Shown: positions 1-64,000 of the stretch, one piece after another
How the letters are laid out: each line of letters starts with the position of its first letter
Numbering within the stretch: the first letter of the stretch is position 1
NCBI RefSeq assembly: GCF_003344865.1
Contig: NZ_CP031165.1
Coordinates: forward strand, 3,849,910-3,913,909
DNA length: 64,000 nucleotides
DNA from: Euzebya pacifica
GTDB taxonomy: Bacteria > Actinomycetota > Nitriliruptoria > Euzebyales > Euzebyaceae
Direction of reading: 5' to 3'
Translations under genes and position numbers: made by a program
The notes under the pieces: model-generated
What the model was told of the DNA's origin: nothing
Database searches by the model: none
Seen by the model: the letters and a program-made list of their open reading frames with translations, nothing else

Positions 1-488
1 GTCACCATGCCGAGCAGCAGGAACATCAGCCCCAGCAGGACCAGCTGCGGGGCCAGCGCACCACGATCGGGGTCGGCGAACTGGGGGAGGAAGGCCAGGA
101 AGAACACCGCGGTCTTGGGGTTGAGGACGTTGACGACGGCCCCCTGCCAGAACACCCGCCGCAGGGAGGTGACGCGTGCCGCATCGACGTGGACCGCGTC
201 GTCGTCGGCCCGGAGCCGGCGGATTCCGAGCCACACCAGGTACAGCGCCCCGGCCCACTTGACCGTGGTGAACGCCGTCGCCGAGGCCGCAAGGATCGCC
301 GACAGGCCGACCGCCGCGGCCACGACGTGACCGACGGTGCCCAGGTGGATGCCGGCCACGCTGACCAGCGCCGCCACCCTCCCCTGGTCGATGCCTCGAG
401 CGACGATGTACAGCACGGACGGACCGGGGATCACCAGCAGCGCCAGCGACGCGGCGAGGAACAGTCCGATGCGATCAGGATCGATCAT
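1..488 (-). CDS. LysE/RhtB-family amino-acid exporter (3' end outside window)
   Basis: Read from an ATG at 488 leftwards, the frame stays open to the window edge, so the C-terminus is missing. The translation starts MIDPDRIGLFLAASLALLVI and carries the family signature PGPSVLYIV near residues 21-29. A long hydrophobic segment follows, then the second conserved block NVLNPKTAVFFLAFLPQF, which is typical of LysE/RhtB exporters. Members are six-helix inner-membrane proteins that export amino acids such as lysine, threonine or homoserine lactones; the substrate cannot be told from sequence. The gene lies 42 bp downstream of the M16 protease gene on the same strand and may be read through from it. 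Confidence 0.88.
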   Translation of the reverse strand, partial: MIDPDRIGLFLAASLALLVIPGPSVLYIVARGIDQGRVAALVSVAGIHLGTVGHVVAAAVGLSAILAASATAFTTVKWAGALYLVWLGIRRLRADDDAVHVDAARVTSLRRVFWQGAVVNVLNPKTAVFFLAFLPQFADPDRGALAPQLVLLGLMFLLLGMV

Positions 489-530
489 CCCGACAGTCTA
501 GGCGCGTTCCCGGACTCCCGGTCACCTTGG

Positions 531-1811
531 TCAGGCGACGGCGGCCAGGTCGTCGGCGTCGAGGGGACCGACGGCGGCGATCGTCTGGGGGCCACCGAGC
601 AGGACCTCGGCGACCTCGGCCACCTCGTCAGCCGTGACGGCCTCGATGGCGGCCATGATCTCGTCCAGGCCCAGCAGGGGTGTGCCCGTCGTCATGGCGC
701 GACCCATCCGGGTCATCCGGCTGGAGGTGTCCTCCAGCGCGAGGATGGTCGAGCCGGTCAGGTACCCCTTGGCCTGCAGGAGCTCCTCGGCAGTCATGCC
801 GCCGGTCCGCATCTTCTCCAGCTCGGCCCGGACGACCTCGACGGTCTCCACGGCCTTGCCGGGGGCAGTCCCGACGTACACGGCGTAGGTGCCGCTGTCG
901 GCGTACATGGCGGGGTAGCTGTAGACGCTGTAGGCCAGGCCGCGCCGTTCGCGGACCTCCTGGAACAGCCGGCTGGCCATCCCTCCCCCGAGCGCCTGGT
1001 TGAGCACGCTCATGGCCCAACGACGGTCGTCGCCGCGCTGCAGCCCCGATCCGCCGAGAACCAGGTGGGCCTGCTCGGTCGGTCGACGGTGGACCCGCAG
1101 CGGCTCGATCGGCGCAGCGGTCGGCTGCACCGTCTCGACCTCGCTCTGGAAGCCGGGTTCGTAACCACCGAGGGCCTCGTCGACCAGCTTGACCAGGTCG
1201 TCGTGCACGACGTTGCCGGCCACGGCCACGGTGATGACGTCGGTGGTGTACCGCGCCTTCCACCAGCCAGCGACCTCGTCACGGGACATCGCGGTCATGG
1301 AGGCCTCGGACCCGAGGATCTCCTTGCCCAGCGGATGGTCGCCGTAGAACGCCTGGGCGAACTCCGAGTGCACCAGGTCGTCGGGCGCGTCGAGGTGCAT
1401 GCGGATCTCCTCCAGCACCACGTCGCGTTCGTTCTCCACCTCGTGCGGTTCGACGACCGAGGCGGTCAGCATGTCGCCGAGCACGTCCACCGCCCGGACC
1501 AGGTCGCGGTCCAGGCAGCGGGCGTAGTAGGCGGTGTATTCCTTCGTGGTGAAGGCGTTCATGTCGCCCCCGACCGCGTCGAGGACCTGCGCGATCTCCA
1601 GCGCCGAACGCCGCCCCGTCCCCTTGAACAACAGGTGTTCGAGGAAATGGGTGGCGCCTTCCAGGGGGGGCTGCTCGTGTCGCGAGCCGACCCCCACCCA
1701 GAAACCGACGCTGATGCTGCGCACCCCCGGCATGTGCTCGCTGACCACCCTGATCCCGTTGGGGAGGGTGGTCAGGCGAACACCGTCGGGGATCCTGACG
1801 CCTTCAACCAC
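531..1811 (-). CDS. M16 (pitrilysin/processing-peptidase-like) zinc metalloprotease
   Basis: This 426-aa protein has the inverted zinc motif of family M16, HFLEH at residues 55-59. A glutamate pair at 134-135 lies at the usual distance for the third zinc ligand. The N-terminal half (about 10-205) is the active M16 domain and the C-terminal half (about 210-420) is the inactive partner domain, with the usual late arginine/tyrosine block (RGLAYSVYSYPAMYADSGTY). No signal peptide is seen, so a cytoplasmic peptide-degrading role is likely. The gene starts 20 bp after the pnp stop. An M16 protease directly after pnp is a common arrangement in actinobacteria and other Gram-positives, and it supports co-transcription. 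The substrate is unknown. Confidence 0.95.
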   Translation of the reverse strand: MVEGVRIPDGVRLTTLPNGIRVVSEHMPGVRSISVGFWVGVGSRHEQPPLEGATHFLEHLLFKGTGRRSALEIAQVLDAVGGDMNAFTTKEYTAYYARCLDRDLVRAVDVLGDMLTASVVEPHEVENERDVVLEEIRMHLDAPDDLVHSEFAQAFYGDHPLGKEILGSEASMTAMSRDEVAGWWKARYTTDVITVAVAGNVVHDDLVKLVDEALGGYEPGFQSEVETVQPTAAPIEPLRVHRRPTEQAHLVLGGSGLQRGDDRRWAMSVLNQALGGGMASRLFQEVRERRGLAYSVYSYPAMYADSGTYAVYVGTAPGKAVETVEVVRAELEKMRTGGMTAEELLQAKGYLTGSTILALEDTSSRMTRMGRAMTTGTPLLGLDEIMAAIEAVTADEVAEVAEVLLGGPQTIAAVGPLDADDLAAVA

Positions 1812-1831
1812 GGTGTCGGATCCCTGCCGTA

Positions 1832-4267
1832 CTAGGAGCGACGACGGCGACGACGACGGCCTTCGCCGTCCTCGGACCCACCGTCACGGCTGCGGGTGCG
1901 CGTGCGCTCCCGGCCACCGTCGCTGTCGCCACCACGCTCGCGGCTGCGACCACGGTCGCCACCCTCGGCGCGGGGCTCGGCCGGCTTCTCCTCCGCGCGG
2001 GTCTCCGCAGCGCGGGTCTCCGGCTGCGCCTCGACCTCGACGTCGTCATCGTCGTCGTCGGCGGCACCAGCCGTCGGCTCCTCGATGATGGCCAGGGAGA
2101 ACTTGTTGCCGTTCTTCACCTCGCGGACCTCGACCCACAGCTTGTCACCGACGCTGACGGCTTCGTCCGCGTGGTCCAGGCGCTTGTTGCCGCCCAGCTG
2201 GGAGATGTGCAGCAGGCCGTCTGCACCCGGGGTCAGGTTGACGAAGGCGCCGAAGTCGACGGTCTTGACGACCGTGCCGTAGTAGCGCTCGCCCTCCTGC
2301 GGGACGACGGGGTTGGCGATCGCACGGATGCGGGCCAGGGCCATGTCGGCCGAGGGACCGTCGGCGGCGTAGATGCGCACCACACCGCGACCGGCGTCGT
2401 CCTCGACGTCGATGTTGGCGCCGGTCTCCTCGGTGATCTCGCGGATGATCTTGCCCTTCGGGCCGATGACCTCGCCGATCTTGTCCTGCGGGATGTACTC
2501 GACGTGCACCTTCGGCGCGTACTTGTTCATCTCCTTGCGGGGCTCGGAGATGCAGTCCGTGATGACGTCCAGGATCTCCATCCGGGCGTCCTTGGCCTGG
2601 TTCAGCGCGTCGGCCAGGACCTGGGCGGGGATACCCGACAGCTTGGTGTCCAGCTGCAGGGCGGTCACGAAGTCCGCGGTACCGGCGACCTTGAAGTCCA
2701 TGTCGCCGAAGGCGTCCTCGGCTCCCTGGATGTCGGTGAGGGTCGTGTACTTGCCGTCCTCGGAGATGAGGCCCATCGCGATACCGGCCACGGGGGCGTG
2801 GATCGGGATACCGGCGTCCATCAGGGACAGGGTCGAGGCGCAGACCGAGGCCATGGAGGTCGAGCCGTTGGAGGACACGACCTCGCTGACCAGGCGCATG
2901 GCGTAGGGCAGGACCTCGGTGGAGGGCACGACGGGCAGGAGTGCCCGCTCGGCCAGCGCACCGTGACCGATCTCACGACGCTTCGGACCGCGCATGAAGC
3001 CGGTCTCGCCGACGGAGAACGGCGGGAAGTTGTAGTGGTGGATGTACCGCTTCTCGGTGTTCGGGTCGATGGTGTCCAGGCGCTGGGCGTCACGCATCAT
3101 GCCGAGCGTCAGGATGTTCAGGACCTGGGTCTCACCGCGGGTGAAGATGCCCGAGCCGTGCGCGCGGGGCAGGACGCCGACCTCGGCGGACAGGGCGCGG
3201 AGGTCAGCCGGGCCACGGCCGTCGATGCGGACGCCGTCGTTGACGACGCGGCGACGGATGAGGGTCTTCTCGAGGGAGCGGTAGGCGTTCTTGGCCTGCT
3301 TCTCCAGCTCGTCGTCGGCGACGTCGACGTCACCGGCGTTGGCGAACACGTAGTCGATCGCCTGGTCACGCAGCTCCGCGATGGCGTCGCCGCGCTGCTT
3401 CTTGTCCATCCGGTCGTCGACCAGGATGCGGCCGAGCTCCTTGGCGGTGGCCTTCTCCACGGCGTCGTAGACGCGGGAGTCGTAGGCGGCGAACAGCGGG
3501 AAGTCGCGAGCCTCGGCCTTCGGGGCCTTGCCGGCGAAGTCCACCTGCAGGGCACACAGCTGCTTGAGGTAGCCCTTGGCCTCCTCCAGCGCCTTGCCGA
3601 GGACTTCCTCGGTCGGCTTGACCGCACCCATCTCGATCTTGGTGACCGCGTCCTCGGTGGCCTCGGCCTCGACCATGAGGACGTCGACCTCACCGGAGTC
3701 GGGGTTCAGGCGACCGGCGACGACGAGGTCGAACACGCCCTCTTCGTCCATCCACTCGAAGGTGGGGAAGACCGTCCAGTTGCCGTCGCGGTCCATACCC
3801 ATGCGGACACCGGCGACCGGGCCGTCGAAGGGGATGCCGGCCAGCATCGTGGCAGCCGAGGCGCCGTTGATGGCCAGGACGTCCGGCGGGTTGGACTGGT
3901 CCGCGGACAGCGTGGTGATGAGGATCTGGATCTCGTTGCGCAGGCCGTCGTGGAACGTCGGCCGCATGGGGCGGTCGACGAGGCGGCAGGTCAGGATCGC
4001 GTTCTCGCTGGGGCGTCCCTCGCGCTTGAAGAAGGAGCCCGGGATGCGACCCGCGGCGTACATCTTCTCCTCGAAGTCCACCGTCAGGGGGAAGAAGTCG
4101 AGGTGGTCCTTGGGCGCACGGCTGCCGGTCGAGGTGACCAGCAGGATCGTCTCGCCGAGGTGGCAGACGACAGAGCCGCCGGCCTGGCCGGCAAGCTTGC
4201 CGGACTCCATGGTGATCTCGACGCCGCCGACAGTGGCAGACGCGGAGTAGGTACCGAGCTTCGTCAT
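1832..4267 (-). CDS. pnp: Polyribonucleotide nucleotidyltransferase (PNPase)
   Basis: The 811-aa protein has the full PNPase layout: two RNase PH domains (about 10-220 and 335-560), an alpha-helical linker, a KH domain with the GPKG loop in VIGPKGKIIREITEETGA, and an S1 domain (YYGTVVKTVDFGAFVNLTPG). It degrades RNA 3' to 5' by phosphorolysis. The C-terminus carries about 75 extra residues, first an Asp run, then an Arg/Glu/Gly-rich tail ending in seven arginines and a serine. Such tails are common in actinobacterial RNases and probably bind RNA. An AAAGG Shine-Dalgarno sequence lies 10-15 bases before the ATG at 4267. The order rpsO-pnp-M16 is the classic one. Confidence 0.98.
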   Translation of the reverse strand: MTKLGTYSASATVGGVEITMESGKLAGQAGGSVVCHLGETILLVTSTGSRAPKDHLDFFPLTVDFEEKMYAAGRIPGSFFKREGRPSENAILTCRLVDRPMRPTFHDGLRNEIQILITTLSADQSNPPDVLAINGASAATMLAGIPFDGPVAGVRMGMDRDGNWTVFPTFEWMDEEGVFDLVVAGRLNPDSGEVDVLMVEAEATEDAVTKIEMGAVKPTEEVLGKALEEAKGYLKQLCALQVDFAGKAPKAEARDFPLFAAYDSRVYDAVEKATAKELGRILVDDRMDKKQRGDAIAELRDQAIDYVFANAGDVDVADDELEKQAKNAYRSLEKTLIRRRVVNDGVRIDGRGPADLRALSAEVGVLPRAHGSGIFTRGETQVLNILTLGMMRDAQRLDTIDPNTEKRYIHHYNFPPFSVGETGFMRGPKRREIGHGALAERALLPVVPSTEVLPYAMRLVSEVVSSNGSTSMASVCASTLSLMDAGIPIHAPVAGIAMGLISEDGKYTTLTDIQGAEDAFGDMDFKVAGTADFVTALQLDTKLSGIPAQVLADALNQAKDARMEILDVITDCISEPRKEMNKYAPKVHVEYIPQDKIGEVIGPKGKIIREITEETGANIDVEDDAGRGVVRIYAADGPSADMALARIRAIANPVVPQEGERYYGTVVKTVDFGAFVNLTPGADGLLHISQLGGNKRLDHADEAVSVGDKLWVEVREVKNGNKFSLAIIEEPTAGAADDDDDDVEVEAQPETRAAETRAEEKPAEPRAEGGDRGRSRERGGDSDGGRERTRTRSRDGGSEDGEGRRRRRRRS

Positions 4268-4561
4268 GTGGTGTTGCCTTTCGTCCCGCGTTGGTTCCTT
4301 CTACGCACGCCTATCGGTGCGCCGCGGGGTTGGTTGGTGAAGCACGAGACGACTGCCCTGTCAGGGGGCGGATCTCCAGCCCCGGTTCCCAGTGGTCACA
4401 CGCCAGAGTCCTGGAGGTACAGGCGGGCTGGCGGGTGGCCACTGACAACCGAGAGCGCTTCGGTGCCCGAGGATGGGGCGATCGTCTCGCAGGTCGTATG
4501 CAGTTGTGAGGTGCACCCGTGGGTGCGATGCCGTCGGGATCCCGGGCACGTCGTGCCGAGA
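4268..4561. other. Intergenic leader between rpsO and pnp
   Basis: About 290 bp without a convincing gene. It lies downstream of the rpsO terminator, so it must hold the promoter and leader of pnp. I see an imperfect inverted repeat, CAGTGGTCAC near 4389 and GTGGCCACTG near 4436, that could fold in the pnp leader. In several bacteria PNPase controls its own leader after RNase III cleavage, so a structured leader would be no surprise. I could not assign a clear -10/-35 pair. Confidence 0.4.
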
Positions 4562-4603
4562 AAATCGACGAACGGCGCCGGCCCCGAAGGGTCCCGGCGC
4601 CGT
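4562..4603 (-). terminator. Rho-independent terminator of rpsO
   Basis: A perfect 10-bp stem is formed by ACGGCGCCGG (4572-4581) and CCGGCGCCGT (4594-4603), with a 12-base loop. In the minus-strand transcript the stem is followed within a few bases by a short U run (TTTT at 4561-4564). It lies 9 bp after the rpsO stop codon. Confidence 0.75.
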
Positions 4604-4612
4604 CGAGGCGTG

Positions 4613-4885
4613 CTAGCGGCGCAGTCCCAGCCGCTGGATCAGCGAGCGGTAACGCTCGATGTCCTTGCGCTGGAGGTAGCCGAGGAGGTTCCTCCTCTGA
4701 CCGACCAGCATCAGCAGGCCGCGTCGGGAGTGGTGGTCCTTCGCGTGGGTCTTGAGGTGAGCGGTCAGGTGGTTGATCCGACCGGTCAGCAACGCGATCT
4801 GCACCTCGGGGGAGCCGGTGTCACCCTCGTGGGTGGCGTACTCCTTGAGGATCTCTTCCTTGTTGGGCAGGGGTGCCTTGGGCAT
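4613..4885 (-). CDS. rpsO: 30S ribosomal protein S15
   Basis: The 90-aa product is the normal length for S15 and shows its hallmarks: the N-terminal helix [21 protein letters not shown], then [26 protein letters not shown] and [24 protein letters not shown]15 binds 16S rRNA helices 20-22 early in 30S assembly. The frame is open further upstream, but the ATG at 4885 is preceded by GAGGAG at a 9-base spacing and matches the family start, so the longer version is rejected. A terminator follows at once, and pnp is next on the same strand. Confidence 0.98.
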
Positions 4886-5057
4886 CTGTGATTGCTCCTC
4901 GTCGTGGTCGTGTCCCGCCGGGTGGGCTGCGCTCATCGCAGTCCGGGGTACCTGGCCGAGCGTCGGAGCCGACGCCGTCCTGGCCCTCCTGGGATCACCC
5001 GCCGTGCCGGTGAGAAACACCGAACGGGCACGAGATGATCGCCACCGAATGGTGACT

Positions 5058-5094
5058 AGCGACGGAGTATAGCGAGAAGCCCGTCGCTGACCAC
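5058..5094 (-). promoter_or_regulatory. Putative rpsO promoter inside a dyad
   Basis: On the minus strand a perfect TATACT -10 hexamer lies at 5066-5071. At a 17-bp spacing the -35 position (5089-5094) reads GTGGTC, which is weak. The -10 sits in the loop of a perfect 8-bp inverted repeat, AGCGACGG (5058-5065) and CCGTCGCT (5081-5088). The dyad could be an operator, or the terminator stem of the CWB2 gene that ends at 5099. The predicted leader of rpsO is about 170 bases. Confidence 0.5.
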
Positions 5095-5098
5095 CGTC

Positions 5099-7174
5099 CT
5101 ACGGGCGGACGGTCGGTCCACCCACGAGGTCGAATCCGGACGGCAGGGGCAGGCTCGCCACGGATCCGTCGCCCGTGTTGACGACCCGTACCTCGCTTCC
5201 GGCATGCCAGGCCACCAGGGTGCCGGATCCGTCGGTTGCGATTCGACCGCCTGCCGCGCCGTCGCCGGCGTCGTCCACGAGCACGGTCGTGTCACCGCTG
5301 GCGGCGTCCACGCCCACGAGGGACACGCCGTCGTCGGTGTCGGCCAGGACGAGGACGGTGGAACCGTCGGGCGTCCACACGGGTGTGCTGTTGACGTCGA
5401 GGCCGTCGACCTCCACGACATCTCCATCGGGCCACGGGGCGATGCGCAGCACGCCGATGTTGGCGATCGTGTCGACGATGGCGATGTCTCCGGACTGGCT
5501 GGGGTCCCACGCCGCCCCGATGACCTGCGCACCCGCACGGCGCTGGACCTGCGGACCGGGGTTGTCTCCGGCAGCAACCCTCGAGAGGTCCATGACCAGC
5601 TCCTGTCCTCCCGTGAGGTACAGGGTCCCCGAGATGCCCGGGTGGACATCCGCCTCGGCCTGGAGTGGGTGGTGGTTGCGGGCCTGGTGGGACGCCTGCA
5701 CCGATCCGCCCGGCCCGGCCCCGCTCTGGGCAGCACCACCGATGGCATCCTGCAACAGGAAGCCGTCGTTGAAGCTGACGTAGCTGCCGCCGTTGACGTT
5801 GTCGCCGGCATCGATGCCGGCGCTGTCGTCGCCATAGGGCCGCGGGTCGGTGCCGTTGGTCAGCTGCAACGTCTCGCCCAGCAGCTGGTACACGCCGTCG
5901 TCGTCGAGCCCCGGACGTTGGGCGAGCATCACGGCACGTTCACCGGCGGCGTGGAAGTCCACGTCCGTGCAGTACTGGTCGATACAGGGATAGGCGAGCC
6001 CGCCCCCGCTGCCGTCGAACTGTGCCCCCCACAGCATCGATGCCTCCTCGTTGGCCACGGTGTAGAGGATCGTTCCGGGCGGAACGGGCATGCGAACTGC
6101 TGGCGTGAAGCCGATCTCGACGCGGCCGGCGTCGCACACCTGCGACGTGACCGCACACGACATGGCCACCGGACCGGGTGCCAGGTAGTCCACCGTGGCC
6201 GGCGGCAACGAGTCGACGTTGCCCAGCACCACCGGCGCCGGCGCCCCCTCACGCGCACCCGAATCAGGATCCACCGCCCCACCCTCGGCCTGCGCCGCCG
6301 CACCGAACCCGGCCGCCCACGCATCCTCCGAGAACCCATCCACCAGGATGATCCGCTCCACATCAGCCACCGCCCCCAGGCCACGCGCATCAGCGATCGC
6401 CAACGCCGTCGCCGCACGATCCGCCCCCGACACCCGCGTCACCGACATCCCCATGGCAACCAACGCGTCCTCCACCGCCTGCCCGACCGCCGCGGTCCCA
6501 CCAACGATGTTGACCGACGTGATCCCCGACCCCGCCAGGTAGTCACGCGTCGAGGTCGTCAGCTGATCGGTCTGGGTCAACAACACCGGCCACCCCTCCG
6601 CCGCAGCCCACCCACCAGCAGCCAACGTGTCAGCGAATCCGCTGGACGGGTTGCCCTCCACCCCACCCGCACGCGCCAGGATCGCCGTCGTCGCCGACGG
6701 CCGCTCACGCGCCACCTCGATCGCCGTCTCGATCCGCGTCGGTCCCGACAACCGCGACACCGACAAGCCCTCACCAGCCAGCTCGTCGACCACCGCCGCA
6801 GACACCGCCGACTCACCGCCCAGCACCACCGCCTCCGTTGCCCCGAGACGCCGGATCTCCGCCGTCGTCTGCGCCGGCACCGGCCCGTCGGTGGGCACCA
6901 ACAACAACGGCCCCTCGTCCTGCAGCACCCCCGACGCCAACGAGTCCGCGAACACGTCCTCCCGCCCGATCAGCACCCGCTGCGCGCCCTCGTCGGGAAA
7001 CGTCACCCGCGACAGCTCCACCGTCACATCCACGTTCGGCATCGAGGACTCCCCCAGCCCCACCGCGATCGTGTCCGCAGGAAACGGCCCCTCCTCCCCC
7101 GCCACCACCGGGACGACCCCCACCAGCGCCAGCACACACGCCACGACGACCAACAGCATCCAACGCTTCACCAC
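5099..7174 (-). CDS. Secreted CWB2 (cell-wall-binding repeat 2) protein with TolB/beta-propeller-like C-terminal half
   Basis: The 691-aa protein starts with a Sec signal peptide (KRW then a Val/Leu-rich core ending VVPVVAGEEG). Residues about 48-350 form three CWB2 (PF04122-type) repeats with the marks FADSLASGVL, VVLGGESAVS, RLSGPTRIETAIEVA and VNIVGGTAAVG. The rest (about 350-690) holds WD40/TolB-like strands such as AAWDPSQSGDIAIV and PVWTPDGSTVLVLA, so an extracellular beta-propeller is likely. Family knowledge suggests non-covalent anchoring to wall polymers; the ligand of the propeller is unknown. The start is a GTG pair: AGGAG lies 3 bases before the first (7174) and 6 before the second (7171), so the second is favoured. 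Codon choice changes sharply near 6230 (see findings). Confidence 0.88.
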   Translation of the reverse strand: MVKRWMLLVVVACVLALVGVVPVVAGEEGPFPADTIAVGLGESSMPNVDVTVELSRVTFPDEGAQRVLIGREDVFADSLASGVLQDEGPLLLVPTDGPVPAQTTAEIRRLGATEAVVLGGESAVSAAVVDELAGEGLSVSRLSGPTRIETAIEVARERPSATTAILARAGGVEGNPSSGFADTLAAGGWAAAEGWPVLLTQTDQLTTSTRDYLAGSGITSVNIVGGTAAVGQAVEDALVAMGMSVTRVSGADRAATALAIADARGLGAVADVERIILVDGFSEDAWAAGFGAAAQAEGGAVDPDSGAREGAPAPVVLGNVDSLPPATVDYLAPGPVAMSCAVTSQVCDAGRVEIGFTPAVRMPVPPGTILYTVANEEASMLWGAQFDGSGGGLAYPCIDQYCTDVDFHAAGERAVMLAQRPGLDDDGVYQLLGETLQLTNGTDPRPYGDDSAGIDAGDNVNGGSYVSFNDGFLLQDAIGGAAQSGAGPGGSVQASHQARNHHPLQAEADVHPGISGTLYLTGGQELVMDLSRVAAGDNPGPQVQRRAGAQVIGAAWDPSQSGDIAIVDTIANIGVLRIAPWPDGDVVEVDGLDVNSTPVWTPDGSTVLVLADTDDGVSLVGVDAASGDTTVLVDDAGDGAAGGRIATDGSGTLVAWHAGSEVRVVNTGDGSVASLPLPSGFDLVGGPTVRP

Positions 7175-7180
7175 GGACTC

Positions 7181-7208
7181 CTCACCACGACCATCCAGAT
7201 GTGGTGAG
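7181..7208. promoter_or_regulatory. 8-bp inverted repeat at the CWB2-gene ribosome binding site
   Basis: CTCACCAC (7181-7188) and GTGGTGAG (7201-7208) are perfect arms around 12 bases. In the minus-strand RNA the 3' arm runs into the AGGAG Shine-Dalgarno sequence (7178-7182) of the CWB2 gene, so folding could partly hide it. It could equally be a protein-binding dyad. It lies in the 86-bp gap between the subtilase gene and the CWB2 gene. Confidence 0.5.
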
Positions 7209-7260
7209 GCTAGGAACCCCCGCTAACCAACCGCTAACGAGCGAGCCGGGAACCCGACGA

Positions 7261-8469
7261 TCAACCCTCGAGGTAGTGCTCGTGGACCCAGCCGATCGAC
7301 GCGACGAGCTGCACCAGCCCCTCGCCGCCGTCCTCCACCTTCAGCGCATCCTCCTCGAGTGCCTTCCAGACGTCCTCGGCCTCCATGTCGGGGGCGAGCG
7401 CCAGCAGCAGCGCCGCCTGGCCGCTGATGAAGGGCGCGGCCATCGATGTCCCGCTCCAGCTGGCCCATCCGCCACCCGGGACGGGGGCGATGATGTGTTC
7501 GCCCGGGGCGGAGATGTCCACCCAGCCCCCACGGCTGGAGAACCCGGCCAGGACGGTTCCGTCCGTCGCCAGCGCGGCGGTCGCGATGACCTCGTCGAAC
7601 TCCGCCGGGTAGTGCTTCTCGTCGGTACCGGTGTTGCCGGCCGCGGCGACGATGACGACCTGCTGGTCCTCCGCGTCCTTGACCGCCTGCTCGAGGACCT
7701 TCGACTTCTCCCCCGCGCCGAAGCTGATGTTGATGACGTCAGCACCCTGCTCCAGCGCCATCCAGATCGCCTCTGCGGCGAGGAAGCTGCTGCCCATGCC
7801 CTCGGCGTCGAGCACCCGGAAGGGCATGACGGTGACATCGGGGGCCGCGAGGTCGACGATGGCGGTGATGTGGGTGCCGTGCCCGTGGGCCTCGTCGACC
7901 GTGCCGTCACCGTCGTCGTCGACGCCGTTGGCGACCTCGTTGGGGTCCGGGTCGTCGTCGACGAGGTCCCACCCTCCGTCCAGGGTGACGAACGGGACGG
8001 CGCTCGGGTCGACGCCGGTGTCCAGGACCGCAACGCGAACGCCAGCGCCGTGGGTCTGTTCGTGCGCCGCGGCGAGGTCGAGCAGTCCGACGGCCGGCTG
8101 GGTGCGGAAGTCATCCTCGGTGCTCGGCACCGCGCGGGCCTCTCCGTCGTTCCACCCGCTCATGCGTCCGCCGGCCTCGGGAATCGAGCCGGTGATGTCC
8201 TCCTCGGCGTAGGCCACCCCCTCCTGCTTCTTGATCTTGTCGGCGGCCTTGTGCGCGTCGTGGTCGGACCTGAACCGCCAGACGTTGCGGGACGCGAGGA
8301 CCGGCTCGACGACGGTCGTGTCGCTCGCCGCCGCGATGGCGGCGGGGTCCACCCCCGACCCGAGGCGGGCGACGATGTCACCGGGCTCGCCGGCGCTGGC
8401 ACCGGTGGCCAGCAGGGGAACCAGCAGGATCGTGGACAGGCCGGCGGAAAGCAGCTTCACGAGTTTCAT
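7261..8469 (-). CDS. Secreted S8 subtilisin-like serine protease (last gene of the CHAT module)
   Basis: The product is 402 aa from an ATG at 8469 that overlaps the stop of the CHAT gene (ATGA). A signal peptide (MKLVKLLSAGLSTILLVPLL, cleavage near ASAGEP) is followed by an I9-like propeptide region (about 30-95). The catalytic domain has Asp150 (VAVLDTGVD), His197 (HGHGTH), the oxyanion Asn279 (AAGNTG) and Ser342 (SGTSMAAP). Between Asp and His lies an acidic, calcium-binding-like loop (DDDGDGTVDE). All triad residues are present, so the enzyme should be active and exported. The frame is open upstream but inside the CHAT gene. Strict coupling to an apparently cytoplasmic CHAT protein is the odd point. 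Confidence 0.95.
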   Translation of the reverse strand: MKLVKLLSAGLSTILLVPLLATGASAGEPGDIVARLGSGVDPAAIAAASDTTVVEPVLASRNVWRFRSDHDAHKAADKIKKQEGVAYAEEDITGSIPEAGGRMSGWNDGEARAVPSTEDDFRTQPAVGLLDLAAAHEQTHGAGVRVAVLDTGVDPSAVPFVTLDGGWDLVDDDPDPNEVANGVDDDGDGTVDEAHGHGTHITAIVDLAAPDVTVMPFRVLDAEGMGSSFLAAEAIWMALEQGADVINISFGAGEKSKVLEQAVKDAEDQQVVIVAAAGNTGTDEKHYPAEFDEVIATAALATDGTVLAGFSSRGGWVDISAPGEHIIAPVPGGGWASWSGTSMAAPFISGQAALLLALAPDMEAEDVWKALEEDALKVEDGGEGLVQLVASIGWVHEHYLEG

Positions 8470-10940
8470 CGGTGCATCACCTCGAACGCCGCCCAGCCGA
8501 CCGGATGGGCTCCGGTTGCCGCTGCGGCTCGTTGTGCTCGTTGGAGTGCCGCGGACACGGGGGATCCCGAGATCGCGGCGTCGTAGGCGTCGGCCAGGAG
8601 GGGGCCGGTCAGGTCGTCGGGCACGTCCCACTTGGCGACGACGACCGCCCGCGCACCCGCGCCCAGCAGTGCCCTCGCCATGCCGGCCCGCTCACCGCCG
8701 AGCGCGGCGGAACGGCCGACGGCGCAGGCGCTGAGGACGACAGTGGTGTCGGTCCAGGGCAGTGAGGCGAGGGTGCTCGCCGAGGTCCATCCGTCGGCCA
8801 GCTGCACGTCGGAGGCGAAGGGCGCGTCGGTGCGGAACCGTCCGTGGCAGGCAAGGTGCACATGGCGGCCCGGTCGCAGGCCATGGGCGAGCGCCTCGAG
8901 GGTCGCCGCGGGGCCGATCAGGACCTCTGCCCCGGGTATCCGGTCCGCGAGGTGCTGCACCTCGTCCACCGCCCCGGGCAGGGCGTCCGGGGTCGGCGCC
9001 AGCATCAGGGGCGCGTCGTCCAGCCCCAGTCGGTCGTCCCAGTGCTGGGTCAGGCCGGTCGCCGGCGTGACGGAGATGCGGTGGTCGGCGACCAGCGGCC
9101 TCGCTCGTCCGCCCAGCGCGGCGAAGGGCACGTGGCTGGTGGACCCGTCCGGCGACAGGACCAGTGGGACGCCGACCGGGAGGTCCAGCGGATCGACGAT
9201 CCACGCCCTGAGGAGGGACAGCAGGTGATCGGCGGTGTCGGCGAGGCGATCGGCGAACCGCGCCACGACGGGGCCACCGCCACGCAGGCGAACCCACTGC
9301 GCCTCGAGCTGGCCGACCACGACCTCGATTCGTGCCATGGGTCCCAGCTCGTGGACCGTTGTCCGCGTCCCGTGGTGCACGAAGGCACGCAGCTGGCCCC
9401 GGTGTGCCTGCCACGAGACGACCACGGCCGCCCGCGGGGTGCTGGTCGTCTGGGCACCCGCGCCGGCGGGTTCGCCCACCACGGTGCTGCTGCGGAGCTG
9501 ACGTTCCAGGACCCAGGCCTTGCGATGCGACAGGGCCTCGGCCGCGTCCTGGGTCCGGTCAGCGGCAAGCAGCGCAACCACGAGGTCGTTCATCGCGTCC
9601 GCGCTGTCGTCGAGGAACCGAAGCCGGGCCAGGTGGTCGGTCAACCCGAGGCTGTCGGTCCGCAGGTCGGTGACGGCTTCGTCGATGGCCAGGACCGCCG
9701 CAGCTGGCTGTCCCTCGGCGAGGCGGACCAGCCCCCGCGCGTGGGCGACCCGTCGTTGCAGGTCCGGTCGAGGGGCACTCGACACCGCCGCCTCCGCGCC
9801 CGCCAGATGCCTGCGTGCATCCTCGAGCCGACCGGCGTCCAGGGCCGGTCCCACGCCGTGGAGGTGGACGTGCGCCGTCTGGACGGGCCAGCTACCGGCG
9901 CCCAGCACCGCCAGGGCCTCGCCGACGGCAAGGGAAGGATCGGCGCCAGCAGCCAGCCCCGATTCGAGGATGGCCAGCGCGTGGAGGGGCTGGTCGTCGC
10001 AGGCGTCGGCAAGGTCCGCAGCCATCACGAGCACACCGAGGGCGTCCTGGTCGCGGTGGCGACGCAGGAGCACCCTGCCGAGGCCCAGCAGTGCGGCCGC
10101 TCGGTCGTGCGGGAGGGCCAGCCGATCGAAGTCCCGGACGGCGGCACGAAGTGCCTGCTCGGCCTCCTGCAGCTGTCCGAGGAGCAGGAGTGCTCGCCCG
10201 ATGTCCAGTGTCGTCCGGGCGACCTCCCCGTCCATCCCGAGGTCGTCGAACCGTCGGCTGGCGGTCCGCAGGACCCGCAGCGCCCGTTCGAACCGGCCGA
10301 GCTGCAGGTGCGCGGTCGCCCCGTCACGCCGGCTCTGGGTGGCCGCCACCGCCTCGCCGCACGCCGCGAAGCGGGCCGCCGCCCGTCGGAAGCGTCGCAA
10401 GGCCTCGTCCGGCCGTCCCAGCGCGAGGAGCTCGCAGCCGGCGTTGTGGAGCAGCGGCGGCGCCTCGTCGTCCATGCCGAGGGAGCGGTAGCCGGCCAGC
10501 GCCCGGTCGTAGGCATCAAGGGCGTCCTGGTGTCGGCCGAGCAGTCCCAGCGTGACTCCGAGGTTCTTCACGACGGTGGGCAGCAGCCAGCGATGCCCGT
10601 CGTCGAGGCCCTGCGCCGCGAGCCGACGCTCGACCGTGCCGCCGAGCTCCAGGGCATCGCTGTGCCGTCCGAGCTCGTTGAGCACGTGCATCCGGCCCAG
10701 CTGCACGCGGGTGGCCATCAACCGGTCGTCCCCTCGCAGGAACGCTCGTTCGGCCTCGCCGATGAGCGCCAGCGCCTCGGCGTTCCTGCCCTCCTGGGAC
10801 CTGGCCTGTGCCGCGACGTAGGCCAGGTGGCCGATCTCACCGTCGTCGTCAGCCGCACGGGCGGTCTCGAGGGCTGCCATGGCCTGACGAGCGGCCGACT
10901 GCGGGTCGGTGGCGATGAGCTGGCGGAGTGTCGCGATCAC
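8466..10940 (-). CDS. TPR-CHAT protein (caspase-like protease)
   Basis: The 824-aa protein has an all-helical N-terminal part (about 1-440) built of TPR-like repeats with the pattern LG..LLLLGQ..EA...AL, and a C-terminal CHAT domain (about 540-820). The CHAT histidine is H699 in HLACHG and the cysteine is C739 in VVLSACAVG, followed by GERAGMARALLGAGARAVV. Both catalytic residues of the caspase-like fold are kept. No signal peptide or membrane helix is seen, so it should be cytoplasmic. TPR-CHAT proteins cleave partner proteins after the TPR part senses a trigger; here the trigger is unknown. Start is GTG at 10940, overlapping the partner-gene stop (GTGA). Its own stop overlaps the subtilase start (ATGA). 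Confidence 0.92.
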   Translation of the reverse strand: MIATLRQLIATDPQSAARQAMAALETARAADDDGEIGHLAYVAAQARSQEGRNAEALALIGEAERAFLRGDDRLMATRVQLGRMHVLNELGRHSDALELGGTVERRLAAQGLDDGHRWLLPTVVKNLGVTLGLLGRHQDALDAYDRALAGYRSLGMDDEAPPLLHNAGCELLALGRPDEALRRFRRAAARFAACGEAVAATQSRRDGATAHLQLGRFERALRVLRTASRRFDDLGMDGEVARTTLDIGRALLLLGQLQEAEQALRAAVRDFDRLALPHDRAAALLGLGRVLLRRHRDQDALGVLVMAADLADACDDQPLHALAILESGLAAGADPSLAVGEALAVLGAGSWPVQTAHVHLHGVGPALDAGRLEDARRHLAGAEAAVSSAPRPDLQRRVAHARGLVRLAEGQPAAAVLAIDEAVTDLRTDSLGLTDHLARLRFLDDSADAMNDLVVALLAADRTQDAAEALSHRKAWVLERQLRSSTVVGEPAGAGAQTTSTPRAAVVVSWQAHRGQLRAFVHHGTRTTVHELGPMARIEVVVGQLEAQWVRLRGGGPVVARFADRLADTADHLLSLLRAWIVDPLDLPVGVPLVLSPDGSTSHVPFAALGGRARPLVADHRISVTPATGLTQHWDDRLGLDDAPLMLAPTPDALPGAVDEVQHLADRIPGAEVLIGPAATLEALAHGLRPGRHVHLACHGRFRTDAPFASDVQLADGWTSASTLASLPWTDTTVVLSACAVGRSAALGGERAGMARALLGAGARAVVVAKWDVPDDLTGPLLADAYDAAISGSPVSAALQRAQRAAAATGAHPVGWAAFEVMHR

Positions 10941-11509
10941 GGATCGACCACCAGGTCGACGCGCATCGTCGCGCCGGCCAGGAAGACCAGCACCTGATAG
11001 CCGCCGGGATCGACGACCCCGAAGGAGAACTGGCCGAACGGGTCGAGGTCGGCCTGGACCACCAGCTCGCCGTCGGCTCGAAGCTCGACGAGCTCCACCG
11101 GATCCCCCTCGGTGGTCAGGACCTGCCCGCTGACGGTGACACGGTCACCAGCACGCGCGAAGTCGATGGCCGTGTCCGCAACGTCGCTGGTGTGGATGCA
11201 CGACCAGCGGTCCGCGAGTCCGACTGCGCGCACGTCCACTGCGTCCCGGCGGCTGTCGAACAGCAGCTCCCCCAGGTGCACGCGGTGGTGGCGCCGGAAC
11301 TCCGCGAGCAGCTGTTCCCGCAGCGCGGCCGGGGGCGACTCGATGCGGGCCGTGCGGGCCTGCTCCTGGAAGGACTGCAGCCATCGCAGTCGCTCGCGAA
11401 CCTCTTCGGATTCGCGCACGAGGGCCTGACGGATCTCCTCGGCGCGGGCCGGGGTGAGGCGGCCCTCGAGGAAGTCCATGATTCGCGACGTGGAGGGTTC
11501 GGGGTTCAT
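10937..11509 (-). CDS. Small sigma-partner protein of the CHAT module (putative anti-sigma factor or protease substrate)
   Basis: I do not recognise this 190-aa protein as a named family. The N-terminal half (about 1-75) is helical and charged: MDFLEGRLTPARAEEIRQAL followed by SEEVRERLRWLQSFQEQA. This resembles anti-sigma N-termini but lacks the HxxxCxxC zinc motif. The C-terminal third (about 125-190) reads as a short beta-sandwich of the carboxypeptidase-regulatory/CnaB type (VSGQVLTTEGDPVELVEL, then GQFSFGVVDPGGYQVLVF). No membrane helix is seen. It sits between the sigma gene (ATGA overlap) and the CHAT gene (GTGA overlap). By position it should hold or release the sigma factor, and it is the obvious candidate substrate of the CHAT protease. 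That role is inference. Confidence 0.75.
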   Translation of the reverse strand: MNPEPSTSRIMDFLEGRLTPARAEEIRQALVRESEEVRERLRWLQSFQEQARTARIESPPAALREQLLAEFRRHHRVHLGELLFDSRRDAVDVRAVGLADRWSCIHTSDVADTAIDFARAGDRVTVSGQVLTTEGDPVELVELRADGELVVQADLDPFGQFSFGVVDPGGYQVLVFLAGATMRVDLVVDP

Positions 11510-12078
11510 GCGTGTTCGTCCAGGTCGATCATGGCCATCCGGAGTTTGTCGAGGCAGCGACCACGCGTGGGGCCGATGGAGCCGAGGGGACGTCCCATGC
11601 GCGTGGCGACCTCCTCGTAGGTCGGCTGGTCGGGATCCAGGTACAGGGACACGAGGAGGTCCCGGCAGGGTGAGGCGAGGGCGAGGACCGCCTCGACGAC
11701 CCAGGTGCGGTCCGTCCAGGTGTCCATCCAGTCGTGCCACGGATCGACGTCGGGGTCGGGGTCGACGGTGTCGACGCTCAGCCTGTCCGGGGTGCGGCGC
11801 GAGATCGTGCGCCACGTCGTCCGCCGGGCGACCGTGGCCAGCCAGCTGCCGAGCGCGCTCGGGTCCCGGACCGAGTCGATGTTCCGCAGCAGCTCGGTGA
11901 AGACGGACTGGGCGATGTCGGCCGCCTCGTCGCGCGACAACCCGTAGTTCAGCGGGACCGAGAAGACCAAGCGTTCGTAGCGCTCCAGCAGGTCCACCCA
12001 GGCGATGTCGTCGCCACGCGCGCACCTGTGGAGCAGGTCGCCATCATCGGCATGGTTGCGCTGTCTGACCTCGGACAT
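11506..12078 (-). CDS. ECF-like sigma-70 family RNA polymerase sigma factor
   Basis: The 190-aa product from ATG 12078 (MSEVRQRNHADDGDLLHRCA) has a region 2 with LVFSVPLNYGLSRDEAADIA, FTELLRNIDSVRDPSALGSW and LATVARRTTWRTISRR. Region 4 near the C-terminus reads PCRDLLVSLYLDPDQPTYEE followed by a helix-turn-helix (VATRMGRPLGSIGPTRGRCLDKL). Only regions 2 and 4 are present, as in ECF sigma factors. The open frame extends to 12291, but that part has no family similarity and crosses a repeat-rich promoter region, so it was dropped. It is the first gene of a four-gene set with 4-base overlaps and probably controls the set or a remote regulon. Confidence 0.92.
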   Translation of the reverse strand: MSEVRQRNHADDGDLLHRCARGDDIAWVDLLERYERLVFSVPLNYGLSRDEAADIAQSVFTELLRNIDSVRDPSALGSWLATVARRTTWRTISRRTPDRLSVDTVDPDPDVDPWHDWMDTWTDRTWVVEAVLALASPCRDLLVSLYLDPDQPTYEEVATRMGRPLGSIGPTRGRCLDKLRMAMIDLDEHA

Positions 12079-12234
12079 GACGTGACTTCCGCTTGATCGT
12101 GGTGATCGAGGCACACAGCGTGGCCCGGAGCACCCCGAAGGGTAAAGAAAACTTCGCTCCGTGCGTATTTCGACACCGCCCCCGTGCCACTCCTCCTTCG
12201 TACGGCCGGTTTTGTCCGGCCCGGAGGGCGACTG

Positions 12235-12337
12235 GTGCGAACCAGCCGCGGGAACCACCCGCATGACTCGTTCGAACGGGGGACGAGCCAAGCGGGTGTC
12301 TCCGCGTGGGCTTGGCGGGTGTTTCCGCGTGGGGTTC
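12235..12337. repeat. 23-bp direct repeat pair plus one inverted copy in the sigma/rlpA divergent promoter region
   Basis: Two adjacent 23-bp units lie at 12292-12314 and 12315-12337 (consensus GCGGGTGTYTCCGCGTGGG then STTS) and differ at three positions. A related copy in the opposite direction lies near 12235-12262; its reverse complement begins GCGGGTGGTTCCCGCGGC. The elements lie upstream of both the minus-strand sigma gene (starts 12078) and the plus-strand lipoprotein gene (starts 12366). Repeated operators for one regulator would fit; no protein can be named. Confidence 0.55.
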
Positions 12338-12365
12338 GCGGGAGTTCTGCTCTACCGTGGCGACG

Positions 12366-13184
12366 ATGCGCGCAGCCTTCGTGATGGCCGTCCTGGCCCT
12401 GACCGTGACCGCCTGTGCGTCGACCGGAGCCGTTCCCACCGCAGCCGTCGTCGACGACGCGGGTGCACGAACGCGAGCCGAGGTGCTGTCGCGCTACACC
12501 GACGACGGCGAGGTCGTGGCGCTGCGCACGCCCGACGTGATCGGGCTGTCCGCCGTCCAGGCCGACATGGCCCTGGCCGAGGCCGGGCTGGCCATGCGGC
12601 TGGTCCCCCTCGACCGGTCCCAGCCGATCACCCGTCAGTTCCCCGGTCCGAACGATCCTCCCCCGCCCAGCGGCACGGTCGAGGTGTGGCTCGGCGAGCC
12701 GCCCGCAACCCCGAGCCCGACAGCGACACCGACGCCGGCCCCCTCGGCGACGGCGAGCCCGACACCGTCGCCCAGCCCGACGTCGACACCCACCGTCGAC
12801 GTGACCACCCGGTACGTGCTGCCGCCCCACACCCCGGGCCGGCTGCGCATCAACCCGCGCAACCTGCCAGCCCTCCCGGCCGGCACCGAGCTGACGGGGC
12901 TCGCCAGCTGGTACGGCCCCGGCTTCCATGGCCTGACGACCGCGTGTGGGGGGATCTACGACCAGAACGGACCGACCCTTGCCACGCGCGAGCTGCGCTG
13001 TGGCACCGTCGTGCGCATCACGGGTCCCACCGGCCTGACCGTGGAGGCGACCGTCACCGACTGGGGGCCCGCGGAATGGGCGGGCCGCCGGTTCGACCTG
13101 TCTGCAGCCGTGTTCAACGCCATCGCCCCGCTGGGTGCTGGCGTGATCCCCGTTCGGGTTGTCACCGTCAACGTGCCCGGGTGA
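12366..13184 (+). CDS. Lipoprotein with PASTA-like domain and RlpA-type double-psi beta-barrel
   Basis: The 272-aa product starts at ATG 12366 with a lipoprotein signal peptide (AFVMAVLALTVTAC, lipobox VTAC). A PASTA-like domain follows (about 58-115: TPDVIGLSAVQADMALAEAG), then a Pro/Ser/Thr-rich linker of about 40 residues. The C-terminus is an RlpA-like double-psi beta-barrel: GLASWYGPGFHGLTTACGG and CGTVVRITGPTGLTVEATVTDWGP. PASTA domains bind peptidoglycan stem peptides or beta-lactams, and RlpA-type barrels occur in lytic transglycosylases and 3D-type wall enzymes. A wall-remodelling or wall-sensing surface protein is likely. The catalytic Asp of 3D enzymes may correspond to the D in VTDWGP. 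The sigma module diverges from it, and a histidine kinase follows within 5 bp. Confidence 0.88.
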   Translation: MRAAFVMAVLALTVTACASTGAVPTAAVVDDAGARTRAEVLSRYTDDGEVVALRTPDVIGLSAVQADMALAEAGLAMRLVPLDRSQPITRQFPGPNDPPPPSGTVEVWLGEPPATPSPTATPTPAPSATASPTPSPSPTSTPTVDVTTRYVLPPHTPGRLRINPRNLPALPAGTELTGLASWYGPGFHGLTTACGGIYDQNGPTLATRELRCGTVVRITGPTGLTVEATVTDWGPAEWAGRRFDLSAAVFNAIAPLGAGVIPVRVVTVNVPG

Positions 13185-13188
13185 CGGC

Positions 13189-14694
13189 GTGATCCTGCGA
13201 CGCGAGACCTATCGACCGCTGCTGTGGCTCTCTGCGGCGTTGACCGTCCACCTGCTGCTCACGGTGATCGTCCCCGACCTGCGCGTCGCCGTGACGAGCG
13301 CATCGGTCCGGCTTGCGCTGGAGGTCGTCATGGTCTCGGTGATGGCCGGGGCTGCGATCCTCATGGCGTTGCTGGAACGATCCGGCCTGCCGACGGGCCG
13401 TGACGCGTTCGTCGCGGCGCTGGTGGTGCAGTGCCTGGCCACGACGGCGTTCGGCATCGTGCCGTCCCTGCTGGACCACCCCCCGGACCTGATCGGCAGC
13501 TACTACCCGTGGCTCGTCGGCCGCTACATCGCCGGCCTCCTCCTCACCGCGGCGGCCCTGCGTGCACGGCCCGGCAGGGTCGCACCCGCCGTCCTGGTGG
13601 CCGTCGTGTCGGTCCTCGTCGTTGAGGTCGCCATCAGCCTGTCCGACCCGTTCGTGCCCCTGCAGGTCGCCAGCGACGGGTCGGTCACCCCCCAACCCCT
13701 CCACTACCTGCTGGAGATCGTGCCCGCCGGCCTGTTCGCGTGGGGGGCCCTGGCCGCCAGCGACCACGCGGCCACGACCGGTGACCCGCTGGACCGCTGG
13801 TTCTCCCTGGCCCTTGTCGTCGCCGCCTTCGCCCAGGTGCACGACGCGCTGTTTCCCGCGGCGCTGGGGCCCGTGGTCACCTCCACCGACGTGCTGAGCG
13901 TCGGGCTGTCCGGGCTGCTGCTCGTCGGCGTGGGGCTGCAGGTACGCAACCTCCTGCAGCAGCGCGACCGCGCCGTGGGGCTGCTCCGCGAGGACCTGCG
14001 GTCGAGCGCCCGCGTGCTCAAGGAGGTCCGTGCCGCTCGCGAACGAGAAGCGGCCTTCGTGTCGGTCATCACCCACGAGCTGACCTCACCCGTTGCCGCC
14101 ATCAACGCCCAGGCCCACGTGCTGGACGCGATGGCCCCGTCGGCGTTGCGCGATCCTGTCGTTGCCGTCCGGGACGAAGCGGCTCGTCTGGCGGTCCTGG
14201 TCCGTCGCATGGAGGAGCTGCGCCGCATCGACGACGAGGAGTTCAGCGTGCAGCAACGCCCTGTGGCCATCGTGCCCCTCCTCGACGAGGCAGCGTCGTT
14301 CGCCCGTAGCATGCCCGAGGCCCTGCACGCCACCGTTGACGCGTCGCCCGCGAGGGTGCTGGCCGATCCGGTCCGGCTGGGGCAGGTCCTGCGCAACGTG
14401 GTCGCCAACGCGGCTCGGCACGCGCCGGCGGGATCCTCGCTGCAGATCAGCGGACGTCGCGACGACCGGCGGTATGTCATCGTCGTTGCCGATGCGGGCC
14501 CGGGGCTGGCCGGCATCGACCCCGAGCAGCTGTTCCAGCCGTGGGTCCGTGGTGCCGATGCGACGACGAGCGAGGGCACGGGCCTCGGGCTGTACCTGTC
14601 CCGTCGCATCATGACGGCCCACGACGGGTCGATCACGTTCGAGGATCCCGACGAGCCGGGCGCACGCGTCCGCATCGAGCTGGTCGTCCAGTGA
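13189..14694 (+). CDS. Membrane sensor histidine kinase
   Basis: The product is 501 aa with about seven N-terminal hydrophobic segments (residues 5-260) forming a membrane sensor. A HisKA helix follows with the phospho-acceptor motif FVSVITHELTSPVAAINAQA, then a HATPase domain with an N box (NVVANAARHAP), G1 (DAGPGLAG) and G2 (GTGLGLYLSRRI). No periplasmic domain of size is visible, so signal sensing within the membrane is likely. The chosen start is GTG 13189, which lies 4 bp after the lipoprotein stop and begins VILRRETYRPLL. An ATG at 13159 would add 10 residues and overlap the previous gene. The stop overlaps the regulator start (GTGA). Confidence 0.93.
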   Translation: MILRRETYRPLLWLSAALTVHLLLTVIVPDLRVAVTSASVRLALEVVMVSVMAGAAILMALLERSGLPTGRDAFVAALVVQCLATTAFGIVPSLLDHPPDLIGSYYPWLVGRYIAGLLLTAAALRARPGRVAPAVLVAVVSVLVVEVAISLSDPFVPLQVASDGSVTPQPLHYLLEIVPAGLFAWGALAASDHAATTGDPLDRWFSLALVVAAFAQVHDALFPAALGPVVTSTDVLSVGLSGLLLVGVGLQVRNLLQQRDRAVGLLREDLRSSARVLKEVRAAREREAAFVSVITHELTSPVAAINAQAHVLDAMAPSALRDPVVAVRDEAARLAVLVRRMEELRRIDDEEFSVQQRPVAIVPLLDEAASFARSMPEALHATVDASPARVLADPVRLGQVLRNVVANAARHAPAGSSLQISGRRDDRRYVIVVADAGPGLAGIDPEQLFQPWVRGADATTSEGTGLGLYLSRRIMTAHDGSITFEDPDEPGARVRIELVVQ

Positions 14695-15362
14695 CCCTGC
14701 GCATCGTCCTCGTGGAGGACCACACGAGCCTGCGGCAGGCGCTGGCTGCCGTCATCAGCATGCAGGAGGACCTGGTCGTGGCGGCGGAGATCGCCGAGGG
14801 TGACGACCCGCTGATCGATGCCCTGCCACCCGCTGACGTGGTGGTGGTCGACCTCGACCTGCCCGGGGGCGACGGCATCGACGTGATCGCCCGGGTGCGC
14901 GCCACCGCGGACGCCCCGGCGTGTGTGGTCCTGACCGGCCTGACCGACGACCGCGAGCTCGGGCGCGCCATCGAGGCGGGCGCGTCTGCCGTGCTGCACA
15001 AGTCCACCCCGATGCCGGACCTGCTCGAGGTGATCCGCCGGGTGTCGAGCGGTGAGACCGTGCTGTCGGTGGAGGACACCGCTCGTCGGCTCCAGGCCCT
15101 GGCCAGGGACCGCGAACAACGGTGGGAAGGGCGGCTGATGGCCGAGCGGCTGACGCCGAGGGAGCTGGAGATCCTGCAGCTGCTCGTCCACGGCATGGGC
15201 AACGAGGCCATCGCCGCCGAGCTGGTCCTCTCCCCCTCGACCGTGCAGACCCACGTTCGCAACCTGATGGGTCGCCTGAGTGCGGGGTCACGCCTGGAGG
15301 CCGTGGCCCTTGGTCTTCGCCTGGGCCTGGTCGATCCACCCCCCGGCCCCGACGGCAGGTAG
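14691..15362 (+). CDS. NarL/LuxR-type response regulator
   Basis: The 223-aa protein starts at GTG 14691, overlapping the kinase stop, with TLRIVLVEDHTSLRQALAAV. The receiver domain (1-120) has the acidic pair EDH, the phospho-Asp in VVVVDLDLPGGDG, the Thr in VVLTGLTD and the Lys in VLHKST. The C-terminal LuxR helix-turn-helix reads LTPRELEILQLLVHGMGNEA then LVLSPSTVQTHVRNLMGRL. It is the cognate partner of the upstream kinase. The mrp antiporter operon starts 57 bp downstream on the same strand, so ion or pH homeostasis is a plausible output, which is inference from position. Confidence 0.95.
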   Translation: MTLRIVLVEDHTSLRQALAAVISMQEDLVVAAEIAEGDDPLIDALPPADVVVVDLDLPGGDGIDVIARVRATADAPACVVLTGLTDDRELGRAIEAGASAVLHKSTPMPDLLEVIRRVSSGETVLSVEDTARRLQALARDREQRWEGRLMAERLTPRELEILQLLVHGMGNEAIAAELVLSPSTVQTHVRNLMGRLSAGSRLEAVALGLRLGLVDPPPGPDGR

Positions 15363-15419
15363 GGGAACTTACCGGCACGAGGGTAGACCGGATCAGGTGG
15401 GTCCCGCGACCATCGTGAC

Positions 15420-16028
15420 GTGCGACGGATCACCCCCTCTTCGACCACTGCAAGGGTCCGCGCCAGCCGAGCCGGCTGGGGCGCGCTGGCCTGCGCACTG
15501 CTGGTTCCGCCCTGCCTGGTGCTGATGCACGCAGGCGCGTCCGCCGCCTTCGTGGTGCTGCTGCTGGCCCTCGTCGGGACCTTCGTGCTGCTCAGCCGCC
15601 ACCTGTGCCTGGGCGAGCTGGCCAGCGTCGGCAACGTCCCCGTCGGCTGGAGCGCCCGTGACCTTCCGCTGTTGCCCGTGCGGGCAACCGCAGGGGAGCT
15701 GCTCCGACGCCTGGCCCCGGTCGAGGCGACCACCGCGCTGGTGCTCGCCGACGACGGATGGCGCCTGGTCGCCACGGAACCGGTCATGCAGGCCGCGTTG
15801 GCCACCGATGGTGAGGTCGACGTCGTCGCCATGTCCGCCCGAGCGAGCGCCGTGGCACCCGACGTGCCGATCAACAAGCTGCCCCGGCCGATCCTGGCCG
15901 GGGAGATCTGGATGGTCCTCGGCAGCGAACCGCCGCGTGCGGTGACCCGCGAGGACCTGTTCTCCCCCACCACCTTCGATGCGGTCGACCACGACATCGA
16001 GATCCCGGGAGACGTGCGAACGCCATGA
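15420..16028 (+). CDS. Membrane protein of unknown function at the head of the mrp operon
   Basis: I do not recognise this 202-aa protein. It starts at GTG 15420 and has two adjacent hydrophobic helices (about 20-58: WGALACALLVPPCLVLMHAG and AAFVVLLLALVGTFVLL). A soluble C-terminal region of about 140 residues follows, with a beta/alpha pattern around ATTALVLADDGWRLVATEPV; this hints at a CBS-like or small ligand-binding domain, but I cannot confirm it. Its stop overlaps the mrpA start (ATGA), so it is translated with the antiporter. It could be an accessory or regulatory subunit specific to this lineage. Confidence 0.7.
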   Translation: MRRITPSSTTARVRASRAGWGALACALLVPPCLVLMHAGASAAFVVLLLALVGTFVLLSRHLCLGELASVGNVPVGWSARDLPLLPVRATAGELLRRLAPVEATTALVLADDGWRLVATEPVMQAALATDGEVDVVAMSARASAVAPDVPINKLPRPILAGEIWMVLGSEPPRAVTREDLFSPTTFDAVDHDIEIPGDVRTP

Positions 16029-18121
16029 CCATCGGCCTCGACCTGGCCGTCGACGGCCTCGCGGGGGTGATGCTGGGGCTCATCGTCGTCGCGGGCATCC
16101 CGGTGCTCGCCCACGCCCGACGGTCCGTCGCCGCGGAGCATCGCCGTCGTGTGCAGGGTCTGCTGGTGGTGTTCGCCGCGGCCATGGCCGTCCTGGTGAC
16201 TGCCGACGACCTGCTCCTGCTGTACCTCGCCTGGGAGATCACCAGCGTTGTCTCCTTCCTGCTGATCGGCACCACCCACACGGCCGCCTATGCACGGGAG
16301 GCGGCACGGCGAGCCCTGTTCGTCACGGGCGCAGGCGGGTTGGCCCTGCTGGTGGCGATCCTCGTGCTCGTGCAGTCCACCGGCGAGCGCACCCTCTCCG
16401 GCGTCCTCGCCGCGGGCATCCAGGGCACCGAGGGCGTCGTCGTCGCCGCGTTGGTCCTCCTTGCCGTCGCGACGAAGTCCGCCCAGTGGCCGCTGCACCG
16501 GTGGCTGCCCGGGGCGATGGCCGCCCCGGCACCCGTCAGCGCGTTCCTGCACTCCGCCACCATGGTCAAGGCCGGCGTGTACCTGGCCCTGCGGATATCG
16601 CCGCTGCTCGCGGGTGTGGCCCTGTGGGACACCGCGATCGTCGTCGTGTCGGCGGTCAGCCTGCTGCTCGGCGGCTGGCGCGCCCTCCGCGCCGAGGACC
16701 TCAAGGCCCTGTTCGCCTGGTCGACCATCAGCCAGCTCGGCATGCTGGTCCTGGTCGTCAGCGCCCCCGTGCCCAAGGCCCTCCTCGGCGGCGCGGCGCT
16801 GGTCGTCGCCCATGCGCTCGCCAAGTCCGCGCTGTTCCTGTCGGTCGGCACCATCGACGCCGCCACCGGGACCCGTCGGCTGGACGACCTCGTCGGCCTC
16901 GGGCGGCGCTGGCCCGTGGTCGGCGTCACCGTGACGATCGCCGTGGCGTCGCTCGCCGGGATGGCCCCGACCTACGGCTTCGTGGCCAAGGAGGCTGCCC
17001 TGGCCGGGCTGCTGTCGGGCGACCCCGTCCGTGCCTGGGTGCTGGTCGCCGGCTCCGTGCTGAGCGCCGCCTACGCCTGGCGTGTCACGACGATGCTGTG
17101 GGGCCGCCCCGTCACCAAGGTCTCCATCGATCGGGTCCCGCGGGCCATGGTCGCCGGTCCTGTCGGGCTGGTCGGGCTGGTCACCGTGCTCGGGACGATC
17201 TGGCCCCTCGGCGACGCGGTCGCCAACGCCGCTGCGACGTCGGTCTCGGCCAAGGCCGGCGAGGCACACCTGGTGCTGTGGCCCGGGCTCGTCCCGGCCC
17301 TCGGCCTGTCGGTCCTCTCGTTGGCCGCCGGTGTGGCCCTCGCCACGGCCGTCGGACGGCTGCGTGCCCCGGATGTCGCCCCCGGAACGACCCCACCGGT
17401 GGACGTCGTGGGCATGCTGCTCGACCTTCCCGGTCGGCTCGGCCGTGGCCTCGAGCTGGTCCTGCGTCCCACCGCGAGCGACCGCACCGTCGGCATCCTG
17501 CTGCTGGCCGCCGGGCTGGCCACCCTCCTCCCGACCCTCGGCGACACCGGTGCGCTGCCGACCGTCGACCTCGGCGGCGACCCGGTCGTCTGGGCGGCCA
17601 TGCTGGCCGTCCTGGCCGGCGCGGGTGTGGCCGTGGTGACCCCGCAGCGGTTCTCCTCCGTGCTGTCGGTCGGCGTCGTCGGATTCGCCATGGTCGGCTG
17701 GTTCGTCCGCATCGGTGCACCCGACCTGGCGCTCACCCAGGCCCTCGTCGAGACCGTCATCGTGCTGGCCTTCCTCCTGGCGCTGCGCCGGGCCCCGGCC
17801 ACCCCGAGCCGACGGGATGCCACCCGTCCCGTGGCCCTGACCGTGCGGGGGGCCGTTGCCGTCGCGGCCGGCCTCGGTGCGGCTGCGCTGGCGCTGGCCG
17901 TCAGCAGCACCCAGCGGATCAGCGACGTCGGTGCCCGCGTGGCCGACCGGGCCATCCCCGACGGTGGCGGTCGCAACATCGTCAACGTCATCCTGACCGA
18001 CGTGCGCGCGCTGGACACCCTCGGTGAGATCACCGTGGTGGGCGTTGCCGCACTCGGCGTCCTGCGCCTGCTCACGCCAGACCGCATCCAGACCCCCGAC
18101 CGCCCCCTGGAGGTGCGCTGA
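16025..18121 (+). CDS. mrpA: Na+(K+)/H+ antiporter subunit A (MrpA/MnhA)
   Basis: The 698-aa polytopic protein contains the proton-pumping domain shared with NuoL: LLLLYLAWEITSVVSFLLIG, then TKSAQWPLHRWLPGAMAAPA and VSAFLHSATMVKAGVY. These hold the conserved Glu of the fifth helix and Lys of the seventh. The C-terminal third has the MrpA-specific parts: a DUF4040-like segment (SVGVVGFAMVGWFVRIGAPD then ALTQALVETVIVLAFLLAL) and a terminal segment GGRNIVNVILTDVRALDTLG. It is the largest subunit of a seven-subunit antiporter that exports Na+ for H+. Length is slightly below the roughly 770-800 aa of Bacillus MrpA. Confidence 0.96.
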   Translation: MTIGLDLAVDGLAGVMLGLIVVAGIPVLAHARRSVAAEHRRRVQGLLVVFAAAMAVLVTADDLLLLYLAWEITSVVSFLLIGTTHTAAYAREAARRALFVTGAGGLALLVAILVLVQSTGERTLSGVLAAGIQGTEGVVVAALVLLAVATKSAQWPLHRWLPGAMAAPAPVSAFLHSATMVKAGVYLALRISPLLAGVALWDTAIVVVSAVSLLLGGWRALRAEDLKALFAWSTISQLGMLVLVVSAPVPKALLGGAALVVAHALAKSALFLSVGTIDAATGTRRLDDLVGLGRRWPVVGVTVTIAVASLAGMAPTYGFVAKEAALAGLLSGDPVRAWVLVAGSVLSAAYAWRVTTMLWGRPVTKVSIDRVPRAMVAGPVGLVGLVTVLGTIWPLGDAVANAAATSVSAKAGEAHLVLWPGLVPALGLSVLSLAAGVALATAVGRLRAPDVAPGTTPPVDVVGMLLDLPGRLGRGLELVLRPTASDRTVGILLLAAGLATLLPTLGDTGALPTVDLGGDPVVWAAMLAVLAGAGVAVVTPQRFSSVLSVGVVGFAMVGWFVRIGAPDLALTQALVETVIVLAFLLALRRAPATPSRRDATRPVALTVRGAVAVAAGLGAAALALAVSSTQRISDVGARVADRAIPDGGGRNIVNVILTDVRALDTLGEITVVGVAALGVLRLLTPDRIQTPDRPLEVR

Positions 18122-18122
18122 G

Positions 18123-18554
18123 ATGGGTTCCGACGATCCGGTCCTGCGCTGGGCCATCGACACTGTCATCCCGCTCGTCCTGCTGCTCGCCCTGCACCTC
18201 CTGCTCGTCGGGCACGACGAGCCCGGTGGTGGCTTCGTCGCGGCACTGGTCGTCGCGGGTGCGCTCGCTGTCGACGCGATCGCCCACGAGACCGACCCGC
18301 GGCGTGCCCTGCGACGCATGCTGCCGCCCAGCGAGTCCCTCGTCGCCGTGGGGCTGCTGCTGGTCGCCGCGGTCGCGTTGTGGCCTGCCCTGACCAACGC
18401 GCCCCTGCTGACCGCCAGCGGGATCACGATCCCCCTGGGCTGGCTCGGCAAGCTCAAGCTGACGACCGTGCTCGCCTTCGACATCGGGGTCTTCCTCGTC
18501 GTCGTGGGATTCGCCGCCGCCGTCCTCGACCGCGTCCGCGAGGTTGCGCGATGA
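18123..18554 (+). CDS. mrpB: Na+/H+ antiporter subunit B (MrpB/MnhB)
   Basis: The 143-aa membrane protein starts at ATG 18123, one base after the mrpA stop. It shows the MrpB signature LLLALHLLLVGHDEPGGGFV and a later helix pair around WLGKLKLTTVLAFDIGVFLV. About four transmembrane helices are expected. The product binds next to MrpA in the antiporter complex. The stop overlaps the mrpC ATG. The frame is open upstream into mrpA but without family similarity. Confidence 0.95.
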   Translation: MGSDDPVLRWAIDTVIPLVLLLALHLLLVGHDEPGGGFVAALVVAGALAVDAIAHETDPRRALRRMLPPSESLVAVGLLLVAAVALWPALTNAPLLTASGITIPLGWLGKLKLTTVLAFDIGVFLVVVGFAAAVLDRVREVAR

Positions 18555-18904
18555 CGCTTCCGCTCCTGCTGGCCATCGCGGCCACCGTCGGGCTCGGCGC
18601 CTGGTTGGTCATGGATCGTGACCTCTTCCGGATCGCGCTCGGCACGGTGCTGCTCGGGCACGGCGCCGTGCTCGTGCTGCTGTCGCCGCGCCTGCCGGGG
18701 TCCGCCCCGCTGATCGGCGCCGACGGCATCGTCGCCGCCGATGTGGCCGACCCCCTGCCCCAGGCGTTCGCGCTGACCGCCATCGTCATCTCCTTCGCGG
18801 TCGTGACGCTCGTGCTCGCGCTCGCCCACCAGATGTTCGACACCCCCACCGGCGGACCGGGATCGGCCCCGGAGGACCCCGCCGGTCCGGAGGAGCCCTC
18901 GTGA
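18551..18904 (+). CDS. mrpC: Na+/H+ antiporter subunit C (MrpC/MnhC)
   Basis: This 117-aa NuoK-like protein starts at ATG 18551 in an ATGA overlap. Three helices are visible, including MDRDLFRIALGTVLLGHGAV and a third with PLPQAFALTAIVISFAVVTL, the typical MrpC/NuoK block. The last 25 residues are a hydrophilic Pro/Gly/Glu tail. It is a small core subunit of the antiporter, homologous to the NuoK subunit of complex I. Confidence 0.95.
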   Translation: MTLPLLLAIAATVGLGAWLVMDRDLFRIALGTVLLGHGAVLVLLSPRLPGSAPLIGADGIVAADVADPLPQAFALTAIVISFAVVTLVLALAHQMFDTPTGGPGSAPEDPAGPEEPS

Positions 18905-20388
18905 CCCTCGTTGCCCTTCCGATCCTCTGGCCGCTGCTGCTGGCCGGCGCCGCGCTGCTGGCTGGCCGGCGCCTGCGTGCATCCCGCACCGTGGGGTTGC
19001 TCGGTTCCGTCGGCATGACCGTCGCCAGCGGCGCGCTGCTGGCGGTCGTGGCCAGTGACGGTCCGCAGGTCGTCGACGTCGGCGGATGGGGACTGCCGGT
19101 CGGCATCACCCTGGTCGCCGACCTGCTCGCCTGCCTCATCCTCGTCGTCTCGGCGCTGGTGGTCCTGGCCACCCACGTGCACGCGGTGCTCGCCTCGGAG
19201 GTCGAGGAACAGTGGCCGCACTACCACACGGCCCACCTGGTCCTGGCCGCCGGCGTGGCGCTGAGCCTGCTCACCGGCGACCTGTTCACCCTGTTCGTCG
19301 GATTCGAGGTGTCGCTCGTCGCCAGCTACGTGCTGCTGATGGGCCCAGCCACCGGTCACACCCTGCGAGCGGCACGTCCCTACGTGATCGCCAACGTCGT
19401 GGTCAGCACGCTGTTCCTGGTCGCCGTGGCCGCCACCTACGCCACCGCCGGCACGGTCAACCTGACGCTGCTTGCGGAGGTGTGGCCGACCCTCGGCGCG
19501 TCCGGCGATGCCATCGGGCTGCTGCTGCTGACGGTGTTCGCCACCAAGGCCGCCGCCTTCCCCTTCCTCGGCTGGCTGCCCGACGCCTACGCCCGTGCGT
19601 CGGTCCCCGTGGCGGCCCTCCTCGCCGGCCTGCTGACCAAGCTCGGCGTCTACGCGATGGTCCGCGGCGAGTCGCTGCTGGGGCTCGTCCCCGACGGGCT
19701 CGGCTGGCTCCTGCCGGTGCTGGCCGGCACGACCATGTTCGCCGGTGTCGTCGGTGCGCTGGCCCAGACCGACATCCGCCGGATCCTCGGCTTCCACATC
19801 ACCAGCCAGATCGGCTACATGCTCTTCGGGCTGGCCCTGTCGACCGCGGCTGGCCTGGCCGCCACCGTCTTCTACGTCGTGCACCACATCCTCGTGAAGT
19901 CCGCGTTGTTCCTCGTCGCCGGCACCGTCGAGCAGCGACTCGGCAGCGGCCGGCTGGAACGGACCGGCGGGCTGATGACGTCCACTCCCCTGCTGGCCGC
20001 GGCGTTCGCGGTGCCTGCCCTCAGCCTTGCGGGCATCCCGCCCCTGTCGGGGTTCACCGCCAAGGTCGCGGTCCTCCGCGCCGGGCTGGACGCCGACGCC
20101 GTGCTGCTGGTCGCAGTCGGCACCGTGGTGTCGCTGCTGACGATCCTGTCCATGGCCAAGGTCTGGGCGGGAGCCTTCTGGGGTGACCAGCCGGACCCCG
20201 CATCCGAGGTCGCCGCGCAGCCAGCCACCACGACGACCAGGTTCTCGCCGCGGGCCGTGGCCGGCACCGGCGTCCTCGTCGTCGGCACGCTGGTCGTGTC
20301 CCTCGCGGCCGGCCCGGTGCTGGAGCTGTCCACGCGCGCGGCGGACCAGCTCGTCGACCCGATCGGACTGACGGAGGGCGGACAATGA
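18901..20388 (+). CDS. mrpD: Na+/H+ antiporter subunit D (MrpD/MnhD)
   Basis: The 495-aa polytopic subunit starts at GTG 18901 within the mrpC stop. It carries the antiporter motifs LFTLFVGFEVSLVASYVLLM (conserved Glu) and TKAAAFPFLGWLPDAYARAS (conserved Lys), then ASVPVAALLAGLLTKLGVYA. The midsection QTDIRRILGFHITSQIGYML and the His in VVHHILVKSALFLVAG complete the proton path seen in NuoM/NuoN-type proteins. It should be the second proton-conducting subunit besides MrpA. Confidence 0.96.
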   Translation: MTLVALPILWPLLLAGAALLAGRRLRASRTVGLLGSVGMTVASGALLAVVASDGPQVVDVGGWGLPVGITLVADLLACLILVVSALVVLATHVHAVLASEVEEQWPHYHTAHLVLAAGVALSLLTGDLFTLFVGFEVSLVASYVLLMGPATGHTLRAARPYVIANVVVSTLFLVAVAATYATAGTVNLTLLAEVWPTLGASGDAIGLLLLTVFATKAAAFPFLGWLPDAYARASVPVAALLAGLLTKLGVYAMVRGESLLGLVPDGLGWLLPVLAGTTMFAGVVGALAQTDIRRILGFHITSQIGYMLFGLALSTAAGLAATVFYVVHHILVKSALFLVAGTVEQRLGSGRLERTGGLMTSTPLLAAAFAVPALSLAGIPPLSGFTAKVAVLRAGLDADAVLLVAVGTVVSLLTILSMAKVWAGAFWGDQPDPASEVAAQPATTTTRFSPRAVAGTGVLVVGTLVVSLAAGPVLELSTRAADQLVDPIGLTEGGQ

Positions 20389-20975
20389 TGGACCCCGAAC
20401 ACCGGACCGCCGGGACGTCGGCCCTCGGGATCGTCGCGCAGGTCAGCGTCCTCGTCGCCTTCTGGGTCGTGCTGTGGGGATCGATCACCCCCGGGACCGT
20501 CCTCACCGGCATCCTGCTGTCGGTGCTCCTGCTCCGCGGCGGCGCAGCCCACCCGGTGCCCGTGCGGCCCGTGCGGATCCTCCGCCTGCTCTGGACCCTC
20601 GTCATCGAGGTCGGACTGGCCAACATCGCCATGGCCCGTGCGGTCTTCCGCGGCCCCGAGCGGTCGGTGGAACGGCGCCTGCGGGTGTCGCTGCGAACCG
20701 TCGGCGCGGGGCTCGACGCCGCGATCGCGTTGGCGGTCACCCTGACCCCGGGGACGATCGCCGTGGGCCTGGAACGCCGCCCGGGCAAGCCGACGGTGCT
20801 CCGCCTGCACGTGCTCGACGGCACCGTGGAGGGCACCGCCGCCTCGGTCCACCGCATCGAACGGCGGATCCAGGAAGCCTTCGGGGTGGACGACGGACGG
20901 GTCAGCCCGCTCGCGCCCGGGTCGGAGCCCGTGGAGGAAGAGTTCGACGACACGCCCGAGGAGGCGTTGACATGA
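20385..20975 (+). CDS. mrpE: Na+/H+ antiporter subunit E (MrpE/MnhE)
   Basis: The 196-aa protein begins at ATG 20385 (ATGA overlap with mrpD). Two N-terminal helices are followed by the soluble MrpE domain with LRVSLRTVGAGLDAAIALAV and TLTPGTIAVGLERRPGKPTV, the best conserved part of the family. The last 30 residues are acidic (EPVEEEFDDTPEEALT). MrpE is needed for assembly or full activity of the complex. Confidence 0.93.
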   Translation: MMDPEHRTAGTSALGIVAQVSVLVAFWVVLWGSITPGTVLTGILLSVLLLRGGAAHPVPVRPVRILRLLWTLVIEVGLANIAMARAVFRGPERSVERRLRVSLRTVGAGLDAAIALAVTLTPGTIAVGLERRPGKPTVLRLHVLDGTVEGTAASVHRIERRIQEAFGVDDGRVSPLAPGSEPVEEEFDDTPEEALT

Positions 20976-21223
20976 GCACCATCGTCATCGGGATGCTGGC
21001 CCTCGCCGCCTTGCTGACCATCCTTCGCGTGCTGCGCCGTGGCAGCGTGGCCGACCGCGTGATCGGCCTGGACATGCTCCTGCTGGTCGTCGTGGCGCTG
21101 GTCGCCGTCGACGCTGCCGGTCGGCAGTCGGGCGAACACCTCGAGCTGCCCCTCGTCGTGGGACTCCTCGGGTTCCTGTCCACCGTCACGGTGGCGGCCT
21201 ACCTGCGCGGAGACGGCTCGTGA
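20972..21223 (+). CDS. mrpF: Na+/H+ antiporter subunit F (MrpF/MnhF)
   Basis: The 83-aa protein starts at ATG 20972 (ATGA overlap). It has three short helices and the MrpF motif RVLRRGSVADRVIGLDMLLL, with the conserved Asp in GLDML. In known complexes MrpF sits at the MrpA/MrpD side. The small size is normal for the family. The frame is open upstream inside mrpE but only this part is real. Confidence 0.93.
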   Translation: MSTIVIGMLALAALLTILRVLRRGSVADRVIGLDMLLLVVVALVAVDAAGRQSGEHLELPLVVGLLGFLSTVTVAAYLRGDGS

Positions 21224-21543
21224 TCGAGGGAATCGGCTGGGCCGTCATGGTCATCGGGGCCCTGTGGATGCTGCTCGCAGCGATCGGCATCCATCGGATG
21301 GGGTCGACGCTGTCGCGCCTGCTGGTCGCCGGCAAGGCCGCCACGATGGGGATCGGTGCGGTCCTCGTGGGGGCTGCCATCGTCCTTGCCGACCCGGCCG
21401 GTTCGGGCCTGCTGGTGCTGTCCGCAGCGGTGCTGGTCGTGACGACGCCAGCCGGCGCACACGCGCTGGCGAGGTCAGTGCGCGGTGTCCGGCCGGTGGC
21501 GGTGCGCGAGACCGATCCGGACAAGGCCGCCGACCCGTCCTGA
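21220..21543 (+). CDS. mrpG: Na+/H+ antiporter subunit G (MrpG/MnhG)
   Basis: The 107-aa protein starts at GTG 21220, overlapping the mrpF stop. Three helices and the MrpG block AAIGIHRMGSTLSRLLVAGK are visible, as is the later LVVTTPAGAHALARS. It closes the operon, and all seven subunits are present in the standard order. Downstream the ribF gene converges from the other strand with a 27-bp gap that contains only a 6-bp hairpin (ACCGGC, GCCGGT near 21552-21566). No strong terminator is seen. Confidence 0.93.
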   Translation: MIEGIGWAVMVIGALWMLLAAIGIHRMGSTLSRLLVAGKAATMGIGAVLVGAAIVLADPAGSGLLVLSAAVLVVTTPAGAHALARSVRGVRPVAVRETDPDKAADPS

Positions 21544-21570
21544 GACATCGGACCGGCCCTGCCGGTGGGA

Positions 21571-22503
21571 TCAGTCGGCGAGCAGCTCGCGGGTGCGGGC
21601 CACGTCGGCGTGCATCTGCTCGATCAGCGCGTCGACGCTGTCGAACTTGACCTCGTCGCGCAGCCGGTGGGTGAACTGCACCCCGGCCTCGAGGCCGTAC
21701 AGGTCGCCGTCGAAGTCCAGCAGGAAGGCCTCGACCCGCAGGTTGGTGACGCCGCTGAACGTGGGGTTGGTGCCCACGCTGATGGCGCAGGGCTGCCAGG
21801 TCCCGTCCGGCAACCCGAACCGGCCCGCGTAGACCCCGTTGGACGGCACGGCCGCTCGCGGGTCGACCTGCATGTTGGCGGTCGGAAAACCCAGCTCTCG
21901 GCCGCGCTGGTCACCGCGGACCACGATGCCCTCGAGGACGTAGGGGCGGCCCAGCCAACGTCCGGCCTGTGCGACGTCACCCCGTTCGATGGCGCCCCTG
22001 ATCTCGGTGGAGGACACCACGGCTTCGTCCATCTCCAGCAGCGTGACCGCCTCGGAGGTGAAGTCGAACGCCGGGCCGAGGTCGGCCAGGGTCGTGACGT
22101 CGCCGGCCGCCTTGTGCCCGAAGCGGAAGTTGGCACCGACCACGACGTGGGTGGCCTGCAGCGGGCCTGCCAGCACGTGGTCGACGAAGTCCATCGGGGA
22201 GAGGTGGCGCAGCGAGTCGTCGAACGGCAACGCGACGACCAGGTCCACGTCCTGCGCGGCGAGCGCGGCAAGGCGCTGCTCGAGCGTCATCAGCAGCGGC
22301 GGACGGGCTCCGGGGTTGACGACCTCCATGGGGTGGCGGTCGAAGGTGACCACCACCGCGCGGGCGTCACGTTCCGAGGCGATCTTCAGCGTGCGGGCGA
22401 TCAGGGACTGGTGGCCCCGGTGGACACCGTCGAAGAAGCCGATGGCCACCACGGACGGCGCCGCCTCGACGTCGTCGAGTCCGATTGCGATCGTTGCGTC
22501 CAT
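21571..22503 (-). CDS. ribF: Bifunctional riboflavin kinase / FAD synthetase
   Basis: The 310-aa protein has the N-terminal FMN adenylyltransferase domain with AIGFFDGVHRGHQSLIARTL, and the C-terminal flavokinase domain with GRELGFPTANMQVDPRAAVP and YAGRF. It turns riboflavin into FMN and then FAD. It lies downstream of truB on the same strand, as in many bacteria where ribF precedes rpsO. Here rpsO is about 16.7 kb away because an accessory block intervenes. Start is the ATG at 22503. Confidence 0.97.
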   Translation of the reverse strand: MDATIAIGLDDVEAAPSVVAIGFFDGVHRGHQSLIARTLKIASERDARAVVVTFDRHPMEVVNPGARPPLLMTLEQRLAALAAQDVDLVVALPFDDSLRHLSPMDFVDHVLAGPLQATHVVVGANFRFGHKAAGDVTTLADLGPAFDFTSEAVTLLEMDEAVVSSTEIRGAIERGDVAQAGRWLGRPYVLEGIVVRGDQRGRELGFPTANMQVDPRAAVPSNGVYAGRFGLPDGTWQPCAISVGTNPTFSGVTNLRVEAFLLDFDGDLYGLEAGVQFTHRLRDEVKFDSVDALIEQMHADVARTRELLAD

Positions 22504-22561
22504 CAGCGGGAGGGTCCTGCCAGTCGAGGTACGGCGTGCCCGGGCCGGTCGAGCACGGCGG

Positions 22562-23533
22562 TCAATTGAACACCACCTCCGGGCGTGCGAGCCGACCCTG
22601 ATCGCGCATCACGGCGATCAGCTGGCCGGCGGGGTCGAGGATGGACACGGGGCCGTCGTGTCCCGTGGCGGGGATGCCGCGCCCGTTGCTGACCAGCGCG
22701 GCCTGCTCGGCGTCCAGCGCAACCGCCGGGTAGTCCGCCATCGCGTCGGCCATGGACATCACGGCCTCGCCGAACGTGCCCTCCTCCGCCATGACCTGCA
22801 GCGTCTCCAGCGAGGTGGCGTCCTCGATGGAGAACCGGCCCGACCCCAGCCGGCGGAGGCCGGTCAGGTGGGCGCCGACGCCCAGCCGTTCACCGACGTC
22901 GGCGGCCAGGGTGCGCACGTAGGTGCCAGCCGTGCAGGTGACCAGGAACGACGTGCTGGGCTGGTCGCCCGGGTCGAAGTCGGCCATGACGATGTCGTGG
23001 ATGGTGACGGGTCGGGGCTTGCGCTCGACCTCCTCACCCCGACGGGCCTTCTCGTACAGCCGCTCGCCATCGACCTTGACCGCCGAGACCATGGGGGGGA
23101 TCTGCTCGATGTCGCCGACGAAGGCGTGCAACGCCTCGCAGACCATCTCCTCGGTGATGTGGGAGGCGTCGGTGCGGCTGGTCTCCACGCCCTCGTTGTC
23201 GAGGGTGTCGGTGGTCCGACCCAGCCGCATGCGGGCGTCGTAGGTCTTCTGCGAGGCCTGCAGGTACGGCACGAGCTTGGTGGCCCGACCGATGCAGACC
23301 ACCAGCACGCCCGAGGCGTCGGGGTCCAGGGTGCCGGCGTGGCCGACCTTGGGTCCCTTCCGCTTGCCCCGCCGCCCGGGCTTGGAACCGACGATGCGAC
23401 GCACCTTGGCGACGACGTCGTGGCTGGTCACGCCCAGCGGCTTGTCGACGACGAGGACGCCCTCGACGTCGGGTGCCAGCGGCCCCCGGTCGGCGGTCGA
23501 GGACGTGCTCGTGTCCGGTGGGGTGGCCGTCAT
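22562..23533 (-). CDS. truB: tRNA pseudouridine-55 synthase TruB
   Basis: The 323-aa product starts at ATG 23533, overlapping the nrnA stop (ATGA). The signature LVVDKPLGVTSHDVVAKVRR leads to the catalytic block KVGHAGTLDPDASGVLVVC with the active Asp in TLDP. YEKARRGEEVERKPR and TCTAGTYVRTLAADVGERLG are also typical. A C-terminal region (about 240-323) matches the actinobacterial TruB tail. The enzyme makes pseudouridine 55 in the T loop of tRNAs. The longer open frame to 23833 is not supported. Confidence 0.97.
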   Translation of the reverse strand: MTATPPDTSTSSTADRGPLAPDVEGVLVVDKPLGVTSHDVVAKVRRIVGSKPGRRGKRKGPKVGHAGTLDPDASGVLVVCIGRATKLVPYLQASQKTYDARMRLGRTTDTLDNEGVETSRTDASHITEEMVCEALHAFVGDIEQIPPMVSAVKVDGERLYEKARRGEEVERKPRPVTIHDIVMADFDPGDQPSTSFLVTCTAGTYVRTLAADVGERLGVGAHLTGLRRLGSGRFSIEDATSLETLQVMAEEGTFGEAVMSMADAMADYPAVALDAEQAALVSNGRGIPATGHDGPVSILDPAGQLIAVMRDQGRLARPEVVFN

Positions 23534-24549
23534 CGGGATCCTGCTCCAGCGTGGGTGCGCAGCTCGGCGCGCACACGGTCGGCGATGTCGGCCGGGTCGC
23601 CGTCGGCGGTGAATCCGGCCGCGAGGTGGTGCCCGCCGCCACCGAGCCGCTGGGCGACGGCAGCCACGTCGGTGCCGCCGCGTGAGCGGAGGGAGGAGCG
23701 CCAGCGGCCACCCTCGGTCTCGCGCATCAGCAGCGCGACGTCGACGGTGTCGACCCGGCGCAGCAGCTCGATCAGGCCGTCGGTCTCGTGAGGCTCGGCA
23801 CCGCTGTCGACGAGGTCCTCGCGGGTGGTCCACGACCAGACCAGCTCGGGGCTGACCGTCGCCCGCCCGGTGGTCCGGGCCACGAGGCCCAGGTAGCCGG
23901 CCGACGCAGATTCGTACACCGCACGGGTGACGCCGACGTGGTCGGCCCCCGCCTCCAGCAGGCGTGCCGCCACGCGATGGTCCGCCGGCCCTGTGGACGC
24001 GAAGGAGAACCTCCCGGTGTCGGTCAGCAGCGCCAGGTACAGCGCGTCCGCCATCGCAGGGGTCAGCTCCACCCCCAGCGCATCGATCAGGCGAAGGACC
24101 AGGACACCGGTGCAGCTGGCGGTGTCGTCGACGATCCGGATGTCACCGAACCCGTCACCGACGGCGTGGTGGTCGATGACCACAACCGTGCCAGCGGCGT
24201 CGACCAGCGGCTGGAGGGTGCCCAGGCGGCTGGCAGCGGCGGTGTCGCAGCAGACCAGCACATCGCAGCTCGGCGGCAGGTCCTCGGGTGCGCGGACGCG
24301 ACCCCGGAGGGGCAGGAACGACAGCGCCGGGTCCAGCGGGGCCGGCGGCGTCCCGACGTCGCGCCCACCCCAGGACGGGTGCACGTCGATGCCGATGGCG
24401 TCGAGGGCGGCCGACGTGGCCAGCAACGACCCGAGGGCGTCGCCGTCGGGATCGATGTGCCCGACCACCACGACCGTTCGGGCGTCGCGCAGCACGTCGG
24501 CAGCAGCCCGGACGGCCAGCTCGAGGTCCACGGGAACCTCAGCGGTCAT
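23530..24549 (-). CDS. DHH-family nanoRNase / pAp phosphatase (NrnA-like)
   Basis: The 339-aa protein shows the DHH phosphoesterase motifs: VVVGHIDPDGDALGSLLATS (motif I, DxD), CCDTAAASRLG, and VVIDHHAVGDGF (DHH). The DHHA1 part near the C-terminus ends in RLGGGGHHLAAGFTADGDPA. Family members degrade very short RNA and dephosphorylate pAp. It lies between rbfA and truB with 4- to 11-base overlaps at both ends, the usual actinobacterial context. All metal ligands that I can place are present. Confidence 0.95.
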   Translation of the reverse strand: MTAEVPVDLELAVRAAADVLRDARTVVVVGHIDPDGDALGSLLATSAALDAIGIDVHPSWGGRDVGTPPAPLDPALSFLPLRGRVRAPEDLPPSCDVLVCCDTAAASRLGTLQPLVDAAGTVVVIDHHAVGDGFGDIRIVDDTASCTGVLVLRLIDALGVELTPAMADALYLALLTDTGRFSFASTGPADHRVAARLLEAGADHVGVTRAVYESASAGYLGLVARTTGRATVSPELVWSWTTREDLVDSGAEPHETDGLIELLRRVDTVDVALLMRETEGGRWRSSLRSRGGTDVAAVAQRLGGGGHHLAAGFTADGDPADIADRVRAELRTHAGAGSR

Positions 24550-24892
24550 CGGTGTCCAGGTCGGCCAGGATCTGCTCGATCTTGCGGCCCTGGTCGGCGA
24601 CCTCGTCGATGGCGAACACGAGCTCGGGGGTGTGGCGGACCGTCAGGACGCTGCCGAGGTCCCGCCTGAGCAGGCCGGTTGCGGAGTCGAGGCCCTGCTG
24701 GGCACGTTGCCGTTCCTCCGGCGTGTCGGGCAGCACCGTGTAGTAGATGGTTGCCCGGTCGTTGTCGCGCGACATCCGGACGTCGGTGACCGTGACGAAG
24801 CCGATGCGGGGGTCCTTCAGCTTGGGGATCAGCTGTCCCACGATCTCCTTCACCCGCTCGCCGAGCCGTCTGGCCTTCTCTGGATTGCTCAT
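24539..24892 (-). CDS. rbfA: Ribosome-binding factor A
   Basis: The 117-aa protein has the normal RbfA length and pattern: ARRLGERVKEIVGQLIPKLK, DPRIGFVTVTDVRMSRDNDR and LRRDLGSVLTVRHTPELVFA. RbfA is a KH-fold factor that helps mature the 5' end of 16S rRNA in the 30S subunit. Its start overlaps the ylxP stop (ATGA) and its end overlaps nrnA by 11 bases. Confidence 0.97.
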   Translation of the reverse strand: MSNPEKARRLGERVKEIVGQLIPKLKDPRIGFVTVTDVRMSRDNDRATIYYTVLPDTPEERQRAQQGLDSATGLLRRDLGSVLTVRHTPELVFAIDEVADQGRKIEQILADLDTDDR

Positions 24893-25224
24893 GAGGGGTC
24901 TCCCACAGGGTCGAACGAGCCGCTGAAGCCGTGTTCCTCGGTGGCCACGACATCCACGTGGATGTCGAGGAGCTCCACTTCGACGGCCCTGGCGATGATG
25001 CGCTCGACGTCCTGGACGACACCGCGGCCCACGGTCTCGTTGCCGCAGGCGATGGCCACACCGAGGGTGCAGCGCTGCCAGAGATCCTGATGGCCGATCT
25101 CCGCCACGGAGACCCGCAGGTCGTCACGAAGACGCGACTGCAGGCGCCGGATCACGCCACGCTTGTCCTTCAGGCTTCGCGCGGCGGGAATGTGGAGGTC
25201 GATCTCGACCAGGACGGCGAGCAT
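24889..25224 (-). CDS. DUF503 / YlxP-like protein
   Basis: The 111-aa protein from ATG 25224 (MLAVLVEIDLHIPAARSLKD, then KRGVIRRLQSRLRDDL) is a clear DUF503 member. The C-terminal half has LGVAIACGNETVGRGVVQDV. The function is not established; the gene is usually found between infB and rbfA, and a ribosome-linked role is inferred from that. Here infB lies about 5 kb upstream, separated by block B. The longer open frame is not supported by similarity. Confidence 0.93.
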   Translation of the reverse strand: MLAVLVEIDLHIPAARSLKDKRGVIRRLQSRLRDDLRVSVAEIGHQDLWQRCTLGVAIACGNETVGRGVVQDVERIIARAVEVELLDIHVDVVATEEHGFSGSFDPVGDPS

Positions 25225-25297
25225 GCGAGCCAGCCTACCGACCGAGATTCCTGCCACATGGGGAGGTGTGGACAGCCCCCGATCGGTAGATGTCCAC

Positions 25298-27460
25298 ATG
25301 GGACTGCTGCGCGGTGACGTCGCGGTCGCGGGCATGCGCGACTCGACGGTCGCGCGCGGGCGCGGCTCGACGGTCGCGGGCGGGCGCGGCTCGACGGTCG
25401 CGCGCGGGCGCGACTGGGGGGTGCTGCACGGCGATCCGGCCCCTGGCGACCCGGCCTCGATCCAGCAGGTCGCCGAGTCGCTGCGCCGAGCTGCCACCGC
25501 CACCGACGACGCGGCCGCCGATACCGGCGACGTGGCGCTCGAGGCGGGGACCGGGGGCTGGTCGGGGCCATCCGCAGATGGGTTCCTCACCGTGTTCGGA
25601 CAGCTGCCGGCCGTCGTCCTGCACGGCAGCGCCCGGGCCCGGTCCGCCGGGTCGGCGTTGTCGGCGTGGGTCGACGCGCTCGTGATCCTCCAGGCGCGGG
25701 CCGTGGCGCTGCTGGACCTCGCCGAGGCCGCAGACCAGCGACGAACCGATGCAGAGGCGTTGCGCCCCGACGCCCAGCGGGCCCGCGCGTCGGCGCTCGA
25801 GGGCCTGCGGTGGGTCCAGCGGGATCCCGACGCCACCGACGACGCGCGCTCGGCCGCGTGGCGCCACTACGACCGGGCCGATCTCGAGGTGGTGCGGCTG
25901 GACCGCGCGGTCGCCGAGGCCGAAGGGGCCCTGGCCCGTCTCCGGACGCGCGCTCGGGCCCTGGGCGACGAGCACGACGACGCCGTGCGCGGGACGGCCA
26001 TCCGCGTCAGCGCATGTGTCGTGGATCCCACGGGCCGTCCCTCCTTCGGCCGGGCAGCGACCGGTGGCGGGCTGCTGGACGGCTCGGCCGGGATCGTGCT
26101 GGATGCCGACGGGGACGGCACGGTCGAGCCCGACGAGCTGGCGGCGGCGCTGGCGTTCGTCCTGGGCGACAACGGCATGTCCCAGCCCGACCTGGTCGCG
26201 GCCATGACGTTGCTCGGCCAGCTGTTGATGGACGCGGCCGCGGACCCCAGCGCCAGCGCTGCCGTGATCGAGGCGCTGCGCCTGCAGGGGCTCGACGGGC
26301 TGCTGGCCGACGCGCTGACCGTGGGCAACCCGGTGGTCGGGACGGGGTTCGTCGGCCCCCTCACCCCGCTGCAGGCGGCCCTTCGCTCCACCCTCGTCGA
26401 CCCGCTCCTGGCGCTGGTCACGGGGGTCAACGATCCGTCGTCGTGGCGGTGGCTGACCCACCTGCTCGCCGACCTGGATGCCGACTCGTGGGATCCGACA
26501 CGCGGCCTGGCGCCGCTCGACGGGATCGCGGTGGATGCGTGGGCCTTCTACCAGGACCTGTTCGCGGCGGACCCCGACCGCTACCTGTGGTCGGGCATGG
26601 CGACGCTGGCCGGCGGAACCTTCTACGCGGCGTTCCAGGACCTGCACGTGCTGCGGTTGGGACTGCAGTCGGGCGAGATCCCCGTCGAGGAGGCCGTGGA
26701 GATCCTCACCCGGCACCTCGGGCCGTTCGGGTCGCAGCTCGCGGGCGAGCTGGCCGACGCCGGTGCCACCGTCCTGGCCAGCGAGCTCGCCTACGTCGAG
26801 ACCACGTTCCTGGACATGCAGAAGCAGATCTTCGACGACCTCGCCTGGCAACACGTCGCCCACCGGGTCGGCGGGATGGCTGCCCTCGAGCGCCTGGCCG
26901 ACGACGGGACGATCCTGCCGCTGCAGCTGGAGGCGTGGCGCGCCATCGACAGCGGCGTCCCGGATCGGGTCGAGGCGGGGAACGCCAGCCTGCTGCGCCA
27001 CGAGCAGTCCACGATCATCGGCGACGACTACGACGCGATCCGTGACCACAGCCCGACCACCTGGGCGCTGACGATGGGGATGTCGGTGCTCGCCTCCTCC
27101 CCGGTGCCCGGTGGCCGTCCCTTCCGCGAGGTCGTGCCCTTCGAGGTGGGTGGCTACATCGACACGCCCGACCGGGTGACGATCTACCCCGACCGGGTGG
27201 GGCCGCTCGACCTGCCGTTCGGGGGCCTGTCGATCGACACCCCGGACCGGATCGGCGCCAGCGTCGACCTGCCGCTGAACAACGTGTCGATCTTCGCGCA
27301 CCGCTGGCAGTGGATCGAGCAGGACATGCTGCCCGCGTGGATCGACCACGTGCACGACGGCACCGCCGGGCCGCTCGTCGCCGTGCCGATCGCCGACCAG
27401 GCCGCCCCCCAGCGCCTCGTGCCCGATGTCGGCCCCCTCCGCTACGATCCCGCCGAGTGA
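25298..27460 (+). CDS. Large WXG-like protein with EF-hand loop, function unknown
   Basis: I cannot assign a family to this 720-aa protein. Residues about 15-38 are three copies of an STVARGRG-type 8-mer coded by 24-bp DNA repeats. Residues 50-150 look like a WXG100/LXG-type helical hairpin with GWSGPSADGFL as the turn, followed by a long helical stretch rich in Ala, Arg and Glu to about 230. An EF-hand loop lies at 269-280 (DADGDGTVEPDE). The rest is helical to about 590, then ends in a beta-rich, Pro-rich part with repeated DTPDR motifs. There is no signal peptide, which fits a type VII-like export domain or a cytoplasmic role. The start is uncertain: ATG 25298, ATG 25334 and GTG codons near 25421 are possible. 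Confidence 0.72.
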   Translation: MGLLRGDVAVAGMRDSTVARGRGSTVAGGRGSTVARGRDWGVLHGDPAPGDPASIQQVAESLRRAATATDDAAADTGDVALEAGTGGWSGPSADGFLTVFGQLPAVVLHGSARARSAGSALSAWVDALVILQARAVALLDLAEAADQRRTDAEALRPDAQRARASALEGLRWVQRDPDATDDARSAAWRHYDRADLEVVRLDRAVAEAEGALARLRTRARALGDEHDDAVRGTAIRVSACVVDPTGRPSFGRAATGGGLLDGSAGIVLDADGDGTVEPDELAAALAFVLGDNGMSQPDLVAAMTLLGQLLMDAAADPSASAAVIEALRLQGLDGLLADALTVGNPVVGTGFVGPLTPLQAALRSTLVDPLLALVTGVNDPSSWRWLTHLLADLDADSWDPTRGLAPLDGIAVDAWAFYQDLFAADPDRYLWSGMATLAGGTFYAAFQDLHVLRLGLQSGEIPVEEAVEILTRHLGPFGSQLAGELADAGATVLASELAYVETTFLDMQKQIFDDLAWQHVAHRVGGMAALERLADDGTILPLQLEAWRAIDSGVPDRVEAGNASLLRHEQSTIIGDDYDAIRDHSPTTWALTMGMSVLASSPVPGGRPFREVVPFEVGGYIDTPDRVTIYPDRVGPLDLPFGGLSIDTPDRIGASVDLPLNNVSIFAHRWQWIEQDMLPAWIDHVHDGTAGPLVAVPIADQAAPQRLVPDVGPLRYDPAE
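25342..25413 (+). repeat. Three tandem 24-bp repeats
   Basis: Units start at 25342, 25366 and 25390, each beginning CTCGACGGTCGCG and ending GGGCGCGR. The units differ at one or two bases. They keep the reading frame (8 codons) and encode the arginine- and glycine-rich 8-mer near the N-terminus of the large protein. Confidence 0.85.
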
Positions 27461-27975
27461 GGACGATGCACCGGGCCCTCGCGGCCGCCCTGTCGATGCT
27501 GCTGTTCACGGCAGCCTGCACCACCACATCGGGAGGAGGATCCGCCCTGGACACCTGGGACCTGACCGGCGGCCACGCGCCCGCCGACGTGGGCTGGGAC
27601 ACCGACCTCACGGCGATGGAGGCAGAGCCCGACGAGATCAGGCTGCCCGGAGGGGTGGTGCTGACCGAGATCGGCCGGGCGAACGTCTCGCGCGAGGAGG
27701 ACCGCCTTCGTTCCATGTCCGTCACCTTCCCGACCGAGTCGGTGGACGACGTGGTCGGGCGAGCCGAGGCGCTGGCGGACCCCCTGGAGGTCGACCTCGA
27801 CCCGATCCGCCGATGGGCGGCGGCGAACACCGACGGGCAGGACACCACCCCCGGTGGGGCGTTGGCCAACACGCCCAGCACGAACCTGGACGCGGACACG
27901 ACACTGTCGTTGTCGACCCGGGCGTTCCCCGAGGGCGATGCCGTCCTTCGCGTCGAGATCTTCTGGGCGTCGTGA
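27457..27975 (+). CDS. Small predicted lipoprotein, function unknown
   Basis: The 172-aa protein has a lipoprotein signal (HRALAAALSMLLFTAAC, lipobox TAAC) followed by a Ser/Gly/Thr tether. The mature part, about 150 aa, is acidic and hydrophilic and matches no family I know. The GTG at 27457 overlaps the stop of the preceding gene (GTGA), so the two are coupled; an ATG at 27466 is the alternative start. A membrane-anchored partner of the WXG-like protein is a reasonable guess from position. Confidence 0.75.
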   Translation: MRTMHRALAAALSMLLFTAACTTTSGGGSALDTWDLTGGHAPADVGWDTDLTAMEAEPDEIRLPGGVVLTEIGRANVSREEDRLRSMSVTFPTESVDDVVGRAEALADPLEVDLDPIRRWAAANTDGQDTTPGGALANTPSTNLDADTTLSLSTRAFPEGDAVLRVEIFWAS

Positions 27976-28003
27976 CCGCGGGGGCGCCGACCCGGTCAGC
28001 CGG

Positions 28004-29284
28004 TCAGCGGATCGGGGGCAGTGGGTGCCACGGGGGTTCCACGGGCATCGACCGGCGGATGGCCATGGGCCGGGTCGGCTCGCTCGGCTGATCGTCCCGC
28101 GGTTGCATGTCAGGGTCCACGCGCCACAGCACGACCGCCGCCGCCACCCCGAACGACAGGGCGAGGGCGCCGACCCATCGCACACCGGCCAGGTCCGCGA
28201 CCACGCCGCCCAGCACCCCACCGACCGGGGCGGCAGCGAGCGACAGCAGCTTGATGGAGGCGCTCACGCGGCCCAGCAGCGGAGCCGGCACGCGCTGCTG
28301 GCGGATCACGCGGCTGGAGATGTTCCAGACGATGCCCGACGCGCCGAGGACAGCCAGCGAGACCACGGTGACCGCGGTGTCGGCGGCCAGGCCCGTCAGG
28401 CCGTACGCACCCCCAAGGACGAGGGGGCTCACCTGCAGCACCCGTCGGACCCCGATGGTGTCGACGATTCGATCGGCCAGGCCGCTGCCCGCGACACCGC
28501 CCACGGCAACGGCGAGCAGCACCGCGCCGTAGGCCGACCTGGGCAGGCCCATGGGCCCGATGACCAGCAGGACCGCCACGGCGAAGAACGCGGTGTTCGC
28601 CACGTTCATCAGCATCGAGGCGGTCCCCATGCGCAGCAGCAGGGGATCACGACGCAGGGCGGCGAACCCCTCGACGACCTCGGTACGCGCCGGTCGCCGG
28701 GGCGGGCGATCGACCGGGGGCAGGCGAAGCGGTCGCACGATCGCCGCCGCCACGCCGTAGAGCACCGCGGGGACGGCCATGCCGACGCTCATCGACCCCG
28801 CAGCGATCCAGCCACCGATCGGCGCGCCCACCCCGTCGTTCATGACCAGCTGCGTGCCGACGAGACGGGAGTGCGCGGCTGCCAGGCCCGCGCGTGGCAC
28901 GAGGGCGGGCACCGCCACCTCAGCGGTGGTGTCGGCCACCATCTCCGTGGACCCCGCCAGCAGGGCTGCCACGTAGATGGCGCCCAGGCGCCAGTCCCCC
29001 AGCACCACGGCCGCGAGGACCGCGCCGAGGCCGAGCACGCGGAGCACGTTGGACCACACCAGCAGGTTGCGGTGGTCGTGGCGGTCGGTGAGGACGCCGG
29101 ACGGCAGCGCGGCCACGGCGATCGCGGACATGAACGCCACCTGCACGCCGGCGACCAGGGACGGGGATGTCGTGACGGTCGTCGCCATGACGGGAAGCCC
29201 AGCCAGCAGGATGCCGTCGGCGAGGTTGCCGGACCCGGTGGACAGCCAGAGCCGGCGGAACCCCGCGCGTGATTCTTCCTCCAC
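28004..29284 (-). CDS. MFS exporter (MFS_3/EntS-like)
   Basis: The 426-aa protein has about 11-12 hydrophobic helices and the MFS loop motif AALPSGVLTDRHDHRNLLVW between helices 2 and 3. A second, similar loop (VGGVAGSGLADRI) lies in the C-terminal half. The start is GTG 29284 with a GGGGAGG Shine-Dalgarno 7 bases upstream. It diverges from an ArsR-type regulator across palindromic operators, which argues for a drug or metabolite exporter under local control. The substrate is unknown. Confidence 0.93.
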   Translation of the reverse strand: MEEESRAGFRRLWLSTGSGNLADGILLAGLPVMATTVTTSPSLVAGVQVAFMSAIAVAALPSGVLTDRHDHRNLLVWSNVLRVLGLGAVLAAVVLGDWRLGAIYVAALLAGSTEMVADTTAEVAVPALVPRAGLAAAHSRLVGTQLVMNDGVGAPIGGWIAAGSMSVGMAVPAVLYGVAAAIVRPLRLPPVDRPPRRPARTEVVEGFAALRRDPLLLRMGTASMLMNVANTAFFAVAVLLVIGPMGLPRSAYGAVLLAVAVGGVAGSGLADRIVDTIGVRRVLQVSPLVLGGAYGLTGLAADTAVTVVSLAVLGASGIVWNISSRVIRQQRVPAPLLGRVSASIKLLSLAAAPVGGVLGGVVADLAGVRWVGALALSFGVAAAVVLWRVDPDMQPRDDQPSEPTRPMAIRRSMPVEPPWHPLPPIR

Positions 29285-29309
29285 GAACCCACCTCCCCTA
29301 TCATCGATT

Positions 29310-29376
29310 GCAGAGAGTTCTCTGCGGTTGCGGTCAGCCTACGACCGCAGAGACTTCTCTGCAAACACTTCTCTGC
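29310..29376. promoter_or_regulatory. Palindromic operator cluster between MFS exporter and ArsR-type regulator
   Basis: Two near-identical perfect palindromes, GCAGAGA-NT-TCTCTGC, lie at 29310-29325 and 29347-29362, with centres 37 bp apart. A third half-site TCTCTGC lies at 29370-29376 within a directly repeated ACTTCTCTGCAAAC. The cluster fills the 132-bp divergent promoter region, so it should control both genes. ArsR-type dimers bind such short inverted repeats. Confidence 0.8.
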
Positions 29377-29416
29377 AAACAACTGTTCGAGATCAGCGAC
29401 CGATCGAGTTCCGTCC

Positions 29417-30070
29417 ATGCCGACGCATCCCCCTGACCCGACCCCCGACGACCTAGCCGACAGCCCGCCTGACGACGCCGACCGGGTGCTCGAACGGGGC
29501 CGGCCGCTGACCCCGGAGATGCTGAAGGCCATGGCCCACCCCCTGCGGCTGCAGCTCCTGGAACGGTTGGAGGCGCTGGGCCCGTCGACGGCCAGCAGCC
29601 TCGGACGGGATGTCGGTGAGTCCAGCGGCACCACCAGCTACCACCTCCGTCGCCTCGCCGACGTGGGCCTGATCGAGGAAGCGGCCGACATCGGGACGGG
29701 GCGCGACCGGTACTGGCGCAGCAAGCCGGGCGGCTGGTCGCTGGAGCGCGACCTGATGGACTCACCGCACACCCGGGTCGAGGCCCGCATGGTCATCGAG
29801 GAGCTCGGCCGATCACGCCACGAGCGGCTGATGGCCTGGCAGCGCGATCAGGACCGGTGGCCGGTCGAGTGGCGTGACGCCACGATGATCTCCAACTCGC
29901 GCCTGACCCTGACGACCGCCCAGACCGCCGAGCTGAGCCAGCAGCTGCAGAAGGTGATCGAGTCGTTCCGGGCGCAGCAACCCCCCGCGGGCACCGCTGG
30001 TACCGCCCGGGTGATGGTGCTCAACGACGTGTTCCCCACCGGTCCCCCACCGGAGTCATCGGCGGGCTGA
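29417..30070 (+). CDS. ArsR-type winged-helix regulator
   Basis: The 217-aa protein has a winged-helix domain (about 35-110) of the ArsR/HTH_20 kind: LKAMAHPLRLQLLERLEALG, then STASSLGRDVGESSGTTSYH and LRRLADVGLIEEA. No ArsR metal motif (ELCVCDL-like) is present, so it probably senses a small molecule or protein rather than a metal. The C-terminal 100 residues are helical and may dimerise. It diverges from the MFS exporter, and the palindromes at 29310-29376 are its likely binding sites. Confidence 0.92.
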   Translation: MPTHPPDPTPDDLADSPPDDADRVLERGRPLTPEMLKAMAHPLRLQLLERLEALGPSTASSLGRDVGESSGTTSYHLRRLADVGLIEEAADIGTGRDRYWRSKPGGWSLERDLMDSPHTRVEARMVIEELGRSRHERLMAWQRDQDRWPVEWRDATMISNSRLTLTTAQTAELSQQLQKVIESFRAQQPPAGTAGTARVMVLNDVFPTGPPPESSAG

Positions 30071-30078
30071 CCGGGCCG

Positions 30079-30116
30079 GAAAAGACGAGACGCCACCCGG
30101 CAGGCCGGGTGGCGTC
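30079..30116 (-). terminator. Rho-independent terminator of infB
   Basis: GACGCCACCCGGC (30089-30101) and GCCGGGTGGCGTC (30104-30116) form a perfect 13-bp stem, with a short loop once the top pair opens. In the minus-strand transcript the stem is followed by GTCTTTTCC, a T run at 30080-30083. It lies 20 bp after the infB stop. The plus-strand ArsR gene also ends here, so it may stop both transcripts, but there is no T run on that side. Confidence 0.78.
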
Positions 30117-30136
30117 ATCAGGTCGGGAGGAAGGCG

Positions 30137-33091
30137 CTAGTCGCGCGCGACCTCTCGCTCCTCGTAGACCTCGAACTCGTCGCCGACCTTGATGTCCTGG
30201 AACTTGTCCAGGCCGATACCGCACTCGAAGCCCTCACGGACCTCGGCGACGTCGTCCTTGAACCGACGCAGCGAACCGATGGTGTCATCGGCCACGACCA
30301 CGCTGTCGCGGACGACACGCACGCTGGCGTTGCGCTTGATGGTGCCCTCGGTGACGTAGGAACCGAAGACGAACCCGGCGCGCGGGACCTTGAAGACCTC
30401 GCGGACCTCGGCGCGACCGACGGTGAACTCCTCGAAGGTCGGTGCCAGCAGGCCCTTGACGGCGGCCTCGATGTCCTCGATCGCCTTGTAGATGATCGAG
30501 TACTGCCGCAGGTCGACACCGGTCTCCTCGATCGTCTGCCGGGCGTTGGCCTCGGGACGAACGTTGAAGGCGATGATGATCGCGTCGGAGGCATCGGCCA
30601 GCACGACGTCGTCGTTGGTGACCGCACCCACGCCCTTGCGGACGATGCGGGTGCGAACGCCCTCGAGGTCGAGCTTGTCCATCTCGGCGGCGACCGCCTC
30701 GACGGTGCCGGACACGTCACCCTTGACGACCAGGTTCAGGTTGGTCAGCTGACCCTCCTGCACGGCGTCGCCCAGGCTCTCCAGCGTCAGGCGGGGACGG
30801 TTGGCCAGCTCTTCCTTGCGGGCACGCGTTGCGCGGTCACCGGCGATGTCGCGCGCGGTGCGCTCGTCGTCGACGACACGGAACTCGTCACCTGCATCGG
30901 GAACGTCGGACCAACCGAGCACCATCACGGGCTTGGAGGGCTCGGCCTCGGTCACGCGCTCGCCGACGTCGTCGAACATCGCACGGACCTTGCAGGACGC
31001 CACGCCGGCCACGAGGTTGTCGCCGACCCGCAGGGTGCCGTTCTGGACCAGCACCGTGGCCACCGCACCGCGTCCGCGGTCCAGGTGCGCCTCGATGACG
31101 GTGCCGCGGGCGTCGCGGTTGGGGTTGGCCTTGGTCTCCTCGACGTCGGCCTGCAGGAGGATGAGGTCCAGCAGCTCGTCGAGGTTCTCGCCGGTCTTGG
31201 CCGAGACGTTGACCATCGTGGTGTCGCCGCCGAACTCCTCGGCGATGAGCTCGTACTCGGTCAGCTGGGTGCGGACCTTGACGGGGTCGGCGTTCTCCTT
31301 GTCGATCTTGTTGACCGCCACCATCAGGGGCACGTCGGCCGCCTTGATGTGGTCGATCGCCTCGACCGTCTGCGGCTTCACGCCGTCGTCGGCTGCCACC
31401 ACGAGGATGGCGACGTCGGTGACGGACGCACCGCGAGCACGCATGGCCGTGAAGGCCTCGTGACCGGGGGTGTCGATGAAGGTGATCTTCCGACCGTCAC
31501 GAGTGACCTGGTAGGCACCGATGTGCTGGGTGATGCCGCCCGCCTCGCCCGACACGACGTCGGCGTTGCGGATGGAGTCCAGCAGCAGGGTCTTTCCGTG
31601 GTCGACGTGACCCATGACCGTGACGACCGGCGGACGGTCGATCAGGTCGGCGGGGTCGTCCTGCACCTCGTCGTAGTCGGCGAACAGCAGGTCGTCGGCG
31701 TCGACGAAGTTGATCTCCGCGTCCATCTCCGCAGCGACCAGCTCGATGAGGTCGTTGGACATGGACTGCGTCACGGTGACCATCTCGCCCATGCGGAACA
31801 GCACAGCCACGATGTCGACGGCGTTGACGCCGATCGCCTTGGCGAACTCGTTGACGGTCACGCCGGGGACGACATCCACGGGGCCCTCGACGGCGGCCTT
31901 GACGGCCTCCTTCTGACGGCGACCGCGGCGCGGGCGGTTGTTCTGCTCGAACTGCTCCTGCGGCGACAGGTCACCGCGGCGCTTCTTGCCCTTCTTGCCG
32001 CGACCGGGACCAGCAGGCGCACCTGCGGGACGACCGGGGCCAGCGGGGCCACCACCGGGACGACCGGGACCGCCGGGGCGGCCGGGGCCACCCGCGGGAC
32101 GGCTGGGGCCACCCTTGGGCGCCGCTTTGAGGGGCGGCGGGATGGACCGCTTGCCCGATCCCTCCTGGGGCAGCTTGGTCTCGACCTTGCGCACGGGCTC
32201 GACGGCCTTGCCGCGGAGCATGCGCTCGGGGATCGTGGGCTGACCCGGACGGGGCGGACCCGACGTGGCAACGCCGGGGGTGCCCATGGGGGGCTGACCG
32301 GGCTGCTGGGGCGCGCGGGCGCCACCGTCCTGCGGGCCACGTGCGGCCGGCTGGGCCGGACGCGCGGGCTGCTGCTGGGGCGGCGTCGGCTGCTGCTGCT
32401 GCGGCGGCTTCTCGCCGGGCCGGTACACCACGCCCTGCCGGGCGATCGCCGCGGCACGGCTCGGGTCCATCGGCTTGCCAGCGGCAGGCCGGGCCTGGTC
32501 GCCTGCCGGCGCGGCCGGAGACGACTGGGCAGCTGCCGGCTGCTGGGCCGGCGGCGTGGCCGGACGCGCAGGTGGCGCACCACCCGGACGTGCCGGGGGT
32601 GGCGGCGCAGCCGGGCGCGGGGGCGGACCCCCGGGCCGTGCGGTTTCGCCAGCGGGTGCCGAGGGCGCGGCCGGCGTCGGCTGACCGCCGACGCTGGTGC
32701 TGCCGGAGTCGGCGGGCCGGAACGGCTGGGCGGGGGGACGCATGCGAGCCGCGGGCGCTGCCGCGGACTCACCGGTCTCCTCCGACTGCGCGGCCTTGCG
32801 CAGGTGAGGGGGAAGGATGCGGCTTGCGGTCCGCTCCTTCGGCTTTGCCTCCGTCATGGCCCGTTCGTACTCCTCGGCCTCACGGCGCTGCCGTTCCTTC
32901 TCTGCGGCTTCTTTCTCTGCCGCGGCCTTGCCCAGGCTCTCGCGGAAGCGCAGCGCGTCGCCCTCCGATACGGAGGACGAATGCGACTTCGCCTCGATTC
33001 CGAGCTCGCTGACACGATCCAGGACCTCCTTGTTGGACAGACCTGTCTCCTTGGCGAGTTCGTAGATGCGGACCTTGCTCAGTGCAACCAC
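30137..33091 (-). CDS. infB: Translation initiation factor IF-2
   Basis: The 984-aa protein starts with the IF2 N-terminal domain (KVRIYELAKETGLSNKEVLD). A Pro/Ala/Gly-rich linker of roughly 330 residues follows, as in other actinobacteria. The G domain has GHVDHGKT, DTPGHEAF and NKID; domains II-IV follow to the end. It delivers fMet-tRNA to the 30S subunit. The first possible start, GTG 33091, is abutted by the AGGAG sequence with no spacer, while an in-frame CTG at 33082 has an 8-base spacing (see findings). A perfect CGCCGCTG-T-CAGCGGCG hairpin lies at 33108-33124, just upstream of the Shine-Dalgarno. Confidence 0.97.
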   Translation of the reverse strand: MVALSKVRIYELAKETGLSNKEVLDRVSELGIEAKSHSSSVSEGDALRFRESLGKAAAEKEAAEKERQRREAEEYERAMTEAKPKERTASRILPPHLRKAAQSEETGESAAAPAARMRPPAQPFRPADSGSTSVGGQPTPAAPSAPAGETARPGGPPPRPAAPPPPARPGGAPPARPATPPAQQPAAAQSSPAAPAGDQARPAAGKPMDPSRAAAIARQGVVYRPGEKPPQQQQPTPPQQQPARPAQPAARGPQDGGARAPQQPGQPPMGTPGVATSGPPRPGQPTIPERMLRGKAVEPVRKVETKLPQEGSGKRSIPPPLKAAPKGGPSRPAGGPGRPGGPGRPGGGPAGPGRPAGAPAGPGRGKKGKKRRGDLSPQEQFEQNNRPRRGRRQKEAVKAAVEGPVDVVPGVTVNEFAKAIGVNAVDIVAVLFRMGEMVTVTQSMSNDLIELVAAEMDAEINFVDADDLLFADYDEVQDDPADLIDRPPVVTVMGHVDHGKTLLLDSIRNADVVSGEAGGITQHIGAYQVTRDGRKITFIDTPGHEAFTAMRARGASVTDVAILVVAADDGVKPQTVEAIDHIKAADVPLMVAVNKIDKENADPVKVRTQLTEYELIAEEFGGDTTMVNVSAKTGENLDELLDLILLQADVEETKANPNRDARGTVIEAHLDRGRGAVATVLVQNGTLRVGDNLVAGVASCKVRAMFDDVGERVTEAEPSKPVMVLGWSDVPDAGDEFRVVDDERTARDIAGDRATRARKEELANRPRLTLESLGDAVQEGQLTNLNLVVKGDVSGTVEAVAAEMDKLDLEGVRTRIVRKGVGAVTNDDVVLADASDAIIIAFNVRPEANARQTIEETGVDLRQYSIIYKAIEDIEAAVKGLLAPTFEEFTVGRAEVREVFKVPRAGFVFGSYVTEGTIKRNASVRVVRDSVVVADDTIGSLRRFKDDVAEVREGFECGIGLDKFQDIKVGDEFEVYEEREVARD

Positions 33092-33301
33092 TCCTGTGGA
33101 TGGATCACGCCGCTGTCAGCGGCGCACAAACCCACCGTACGGACGGTGCCCGCAGGTGGGGTGAGGGTTCGTGAAGTTGTTGGGGTGTCGGCCTCTCGGG
33201 CGACGGTGCCCCCGGCTGCGGGTGTCATGTGCAGCTCGAAAGGGCCTCCGTGGCGCCGACATCGTCCCTTGGGGGCCGGCGGCCGAGTGACCAGCCTACT
33301 C

Positions 33302-34564
33302 CTACCCTGCCGACCCTGCTTCCTCACCATCGGCCGGGTCGGCCTGGGCGGGGATGTCGGCGGGGATGTCGGCGGGGGTGTCGGCGGGGATGTCAGCCGG
33401 AGTCTCGGCAGGAGTCTCGGCCGGTGCGTCGACCGGTGCGTCGGCCGGGGCGTCGGCCGGGGCGTCGGCCGGGGCCTCGACGGTGTCGTCGGGGGCGGCC
33501 ACGGCGGGCTCGGTACCGGGTTCGGCCGGCGCGAGGGGGTTGCCGTACTCGTCGATCTCACCACGGTCGAGGGCGGCCTGGAAGGCGGCCTGCTCCTCGG
33601 CGAACTGGGTCTCGGACTTGATGTCGATGCGCCAGCGGGTCAGGCGGGCGGCCAGACGGGCGTTCTGGCCCTCGCGGCCGATGGCCAGCGACAGCTGGTA
33701 GTCGGGCACGACGACCAACGCGGTCTGCTCCTCCGGATAGAGGTAGACCTCGCTGACCTTGGCCGGCGACAGCGCGTTGGCGACCAGCTGGGCCGGCTCG
33801 TCAGACCAGGTGACGATGTCGATCTTCTCCTGGTTGAGCGCCTCGACGATCGAACGGACACGGCTGCCGCGGGGACCGACGCAGGCGCCGACCGGGTCGA
33901 CCGCGGCGTCGTTGGTGGCCACGGAGATCTTGGTGCGGTACCCGGCCTCGCGGGCAACCGCCTTGATCTCGATGACGCCGGCCTCGATCTCGGGAACCTC
34001 AAGGGCGAACAGGGAGGCGACCAGGTCCGGGTGGGACCGGCTGACGATGATCTGCGGCCCCTTCAGGGACTTGCGGACCTCGGTGACGATGCAGCGCATG
34101 CGGGCACCGTGCTCGTAGCGCTCGGTGGACACCTGCTCGGCGTGGGGCAGCACGGCCTCGGCGTTGCCGAGGTCCAGGACGACGACGCGGTTGTCGTGGA
34201 TCTGGATGGTGCCGGACACGAGGTCACCCGTCTTGCCGGAGTACTCGCCGTAGGTCAGCTCGCGCTCGGCCTCGCGGAGGCGCTGGGTCAGGACCTGCTT
34301 GACGGTCTGGGCGATCATGCGGCCACCGGCGTCGGCGGGGGTGTCGACCCACTCGTCGACGACGTTGCCCTCCTCGTCCAGGCGCTGGGCGAACACCGTG
34401 ACCTCGCCGCTGATGCGGTCGATGACCACGCGGGCTTCCTCGGCCTCGGCGTTGGACCGCTTGTAGGCGTTGGCCAGGGCACCCTCCATCGCCTCGAGCA
34501 CCGTCTCGAACGAGAGGCTCTTCTCACGTGCGATCGCCTCGAGCGCTGGGATCTCTACCTTCAT
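33302..34564 (-). CDS. nusA: Transcription termination/antitermination factor NusA
   Basis: The 420-aa protein has the NusA N-terminal domain (MKVEIPALEAIAREKSLSFE), the S1 domain (GDLVSGTIQIHDNRVVVLDL) and two KH domains with the conserved ACVGPRGSRVRSIVEALNQE. It lacks the acidic repeats of E. coli NusA. Instead it ends in about 75 residues of Pro/Ala/Asp/Thr repeats of 4-residue period (PADAPADAP...). GAAGGA lies 8 bases before the ATG. It follows rimP in the usual order. The ylxR gene that normally lies between nusA and infB is absent. Confidence 0.97.
   Translation of the reverse strand: MKVEIPALEAIAREKSLSFETVLEAMEGALANAYKRSNAEAEEARVVIDRISGEVTVFAQRLDEEGNVVDEWVDTPADAGGRMIAQTVKQVLTQRLREAERELTYGEYSGKTGDLVSGTIQIHDNRVVVLDLGNAEAVLPHAEQVSTERYEHGARMRCIVTEVRKSLKGPQIIVSRSHPDLVASLFALEVPEIEAGVIEIKAVAREAGYRTKISVATNDAAVDPVGACVGPRGSRVRSIVEALNQEKIDIVTWSDEPAQLVANALSPAKVSEVYLYPEEQTALVVVPDYQLSLAIGREGQNARLAARLTRWRIDIKSETQFAEEQAAFQAALDRGEIDEYGNPLAPAEPGTEPAVAAPDDTVEAPADAPADAPADAPVDAPAETPAETPADIPADTPADIPADIPAQADPADGEEAGSAG
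33350..33477 (-). repeat. 12-bp tandem repeats in the 3' end of nusA
   Basis: Two runs of 12-bp units are visible: GGGATGTCGGCG-type units at about 33350-33400 and GCGTCGGCCGGG-type units at about 33430-33475. They encode the 4-residue PAD(A/I/T) period of the NusA tail and keep the frame. Copy number is likely to vary between strains. Confidence 0.8.
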
Positions 34565-34607
34565 CGCGGCTGTCCTTCCGATGTCTCTTCGTCCCTCACC
34601 ACCAGGC

Positions 34608-35066
34608 TCACCAAGGGAGCTGCTGTGTGGCCTTCATGATGCGGTCGTAGCTGATCTCGTGGGTGTCGCCGGCCTTGTCGCGAACGACGACGGCCTCGGG
34701 CGTGGTGGAGGCGATCTCGCCGACCACCTCGTCCGACTGGTCCTCGTCCCCGTGCACGACCTTGACCAGACGTCCCTCGACACGGTCGAAGTCGCGCTGC
34801 GTGCGCAGCGGCCAGTCGGTGCCGGGGGAGGTGACCTCGAGGGTGTAGCGGTCCTTGATCGGGTCGTGGTCGTCCAGCAGCCGGGCGAGTCGCTTCGACA
34901 GCTTCTGGCAGGTACCGACGTCCACGCCGCCCTTGCGGTCCACGATGACGCGGATGCGCGTGCGGCCGCCGCCGCCCTTCACCTCGACGTCGACCAGGTC
35001 CAGCTCTGCCTCGTCGGCGAGCGGCCGTGCGAGCTCGTCGATGGTGTCGATCAGCGTCGCGGCCAT
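34608..35066 (-). CDS. rimP: Ribosome maturation factor RimP
   Basis: The 152-aa protein has the RimP pattern: DEARPLADEAELDLVDVEVK-like N-terminus, then IRVIVDRKGGVDVGTCQKLS, DRYTLEVTSPGTDWPLRTQR and DFDRVEGRLVKV. It is needed for 30S assembly. It starts the rimP-nusA-infB cluster, with nusA 43 bp downstream. The start is ATG 35066. Its promoter must lie in the 424-bp gap that also carries the 17-bp repeat cluster. Confidence 0.96.
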   Translation of the reverse strand: MAATLIDTIDELARPLADEAELDLVDVEVKGGGGRTRIRVIVDRKGGVDVGTCQKLSKRLARLLDDHDPIKDRYTLEVTSPGTDWPLRTQRDFDRVEGRLVKVVHGDEDQSDEVVGEIASTTPEAVVVRDKAGDTHEISYDRIMKATQQLPW

Positions 35067-35268
35067 CGGGTGCTCCTTCGGGTGGGGTGGGTCGAGTCTG
35101 CAGTGGAGAACAAAAGAAGCGGGCGCAAGCGCCCACTTCGTGCCACCCGGTCAGTTGTCCAACACACATCGCGGCGTGCCGGCCAGCCGCCGGTGCGGCA
35201 GGCAACTCAACAGCGTAGCAGCACCCTTTGCCCTTGCCGTGGGAAGCCTTCCGCTTGCTGCGCCCCAC

Positions 35269-35403
35269 CGGATGGAATCGTCCCCACTTGGAGGGGATCA
35301 AACGGTCGTCTGGGGTCGATTCCATCCGCGCGGCCGCGCGAGTCCAGCGTTTCGGCATCAGGCCGGGGTGGATTCCATCCGGCGACGGGGTCGATTCCGT
35401 CGG
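35269..35403. promoter_or_regulatory. Four copies of a 17-bp element upstream of the PucR-type gene (and of rimP)
   Basis: The element GGGGTCGATTCCATCCG occurs at 35312-35328 (exact) and 35365-35381 (one mismatch). A copy at 35387-35403 has two mismatches, and an inverted copy at 35269-35285 has one. Centres of the last two plus-strand copies are 22 bp apart, about two helical turns. The cluster lies in the 424-bp non-coding gap between rimP (minus) and the PucR-type gene (plus), which looks like a multi-site operator. The rest of the gap holds no gene that I can support. Confidence 0.8.
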
Positions 35404-35490
35404 GGTGGGGGACAACGCGAAACCCGGCGGGTCGGAAAGCGGTTACCCTACGTGTGCCGTTCCCCCGGAACCCACGGATCCCGCCGACCG

Positions 35491-36495
35491 ATGAGTCCTC
35501 CATTCGACCGACAGGCCGAGGACCAGCCGTCCTCCCTCGGCTCCATCGACGTGGACAGCGACGGGCTGGCCCTCGACGAGGCCACCCCCGACGCGATCGT
35601 CCTGGACGAACCCGCCGCGGACGAGCCCGCACCGGCGTCGCGACAGGACCGGGTGCGCCGCACCGTGGAGCGCATCCAGCGCCTGCACGAACGTGACGTC
35701 CGCACCTTGTTGCTGGGCGACCGCGAGTCCCGCCACCAGTCCGCTGCCGACCTGGTCGACGACAACGCCTACCCGGCCGGGGCACCGGTGACCGCCGTCG
35801 TGGTCATGGCCGGGGCGGTCGAGGGCCATGCCAGCGGGCTGACCGCCGACCTCATCCTCCGGGTACTGCGACGCGCCGTCCGCAGTACGGACCGAGCCGG
35901 GGTCCTGCACCTCCCCCGACGCACCCATGGGGTGCTGCTCGTGCCGGCGCTTCCGTTGGGGTCGGAGGAGTCCGGCAGCGGGGTGGCCCGACAGCTGCTG
36001 GAGGAGGCGACGGCACGCTGGGCAGAGGCCGGTGCCATCGGGGACCCGCCCTCGGTCGGGGTCGGCGCCAGCCGCCGCAACCTCAGCTGTGCGGTGTACT
36101 CCTACCGGCAGGCCATCGGGGCCGCCCGCATCGCGGGGACCATGCCGGAGTACGCCCCCCTCGCCTCGTGGCAGGACCTCGGCGTGTTCGGGATGTTGTC
36201 CAGCCTGGGTCCTGACCAGCTGTCGGCGATGGTGCCCAAGTCGATCCGAACGCTGCAGGCCATCGAGGACGGTGTGCTGCTGGACACCCTCGAGGCGTTC
36301 CTGGACAACAGCGGACAGGTCAAGGCCACGGCCTCGACGCTGTACCTGCACCGTGCGTCGCTGTACCAGCGCATCCGACGGATAGAGGAGATCACGGGCA
36401 CGAGGCTCGACGACGGGCAGGTCCGCCTGCACCTCCACCTCGGACTCAAGGCGGCACGGATGCTGCGGGCGCTCGCCCACCACCCGCATTCCTGA
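35491..36495 (+). CDS. PucR/CdaR-type transcriptional regulator
   Basis: The 334-aa protein has a Pro/Asp/Glu-rich N-terminus (1-50), a middle region (about 60-260) with a GGDEF-fold-like pattern seen in this regulator class, and a C-terminal PucR helix-turn-helix (HTH_30). The last reads LEAFLDNSGQVKATASTLYL then HRASLYQRIRRIEEITG. Members usually respond to purine, sugar-acid or amino-acid metabolites. The ATG at 35491 has no clear Shine-Dalgarno; an in-frame GTG at 35452 is an alternative. The four 17-bp elements upstream may be its own sites. The next gene is the M14 carboxypeptidase. Confidence 0.88.
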   Translation: MSPPFDRQAEDQPSSLGSIDVDSDGLALDEATPDAIVLDEPAADEPAPASRQDRVRRTVERIQRLHERDVRTLLLGDRESRHQSAADLVDDNAYPAGAPVTAVVVMAGAVEGHASGLTADLILRVLRRAVRSTDRAGVLHLPRRTHGVLLVPALPLGSEESGSGVARQLLEEATARWAEAGAIGDPPSVGVGASRRNLSCAVYSYRQAIGAARIAGTMPEYAPLASWQDLGVFGMLSSLGPDQLSAMVPKSIRTLQAIEDGVLLDTLEAFLDNSGQVKATASTLYLHRASLYQRIRRIEEITGTRLDDGQVRLHLHLGLKAARMLRALAHHPHS

Positions 36496-36671
36496 ACCTC
36501 GTTCGAACACCAGGTCGTGTCGGTGGTCCGCAGGACGCGACCTCGTGCTGATACCGGTCCATCGGGGGCCCTTCTAGCGTCAACCTTGCGTTCACTCCCG
36601 CCCTCTTATCGGGATGTGGAAGGCGCCGCGGTCGCGCAACGCGACCGTCCCGTCGTTGAAGGAGTCAAGCC

Positions 36672-39600
36672 ATGCCGTTGTCCTCTGTCCGCACACGGTT
36701 GGTGTCGCGATTCGCGGTACTGATCCCGGTCGCCGCCATGTTGCTGGCGACCCTGCCCCTGGTGGGCGGCGCCGATGCCGACCAGCGGGTCACCGATGAG
36801 TCCGTGACGCAGTTCCTGCTGGTCCACGTGCCCGAGTCCAGCCACATCCAGATGCTGGAGGTGGCGGGATACGACGTCGCCGAGGTCAACGCCGCGGACG
36901 GCGGAGGCTGGGACCTGAGCGTCCTCGCCAGCGACGGACAGGCCGAGGCCCTGCCCGGGTTCGCACGGATCCTGGACAGCGCACCTGCCCCGACCCTGGA
37001 GGACCTGCAGGACGACCTGTTCGGCAACGTGCTCGTCGAGCCGGAGGAGATGCAGCAGCGCGTCGTCGCCGAGGCGCAGATGGCCGAGTTCGCCGAGAGC
37101 AGCCCCTCCCCCGCCCCGGTCGTGGAGGACCGCTACATCGACGTGCTCCGCGCCGACTGGTTCGCCAACAGCGTCGGCATCTTCATCTCGGTGGAGGCCC
37201 ACTCCGAGGAGGGTGAGGACGACATCCTGACCGTCACCGCCAACGGTGAGGAGTTCCCGATGTCGCGATTCCGCGACGCCGGGCAGTACATGTACCACCG
37301 CTTCAGCTCGCCCGAGCGCGTCGTGTCCCCGCCGACCCAGGTGACCGTCAGCAACGACGACGGCGAGTCCACGACCGTTCCGACCCGTGAGTGGACCTCC
37401 GGCTCGGTCTCGCCGTTCCCGGCTGGCTTCGAGTGGGGCTTCACCAACGAGGGGTACATGGACGCCGTCCAGACCACCGAGCAGATCGTCGACATCGCTG
37501 CGAACTACCCGGACATCACCGAGCTGATCGACCTGCCGTACCTCACCAACGGCTATCGCCGGCAGGCCGTCGCCCAGACCTCGGGCGGCAGCGCCAGCGA
37601 GGTCCTCTACCTCCTGAGCAACGCCTACGGCAGCGAGGGCGGCAACGACTGGACGCTGGTCCTGGAGAACCCGGGCACGCCCGACGCCACCACCTCGGTG
37701 GACGTCACCGGCACCACCATCACGGTCACCCTCGCCACCGACGCTGCCGGCACCGCCATCGCCACGGCGGCCGAGGTCGTCGCGGCCCTCAACGCCAACG
37801 CCGCCGTCCAGGCGATGGGTTCGGCACACACCTACCGCGGCAACGAGGGAACCAGCCCGGCCATCGCCGGGACCTACCCCCTCAGCGACCGCCTGAGCGC
37901 ACCCGACACGATCGCGCGCGAACCCGCGCAGGTGAAGGCCATTCGGATCGGTGCGCAGCGGGACGGGACCCGTCCCGGCTTGATGATCTACTGCCAGGAG
38001 CACGCCCGTGAGTGGGTCACCCCGCTGGTCTGCGTCGAGACGGCCCATCGCCTGACCGCCAACTACGGCACCGACGCGGACACAACCCGCCTCGTCGACG
38101 CGCTCGACATCTTCATCGTCCCGACCGTCAACCCCGACGGCACCAACTTCTCGATGTACGACTACAACTTCCAGCGCAAGAGCATGACCAACCACTGCGA
38201 GGCGGACAACTCCGACACCGGTCGCTGGAACTCCATGGGTGTCGACCTGAACCGCAACTACCGCGTCGGCAGTGCCCACGACGGGTACGACGGCGCCAGC
38301 ACGACGTCGTGCACGAGCGGCACCTACGCCGGTCCGGCCGAGGGCAGTGAACCCGAGGCGCAGAACGAGATGTGGCTGGCGGAGACGTTCCCCAACATCG
38401 AGTTCGCGATGAACACCCACTCCCACGGTGGGTACTTCATGTGGGCGCCGGCGTCCTACATCGAGGAGGGTCGCGTCACGCTGCCCCGCCCGACCGCAGG
38501 CATCGAGGCCTACTTCGAGGAGACCGCCGAGGACATCCTCCGCGACATCAAGTCCTTCCGCGGCACGGTGATCGAGCCCGGTCGTGCCGGCCCCGTCATC
38601 GACGTCCTGTACTCCGCCGCCGGCAACTCCGCCGACGACCACTACTACGAGTACGTCGACGAGGAGACCGAGGTCGGTCGTGACCCCGACATCTTCGCGT
38701 TCAACTTCGAGGTCGGTGCGCGCATCTACGACCCGGTCGACGACTCCTGGGACAGCACCGGCTTCCAGCCGGACTTCGCTTCCGAGGGCTTCTACCAGGC
38801 CATGGAGTTCGCCAACGGCATGTACGGCCTGCTGGAGGTCGTCGAGGCGTTCGGTGAGGACACCCAGGCGCCGGTCACCTCGACCAACATCGCCGACACC
38901 GAGTGGTTCGAGGAGCCCGTCGACGTCACCTTCGACTCCGACGAGCCGGCCACCATCCACTACACGACCGACGGCAGCGTGCCCACCCTCGACTCACCGG
39001 TGATCGAGCGTCGCTACATCCGTGACATCCCGGAGCCGTTGACCATCAGCGAGCAGACGGTCCTGCGTTGGATCGCCGTGGACGCCTCGGGCAACCAGTC
39101 CCGCCCGCAGCAGGTCACCGTTCGCTTCGAGCCCCCGCCCGCTCCGGGCCCCGGCCCGGGTCCGGGCCCGGTCACCCCGACCGAGGAACCCACCGAGGAG
39201 CCGACCGAGGGTCCCGACCGGGTCCTGTCCGTCACCCCCGGCGGCGTCGACGAGGCCGACCCGACCGACCTGTCCATCGAGATGTCGCAGCTGACCAACC
39301 CCAGCACCCGGGCGTTCGCCCAGGCCGCTGACAGCGCGATCATCGCCTCCGACACCGTCTTCGCCGACGCGTTGGCATCCGGCACGCTGCAGACCGACGG
39401 CCGTTCCCTGCTGCTCAACGAGGCCGACGAGCTGGAGTCCGCGGTCCTCGCGGAGCTGCAGCGGCTGGGGGTCGAGGAGGTCATCGTCCTCGGTGGCACC
39501 GCGGCCATCAGCGAGGCCGTCACCGACGCGCTGGAGGCGGAGGGCTTCTCCGTCACCCGCATCGCCGGTGAGACCCGTACCGAGACGGCGACCGCGATCG

Positions 39601-40196
39601 CCGAGTCCGCTGCCGACACCGACGGGCTGCTGCTGGCCCGTGCCTACCCGCTGGACGGGTCGAGCGACGCCACCCAGGCGTTCGCCGACTCCCTGGCTGC
39701 CGGTGGCTGGGCGGCGCAGGCCGGAACCGGCCTGCTGCTGACCCAGTCCGAGGAGCTGAACGACTCGGCGGCGACCTACCTCTCGTCCTCGTCGGCATCC
39801 GACGTCACCGCCATCGGTGGCTCCGCAGCGATCGCCGACGTCGTCCTGGACGCCGTCGAGGCGCTCGACCTGGGCACCAACAGGGTCCAGGGAGCCAACC
39901 GGTTCGCGACCGCGGTGGCGATCGCCGAGGCCCGTGGCTTCGACGAGGGCAACCCGGCCGAGCGTGTGATCGTGGTCGAGGGACAGTCGGCGATGTCGTG
40001 GGTGGCGGGCTTCACCGCTGCTGCCCTGTCGGCCTCCACCGACGCCCCGATCCTGCTGGCCAACGGCGATGACCTGCCGACGGAGACCATGTCCTTCCTC
40101 GAGTCGGCGTTCGCGCCGGCCGAGTCGGGCACCGTCGTTGTCTGCCTGGCCGAACAGGCGGCCTGTGACGCCGCCGAGGCCGTCATGGAGTCCTAG
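36672..40196 (+). CDS. Secreted M14 zinc carboxypeptidase with chitobiase-like domain and CWB2 wall anchor
   Basis: The 1174-aa protein has a signal peptide (RFAVLIPVAAMLLATLPLVG). The N-terminal 410 residues precede or embed an M14 domain whose zinc ligands are H444 and E447 (CQEHAREW) and H583 (NTHSHGG). NRNY matches the substrate-binding Asn-Arg motif, and E680 (NFEVGARI) is the catalytic Glu. A chitobiase/hexosaminidase C-terminal-type domain follows (about 735-815: IHYTTDGSVPTLDSP), then a Pro/Gly linker and three CWB2 repeats (about 855-1174). An AAGGAG Shine-Dalgarno lies 7 bases before the ATG. It probably trims peptides at the cell surface. An insert of about 80 aa between 320 and 410 is rich in Thr/Ala. 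Confidence 0.93.
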   Translation: MPLSSVRTRLVSRFAVLIPVAAMLLATLPLVGGADADQRVTDESVTQFLLVHVPESSHIQMLEVAGYDVAEVNAADGGGWDLSVLASDGQAEALPGFARILDSAPAPTLEDLQDDLFGNVLVEPEEMQQRVVAEAQMAEFAESSPSPAPVVEDRYIDVLRADWFANSVGIFISVEAHSEEGEDDILTVTANGEEFPMSRFRDAGQYMYHRFSSPERVVSPPTQVTVSNDDGESTTVPTREWTSGSVSPFPAGFEWGFTNEGYMDAVQTTEQIVDIAANYPDITELIDLPYLTNGYRRQAVAQTSGGSASEVLYLLSNAYGSEGGNDWTLVLENPGTPDATTSVDVTGTTITVTLATDAAGTAIATAAEVVAALNANAAVQAMGSAHTYRGNEGTSPAIAGTYPLSDRLSAPDTIAREPAQVKAIRIGAQRDGTRPGLMIYCQEHAREWVTPLVCVETAHRLTANYGTDADTTRLVDALDIFIVPTVNPDGTNFSMYDYNFQRKSMTNHCEADNSDTGRWNSMGVDLNRNYRVGSAHDGYDGASTTSCTSGTYAGPAEGSEPEAQNEMWLAETFPNIEFAMNTHSHGGYFMWAPASYIEEGRVTLPRPTAGIEAYFEETAEDILRDIKSFRGTVIEPGRAGPVIDVLYSAAGNSADDHYYEYVDEETEVGRDPDIFAFNFEVGARIYDPVDDSWDSTGFQPDFASEGFYQAMEFANGMYGLLEVVEAFGEDTQAPVTSTNIADTEWFEEPVDVTFDSDEPATIHYTTDGSVPTLDSPVIERRYIRDIPEPLTISEQTVLRWIAVDASGNQSRPQQVTVRFEPPPAPGPGPGPGPVTPTEEPTEEPTEGPDRVLSVTPGGVDEADPTDLSIEMSQLTNPSTRAFAQAADSAIIASDTVFADALASGTLQTDGRSLLLNEADELESAVLAELQRLGVEEVIVLGGTAAISEAVTDALEAEGFSVTRIAGETRTETATAIAESAADTDGLLLARAYPLDGSSDATQAFADSLAAGGWAAQAGTGLLLTQSEELNDSAATYLSSSSASDVTAIGGSAAIADVVLDAVEALDLGTNRVQGANRFATAVAIAEARGFDEGNPAERVIVVEGQSAMSWVAGFTAAALSASTDAPILLANGDDLPTETMSFLESAFAPAESGTVVVCLAEQAACDAAEAVMES

Positions 40197-40216
40197 CCCC
40201 TCCTGACGGTCAACCG

Positions 40217-40257
40217 CGACGGTCGTCGGCATTGCACCGGCGGCCGTCGCTGCTTTT
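40217..40257 (+). terminator. Rho-independent terminator of the M14 gene
   Basis: CGACGGTCGTCGG (40217-40229) pairs with CCGGCGGCCGTCG (40237-40249) over 13 bp, including two G-U pairs, with a 7-base loop. It is followed by CTGCTTTT (T run at 40254-40257). It starts 21 bp after the stop codon. Confidence 0.82.
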
Positions 40258-40318
40258 CGGGGCTGCGCGCCGGGCCCGCTTCGGGGGCTGCGTTCCGGGT
40301 CTGCGTCCGGAGACTGGG

Positions 40319-41389
40319 TCAGCCCGCGTCGGGGCGGCGGCGCTCGTGGGTCGGGCGCCCGTTGTCGGCGTGCAGGCGGTCCAGGTCCTCCCGGGCACCG
40401 ATCAGGACCAGCACGTCGCCCGCACCCAACGGCACCACCGGGTCGGGACGCGTGCTCAGCCCCTCGACCCCGGCCCGACGGATGGCGACGACGTTGATGC
40501 CGTAGGTGTCGCGCAGGCGAGCGGTGGCCAGCGTGAGCCCGACGACGGGGGCGTCCTCGCGGAGCTCGATCTCCTCCAGGACGATGTCGACGTCGGAGGC
40601 GTGGGTGACGACGTCGAGGAAGTCCACCACCGAGGGCTTGGTCAGCAGCGCCGCGATGCGGTGCCCGCCGATCTCGCTCGGGGAGATGACGCGGTCGGCG
40701 CCGGCGGCGTGGGCCTTGGAGGTGTTGCGCGCGTCCTTCAGCCGGACGACGACGAACAGGTCGGGCCGCACGAGCTTCGCCGTCAGGGCGATGAGCACGT
40801 TCTCCGCGTCGTCCTCGGTGACCGCGGCGACCCCGTACGCACGGCGGATGCCGGCTTCCTCCAGCACCGACTCCTCCGAGGCGTTGCCGACCAGGTGGGG
40901 CAGCCCGCGTTCGGCGGCGAAGTGCAGCCGTTCGGGATCGATGTCGATCACCACCTGCTGGGTGTGGTCGCGGCTGAGGTCGTCGGCGACCTGCCGCCCC
41001 ACACGGCCGAAGCCACAGACGATCATGTGCTGGTCGAGGGCGTCGAGCTGGCGGTTCATGCGGCGTCTCCCGACGAGGTCGAGGAGGTGTCCCTCGACCA
41101 GGAACTCGATGACGTTGACGGTGAGGAACGTGAAGCTGCCCACACCCAGCACGATGATCGCGCTGATGATGCCCCGCCCCACCTGGTCGAGCTCGACGAT
41201 CTCGGTGAAGCCGACGGCGAAGACGGTGATGACGACGAAGTAGATGGCATCGGCGGCGGTGGCGTCCTGCGTGGCCATCAGCGCGATGACGCCGGCCACG
41301 GACACCGTGACGAACAGCCCGAGCGCGAAGAACAAGCGCCGGGTGACGGGTAGGCGACCGACGCTGAAGTCGGTTCGGGGTGGGCTCAC
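40319..41389 (-). CDS. Two-helix potassium channel with RCK (TrkA-N/TrkA-C) domains
   Basis: The 356-aa protein has two membrane helices (about 19-40 and 70-100) with a pore loop between them, then a TrkA-N domain (HMIVCGFGRVGRQVADDLSR) with the GxGxxG nucleotide motif. A TrkA-C domain lies at about 265-345. This is the MthK-type layout of a ligand-gated K+ channel. The selectivity filter reads TVFAVGFTE in place of the usual TVGYG; VGF variants are known in this class but the preceding Ala and following Thr are unusual. The gene is single and convergent with the M14 gene. Confidence 0.92.
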   Translation of the reverse strand: MSPPRTDFSVGRLPVTRRLFFALGLFVTVSVAGVIALMATQDATAADAIYFVVITVFAVGFTEIVELDQVGRGIISAIIVLGVGSFTFLTVNVIEFLVEGHLLDLVGRRRMNRQLDALDQHMIVCGFGRVGRQVADDLSRDHTQQVVIDIDPERLHFAAERGLPHLVGNASEESVLEEAGIRRAYGVAAVTEDDAENVLIALTAKLVRPDLFVVVRLKDARNTSKAHAAGADRVISPSEIGGHRIAALLTKPSVVDFLDVVTHASDVDIVLEEIELREDAPVVGLTLATARLRDTYGINVVAIRRAGVEGLSTRPDPVVPLGAGDVLVLIGAREDLDRLHADNGRPTHERRRPDAG

Positions 41390-41482
41390 CCGGAGGATGC
41401 TACGGGCCGGTTGCCTCCACAGGAGTGAGGCGACGGGCCGGCCACCCCCCAGCGGCCGACCCGTCGCACGTCTGGTCCGCGG

Positions 41483-44143
41483 TCAGGCGATGCGCCTCGA
41501 CGGCGTCGACGGTGCCGATCGGGTGACCAGCCACATCACCACGCCCACCACGAGTGGCAAACCGAGGAGCAGCCCGAGGACGGGCCACCAGGCGACGACC
41601 ATCGTCGGGCCCTCCGACGTGCTCGCCGACGCACCGGCCCGATACAGCAGCAGGCCCGCAGGGACGCCGAGGACGGCGGCCAGCCCCGAGTGGTAGGCGG
41701 CCTGCAGTCCGTGGAACCGACGTCGGGTGCTCGGCCCGGCACCGACGGCCGACAGGATGGCGAGGTCACGGTCGGACTCCGTGGCAGCGAGGGCCGTGGT
41801 GATCCCCACGACGAGGAGCGCCACCACGATGGCTGCAGCCACCGCGACGAGGTTGCCGTCGGGCCCGCCGGGGTCCGCAGCCACGCGGTACGGCGTCTCG
41901 ACCTGGACCATCCTGTCCCCGTAGAGGTCCTCGCCGTCGACCTCGTCGTGGGTCAGCAGCCGCGGCAGGACCACGACGGTGGCCCGGAGCGCGTGGTCCA
42001 GGTCGGCATCGCGTGCGGTGGCGGGAGGGACGAGGACCACGCGACCGATCGGGTTGGTGTCGGTCTCGACGGCCAGCAGGCTGATGTCGTCGCCGAGCGG
42101 CGTGCCCGTCGGGACGCCGTCGCGGGCCTCCCGCGTGAGGGGGTGTGCCACCAGGCGGGCCGGTCGGGCGCCGGCGTCACGCTGGTCGCCCGTCATCAGG
42201 CCCGGCTGGACCAGCTCGACCAGGTCGCCGTCGCCCAGCGCCTCGGTCGCCTGCGTGGGCAGGTCGAGTCGAGCGAGGACCTCGTCGGTGGCCAGCACGG
42301 TGCGACCCTGCCCGGGGGCGTACCCCGATGGGCCGGGCACGTCGTCGAGCACGGTGACCCCGACCGGCTGCTGGCCCTCGGCGAACACGTAGGACAGCTC
42401 GAACCGGTCCGCTGGCGGCACGGGCAGGTGGTCCACGACGTCGTCGGTGTGGTCGGCGGTGGCGGGCAGCTGGACGCCGTCGACCCAGGGGCCGAGGAGG
42501 ATGAGGGTGGGTGGCCCGGCCGTGTTGTCCGGTTGCCCCCAGCGAGCCTCGTCGGTCGCGGCCGCCGTCACGGCCAGGGTCGGTAGCATGACGACGACGA
42601 CGAGCGCGGCGACGGCCGCCCCGGAGCGGGTTCGCTGACGGTCGGCGTCGCGGACGGCCAGCCGCAGGACCGGGGACAGCCGGTCGGCGAGCCGGCCGCC
42701 GAGCCCCAGCAGGGGCACCCCGAGGGCGGCGACGCCCGTGACGAGCATGCCGACACCGAGCACGAAGGTGGCCTCCCGCGCGATTCCCCGGCTGCCGGAG
42801 CCGGTGGCCGCAGCCGCGATGACGGTCACGCCGAGCGCGGAGCACAGGGCCGCGGCCGGTGTGACCCAGCGTGGCACCCGTCCGAGGGGCAGCCGCCCCT
42901 CGAGGGCCGTCGACGCGCTGGTCCGTGCGAGGGTTCTGGCGGGCCATGCGGCCGCGAGGACGGCAGCAGCCACGCCGACCGCTGCCGGGCCGAGCAGGTC
43001 CAGCGGTCGCATGACGATGTCGGGGACGACACGTGAGGTCATGGCCTCCATCAACGGGCGCACGAAGCGGGCGACGGGGATGGCCGCGAGCACGCCGATG
43101 ACGCTGGCCGCGATCCCGAGCACGGCCGCCTCGACCATGACAAGGGTGCGGACCTGACCGGGGGTGGCACCTCCGCCTGCCGACAGCAGGCCGAACTGGC
43201 GCAGTCGCCGGCGGGTACCGGTAGCGAACGCCGCTGCCGCGACGAAGGCGACCTGGATGCCCAGCAGCGCACCGACCGCGGAGCCGACGAAGCTCGGGCT
43301 CTCGACGATCCGGCGGGGCAGGGACGGGCTGTCGGTGGACAGGGGCTGGGCCCCCGGGACGATCATGCTCCGGCCGTACTCGCTGTCGATGCCCGCCCGC
43401 TCGGCGTCGAAGACCTGGCTGAGCCGCACCGCGTCGTCGGGCGTCGGCGTGTCCACGAGCCATCCGGTCGGATCACCGAGCGTTCCCTCCGGGAGGACGG
43501 CGAGGTCCGTGAGGTACCTGCTGGGCTGGGTGACGGTGCCGACGACAACGACCTCGCCGACATCGGGCAGGTCGACGGTGGCACCGACGTGGGCGTCCAG
43601 CCGCTCGAGCAGGGGTGTGCTGAGCAGCACCTCACCGGCGCCGGGCACCGATCCGTCGCGGAGGAACAGCCCTTCCGCGAGCGGGTCGTCGAGGTCGACC
43701 GCGACCAGCTGCACCCCGGTGTCGGTCCATCGTTCGGCGATCGGCATCAGCGCGCTGCCGCGGGCGGTGTCCTCGACGATGCTGGGGACGGGCCGCAGGT
43801 CGGGGACCACGGGCGGCGCACCGCGCACCTCGAGGTACACCTGTTGCAGGTCGTCGGGCAGGTCATCGAACGTCAGCGTCGGGGCTGACACCTGGATACG
43901 GGCGTCGGCCACGGTGCCGACCTGGTCGACCAGCCACGACCGGTCCGGGACGTCGGTGGATCGGGCACCGATGGCGACGACGGTGGCGGCCATGACCACG
44001 AGGCCGATCATCGCCACGACGAGCAGGTGGCGCCAGCCGCCACCGCGCACGGTACGACGACCCAGGCGGGCGATCGCGAGCAGGCGGTTGGGACGGGTAC
44101 GAGGCGCAGCCGACACCGCACCGCCGACGGACGTCGCGGTCAT
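41483..44143 (-). CDS. ABC transporter permease of the FtsX/MacB type (two FtsX domains)
   Basis: The 886-aa protein has an N-terminal membrane helix (about 38-62), a large extracellular part, an FtsX domain near 285-440, more membrane helices near 450-530, a second extracellular part, and a C-terminal FtsX domain (about 740-880). The FtsX signature is visible in FGLLSAGGGATPGQVRTLVM and AILSAVGAGPSTRRRFHGLQ. This double layout is typical of actinobacterial MacB-like exporters of peptides or lipoproteins. Its start overlaps the stop of the ATPase gene (ATGA). Confidence 0.94.
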   Translation of the reverse strand: MTATSVGGAVSAAPRTRPNRLLAIARLGRRTVRGGGWRHLLVVAMIGLVVMAATVVAIGARSTDVPDRSWLVDQVGTVADARIQVSAPTLTFDDLPDDLQQVYLEVRGAPPVVPDLRPVPSIVEDTARGSALMPIAERWTDTGVQLVAVDLDDPLAEGLFLRDGSVPGAGEVLLSTPLLERLDAHVGATVDLPDVGEVVVVGTVTQPSRYLTDLAVLPEGTLGDPTGWLVDTPTPDDAVRLSQVFDAERAGIDSEYGRSMIVPGAQPLSTDSPSLPRRIVESPSFVGSAVGALLGIQVAFVAAAAFATGTRRRLRQFGLLSAGGGATPGQVRTLVMVEAAVLGIAASVIGVLAAIPVARFVRPLMEAMTSRVVPDIVMRPLDLLGPAAVGVAAAVLAAAWPARTLARTSASTALEGRLPLGRVPRWVTPAAALCSALGVTVIAAAATGSGSRGIAREATFVLGVGMLVTGVAALGVPLLGLGGRLADRLSPVLRLAVRDADRQRTRSGAAVAALVVVVMLPTLAVTAAATDEARWGQPDNTAGPPTLILLGPWVDGVQLPATADHTDDVVDHLPVPPADRFELSYVFAEGQQPVGVTVLDDVPGPSGYAPGQGRTVLATDEVLARLDLPTQATEALGDGDLVELVQPGLMTGDQRDAGARPARLVAHPLTREARDGVPTGTPLGDDISLLAVETDTNPIGRVVLVPPATARDADLDHALRATVVVLPRLLTHDEVDGEDLYGDRMVQVETPYRVAADPGGPDGNLVAVAAAIVVALLVVGITTALAATESDRDLAILSAVGAGPSTRRRFHGLQAAYHSGLAAVLGVPAGLLLYRAGASASTSEGPTMVVAWWPVLGLLLGLPLVVGVVMWLVTRSAPSTPSRRIA

Positions 44144-44898
44144 CGCTGCAGCTCCGCGGTCAGCGTGTCGTTGGCCTGGGTGGTGGTCGACTGGCTGGCA
44201 GGGCGGTCGCCGGTGATGGAGTCGATGCGGCCGTCCCGCAGGCGCACGACCCGGTCAGCCCAGGCCGCTTGCGCCGCGTCGTGGGTGACCACGAGCGCGG
44301 CCGCGCCGTCGTTGCAGCGGTCGCGCAGCAGACGCATCACGGCCTCGGCGGTGACCTCGTCGAGGGCGCCGGTCGGTTCGTCGGCCAGCAGCAGCCGGCG
44401 GCTGCCGATCAACCCGCGTGCCACGGCAACGCGTTGCTGCTCGCCGCCCGACAGCTCGTCGGGGTAGCGGTCGACGACGTCGGGGTGCAGGACCTCGCTG
44501 AGGATCGACACCGCTGCAGCCCGTGCCTCGCGGACCGAGACCCCGTCGAGCTCCAACGGCAACGACACGTTCTCCGATGCCGTGAGGGTCGGCAGGAGGT
44601 TGCCGTGCTGGAAGACGTAGCCGACGTGGCGCCGACGCAGCTCTGCCAGCCTGGCCGGCCTGCAGGTCGACAGGTCCTGGCCCTCCACGACCACCGCTCC
44701 CCTGCTGGGTTGGTCGAGGCCACCCGCGAGGTTCAGGAGGGTGGACTTGCCCGAGCCGCTGCGGCCCATGACGGCGACGAGCTCGCCGGCCCGGACGTCC
44801 AGGTCGACGTGGTCGACCGCGGTGACGGCGGTGCTGCCGGCACCGTGGATGCGGGTCACGTCGTGCATGCGCAGCACGACCGGTCGGTCGGTGATCAT
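44140..44898 (-). CDS. ABC transporter ATP-binding protein (LolD/MacB type)
   Basis: The 252-aa ATPase has a Walker A motif (GRSGSGKST), a Q loop (GYVFQHGNLLPTL), the ABC signature LSGGEQQRVAVARGL, a Walker B block (LLLADEPTGALDEVT) and the H loop (LVVTHD). The ADEPTGALD form is characteristic of the MacB/LolD group that pairs with FtsX-type permeases. It lies between padR and the permease, overlapping each by 4 bases, so the three genes form one translationally coupled operon. Confidence 0.97.
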   Translation of the reverse strand: MITDRPVVLRMHDVTRIHGAGSTAVTAVDHVDLDVRAGELVAVMGRSGSGKSTLLNLAGGLDQPSRGAVVVEGQDLSTCRPARLAELRRRHVGYVFQHGNLLPTLTASENVSLPLELDGVSVREARAAAVSILSEVLHPDVVDRYPDELSGGEQQRVAVARGLIGSRRLLLADEPTGALDEVTAEAVMRLLRDRCNDGAAALVVTHDAAQAAWADRVVRLRDGRIDSITGDRPASQSTTTQANDTLTAELQR

Positions 44899-45491
44899 CG
44901 GGTGCCCCCCTTGGGCGCGAGTGGTGCGGTGGTGTGGGTGCTCGTGACGGGTCTGTCGGTGGCGGGATCGGCGCGGTGGCCGTTGCCGACGGCATCGAGG
45001 CGTTGCTCGGCGAGGTCCAGCCAGTCCAGCTCTGCGCGGCAGGTCAGGATCAGCCGGTCCAGCTGTATCGCTTCCGCCAGCACCGGCGGCTGCTGGGCCT
45101 TGCGCCTGGTCTGGGTCTGGAGGACTCGCATCGTGGCATCACGCTGGGCGGCGATCACGCCCCGGGGGTCGTGGCCGGGCGTGGCGACGGCGAGGAGGAT
45201 CTTCATGACGACCTCGTCCCTGCCCTCCAGGCTCCGTGCAACCGGTTCGGCCAGCCAGCGGGTGAGGTGCTCGCGGCCGGTGGCGGTGATGGCGTAGGAG
45301 CGTCGCTCCTCGTCGTCGGCGTCGACCTCCTCCACCAGTCCGTCGCGTTCGAGGCGTTGCAGTGAGGTGTAGACCTGTCCGATGTTGAGCGTCCAGGCCC
45401 CGCCGGTGGCGTCCTCGAAGTCGGTCTTGAGCTGGTATCCGTAGCCGGGTGCGCTGGCGAGGAGTGCCAGCAGCCCGTCCTTGACGCTCAT
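44895..45491 (-). CDS. PadR-family transcriptional regulator
   Basis: The 198-aa protein from ATG 45491 has the PadR winged-helix domain (SVKDGLLALLASAPGYGYQL, then GGAWTLNIGQVYTSLQRLER and DGLVEE). A C-terminal helical dimerisation region (about 100-170) follows. PadR proteins usually repress an adjacent transporter operon until a toxic compound is bound. It is the first gene of the padR-ATPase-permease operon, and a promoter with an overlapping palindrome lies upstream. The open frame upstream of 45491 covers that promoter and is rejected. Confidence 0.95.
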   Translation of the reverse strand: MSVKDGLLALLASAPGYGYQLKTDFEDATGGAWTLNIGQVYTSLQRLERDGLVEEVDADDEERRSYAITATGREHLTRWLAEPVARSLEGRDEVVMKILLAVATPGHDPRGVIAAQRDATMRVLQTQTRRKAQQPPVLAEAIQLDRLILTCRAELDWLDLAEQRLDAVGNGHRADPATDRPVTSTHTTAPLAPKGGTR

Positions 45492-45521
45492 GGGTGATCC
45501 CCTGTCGATGCCGTGCGGTCC

Positions 45522-45575
45522 GTATGGATACCGCGCATGCATCCACAGTATGCATACCAGGTATGCCGGGTGCAA
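45522..45575 (-). promoter_or_regulatory. padR operon promoter with embedded operators
   Basis: On the minus strand TTGCAC (45570-45575) and CATACT (45547-45552) form a near-consensus sigma-70-type promoter with a 17-bp spacer. The spacer contains the perfect palindrome GCATACC-T-GGTATGC (45552-45566). It overlaps a second palindrome, GTATGCATAC (45548-45557), that covers the -10. A third short dyad, GTATGGATAC, lies at 45522-45531 downstream of the start point. PadR autorepression at these sites is the simple reading. Confidence 0.82.
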
Positions 45576-45607
45576 GGAGTTGTTCGCGGACGCCCTTCCG
45601 GTGGGTG

Positions 45608-46450
45608 TCAGCCGCCGGTGATCAGGGCACGGAGCTCGTCGTGCACGGCTGGCGGCGAGGCCAGGAAGTCCGTGGTCACGGTGGTCACCGGGTTGCCCTC
45701 GACATCGGTGACCCGGGCGCCGGCCTCCAGCACGATCGTCAGCCCCGCAGCCACGTCCCACGGGCTCATGCCACCGGCCCATGACGCGTCGATGACCCCG
45801 GTGGCGACGCTGGTGAGGTCAGCCACCGAGCAGCCCTGCATGCGGGTGCCGAGCGCGTTGCCGACCAGCGCGAGGTAACCGGCGCGCATGCGATCCGGGC
45901 CGCCCCAGGCCTCGGGGGCTCGCGCCGTCAGCGCGTAGCACATCAGCGTCCGGTCGACCCGGTCGACGGTCGAGGCGTGGATCGGCACGCCGTTGCGCGT
46001 GGCGCCCATGCCTCGGGCAGCGCTGAACAGGGTCCCGTGGCGAGGCATCACGATCACGCCGACCAGCAGCTCGTCGGCGGGGCCGGCCAGGCCGATCGAC
46101 ACACCCCAGTCCGGCAGGCCCTTGAGGAAGTTGGTCGTGCCGTCGATGGGGTCGACGTACCACCGACGCGCACCCTCGGTCGGCACCGACGTCGGGCCCG
46201 TCCCCTCCTCCCCCACCACGGCATCCTCGGGAAACGCCTCGACGAGACGTCGCTTGACCAGCGCCTCGACCTGGCGATCGGCCTCGCTGACCAGGTCGGC
46301 GTGGCCCTTCTCCTCGGTGGCAACCCCTCGGTGGTACCAGCTCATGGCGAGGTCACCGGCCTCCACGGCGATGGCCGTGGCCACCCCTCGCGCGTGCTGC
46401 AGCGCGGGGGCGTCGGTGCGGGCGGGGGCGGGGCTGGAGGTGCTGCTCAC
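45608..46450 (-). CDS. Inositol monophosphatase family protein
   Basis: The 280-aa protein has the metal-binding motifs of the family: VVGEE, WYVDPIDGTTNFLKGLP and MSPWDVAAGLTI. The substrate may be inositol phosphate, a sugar phosphate or pAp-like nucleotides; the motifs do not separate these. In actinobacteria such enzymes can supply inositol for mycothiol and phosphatidylinositol. It lies 12 bp downstream of ispG on the same strand, so the two are probably co-transcribed. The start is ATG 46450. Confidence 0.95.
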   Translation of the reverse strand: MSSTSSPAPARTDAPALQHARGVATAIAVEAGDLAMSWYHRGVATEEKGHADLVSEADRQVEALVKRRLVEAFPEDAVVGEEGTGPTSVPTEGARRWYVDPIDGTTNFLKGLPDWGVSIGLAGPADELLVGVIVMPRHGTLFSAARGMGATRNGVPIHASTVDRVDRTLMCYALTARAPEAWGGPDRMRAGYLALVGNALGTRMQGCSVADLTSVATGVIDASWAGGMSPWDVAAGLTIVLEAGARVTDVEGNPVTTVTTDFLASPPAVHDELRALITGG

Positions 46451-46462
46451 TGGCCCCGCAGG

Positions 46463-47632
46463 CTAGCTGACGACGGCGGGGGAACCGTCGCCACGCTCGG
46501 CGCGGATCTCCTCTGCCATCTCGTTGGCCATGTAGACCAGCGTCTCGACGATCTCGTCCTCGGCGACGGTCCACAGGACCTCGCCCTTCTTGAGGATCTG
46601 GCCCTTGCCCTTGCCGGCCGCGACGCCGAGGTCGGCCTCGCGGGCCTCGCCCGGTCCGTTGACGACGCAGCCCATGACCGCGACGCGCAGCGGAACGTCG
46701 ATGCCCTCGAGCCCCTTCTGGACGTTCTCTGCGAGGGTGTAGACGTCGACCTCGGCCCGACCGCAGGAGGGGCAGGACACGACGTCGAGGCCGCGCTCGC
46801 GCAGGTGCAGGGCCTCGAGGATCTCGATGCCGGCCTTGACCTCCTCCACGGGGTCGGCGGACAGCGACACGCGGATGGTGTCGCCGATGCCCTCGCTGAG
46901 GAGGGCGCCGAGGCCCACGGCGGACTTGACCCGGCCGGTCTTGAGGGGCCCGGACTCGGTGACGCCGAGGTGGAGGGGGTAGTCGGTCTGCGTGCTGAGC
47001 AGCCGGTAGGTCTGGATCATCGTCCACGGGTCGGAGTGCTTGACGGAGATCGCGATGTCGGTGAAGTCGACGTCCTCGAGGATCTTCACCTCGTCCAGGG
47101 CGCTCTCGACGAGGGCCGCAGGGGTCACGCCGCCGTGCTTCTCCAGCAGCCGCTTCTCCAGCGAGCCGCCGTTGACGCCGATGCGGATCGGGATGCCGGC
47201 GTCCTTCGCCGCGTCACCGATGACCTTCACCTTGGAGGTGTCGCCGGCCTTGTGGATGTTGCCGGGGTTGATCCGAACCTTGGCCACGCCCGCCTCGATG
47301 GCCGCCATCGCGTACTTCCACTGGAAGTGGATGTCGGAGACCACGGGGACGGTGGACTGCTTGGCGATCGCCGCCAGGGCGTCGGCGTCCTCCTGCCGGG
47401 GAACGGCGACGCGCACGATGTCGACGCCGGAGGCGTTCAGCGCGGCGATCTGCTGCAGGGTGGCGTTGACGTCGTGGGTCGGTGTCGTCGTCATCGACTG
47501 CACGCTGATGGGCGCGCCGCCGCCGACCTTGACACCGCCGACGTCGATCTGGCGGGTCTCTCGACGGACGGGAGGGGTGAGGTGCTCGGGCGGAGCGGGA
47601 GCGGTGGACAGGACCGGAAGCGACGTGACCAT
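46463..47632 (-). CDS. ispG: 4-hydroxy-3-methylbut-2-en-1-yl diphosphate synthase (IspG/GcpE)
   Basis: The 389-aa protein has the TIM-barrel part with [40 protein letters not shown] and VRINPGN. The C-terminal iron-sulfur domain has the three cysteines in SCPSCGR and [10 protein letters not shown], with the Glu ligand in GPGEA. It acts late in the MEP isoprenoid pathway, whose dxr gene also lies in this window (50.9 kb). Start ATG 47632; the longer frame to 47686 is not needed for family coverage. Confidence 0.97.
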
Positions 47633-47750
47633 GGTGTCCACCAACCTACCCACATCCGTCCGAGTGCCACTCGTCCGCCACGCCACCGTTGTCCACAGGT
47701 CGAGGGCGATTTCTCGGCCGACGGGCGCGCGGATCGGTCAGGGTCGCCCC

Positions 47751-48401
47751 ATGGACCATTCACCCCACACCACCGAACCCGTTTGGGAGGACCAGCACCA
47801 GCTGCTGGCCGACCTGGCCGTCGGCGACCTGCGCGACGGCCTCGACATCCGCCCGACCATGGTGGCCTTCGACGCCGCCGGCTCGCTGTTCCTCGCCACC
47901 GTTCGTCCGTTCGACAAGGGCCGGCACCACGACGCCATCATCGAGGTGGGCGCCCTGGCCATGGCCCTCCGCGCGAACCGACTGGCCATCTCCCTCGGCG
48001 GGCGCGCGTGGTCCCGGGACGACCCGATCCCGCCGGTGCTGCCCGACGTCGGCGACCTGCGCCAGCGGGTGCTGGTCGTGCACAGCGTCGAGGCAGCCGC
48101 CGGCCGGCCCGAATGCCGCACGACGGTGTGGCCGGTCCGAGGCGAGCGCGGGGACGACGACGTGTCGCTGGGCGATCCCGTGGCGTCCGACGACGGGGTC
48201 GGCTGGGTGATCGATGCCATGTCCATCATGGTCGACCCCCGCAACCAGGAGGACGTCGATGAGGAGGAGATCGGCCAGCAGGTCATCCGCTGTGACCGGC
48301 TGGGCCACCAGCTGGCCTGGTCCGGCCCCGGGCTGGTCCGGCTGGACCGGGCGATGACCGCCCACTTCGGCGGCCCCTGGCTGGCCGGCGAGGCCGCGTG
48401 A
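47751..48401 (+). CDS. Hypothetical protein
   Basis: I do not recognise this 216-aa protein. It starts at ATG 47751 with MDHSPHTTEPVWEDQHQLLA. It looks like a soluble alpha/beta protein with strand-like segments AGSLFLATVRPF, RLAISLGGRAW and RVLVVHSVEAAAG. The C-terminal part is acidic around EDVDEEEIGQQV and ends in a helix with DRAMTAHFGGPWLAG. No signal peptide, membrane helix or catalytic motif is obvious. It diverges from ispG and is followed by the phosphoesterase gene 43 bp downstream. GC content and codon use match the neighbours, so it is likely a real gene. Confidence 0.75.
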   Translation: MDHSPHTTEPVWEDQHQLLADLAVGDLRDGLDIRPTMVAFDAAGSLFLATVRPFDKGRHHDAIIEVGALAMALRANRLAISLGGRAWSRDDPIPPVLPDVGDLRQRVLVVHSVEAAAGRPECRTTVWPVRGERGDDDVSLGDPVASDDGVGWVIDAMSIMVDPRNQEDVDEEEIGQQVIRCDRLGHQLAWSGPGLVRLDRAMTAHFGGPWLAGEAA

Positions 48402-48444
48402 TCCTCGATTGGCTGTGACTGCGCCGGTGTGGTGACGTGGGGGC

Positions 48445-49434
48445 GTGCGCACCGCCCCCGCCAGAGCACACCTCGCCCTCCTCCTGCCGTGGGGCGTCTT
48501 GCTGTTGGCCCGTGTCCCGGTGGTGGGCGAGCTGGTCGGGATCCTGCTGCCGGTGATCGGGCTGGCCGCGGCCTGCGCGGGGGTGTGGTTGCACCTGCGA
48601 TGGCGGCGCTCGACGAGGCCGGGTGGTCCGCCCAGCCCGGTGGTCGTGACCGCCGCGAGCCTCGCGTTGGCCTGCGTGGCCGGGACCGTGCTGCCGTGGA
48701 CACCCCTGGACCTGCAGCCCCCGCGCGGGCAGGCGGTGGAGATCGTGTCGGCGAACCTCCGGTCGGCCAACGACGGTGATGCCGCGACCGACGAGCTGCT
48801 GGCCACCGGTGCCGACGTGCTGGTCACGGTCGAGACGCCGGTCCTGGCGATCGAGGGGTTGCAGGCGGTGTACCCGTACACCTCGACCGCGCTGCCCCGA
48901 CGGCTGGGCGGGGTCAACGTCTGGTCGCGCTTTCCGCTGCAGCGGCTGCCCGACCTCGACGGGCTGCAGGAGGCCCGGTCAGTCGTGGTCCGGGTCGAGG
49001 CCCCCTCCCCCTTCGTACTCGTCGCCGTGCACCTGCCGCGGCCGTGGCCGACTGCGCGGGGCCTGGTCGGTGACGCCCCGCACCCGACCAGGTACGAAGC
49101 TGACCTGCTGACGCAGCGACGGCTGGCCGAGGCCCTGGCGGCAGGGCTCGAGGCAGTCGACGGGCCGGTGGTCGTCGCCGGCGACATGAACCTCAGCGAC
49201 CGTGGCTACGGCTACCGGCAGCTGACCGGGGTGGTCGACGACGTGATGCGGTCGACCTGGGCGCTGCCGACGTCGACGAAGCCGCTGTTCCTGCCGCTGC
49301 GGCTGCGGATCGACCACCTCATGGTCGGCGGCGACTGGTGCGGTCGCAGCCGAGGCCGCATCCCCCTCCCCGGCAGCGACCACGACGCCATCAGCGCCAC
49401 GATCGGCCCCTGCCCCTTCACCCCGACGGGCTGA
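48445..49434 (+). CDS. Membrane-anchored endonuclease/exonuclease/phosphatase (EEP) family protein
   Basis: The 329-aa protein has two or three N-terminal membrane helices (about 8-50 and 68-85). An extracellular EEP domain follows with VEIVSANLRSANDGD (motif with Asn), VLVTVETPV (metal Glu), VAVHLPRPWP, VVVAGDMNLSD (Asp/Asn) and a final RIDHLMV plus PGSDHDAI (Asp-His). All catalytic motifs are present. EEP proteins cleave phosphodiesters in DNA, RNA or lipids; with this topology the catalytic domain faces outside. The start is GTG 48445. It is convergent with the rseP gene. Confidence 0.9.
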   Translation: MRTAPARAHLALLLPWGVLLLARVPVVGELVGILLPVIGLAAACAGVWLHLRWRRSTRPGGPPSPVVVTAASLALACVAGTVLPWTPLDLQPPRGQAVEIVSANLRSANDGDAATDELLATGADVLVTVETPVLAIEGLQAVYPYTSTALPRRLGGVNVWSRFPLQRLPDLDGLQEARSVVVRVEAPSPFVLVAVHLPRPWPTARGLVGDAPHPTRYEADLLTQRRLAEALAAGLEAVDGPVVVAGDMNLSDRGYGYRQLTGVVDDVMRSTWALPTSTKPLFLPLRLRIDHLMVGGDWCGRSRGRIPLPGSDHDAISATIGPCPFTPTG

Positions 49435-49450
49435 CAGCGGGGCCACCGGC

Positions 49451-49506
49451 CAGCGGCGTGCGCGGTCCCAGCGTGCCGACCGCCCCCAGCGGCGTGTGCG
49501 ATCCCC
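49451..49506. repeat. Imperfect 20-bp direct repeat in the EEP/rseP convergent gap
   Basis: CAGCGGCGTGCGCGGTCCCA (49451-49470) and CAGCGGCGTGTGCGATCCCC (49487-49506) match at 17 of 20 positions. They lie in the 254-bp convergent gap, which holds no gene or clear terminator that I can see. Confidence 0.5.
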
Positions 49507-49688
49507 ATCCTCCTCGGCCGTCCAACGCACCCACCCTCACCCAGCGTGTCCGATACCCGGCCACTCAAGGCTGGCAATCGACACAGCGGCCGACCCCGTG
49601 CGCCTTCCCCACCCTCCACAGCCGCCCAACGCACACGCCAGCCCGAGCCGACGAGCCGCTCGAGCCGGACGAGGCCCCCGACCGGCGG

Positions 49689-50867
49689 CTACTGGACCAG
49701 CTGGGAGGCCGGTTGGGTGATGTCGAGGTACAGGGCGGTGCCGGTGAGCACGACGAAGAACGCGATCACGGCCAGGGCGATCGGGGTGACCACCGACGGG
49801 TTCAGGCGGAACTTCGGACGCGAGCGGCCGTCCTTGCGGAGCTTCCGGACGCCCTCGACGCTTTCCTCCACGGCGAGCACGGCGACGTGGCCACCGTCGA
49901 GCGGCGGCAGGGGCAGCATGTTCAGCAGGCCGAGGACCAGGTTCAGCTGCGCCAGCACCACCAGCACCGCGAACACATCACCCTGGTTGCCCAGCTCGTT
50001 GACGATCTGGCCGGCACCGACCAGGCTCGTGGCGCTCTCGGCCGGGCGGGGTTCGTCACCTGCCACGGACCCGAAGAACGAGGTCAGCCCATCGAGGCTG
50101 AAGATGCGGGTCAACCCGTCGACCGTGGCCCGGGTCATGAACCACATCGAGTAGTCCCGGCCGGTGATCTCCACGCTGGCCGAGGGGCTGAACGCCGTCC
50201 GCGTGCCGTCCACCAGGCCGAGCGGTTCCACGGCCCCTTCCGGCGCGACGCCGAGGAATCCGGCGCCGGCCCGCTCGGGGTCGGGATGTGCGGCGTCCAG
50301 CACGGCTTCGGTGGTGATCGTCTCGCCGTCGCGAAGCACCTCCAGGGCCAGCGTCTCGCCTGCCGCCCCCTCCACGATGTCGCGGATCGGGGCGAAGCCG
50401 TCGACCGCCTGGCCGTCGACCGCCACGATCACGTCGCCGGGTTCGAGACCCGCCGCCGCGCCCGGGCTGTCCTCCACGACCATGGCCACCTCGTTGGTGG
50501 ACATCGGCAGGCCGACGAACGCCAGGCCAGCGATGAGGAGGATGAACGCCAGCACCAGGTGGGTGGCCGAACCGGCGGACAGCACGATGACGCGCTTCCA
50601 CGGCTTCTGCTGGTAGAACAGCCGGCCGTCGTCGGCGGGGTCGACCTCCTCCCACGGGGTCATCCCGGCGATCTTGACGAACCCACCGGCGGGGATGGCC
50701 TTCAGGCCGTACTCGGTCTCACCGACGTGGCGCGACCAGACCGTCGGACCGAAGCCGATGAAGTAGCGCTCGGCCTTCATGCCGAACGCCTTGGCCGTGA
50801 CGAAGTGTCCCAGCTCGTGCAGGGCGATCGAGAACACGATGGTGAAGACGAAGATCGCGACGAACAT
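49689..50867 (-). CDS. rseP: Site-2 (M50/RseP-type) intramembrane metalloprotease
   Basis: The 392-aa protein starts with a membrane helix that carries the zinc motif HELGHF (residues 17-22). It ends with the second metal motif LPPLDGGH in a late helix. A PDZ domain (about 150-230: DSPGAAAGLEPGDVIVAVDG) lies between. It cleaves membrane substrates such as anti-sigma factors or signal peptides inside the membrane (Rip1 in Mycobacterium). It follows dxr by 59 bp in the conserved dxr-rseP-ispG order, although ispG here is separated by two plus-strand genes. Confidence 0.96.
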   Translation of the reverse strand: MFVAIFVFTIVFSIALHELGHFVTAKAFGMKAERYFIGFGPTVWSRHVGETEYGLKAIPAGGFVKIAGMTPWEEVDPADDGRLFYQQKPWKRVIVLSAGSATHLVLAFILLIAGLAFVGLPMSTNEVAMVVEDSPGAAAGLEPGDVIVAVDGQAVDGFAPIRDIVEGAAGETLALEVLRDGETITTEAVLDAAHPDPERAGAGFLGVAPEGAVEPLGLVDGTRTAFSPSASVEITGRDYSMWFMTRATVDGLTRIFSLDGLTSFFGSVAGDEPRPAESATSLVGAGQIVNELGNQGDVFAVLVVLAQLNLVLGLLNMLPLPPLDGGHVAVLAVEESVEGVRKLRKDGRSRPKFRLNPSVVTPIALAVIAFFVVLTGTALYLDITQPASQLVQ

Positions 50868-50926
50868 GCGGTGTGGTCATCTCCTGGTCGTGTGGCGAGC
50901 CGGTGCGGTCGGTCGACCGGGCTCGG

Positions 50927-52105
50927 TCACCGTCGTCGGATCAGCTCCGCGGCGGTGCGGCGTGCGTCGGCCTCGGCGGCGAGCACCTGCTCGACCGATT
51001 CTGCGGTTTGCACGTCGTGGGACTCCAAGGTTGCCGCGACGACCTCGGTGATGCCGAGGAAGTCCAGTCCACGTTGCAGAAACGTCTCGACCGCCACCTC
51101 GTTCGCCGCGTTGAACGCTGCAGGGGCGGTGCCACCGGCGCGACCGGCCTGGACGGCGAGGCGGACCATCGGGAAGGTGTCGTCGTCCAGCGGTTCGAAC
51201 GTGAGGTCCTGCGCGGTCGTCCAGTCCATCGTCGTGGGCGCGAACGCCAGCCGCTCGGGCCAGGTCAGCGCCAGCTGGATGGGCAGGCGCATGTCCGGCG
51301 GCGACAGCTTGGCCACGGTGGCCCCGTCGACGAACTCCACCATGGAGTGGACGATCGACTGGGGGTGCACGACCACGTCGATGCGGTCGTAGTCGATGTC
51401 GAACAGCAGGTGGGCCTCGATGACCTCCAGCCCCTTGTTGGCCAACGTCGCGGAGTTGATCGTGATCACCGCACCCATGTCCCACGTCGGGTGGGCCAGG
51501 GCGTCGTCGACGGTGACGGTCTTGAGCTGATCGCGCGTGCGACCGCGGAACGGCCCACCGGAGGCGGTGACGACCAGGCGCGCGACCTCCTCGGCCCGTC
51601 CCCCACGCAGGCACTGCGCGATCGCGGAGTGCTCGGAGTCAACGGGCACGACCTGGTCGGGGGCCGCGGCGTCGTGGACGAGCTGGCCGCCGACGATGAG
51701 GGATTCCTTGTTGGCGAGCGCCAGCCGACTGCCGGCGCGGAGGGCTGCCATCGTCGGGGACAGCCCGATCGACCCGACCATGCCGTTGACGACCACGTCG
51801 GCCCCGCACCCGGCGACGATCGCGGCGGCGTCGGGCCCGTCGACGACCTCGACCCCCGGCAACGCCTCCCTGATCTCGCGGGCGGCGTCGCGATCAGCCA
51901 CGCCGACCAGCGACACGCCGAACCGGCGGGCCTGCTCGATCACATCGGAGGAGCGTCCGCACGCCAGCGCCACGACCTCGAACCGGTCGGGCCAGCGTTC
52001 GACGACGTCGAGGGTCTGGGTGCCGATCGACCCGGTCGCCCCGACCAGCGCGACGGTCCGCTTCCCGCTGCCGTCGGAGGGGGTCGAGGGCACGACGTGG
52101 CTCAC
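50927..52105 (-). CDS. dxr: 1-deoxy-D-xylulose 5-phosphate reductoisomerase
   Basis: The 392-aa enzyme shows the NADPH motif VALVGATGSIGTQTLDVVER, the ALANKESLI block, the metal and substrate site PVDSEHSAIAQCL, and the flexible loop HPTWDMGAVITINSATLANK. It makes MEP, the first committed isoprenoid intermediate. The start is GTG 52105, overlapping the rlmN stop (GTGA); the 583-aa open frame extends into rlmN without meaning. Together with ispG it supplies the MEP pathway. Confidence 0.97.
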   Translation of the reverse strand: MSHVVPSTPSDGSGKRTVALVGATGSIGTQTLDVVERWPDRFEVVALACGRSSDVIEQARRFGVSLVGVADRDAAREIREALPGVEVVDGPDAAAIVAGCGADVVVNGMVGSIGLSPTMAALRAGSRLALANKESLIVGGQLVHDAAAPDQVVPVDSEHSAIAQCLRGGRAEEVARLVVTASGGPFRGRTRDQLKTVTVDDALAHPTWDMGAVITINSATLANKGLEVIEAHLLFDIDYDRIDVVVHPQSIVHSMVEFVDGATVAKLSPPDMRLPIQLALTWPERLAFAPTTMDWTTAQDLTFEPLDDDTFPMVRLAVQAGRAGGTAPAAFNAANEVAVETFLQRGLDFLGITEVVAATLESHDVQTAESVEQVLAAEADARRTAAELIRRR

Positions 52106-53340
52106 GACCGGCCGGTGATCCGCTCGGCCGCCCCGACGGCGACCGGCAGGATCCTGCCGCTGGCGACCTGGTAGTTGGCGTACAGCTGCCCGCAGGCGGC
52201 GTCGATGTCGTTGCCGCGGTTGGCCCGGATCGTGGCGGAGATGCCACCGTCGACCAGCACGTCGGCGAACGCCCGCTGCTGCTCGACCGTCGGCGCCGCC
52301 CACGGCACCGCCGGCGTGGGATTCATGGGGATCAGGTTGACGTGCGCCAGCCCGCCGGGCATGTGGTGGCTGAGCAGCCGGCGCAGCTGGTGGGCCTGGG
52401 CCACGTCGCTGTTGACGTCGGCGATCATCACGTACTCGAAGGTGACGCGGCGTCCGGTGGCCTCGAGGTAGTCGCGGGCGGCCGCCAGGAGCTCCTCCAA
52501 CGGGTGCTGGCGGTTGACCGGGACCAGGTCGTTGCGCAGGGCGTCGTCGGGCGCATGCAGGCTGACCGCCAGGGTGATCGGCAGGTCGAGGGCCTGGAGC
52601 TTGCGGATGCCGGGGACCAGACCGACGGTGGAGACGGTGATCGAGCGTGCCGACAGGCCGAAGGGGCGGTGCAGCCAACGCACGCAGTCCAGCGTCACGT
52701 CAAGGTTGGCCAGCGGTTCGCCCATGCCCATGAACACGATGTTGGTGACGTGGTCGGGAACCCCGTCGGGCAGCGGCGACAGCTCGGGCCAGTCCTCGGC
52801 GCTGCCCTCGGGGTCGGCCAGCAGGCGCTGCATGACGGTGACCTGGCGAAGGGTCTCGCCCACGCCCAGCTGGCGCCGGAAGCCGATCTGCCCGGTCGCG
52901 CAGAAGGGGCAGCCCATCGCACAACCCGCCTGGGTCGAGATGCACACCGTCGCCCGGGCGGCCCGCTTCTCGGTCTTCGGGTAGAGCATGAGGACGCTCT
53001 CGATCTCCTCCTTGCGCGCCCCGTTGCCGCACTCGAGGAGGACCTTGCGGGTCAGCCCACCGTCGGCCTCGCTGACCTTGACGACCCGCGGGCGCGTCTG
53101 CATCGCCGTCGACAGCTCGTCACGCAGGGCCGCCGGGAGGTTGGTCATCTCCTGCGGGTCCTCCACGCCCTTGGTCAGCCACTCCGTCAGCTGGCCACGC
53201 CGGTACCCGGGCTGCCCGTCGAGCAGCACGTCGAGGCCGCCCTCGGTGTAGGGGTCAGGCGGTGTACCGGTGTCAGGCGGTGTACCGGTGTCGGGCGGTG
53301 TGCCGGTGTCGGCAGCGGTGGGGTCGGACATGTCGGACAT
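52102..53340 (-). CDS. rlmN: Dual-specificity 23S rRNA/tRNA adenine-C2 methyltransferase RlmN
   Basis: The 412-aa radical-SAM enzyme has the cluster motif CAMGCPFCATG, preceded by TVCISTQAG. Further conserved blocks are NIVFMGMGEPLANLDVTLDC, ITVSTVGLVPGIRKL and LAVSLHAPDDALRNDLVPVN. The methyl-carrier cysteines are the one in LLECGNGA-like context near the domain start and one near the C-terminus (DIDAACGQL). Ahead of the normal RlmN start lies a 30-residue tail with three TGTPPD repeats, coded by 18-bp DNA repeats. The start is ATG 53340, 5 bp after the cdsA stop. Confidence 0.96.
   Translation of the reverse strand: MSDMSDPTAADTGTPPDTGTPPDTGTPPDPYTEGGLDVLLDGQPGYRRGQLTEWLTKGVEDPQEMTNLPAALRDELSTAMQTRPRVVKVSEADGGLTRKVLLECGNGARKEEIESVLMLYPKTEKRAARATVCISTQAGCAMGCPFCATGQIGFRRQLGVGETLRQVTVMQRLLADPEGSAEDWPELSPLPDGVPDHVTNIVFMGMGEPLANLDVTLDCVRWLHRPFGLSARSITVSTVGLVPGIRKLQALDLPITLAVSLHAPDDALRNDLVPVNRQHPLEELLAAARDYLEATGRRVTFEYVMIADVNSDVAQAHQLRRLLSHHMPGGLAHVNLIPMNPTPAVPWAAPTVEQQRAFADVLVDGGISATIRANRGNDIDAACGQLYANYQVASGRILPVAVGAAERITGRS
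53255..53308 (-). repeat. Three tandem 18-bp repeats at the 5' end of rlmN
   Basis: Units begin at 53255, 53273 and 53291 (plus-strand form TCAGGCGGTGTACCGGTG). The third has two changes. They are in frame (6 codons) and encode the TGTPPD triplicate near the RlmN N-terminus. Confidence 0.88.
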
Positions 53341-53345
53341 CGGTA

Positions 53346-54200
53346 TCAGATCCCGAAGGCGAGGAGGACGAGGTGGGTGACGGGCAGCGCGAACAGCAGC
53401 GCGTCGATGCGGTCCATGACGCCGCCGTGGCCGGGGAAGATGCCGCCGAGGTCCTTGATACCCAGATCGCGCTTGACCAACGATTCGGCGAAGTCGCCGA
53501 GGGTCGCGGCCACGACGACGGCGGCGGCGAGGACCAGCGCGGGGACCAGGTCGACCCCCGGCACCGTGCGGGTGGTGACCAGGGCGGCCATGACCAGGGT
53601 GGTCACCATGGCGCCGGCGAACCCTTCCCAGGTCTTGCCGGGGCTGATCGCGGGCGCGATCTTGCGGCGTCCGAAGTTGCGACCGAAGGCGTAGGCACCG
53701 ATGTCGTTGGTGACCGTCAGCGCCGTGCCGGCCATGACGTACCAGTGCCCGTCGGGGCGGTTGAGCAGCAGTCCGAGGGAGCTCGCGGCCACGACCACCC
53801 AGACCAGCATCAGCGCGAGCGCCGCCATGCGCGAGACGGCATGGCCGACTTCGTGGCTGGCGAGGACCATGACGAAACCGACGACGAGCGTGGCGTACAG
53901 GACGTTGACCTGGACGTCGACGCCCCACCAGTAGGTGCCCAGCAGCATGACGGGTGTGGCGACGGCCGCCACGATCGTCGGGGGCCGGGCCTTGGTCCGC
54001 GCGAACGCCGCGTCGAGCTCGTAGAGCGCGACGATGATGTTGACCGCCACGAACACGAGGAACACGACGGGCTCGAGCACGAGGCTGCCGAGGTAGACCG
54101 CGGCAAGGCCCAGGCCCACGCCGATCGCGATGGGCAGGTTGCGACCACCCCGCGGCGTGGCAGCCGGCGGGGTACCGTCAGCGGGTTCGGATACCGCCAT
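53346..54200 (-). CDS. cdsA: Phosphatidate cytidylyltransferase
   Basis: The 284-aa polytopic protein ends with the CDP-alcohol signature SLVKRDLGIKDLGGIFPGHG then GVMDRIDALLFALPV, with the two catalytic Asp residues. About seven to eight membrane helices are predicted, and SPGKTWEGFAGAMVTTLVMA is the conserved mid-loop. It makes CDP-diacylglycerol, precursor of phosphatidylinositol, cardiolipin and phosphatidylglycerol. It lies 24 bp after frr in the usual order. Confidence 0.96.
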   Translation of the reverse strand: MAVSEPADGTPPAATPRGGRNLPIAIGVGLGLAAVYLGSLVLEPVVFLVFVAVNIIVALYELDAAFARTKARPPTIVAAVATPVMLLGTYWWGVDVQVNVLYATLVVGFVMVLASHEVGHAVSRMAALALMLVWVVVAASSLGLLLNRPDGHWYVMAGTALTVTNDIGAYAFGRNFGRRKIAPAISPGKTWEGFAGAMVTTLVMAALVTTRTVPGVDLVPALVLAAAVVVAATLGDFAESLVKRDLGIKDLGGIFPGHGGVMDRIDALLFALPVTHLVLLAFGI

Positions 54201-54224
54201 TGAGGATGAGGATGCTGAAGGCGA

Positions 54225-54806
54225 TCAGACCTCCAGCAGCTCGGCCTCCTTGACCTTCAGCAGCTCGTCGATGCGGGCGGTGGCGGTGTCGGTCCGCTTC
54301 TGCAGGTCGTCCTCGGCGCGACGCAGGTCGTCCTCGGTGATCTCGCTCTCGCCCTCGAGCCGCTCGAGCTCGGACTTGGCGGCGCGCCGCGCGTTGCGAA
54401 CGGCGATGCGGCCGTCCTCGGCACGCTCACGGGCGATCTTGACGAACTCCTTGCGGCGTTCCTCGGTCAGGTCGGGGAACACCACACGGATGACGTTGCC
54501 GTCGTTGTTGGGGTTCAGCCCGAGGCTGGACATCATGATCGCCTTCTCGATGTTGCTGAGCGCCCCGCGGTCATAGGGGGAGATCAGCAGCACGCGCGCC
54601 TCGGGCGCGGTGACGCCGGCGATCTGCTGCAGCGGCGTCATGGTGCCGTAGTACTCGACGGGCAGCTCGGTGAGCAGCTGGGGATTCGCACGACCCGTGC
54701 GGATCTTGGCGAACTCGGCCCTGGTGTGCTCGACGGCGCCGTCCATCTTCAGCTCTGCGTCGTCGAGGATGTCGTCGGTCACGTCGTAGTCCTTCGCTGG
54801 ATCCAT
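54225..54806 (-). CDS. frr: Ribosome recycling factor
   Basis: The 193-aa protein has the RRF pattern: EHTRAEFAKIRTGRANPQLL, VEYYGTMTPLQQIAGVTAPE, LGLNPNNDGNVIRVVFPDLT and EERRKEFVKIARERAEDGRI. A helix-rich C-terminal end (ATARIDELLKVKEAELLEV) closes it. The first 8 residues (MDPAKDYD) slightly exceed the usual start. It releases ribosomes after termination together with EF-G. It lies 74 bp downstream of pyrH with a hairpin between. Confidence 0.97.
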   Translation of the reverse strand: MDPAKDYDVTDDILDDAELKMDGAVEHTRAEFAKIRTGRANPQLLTELPVEYYGTMTPLQQIAGVTAPEARVLLISPYDRGALSNIEKAIMMSSLGLNPNNDGNVIRVVFPDLTEERRKEFVKIARERAEDGRIAVRNARRAAKSELERLEGESEITEDDLRRAEDDLQKRTDTATARIDELLKVKEAELLEV

Positions 54807-54855
54807 CGGCCCGGGACCGGCCGGCTGCTCGTGAGAGTCCCGCTACTGCCTTGTC

Positions 54856-54874
54856 GGGGTGACTCGGTCACCCC
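54856..54874 (-). terminator. Hairpin between pyrH and frr (attenuator-like)
   Basis: GGGGTGAC (54856-54863) and GTCACCCC (54867-54874) form a perfect 8-bp stem with a 3-base loop, 7 bp after the pyrH stop. No U run follows in the transcript, so partial termination or mRNA end protection is more likely than full termination. Confidence 0.45.
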
Positions 54875-54880
54875 ACGCTG

Positions 54881-55600
54881 TCATTCAACTATCGTCCCGA
54901 TCGGCTCGCCCGTCACGGCCCGGCGAATGTTGCCCTCCGTCCGCAGGTTGAACACGATGATCGGCAGGCCGTTGTCCATGCACAAGGAGATGGCCGTGGC
55001 GTCCATGACCTTCAGCCCGTCCTTGAGCACCTGGATGTAGTCGAGGCGGTCGTACTTGGTGGCATCCGGGTGGAGCGCCGGGTCGGCATCGTAGACGCCG
55101 TCGACCTTGGTGCCCTTCAGGATGGCCTGGGCGCCGATCTCGAGCGCACGCTGGGCCGCCGCCGTGTCGGTGGAGAAGTACGGGGCGCCGAGGCCCGAGG
55201 CGAAGATGACCAGCCGCTTCTTCTCCAGGTGGCGCACCGCGCGACGACGGATGTAGGGCTCGGCGAGCTCCTGCATGGCGACGGCGGACTGCACCCGGGT
55301 GTCGAGCCCACGCTTCTCGCAGGCGTCCTGCAGGGCGAGGGCGTTGATGACCGTGGCCAGCATGCCCATGTGGTCGGCGCTGGAACGCTCCATGCCCGAG
55401 GCCTGGGGGGACGCCCCGCGGAAGATGTTGCCGCCACCGACGACCACACCGATCTCCACGCCGAGGGAGTTGACCTCGACCAGCTGGTCGGCGACGGAGG
55501 CCACCACCTGCGGGGAGATCGACGCTGCCTCGTCGGCGAACGCCTCACCGGACAGCTTGAGGAGCACGCGGCGGTAGGGCTTGCTGGGCGAGTCGGCCAT
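54881..55600 (-). CDS. pyrH: Uridylate kinase (UMP kinase)
   Basis: The 239-aa protein has the amino-acid-kinase fold marks of bacterial UMP kinase: [54 protein letters not shown] and ATGTDAAA-like [20 protein letters not shown]. The C-terminal [20 protein letters not shown] is also typical. It phosphorylates UMP to UDP. It lies downstream of tsf, with a stem-loop between the two. Confidence 0.97.
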
Positions 55601-55685
55601 CAGGGATCTTTCCGTTGGAATGGAGGCGCGTCGGAGTGGGGGCCGGCGGCGATGGTAGTGGACGGCCCGGGGGCCGGGGCGAACG

Positions 55686-55719
55686 AACGCCCCTGCGCGA
55701 CGAGTCGGGCAGGGGCGTT
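55686..55719 (-). terminator. Stem-loop after tsf
   Basis: AACGCCCCTGC (55686-55696) and GCAGGGGCGTT (55709-55719) are perfect 11-bp arms around 12 bases, starting 14 bp after the tsf stop. There is no U tract behind it, so it may act as a partial terminator that lowers expression of pyrH and later genes relative to rpsB-tsf. Confidence 0.55.
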
Positions 55720-55732
55720 GACGTTGGTGGCG

Positions 55733-56353
55733 CTAGGCGCCGATGGCGAAGCGGGCGAACCCGCCGATCTCGATCTTCTCGCCGGTACGAGCGCTGGCCT
55801 CGGTGACGAGCTGCTCGATGGTCTTGCTGGTGTCCTTGACGAAGGGCTGGTTCAGCAGGACCTGCTCCTTCAGGAGGGAGTTGACCCGACCCTCGACGAT
55901 CTTCTCGATGATGTGCTCGGGCTTGCCCTCTTCCTTCGCCTGCTGGCGAGCGAAGTTGGCTTCCTTCTCCTTGAGCGCCTCGTCGACCTGGTCCTCGCTG
56001 ACCGCAACCGGCTGCGCAGCCGCGATGTGCATGGCGATGTCCTGGGCCAGGGCCTTGAAGGACTCCTCCTTGGCCACGAAGTCGGTCTCGCAGTGCAGCT
56101 TCAGCATCACGCCGACCTTGGCCGGCATGCCGGGGGTGGGGGTGTGCAGATAGGCGTGCACGAGCCCCTCGTTGGCGGTCCGGTCACCCGCGCGCTCGTT
56201 GGCCTTGCGGCCGGTCTTCGTGCGGACGATGTCGGCGGCAGCGTCGAAGTCGCCGCCGGCCTCCACCAGTGCGTTCTTGCAGAGCATCATGCCGGCGCCG
56301 GTGGCCTCGCGAAGGGCCTTGACGTCGGCGGCGCTGATCTTGACGTCGCTCAT
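55733..56353 (-). CDS. tsf: Elongation factor Ts (short form)
   Basis: The 206-aa protein has the EF-Ts N-terminal UBA-like domain (VKALREATGAGMMLCKNALV), the TDFVAK motif in KLHCETDFVAKEESFKALAQ, and one core subdomain, then the end IEIGGFARFAIGA. At about 200 aa it is the short form seen in Thermus and some actinobacteria, not the 270-280 aa form. It recycles EF-Tu-GDP. Start ATG 56353, 43 bp after the rpsB stop. The longer open frame upstream lies in the rpsB tail. Confidence 0.96.
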   Translation of the reverse strand: MSDVKISAADVKALREATGAGMMLCKNALVEAGGDFDAAADIVRTKTGRKANERAGDRTANEGLVHAYLHTPTPGMPAKVGVMLKLHCETDFVAKEESFKALAQDIAMHIAAAQPVAVSEDQVDEALKEKEANFARQQAKEEGKPEHIIEKIVEGRVNSLLKEQVLLNQPFVKDTSKTIEQLVTEASARTGEKIEIGGFARFAIGA

Positions 56354-56396
56354 GTCTGGGTTCTCTCGATCGTGGTTGGGTGTGGCCAGGCGCGTG

Positions 56397-57386
56397 CTAC
56401 GCCTGGGCCTCTTCCTGCGGGGCGGCCGGGGCCGGCTCCTCGGTGGGCTGGGTCTCGGCCGGCTCGGCAGCAGCCTGGTCGGCGGCGGCCTGGTCGGCCT
56501 GGTCGGCCTCGGCGGAGGATGCACCGGCAGCGGCGGCGGCCGACGCGGCCTCTTCCTGCTGCAGGGCGATCTCCCACTCGGCCAGCGGCTCGGCGGCCGG
56601 CTGGGCCGGAGCGGCCGGGGCCTCGGTGGACTCCGAGGAGGGGGTGGACGCGGCGGCTGCCGCAGCCTGCTCGGCGACGACGTCGTCGGAGGTGCGAGCG
56701 GCACGACGGGCGTACCCCGTGGCGCAGGCGTCGGCGATGAGGTGGGTCAGCAGCGCGCCGGAGCGGATGGCGTCGTCGTTGCCGGGGATGACGTAGTCGA
56801 TGACGTCGGGGTCGCAGTTGGTGTCCACGACGGCGACGACGGGGATGCCCAGGCGGTTGGCCTCGGCGACGGCGATGTGCTCCTTGACGGTGTCGACGAC
56901 CCAGATGGCCGACGGCAGCTTCGTCATGGTGCGGATGCCGCCCAGGTTGCGCTGCAGCTTGTCCAGCTCACGGGTGAGCAGGAGGCCTTCCTTCTTGGTC
57001 AGCAGCTCGATGGTGCCGTCGTTGACCATGTCCTCGAGCTCGCGCAGGCGAGTCAGGCGGGTCTTGATGGTCTCGAAGTTGGTCAGCATGCCGCCGAGCC
57101 AGCGGAAGTTCACGTAGGGCATGCCCACGCGCATCGCCTGCTGCTCGACTGCTTCCTGGGCCTGCTTCTTGGTGCCGACGAAGAGCACGGTGCCGCCGCT
57201 GGCGACGGTGTTCTCCACGAACTCGTAGGCACGCTCCAGCATGCCGACGGTCTGCTGCAGGTCGAGGATGTAGATGCCGTTGCGCTCGCCCCAGATGTAA
57301 CGCTTCATCTTCGGGTTCCAGCGACGGGTCTGGTGTCCGAAGTGGACACCGGCTTCCAGGAGTTGCCGCACGGTGACGACGCCCAT
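56397..57386 (-). CDS. rpsB: 30S ribosomal protein S2 with long Ala/Glu-rich tail
   Basis: The 329-aa protein has the S2 core (1-235): [52 protein letters not shown] and [20 protein letters not shown]. The last about 85 residues are an Ala/Glu/Pro/Gln-rich extension with no folded domain. The start is ATG 57386 with AAAGGA 7-8 bases upstream; the open frame to 57824 is an artefact of the GC-rich leader. It heads the rpsB-tsf operon. Confidence 0.96.
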
Positions 57387-57644
57387 GATTTCGTTCCTTT
57401 GTGTTCGCGGTTGGACCTCGCACGCGTACCTGACGTTCGGCGCTGCCCCGGCGTGGGGGTGACGTCGATCGCCGGTCGGGCCTCCACCATGTGGTGGACC
57501 GCTGGCCCGGCCGCGCGCTGTGTGATGTGGTGGTCTGCTCGCCGGCATGGCCTGCGAGCAGCCTGAACCGTCCGATGCGTGCGCACGACGACGTGCCGGC
57601 CCGGACGGGCGCTGAATGGTACACGCGATGTGGGGCAGTGGCCA
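57387..57644 (-). promoter_or_regulatory. rpsB leader and putative promoter
   Basis: On the minus strand TACCAT (57616-57621) fits an actinobacterial -10 (TANNNT). TGGCCA (57639-57644) lies 17 bp upstream and matches four of six -35 bases. This would leave a leader of about 220 bases before the rpsB ATG. The leader is GC-rich and could fold, but I found no known r-protein leader motif in it and no gene. Confidence 0.42.
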
Positions 57645-57679
57645 TCCGGGACGATCGGTCAGGGGCCGTCGGGAGCGGG

Positions 57680-57805
57680 CGGCGACGGGCCGGCGACCGG
57701 TCGGCGACCGGCCGGCGATCGGCCGGCCGACCACGAGTTGTGCACCTTGACCAGCCGACCGGCCATGCTGCACCACTCGCCCGGACAGCTGTGCAGCATG
57801 GCCGG
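57680..57805. repeat. GGCGACCGG-type repeats and a 15-bp inverted repeat upstream of rpsB
   Basis: Positions about 57690-57729 contain three near-copies of CGGCGACCGGYC/CGGCGATCGGCC. Next to them, CCGGCCATGCTGCAC (57759-57773) and GTGCAGCATGGCCGG (57791-57805) form a perfect 15-bp inverted repeat around 17 bases. The stem has no U run on either side and the region has no gene. It may be a transcription-blocking hairpin after the M23 gene, a recombination relic or a small mobile repeat. Confidence 0.7.
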
Positions 57806-57810
57806 CCCAG

Positions 57811-57886
57811 CGGCCGACCTGCACACGACGGTTGTCAGAGGTCGACGACGGCCGACCTGCACACGACGGTTGTCAGAGGTCGACGA
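57811..57886. repeat. Exact 38-bp tandem duplication at the 3' end of the M23 gene
   Basis: The 38-bp unit starting CGGCCGACCTGCACACGACG occurs exactly twice, at 57811-57848 and 57849-57886. The second copy includes the last codons and stop of the M23-type gene (stop 57873), so the gene end and downstream flank were duplicated recently. Confidence 0.9.
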
Positions 57887-58490
57887 CCCGACCGCGGGGG
57901 ACGCGGTCGGGTGAGGTGAGGTGGGGGCGCCAGCGCTCGAGCAGTGACAGCGGGTCGATGTAGTCCCCCGCACCCGCCGACCCTGTCGACCCGCCGTCGC
58001 CGACGCGAGCCAACCGCGCACCCCAGTCCAGGTGGCCGACCCCTTCGGCCAGGTGACCCACCACCTCGCCGGCCAGCACCGTCGCACCTGCCTCCACCGA
58101 CGGGACGAGGTCGCCGTAGGTGGTCCGCAGTCCCCCACCGTGGTCGACGGTCACCCACCCCCGATCAGCGACGGGACCCGCGAACGCCACGGTGCCGGAC
58201 AGGACGGCGCGGACGGCGTCACCGGGCTCGGCTGCCAGGTCGACCCCCCGGTGGCCGGGGCCGTAGGGATGCTCGGGCGGGTCGAAGAACCGGACGACCC
58301 GACCGGGAACGGGACGGATGGCCCCCGTTCCGCTCGTCGGACCGTCCACCACGACCCCACCTGCGGGAGGTGCGGGCGTGCCTTCGAGAGGCACGGCGGC
58401 CACGGTCGTGGGGCCGCCGAACACGAGGAGGACCGCGACCACCAGCAGACACGGAACGACGACGACCCGACGAACGACCATGCCCCGCAC
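57873..58490 (-). CDS. Secreted M23 (LytM)-fold protein with degenerate catalytic site
   Basis: The 205-aa protein has a signal peptide (VVVVPCLLVVAVLLVFGG) and one M23 domain (about 60-185). The first zinc motif is intact (HRGVDLA, His and Asp). The second conserved site YGHL reads TTYGDL, and the HLHF(E) motif reads HLDWG, so the catalytic and third zinc-ligand histidines are missing. It is therefore probably an inactive LytM-type wall-binding or amidase-activating protein, like EnvC in logic. It sits between whiG and rpsB. The end lies within a 38-bp tandem duplication. Confidence 0.88.
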   Translation of the reverse strand: MRGMVVRRVVVVPCLLVVAVLLVFGGPTTVAAVPLEGTPAPPAGGVVVDGPTSGTGAIRPVPGRVVRFFDPPEHPYGPGHRGVDLAAEPGDAVRAVLSGTVAFAGPVADRGWVTVDHGGGLRTTYGDLVPSVEAGATVLAGEVVGHLAEGVGHLDWGARLARVGDGGSTGSAGAGDYIDPLSLLERWRPHLTSPDRVPRGRVVDL

Positions 58491-58555
58491 GCTAGGCAGG
58501 GATCCCCCGTTGCGACCGACGGATCCCGGCCACCTGTGGACAAGCCACGAGCGCC

Positions 58556-58645
58556 GTCAGCGTGTGCAGCGCGTCAGCGTGTGCAGCGTGTGCAGCGCGT
58601 CAGCGTGTGCAGCGCGTCAGCGTGTGCAGCGCGTCAGCGTGTGCG
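58556..58645. repeat. Five 17-bp tandem repeats at the 3' end of whiG
   Basis: Copies of GTCAGCGTGTGCAGCGC start at 58556, 58573, 58599, 58616 and 58633. A 9-bp extra segment lies between the second and third copies. The last copy overlaps the whiG stop codon (58634-58636) and encodes the final RTR residues. It is a simple tandem array with no spacers, so it is not a CRISPR. Confidence 0.9.
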
Positions 58646-59437
58646 GGCGGCCATCCGGGTGCGCAGGCCGAGGACGGCCTTGGTGTGCATCTGGCAGACC
58701 CGGGACTCCGTCACCCCGAGCACCTCGCCGATCTGGGAGAGGGTCATGCCCTCGAAGTAGTAGAGGACGATGACGGTCTTCTCGCGGTCCGTCATGCGGT
58801 TGATCGTCTCGGCGAGCAGCCGCCTGATCTCGGCGTCCTCGAGGGCGGCCTGCGGGTCGGGGGCGGCATCGTCGGCAAGCGTGTCGACCAGCGACTGCCG
58901 GTCCCCCTCCTCCCCCTGGATGCTCTCGTCGAGGGCGGCGATGGAGGTCAGCGACACCTGGGTCAGCACCTGGCGGAGGTCGGCGACGGACATGTCGAGC
59001 TCCTCGGCCAGCTCCTCCTCGGTGGGGGTGCGGTCCAGCTTCGCCTCGAGCTCGCGCAGGGCCTTCTCGACCCGCTTGGCCTTCGTGCGCACGCTGCGCG
59101 GAATCCAGTCGATGGACCGCAGCTCGTCGATGATCGCGCCCTTGATACGGGTGATCGCGTACGTCTCGAACTTGAAGCCCTTGGAGAGGTCGAACTTCTC
59201 CAGCGCGTCGATGAGGCCGAACATGCCGTAGCTGACCAGGTCGCCGTGCTCGACGGAGCTCGGCAGGCCGACCGACACGCGACCGGCGACGTACTTCACG
59301 AGCGGCGAGTACTGGAGGATCAGTCGCTCACGGGCGTCGGGGTCGCCGTCGTCCTTGAAACGTGTCCACAGGTCGACAACGCCCGGGTCCATGGAGGACG
59401 TGGGCGTGGTCGTCTCAGTCGGTGCCGTGGAGGTCAC
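58634..59437 (-). CDS. whiG: FliA/WhiG-family RNA polymerase sigma factor
   Basis: The protein (267 aa from GTG 59437) has sigma regions 2, 3 and 4: [40 protein letters not shown] and [20 protein letters not shown] in region 2, the [15 protein letters not shown] helix, and region 4 with [20 protein letters not shown] then [20 protein letters not shown]. It is closest to WhiG, which drives sporulation genes in Streptomyces, and to FliA. No flagellar or sporulation genes are nearby. The start is uncertain: an ATG at 59512 adds an Arg/Pro-rich stretch of low quality, and an ATG at 59392 is also possible. Confidence 0.93.
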
Positions 59438-59542
59438 TTCTTCGGAGTCTACGGGTATCTCCCGCCAAGCTGGTGGTAGGCGGCGACGGCGGAGGGCGAG
59501 GACGAGTGCCATCGAGTCATGCGAGCCGACCCATCCCCTGTC

Positions 59543-60484
59543 TCACGCCCGCGGGTGCGCCTGAGTGTAGACCGAGCGCAGGTGGGCACGAGAGACGTGG
59601 GTGTAGGTCTGCGTTGTGGCCAGTGCAACGTGGCCGAGCAGCTCCTGCACGCTGCGCAGGTCGGCACCGCCCTCCAGCAGGTGCGTGGCGAAGCTGTGGC
59701 GCAGCAGGTGCGGGGTGACGTGTCCGACACCGGCGGCGGCACCGTGGGCGCGAACCAAGCGGTAGACCTCGTCGCGGCTGATCCGTCCCCCGCGCCTGGC
59801 GAGGAAGACCGCGTCGGCGTGGCGGTCAGCGTCGTCACCTGTTGTGCCGGCAGGTCGCAGCGGCAGGTGGGGGCGTCCCCGGTCCAGCCAGGCCCGCACG
59901 GCCTCGACCGCGGGAGCGCCCAGCGGGACGAGCCGCTGCTTGTCGCCCTTGCCGTGGAGGGTGGCCCGGGATCGGCCCAGGTCGAGCCGGTCGGCGTCGA
60001 GGTCGACGAGCTCGCTGACCCGGGCGCCGCTGGCGTACAGCAGCTCCAAAACTGCCCGGTCGCGCAGCCCCACCGGGTCGTCGCTGGAGGGTTGTCGCAG
60101 CAAGGCATCGACCTGGTCGCGGCGCAGCACCTTCGGCAACGACTTGTCCAGCTTGGGGGTGTCCAGCAGCGCGGCCGGGTCGCTGGTCACCCTCCCGCGC
60201 TTGACGAGCAGCCCGAAGAAGGCCCGCAACGACGCCCGCTTCCGTGCGATGGAGGACCTGGCGAGGCCGCGCCGGCGACCGTCGGCGACGAAGCGGCGCA
60301 GCACCTGCAGCGTGACCTCGTCGGGGTCGACGATGCCGAAGTCCGCGCACCAGCTCGCCAGCTGGCCGGCGTCGCGCAGGTACGCCTGCACGGTGTTGTC
60401 CGACAGCCCTCGTTCCATGGCGAGGTGGCGCCGGAACTCGTCCAACGCGGCGACCCATGCGCGGGGAAGCGGGTCATCGCTCAC
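59543..60484 (-). CDS. xerC: Tyrosine recombinase XerC/XerD type
   Basis: The 313-aa protein has a SAM-like core-binding domain (about 5-95: FRRHLAMERGLSDNTVQAYL). The catalytic domain has Arg in LYASGARVSELVDLD, Lys in LHGKGDKQRLVPLG, His-Arg in HLLRHSFATHLLEGGADLRS, and the late His and nucleophilic Tyr in LGHVALATTQTYTHV. All catalytic residues are present. It resolves chromosome dimers at dif. A 13-aa insert rich in Asp (GTTGDDADRHADA) precedes the C-terminal motifs. The GTG at 60484 gives the family-like N-terminus; an ATG at 60526 is the longer option. Confidence 0.95.
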   Translation of the reverse strand: MSDDPLPRAWVAALDEFRRHLAMERGLSDNTVQAYLRDAGQLASWCADFGIVDPDEVTLQVLRRFVADGRRRGLARSSIARKRASLRAFFGLLVKRGRVTSDPAALLDTPKLDKSLPKVLRRDQVDALLRQPSSDDPVGLRDRAVLELLYASGARVSELVDLDADRLDLGRSRATLHGKGDKQRLVPLGAPAVEAVRAWLDRGRPHLPLRPAGTTGDDADRHADAVFLARRGGRISRDEVYRLVRAHGAAAGVGHVTPHLLRHSFATHLLEGGADLRSVQELLGHVALATTQTYTHVSRAHLRSVYTQAHPRA

Positions 60485-60553
60485 GACGCCAGCCTGCCCG
60501 TTGGGTCGACGGCGTCCAAGCACCATCGACGGCCAGCACCATGCACGGGCCCG

Positions 60554-61708
60554 TCAGCGGCGCATGGCGACCACCCCCTCGGGAACCTGACGGGCGAGGC
60601 CGACACCCTCGAGCCTGCCGACGGCCACGAGGACCTGCCGGGCCGTCAGCCCGGTCGCCGCGGACAACGCCGAGATGCTCGCGGGCACCGGGCCCAGCCG
60701 ACCGACCAGCACCTCGGCTTCCGGCCCGAGCTCGTGGACCAGGCCCGAAACCCCGGACGCATCCCCACCGCTCCCCTCCCCCAACTCCGTGGCCGCGACC
60801 GAGGCGTCACCCGGGTCGCCGAGGACGTCCAGCACGTCCGCGGCGTGGCGCACGGGGACGGCCCCGTCGCGCAGCAAGGCCAGCGCCCCGGCGGCCGACG
60901 GCGTGGAGGGGCTCGCGGGGACCACCATGACGTCGCGGCCGAAGTCAGCGGCCCAGCGGGCGGTGCTGAGCGCGCCCGACCGTTGCCCGGCCTCGATGAC
61001 GACGATGCCGTCGGAGAGTCCGGCCAGGATCCGGTTGCGGGCGATGAACTGGGTCGGGTGCCGCACGCCCCGGTCGTGGGCGTACTCGCTGACCAGCCCG
61101 CCGCTGGCCATCACCTCGGCCCGGAGCGCCCCGGACCGCGCGGGATAGTCGACGTCCATGCCGGTGCCGAGCACGGCGGTGGTGTTCCCGCCGGGGACCG
61201 ACAGCGCACCACGGTGAGCGGCCTGGTCGATTCCCTTGGCGAACCCCGAGACGACCTCGACCCCGGCCTCGGCCAGGCCGGCGGCCAGCGTGCGGGCCAG
61301 CTCGGCCCCGTCCAGGGTGGGTCGCCGCGTGCCGACGATGCCGACCGCTCGCCGCGGCGACATCGACGTCCCGATCCGTCGTCGATGCACCCACAGCGGT
61401 CCGCCCTCCTCCCACGCCGCGACCAGCCGCTCGGGCATGCCCGGTCGACCGCCGGCCACGAGCAGCTCGTCGACCGCGCCATCGGCGCGCGCACCAGCAG
61501 GACCCTCGACCCCGGGCCCGCGTGGCATCCCCGGCAGCCGGTCCTGGCGGTGCCCCGCCCGCTGCTGGAGGAACTCCACGACCACCGACGGGCTGGCCTG
61601 CGGGCCGCACGCCGTCCGGGCCCGTCCCAGGTCCTCGGGGCTGCACCCCAACCCCACCAGGCGGACCACCGCATCCTGCAGGTCCTCCGGGGACAGCTCG
61701 GCGGTCAT
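60554..61708 (-). CDS. dprA: DNA-processing protein DprA
   Basis: The 384-aa protein has the Rossmann-like DprA core: RAVGIVGTRRPTLDGAELAR, VEVVSGFAKGIDQAAHRGAL, NTTAVLGTGMDVDYPAR and QFIARNRILAGLSDGIVVIE then GQRSGALSTARWAADFGRDV. A C-terminal winged-helix-like domain (about 320-384) is present. DprA loads RecA on incoming single-stranded DNA. Its start overlaps the comM-like stop (ATGA). The open frame reaches 63256, but only this part has coding sense, because the other frame there is comM. Confidence 0.96.
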   Translation of the reverse strand: MTAELSPEDLQDAVVRLVGLGCSPEDLGRARTACGPQASPSVVVEFLQQRAGHRQDRLPGMPRGPGVEGPAGARADGAVDELLVAGGRPGMPERLVAAWEEGGPLWVHRRRIGTSMSPRRAVGIVGTRRPTLDGAELARTLAAGLAEAGVEVVSGFAKGIDQAAHRGALSVPGGNTTAVLGTGMDVDYPARSGALRAEVMASGGLVSEYAHDRGVRHPTQFIARNRILAGLSDGIVVIEAGQRSGALSTARWAADFGRDVMVVPASPSTPSAAGALALLRDGAVPVRHAADVLDVLGDPGDASVAATELGEGSGGDASGVSGLVHELGPEAEVLVGRLGPVPASISALSAATGLTARQVLVAVGRLEGVGLARQVPEGVVAMRR

Positions 61709-63189
61709 GCGGCGACCTCCCACACGCGGTCCAGCCGACCGCGGTGGGCCACCGCCTCGTGCGCGTCGTCGGGGCCGACGACGGTGTTTTCGGCCAGGTC
61801 GGCGCAGGTACGGGCCACGCGCATGGCCCGGTCGAACCCGCGGGCGCTGAGTCGACCCCGCCGGGCGGCGTCGACCAGGACCTGCAGCGCCTCGCGCGAC
61901 ATCGTGTCCCGCACGACGGCGGCCGCGGCACGAGCGTTGAGGACCCCGAACCGGTCCAGCGCGCGCTGTCGTGCCCGGGCCACCCGCGTCCGGACGACCG
62001 CGGTCGGTTCGCCGCCGGCGCCGCTGGCCAGCGCGTCGGCCGGGACCTCCTCCACCAGCGGGGCCAGGTCGAACCGGTCGGCGAGCGGGCCGGTCAACCG
62101 GGCGCGGTACCGCTCGACGTGGTCGGGTCGGCAGCGACAGCCGGTTCGCGCCGGCCCGCACGGGCACGGGTTGCTGGCCCCGACCAGCAGCACGTCGGCG
62201 GGATACGTCACCGTCGCGGCCGCGCGGGCGATGCGAACGTTCCCCTCCTCCAGCGGCTCGCGCAGGCCGTCGAGGACGTGGCGTTTCCACTCGAACAGCT
62301 CGTCGAGGAACAGCACGCCGTGGGTGGCATGGCTGACCGCGCCGGGTCGGGCGATGCCGCTGCCACCGCCCAGCAACGCCGCAGCGGAGGAGGAGTGGTG
62401 CGGGGCGGCGAACGGCGGGCGGACGTCGAGCCTGTCGACCGTACCGACGCGACCGCTGACCGATCGGACCGCCGCGACCGTCAGGGCTGCTTCGTGGTCG
62501 AGGTCGGGCAGCAGGCCGGGCAGCCGCTTCGCCAGCATCGACTTGCCCGACCCCGGCGGGCCGAGCAGCAGGACGTGGTGTCCGCCCGCGGCAGCCACCT
62601 CGATCGCCCTGCGGGCCTCGGGTTGTCCGACGACATCGGCCATGTCCGGCGGTGGGTCGAGGGGCTCGACCGGGGGCGGGGCCTGGGACACCACCTCGAC
62701 GTGACCGCGGAGGACCGCCAGCAGCTCCGACACCGACGCCACCCCGATCGGTGCGCCTGCACCCCCGACGGTGGCCTCGTGGATGTTGGCCAGCGGCACG
62801 ACCACGTCGTCGAATCCACGGATGCTGGGCAGCACCCCGGGGACGCCGCGGACACCCCCGTCGATGGCGACCTCGCCGACGAACACCTGCTCGCCCACCG
62901 GTAGCTCGCCGATGGCCCGCAGGACCGCCACGACCATCGCGAGGTCGAACCGGGCACCCCGCTTGTCGACGTCGGCGGGTGCGAGGTTGATCAGCACCTT
63001 TCGCTGGATGACGGAGTGTCCGACCGCACCGAGCGCGGCACGGACCCGATCCCCTGCCTGCCGGAAGGACGGGCCGGTCCCACCGAGCACGGTCAGGCCG
63101 GGCAGCCCGACCCCGACGTGCGCCTCGACCGTGACCGGCGTGGCCTCGAGCCCCAGCAGCGCCACCGACCGCGCGACGCCGATGCTCAC
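61705..63189 (-). CDS. comM: YifB/ComM-type AAA+ Mg-chelatase-like protein
   Basis: The 494-aa protein has the N-terminal S5-D2/LonC-like domain (VTVEAHVGVGLPGLTVLGGT), the AAA+ core with Walker A (LLLGPPGSGKSMLAKRLPGL), Walker B-like GVLFLDELFEW, and the C-terminal block PCPCGPARTGCRC. ComM is a helicase-like enzyme for branch migration in natural transformation. Two tandem GTG codons (63192, 63189) can start it; the second overlaps the yraN stop as GTGA, the pattern used by its neighbours, so it is chosen. Confidence 0.95.
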   Translation of the reverse strand: MSIGVARSVALLGLEATPVTVEAHVGVGLPGLTVLGGTGPSFRQAGDRVRAALGAVGHSVIQRKVLINLAPADVDKRGARFDLAMVVAVLRAIGELPVGEQVFVGEVAIDGGVRGVPGVLPSIRGFDDVVVPLANIHEATVGGAGAPIGVASVSELLAVLRGHVEVVSQAPPPVEPLDPPPDMADVVGQPEARRAIEVAAAGGHHVLLLGPPGSGKSMLAKRLPGLLPDLDHEAALTVAAVRSVSGRVGTVDRLDVRPPFAAPHHSSSAAALLGGGSGIARPGAVSHATHGVLFLDELFEWKRHVLDGLREPLEEGNVRIARAAATVTYPADVLLVGASNPCPCGPARTGCRCRPDHVERYRARLTGPLADRFDLAPLVEEVPADALASGAGGEPTAVVRTRVARARQRALDRFGVLNARAAAAVVRDTMSREALQVLVDAARRGRLSARGFDRAMRVARTCADLAENTVVGPDDAHEAVAHRGRLDRVWEVAA

Positions 63190-63551
63190 CACACACCCCG
63201 ATGGTGGGTGATGGCCCAGCGCCCGTCGTCGGCGAGGTCGAGCGCAACGACGTCACCGCGGACCGGCCCGCGGTGCGGATGTTCGGCCAGGTACAGGCCG
63301 GTCAGCCGTCGCAGCCGTCGCCGCTTCTGCCAGCCGACGGCCTCGCTGGCCGTCCCGGCAAGCGTGCTCCGCCGGGTCTTGACCTCGACCACCACGAGCG
63401 TGTCCCGATCACGGGTGACGAGGTCGAGCTCGCCGCGCACCCCCTCCACGGAGGTGCGCCAGTTGCGGTGGAGGATCTCGTGGCCGGCCGCCCGCAGGTG
63501 GTCGGCCGCGAGGGCCTCACCATGGGCACCGAGCTGCTGTCGGTCGTGCAT
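63186..63551 (-). CDS. yraN: YraN/UPF0102 family nuclease-like protein
   Basis: The 121-aa protein from ATG 63551 (MHDRQQLGAHGEALAADHLR) has the UPF0102 core with the PD-(D/E)xK-like pattern: GEALAADHLRAAGHEILHRN, GELDLVTRDRDTLVVVEVKT and RRSTLAGTASEAVGWQKRRR. The Glu, Asp and ExK residues are kept. The function is unclear, perhaps Holliday-junction or DNA repair related, in line with its place before comM and dprA. The longer frame to 63626 has no family similarity. Confidence 0.94.
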   Translation of the reverse strand: MHDRQQLGAHGEALAADHLRAAGHEILHRNWRTSVEGVRGELDLVTRDRDTLVVVEVKTRRSTLAGTASEAVGWQKRRRLRRLTGLYLAEHPHRGPVRGDVVALDLADDGRWAITHHRGVW

Positions 63552-63641
63552 GGCTGCACCGTAGGAAGACGCCAGCAGGTGCTGCCGAGAACCTCGACAG
63601 CACCTGTGGACAACCCGTGGGGGCAAGCTCGCTCGGGCCGG

Positions 63642-64000
63642 CTACCCCCCGTGCCCCATGACCACGTCGAAGGTGATCGTCGTGCTGGCGGTCGGCGCCG
63701 TGACCGGCACCGAGTGGGTGCCCAGCCGGGTGTCGGTCGCCACGCCGAACAGCTCGAAGTACACCGTCTCGGCCGCCGCGATCCCGTCGTCCCCTGCGAC
63801 GAGGGTGATCGTGGCGATGCCGTCGTCGTCGACGAGGACATCGACGGTCCCGGTCGGGTAGACGAAGCTCGCGAACGCCGCGCCGTAGTCGACGCCGGCG
63901 GCCTGGGCTGCCGTGACGTCGAAGACGACGGTCTCGCCGGGCGCGAGCGGGTCAGCCAGTCCGACGACCCCGAACTGGTACTGCTCGGCCTGTCCGACCG
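63642..64000 (-). CDS. Partial extracellular beta-sandwich (Calx-beta/Ig-like) protein, N-terminus outside window
   Basis: The frame is open on the minus strand from the right window edge to a TAG at 63642 (118 residues visible). The translation is rich in Val, Thr, Ala, Gly and Asp with alternating strands, for example GETVVFDVTAAQAAGV, ATITLVAGDDGIAAAETVYF and HSVPVTAPTASTTITFDV. It resembles a Calx-beta or other Ig-like repeat of a secreted adhesin-like protein. No catalytic residues are visible and no C-terminal sorting motif is seen. The rest of the gene lies outside. Confidence 0.7.
   Translation of the reverse strand, partial: VGQAEQYQFGVVGLADPLAPGETVVFDVTAAQAAGVDYGAAFASFVYPTGTVDVLVDDDGIATITLVAGDDGIAAAETVYFELFGVATDTRLGTHSVPVTAPTASTTITFDVVMGHGG

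Follow-up and report, generated by a model that had tools for sequence, protein, structure and literature searches.

In Lactococcus lactis, the PadR-like autorepressor LmrR also represses the adjacent ABC multidrug transporter genes lmrCD. In this system, the operator lies in the promoter region and is bound by two LmrR dimers, and compounds bound by LmrR lower its affinity for the operator several-fold (PMC5428041). The lmrCD operator given there is ATGT-N10-ACAT. ATGT/ACAT is also named as the canonical PadR operator motif in PMC3506622, and the operators described in these two papers consist of ATGT/ACAT with a spacer of 8 to 10 nt.

The locus analyzed here lies in a 64,000-nucleotide stretch of the Euzebya pacifica genome (the window). 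It resembles LmrR-lmrCD in that a PadR-type regulator is encoded beside an ABC transporter and the putative operator lies in the promoter region. With high confidence, the element upstream of padR serves as promoter and operator of a padR-ATPase-permease operon under autorepression, and PadR dimers would occupy an array of ATAC-N3-GTAT dyads on it.

The padR operon and its promoter region

Analysis of the gene order revealed a compact operon. The start of the ATPase gene overlaps the padR stop by 4 nt and the permease start overlaps the ATPase stop by 4 nt, and by these overlaps the regulator and ABC genes form an LmrR-lmrCD-like module. The PF03551 score places the regulator in the PadR family, well above the curated cut-off (Table 1). 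MacB/LolD-type models scored best for the ATPase, each below its own cut-off. The intergenic region between padR and the preceding gene, which encodes an inositol-monophosphatase-family protein on the same strand and ends at 45608, comprises 116 nt.

An earlier note on this DNA had described TTGCAC-N17-CATACT upstream of padR-ATPase-permease, with the palindrome GCATACC-T-GGTATGC in the spacer and GTATGCATAC overlapping the -10 element. Every letter described was found on the minus strand: the spacer between the hexamers is 17 nt long (45569-45553), the palindrome is a perfect dyad with 7-bp arms and 0 mismatches, and GTATGCATAC overlaps CATACT. The -10 element is followed by 55 nt up to the padR ATG. 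The note had also placed a further short dyad downstream; it exists, but it is better described as two further copies of the same dyad at 13-bp pitch. The full array reads GCATAC-CTG-GTATGCATAC-TGT-GGATGCATGC-GCG-GTATCC and thus consists of three dyads with a pitch of 13 bp.

Table 1. Features of the padR operon and its upstream region in window coordinates
Feature	Position	Strand	Basis or remark
-35 element TTGCAC	45570..45575	-	sequence
-10 element CATACT	45547..45552	-	sequence
Putative operator dyad 1, GCATACCTGGTATGC	45552..45566	-	perfect 15 bp; within spacer, touches -10
Putative operator dyad 2, GCATACTGTGGATGC	45539..45553	-	1 mismatch; 13 bp downstream, over -10
Putative operator dyad 3, GCATGCGCGGTATCC	45526..45540	-	2 mismatches; following 13-bp register, predicted start point
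Seventh half-site CCATAC, array end	45522..45527	-	sequence only; weak
padR, 198-aa PadR-family regulator	44895..45491	-	PF03551, 66.1 bits (cut-off 27)
ABC transporter ATPase, 252 aa	44140..44898	-	PF00005
FtsX-type permease, 886 aa	41483..44143	-	PF02687, two stretches

The description of the promoter as near-consensus was too strong. TTGCAC matches TTGACA at three of six positions and CATACT matches TATAAT at four of six (sigma-70 consensus, 7/12 in total), and a sigma-70 scan of 45300-45800 revealed no site of at least 9/12. Scans of the same interval for terminators and for Rfam families gave no match. When the 116-nt region was shuffled by mononucleotides 3000 times, 82 of the shuffled sequences contained a palindrome with arms of at least 7. 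Because an equally long palindrome is present in 92 of the 1102 tiles of the window and the hexamers match at just 7/12 positions, the observation by itself is modest evidence. When the window was scanned with the triple dyad, the array scored 3 mismatches in 32 positions; the runner-up was the same array shifted by one register (8 mismatches), and the best place elsewhere had 11. The best score among the other 110 padR loci introduced below was six mismatches.

The closest relative of the PadR protein (67% identity) comes from G050, a genome of the class that belongs to a different family, and no PadR of this type was detected in the three other genomes of the genus (G001-G003) at E 1e-30. 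The operon is patchy in distribution and would have been gained or lost. In a plasmid collection, 42 records matched the protein, the best with 52.5% identity. The linear Streptomyces plasmid pSM17A, typed as mobilizable, carries padR, ATPase, and FtsX permease genes in the order seen here (L166:4001-8345).

Recurrence of the dyad upstream of related padR genes

The comparison comprised 111 padR loci: 80 from a profile search (L038-L117), 24 from a phylum search (L140-L163), six class-level relatives (L009-L014), and the window. The profile was built from seven PadR sequences, the window's included, and the 80 loci are the best of at least 572 relatives; their sources include Actinomycetota and three bins labelled Chloroflexi. 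The phylum search revealed a padR match in 60 of 396 genomes; 6 of its 30 loci repeat genomes already counted, the window's included. The region from about -150 to +8 relative to the padR start was read. The loci are best matches rather than a random sample, and the counts are not independent because many loci come from congeners or other close relatives.

The core ATACNNNGTAT (ATAC-N3-GTAT) was present exactly upstream of 103 of the 111 padR genes and with at most 1 mismatch upstream of 107. Six scrambled palindromes with the same letters, used as a control, were found exactly in 0 to 1 loci and within 1 mismatch in 0 to 2. In the rest of the same loci, 923,518 positions yielded 17 places that match the core with no more than 1 mismatch. 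The longer GCATACNNNGTATGC was found with at most 2 mismatches in 83 of 87 loci (L140-L163 left out), against a background of 18 such places in 845,301 positions. Judging from these counts, the palindrome is raised above chance by the array together with its recurrence in relatives. The earlier note had presented the site as a rare case in which promoter and operator can both be read from the sequence; in one sense this does not hold, since related promoter-operators are widespread in Actinomycetota.

Two cores per locus were most frequent (71 loci), followed by one (18), three (17), and four (one locus); four loci (L011, L013, L147, and L160) contained none. The pitch between successive dyads was 13 bp in 69 of 108 cases, 21 bp in 11, 14 bp in 6, and 15 bp in 6. 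Because the core persists when the pitch varies and also where a single copy is left, we infer that the dyad unit is ATAC-N3-GTAT and not GTATGCATAC. Three dyads all at 13-bp pitch were found in the window alone among the 111 loci, and the Micromonospora loci L103, L112, L113, and L117 have a single dyad only. In nine Actinomadura loci (L052, L067, L077, L082, L083, L085, L099, L102, and L111), a third dyad is located 20 to 21 bp upstream of the tandem pair, beside the -35 element.

The padR relatives L011, L012, and L013 have GGTTAC/GTAAC-type or mixed dyads upstream, and in L011 and L013 dyads of the GGTTAC/GTAAC type replace the ATAC core. These dyads possibly reflect a switch of operator specificity. 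Comparison by eye of the recognition helix with the half-sites (ATAC versus TTAC, L011 and L013) revealed no clear covarying residue.

The promoter hexamers recur as well. CATACT was found upstream of 87 of the 111 padR genes. In 66 of these 87 loci it is preceded by TTG at a spacing of exactly 17 nt, while each other spacing from 12 to 23 occurred in 0 to 3. TTG lies outside the dyads and therefore speaks for the promoter independently of them. The gap between the -10 element and the start codon is 8 nt at 51 of 67 TTG-N17-CATACT sites and 6 to 9 nt at 59 of 67, so the transcripts of these relatives would be leaderless or nearly so; the corresponding distance in the window is 55 nt. In L143, L145, and L146, from genomes of one genus, the second dyad is completed by the start codon.

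Downstream of padR, an ATPase was matched on the same strand in 80 of 86 relatives (E <= 1e-5 for ATPase and permease, short matches as in L013, L058, L060, and L109 included), at a distance of 1.9 kb in L093. In two of the six loci without such a match (L072 and L085), the sequence ends less than 750 nt from the padR start. A permease was detected in 59 of the 86 relatives, several loci ending too early for one to show. The wider loci of L147 and L160, in which no dyad is found at padR, are L167 and L168. In both, padR is the last gene of the operon and an ATPase is matched on its strand some 3.6 kb further upstream; three dyads are located upstream of each ATPase match (-3737, -3711, and -3680 relative to padR in L167; -3821, -3802, and -3789 in L168). 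Beyond these dyads, one further one-mismatch place was found in L167 (-4929) and none in the 9.5 kb of L168. Of the two, L168 alone gave a permease match; L167 has a long open frame whose end lies 19 nt upstream of padR. In L056, L070, L079, and L114, the dyad is kept with no ATPase match across at least 4.4 kb downstream. The operator appears to go with the operon and not with the padR gene itself, and the dyads at the operon head (L167 and L168), together with those kept where no ATPase is matched, point to autorepression of the operon that contains padR.

In Arthrobacter sp. SPG23 (L114:5001-5540), where padR has the dyad and no ATPase match follows, the next long open reading frame resembles a carbon-starvation-type membrane protein, as judged by eye from the translation.

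Predicted regulation and alternative readings

The 6.37-Mb genome that contains the window was searched with GCATACNNNGTATGC. Dyad 1 was the only place with 0 mismatches and dyad 2 the only one with 1; at 2 mismatches, dyad 3 and 35 other places were found, compared to 30 in the control. The similarity of these two numbers means that further regulon targets are not claimed, and a wider regulon in this genome was set aside. In the window's genome, its own operon appears to be the only target of the switch.

The strict tandem pattern ATACNNNGTATGCATACNNNGT was found at 19 places among 41 genomes of the family of genome G247, one per genome in 19 genomes (three read on both strands), and its backward-read control gave 0 places in the same 41 genomes. 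Eighteen of the 19 places are located 2 to 5 nt from a PadR match whose first residue is 1 or 2; the remaining one (G448) precedes a partial PadR match (residues 58-170) by about 170 nt. Since 38 of the 41 genomes have a PadR match, the strict form is absent from 19 of these 38. A stricter tandem pattern occurred at 2 places in the 396 phylum genomes, each with a padR match some 20 nt away, and is absent from 58 of the 60 padR-positive genomes, the window's included. The strict tandem pattern is thus specific, as far as these genomes go, but not sensitive: the sites adjoin padR, yet many genomes with padR lack them.

These distributions bear on the question of which protein uses the dyads. The dyad is defined by its sequence alone and could serve another regulator, e.g., a global one, while PadR acts elsewhere. 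This assignment is improbable, as a global regulator is expected to have many sites, whereas the tandem pattern occurs once per genome upstream of padR in 19 genomes (18 directly, G448 with the partial match) and the window's own genome has no other place with 0 or 1 mismatch. The dyad also stays in L056, L070, L079, and L114, where padR is open and no ATPase is matched.

The AlphaFold model of PadR (pLDDT 89.2) has N-terminal helices at residues 3-11, 18-28, and 37-49, strands at 53-56 and 65-68, and later helices at 93-103, 109-133, and 138-169. Members of PadR subfamily 1 (AphA/PadR-like) are long proteins with a helical C-terminal dimerization part. The 198-aa protein matches Vir_act_alpha_C with 22.4 bits, exactly the cut-off, and its best sequence match by profile is AphA (1yg2, "gene activator AphA"; E 4.2e-17). 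This match would fit a PadR that activates the promoter, as AphA does at its targets, instead of repressing it. Activation is likewise improbable. Activators are usually located upstream of the -35 element, whereas the dyads cover the spacer, the -10 element, and the predicted start site, where binding would block the polymerase. LmrR, moreover, acts as a repressor both on its own gene and on those of the transporter (PMC5428041).

That the palindrome is due to chance, or belongs to an RNA structure or a terminator of the preceding gene, is scarcely credible even though palindromes with 7-bp arms are present in many window tiles (92/1102). The core dyad is found in 107 of the 111 loci, against almost none for the scrambled controls, 45300-45800 contains no terminator-like site and no Rfam match, and at the 51 sites with an 8-nt gap between -10 element and start codon little of the dyads would be transcribed ahead of the gene.

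Autorepression by PadR, as proposed in the earlier note, is strongly supported by the way the dyads accompany padR operons of this type and overlie the promoter. The comparison of loci gives good support to a predicted role of PadR as a local autorepressor, and the motif is very probably the site where PadR shuts off its own gene and the adjoining transporter. The most likely mechanism, with LmrR as precedent, is that PadR dimers block the polymerase and a ligand frees the promoter. A PadR dimer would bind each dyad, and neighboring dimers would fill successive 13-bp registers. The bound array, extending over spacer, -10 element, and predicted start, would exclude RNA polymerase, and a low leak of the operon would supply repressor. 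A PadR ligand, probably an exporter substrate or a sign of envelope stress, would release PadR, and repressor and exporter would be turned on together. The earlier note had suggested induction by a toxic peptide or drug that the transporter would export; the sequence itself points to no particular ligand or substrate, and this part of the proposal has less support than autorepression.

A broader proposal is put forward tentatively, at somewhat less than even confidence: a phylum-wide PadR lineage may read a tandem ATAC-N3-GTAT code, mostly at 13-bp pitch, with dimers bound next to each other as a cooperative array, leaderless or near-leaderless mRNA in the relatives, and an extended and moved array in the window. 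If so, operator, -10 element, start point, and start codon would be fused in about 40 bp, and the window's species would have extended the array to three dyads and shifted it 47 bp upstream. For PadR-ABC operons of actinobacteria, of which a large group is concerned, the dyad would define the operator at the level of sequence. With one strict site per genome, as far as seen, it might offer ready reporter constructs for identifying inducers and perhaps exporter substrates.

Comparison with known PadR systems

Searching the PDB with the PadR model revealed Rv1176c from Mycobacterium tuberculosis (8ioi) as the best match (Z 14.8 over 167 residues, rmsd 5.5, 26% identity). The match to Bacillus subtilis PadR with operator DNA (5x11) covered 90 residues, with Z 12.8 and rmsd 1.9. 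VanR (5z7b and 6lg2) belongs to the PadR family, like the window protein, and the titles of PDB entries name p-coumaric acid (5y8t) and vanillate as ligands in PadR/VanR structures. The canonical PadR motif is ATGT/ACAT (PMC3506622). As a candidate for the site studied here, ATGT-N8-ACAT was rejected: when up to 1 mismatch is allowed, the window contains 8 matches, none of them within 45491-45607. Exact ATGT/ACAT matches in the 111 loci numbered 0 for N8, 0 for N9, and 1 for N10; with 1 mismatch there were 5, 3, and 3.

Among the matches listed for the open-licence literature (titles and abstracts; subscription papers lie outside this scope), no paper describing an ATAC-N3-GTAT operator was found, and the motif strings retrieved no PadR paper by title or abstract in that literature. 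The approach itself is not new, because the general tool Snowprint uses inverted repeats that are conserved between homologues to predict operators (PMC10858194).

Compared with LmrR, a protein of about 116 aa from the short subfamily, the window PadR is long (198 aa), and its permease is of the FtsX type, unlike the LmrR-lmrCD system. The lmrCD operator is ATGT-N10-ACAT, whereas the array described here consists of tandem ATAC-N3-GTAT dyads. Autorepression of PadR-ABC operons is already known; the operator, judged by its sequence, appears to be a new variant.
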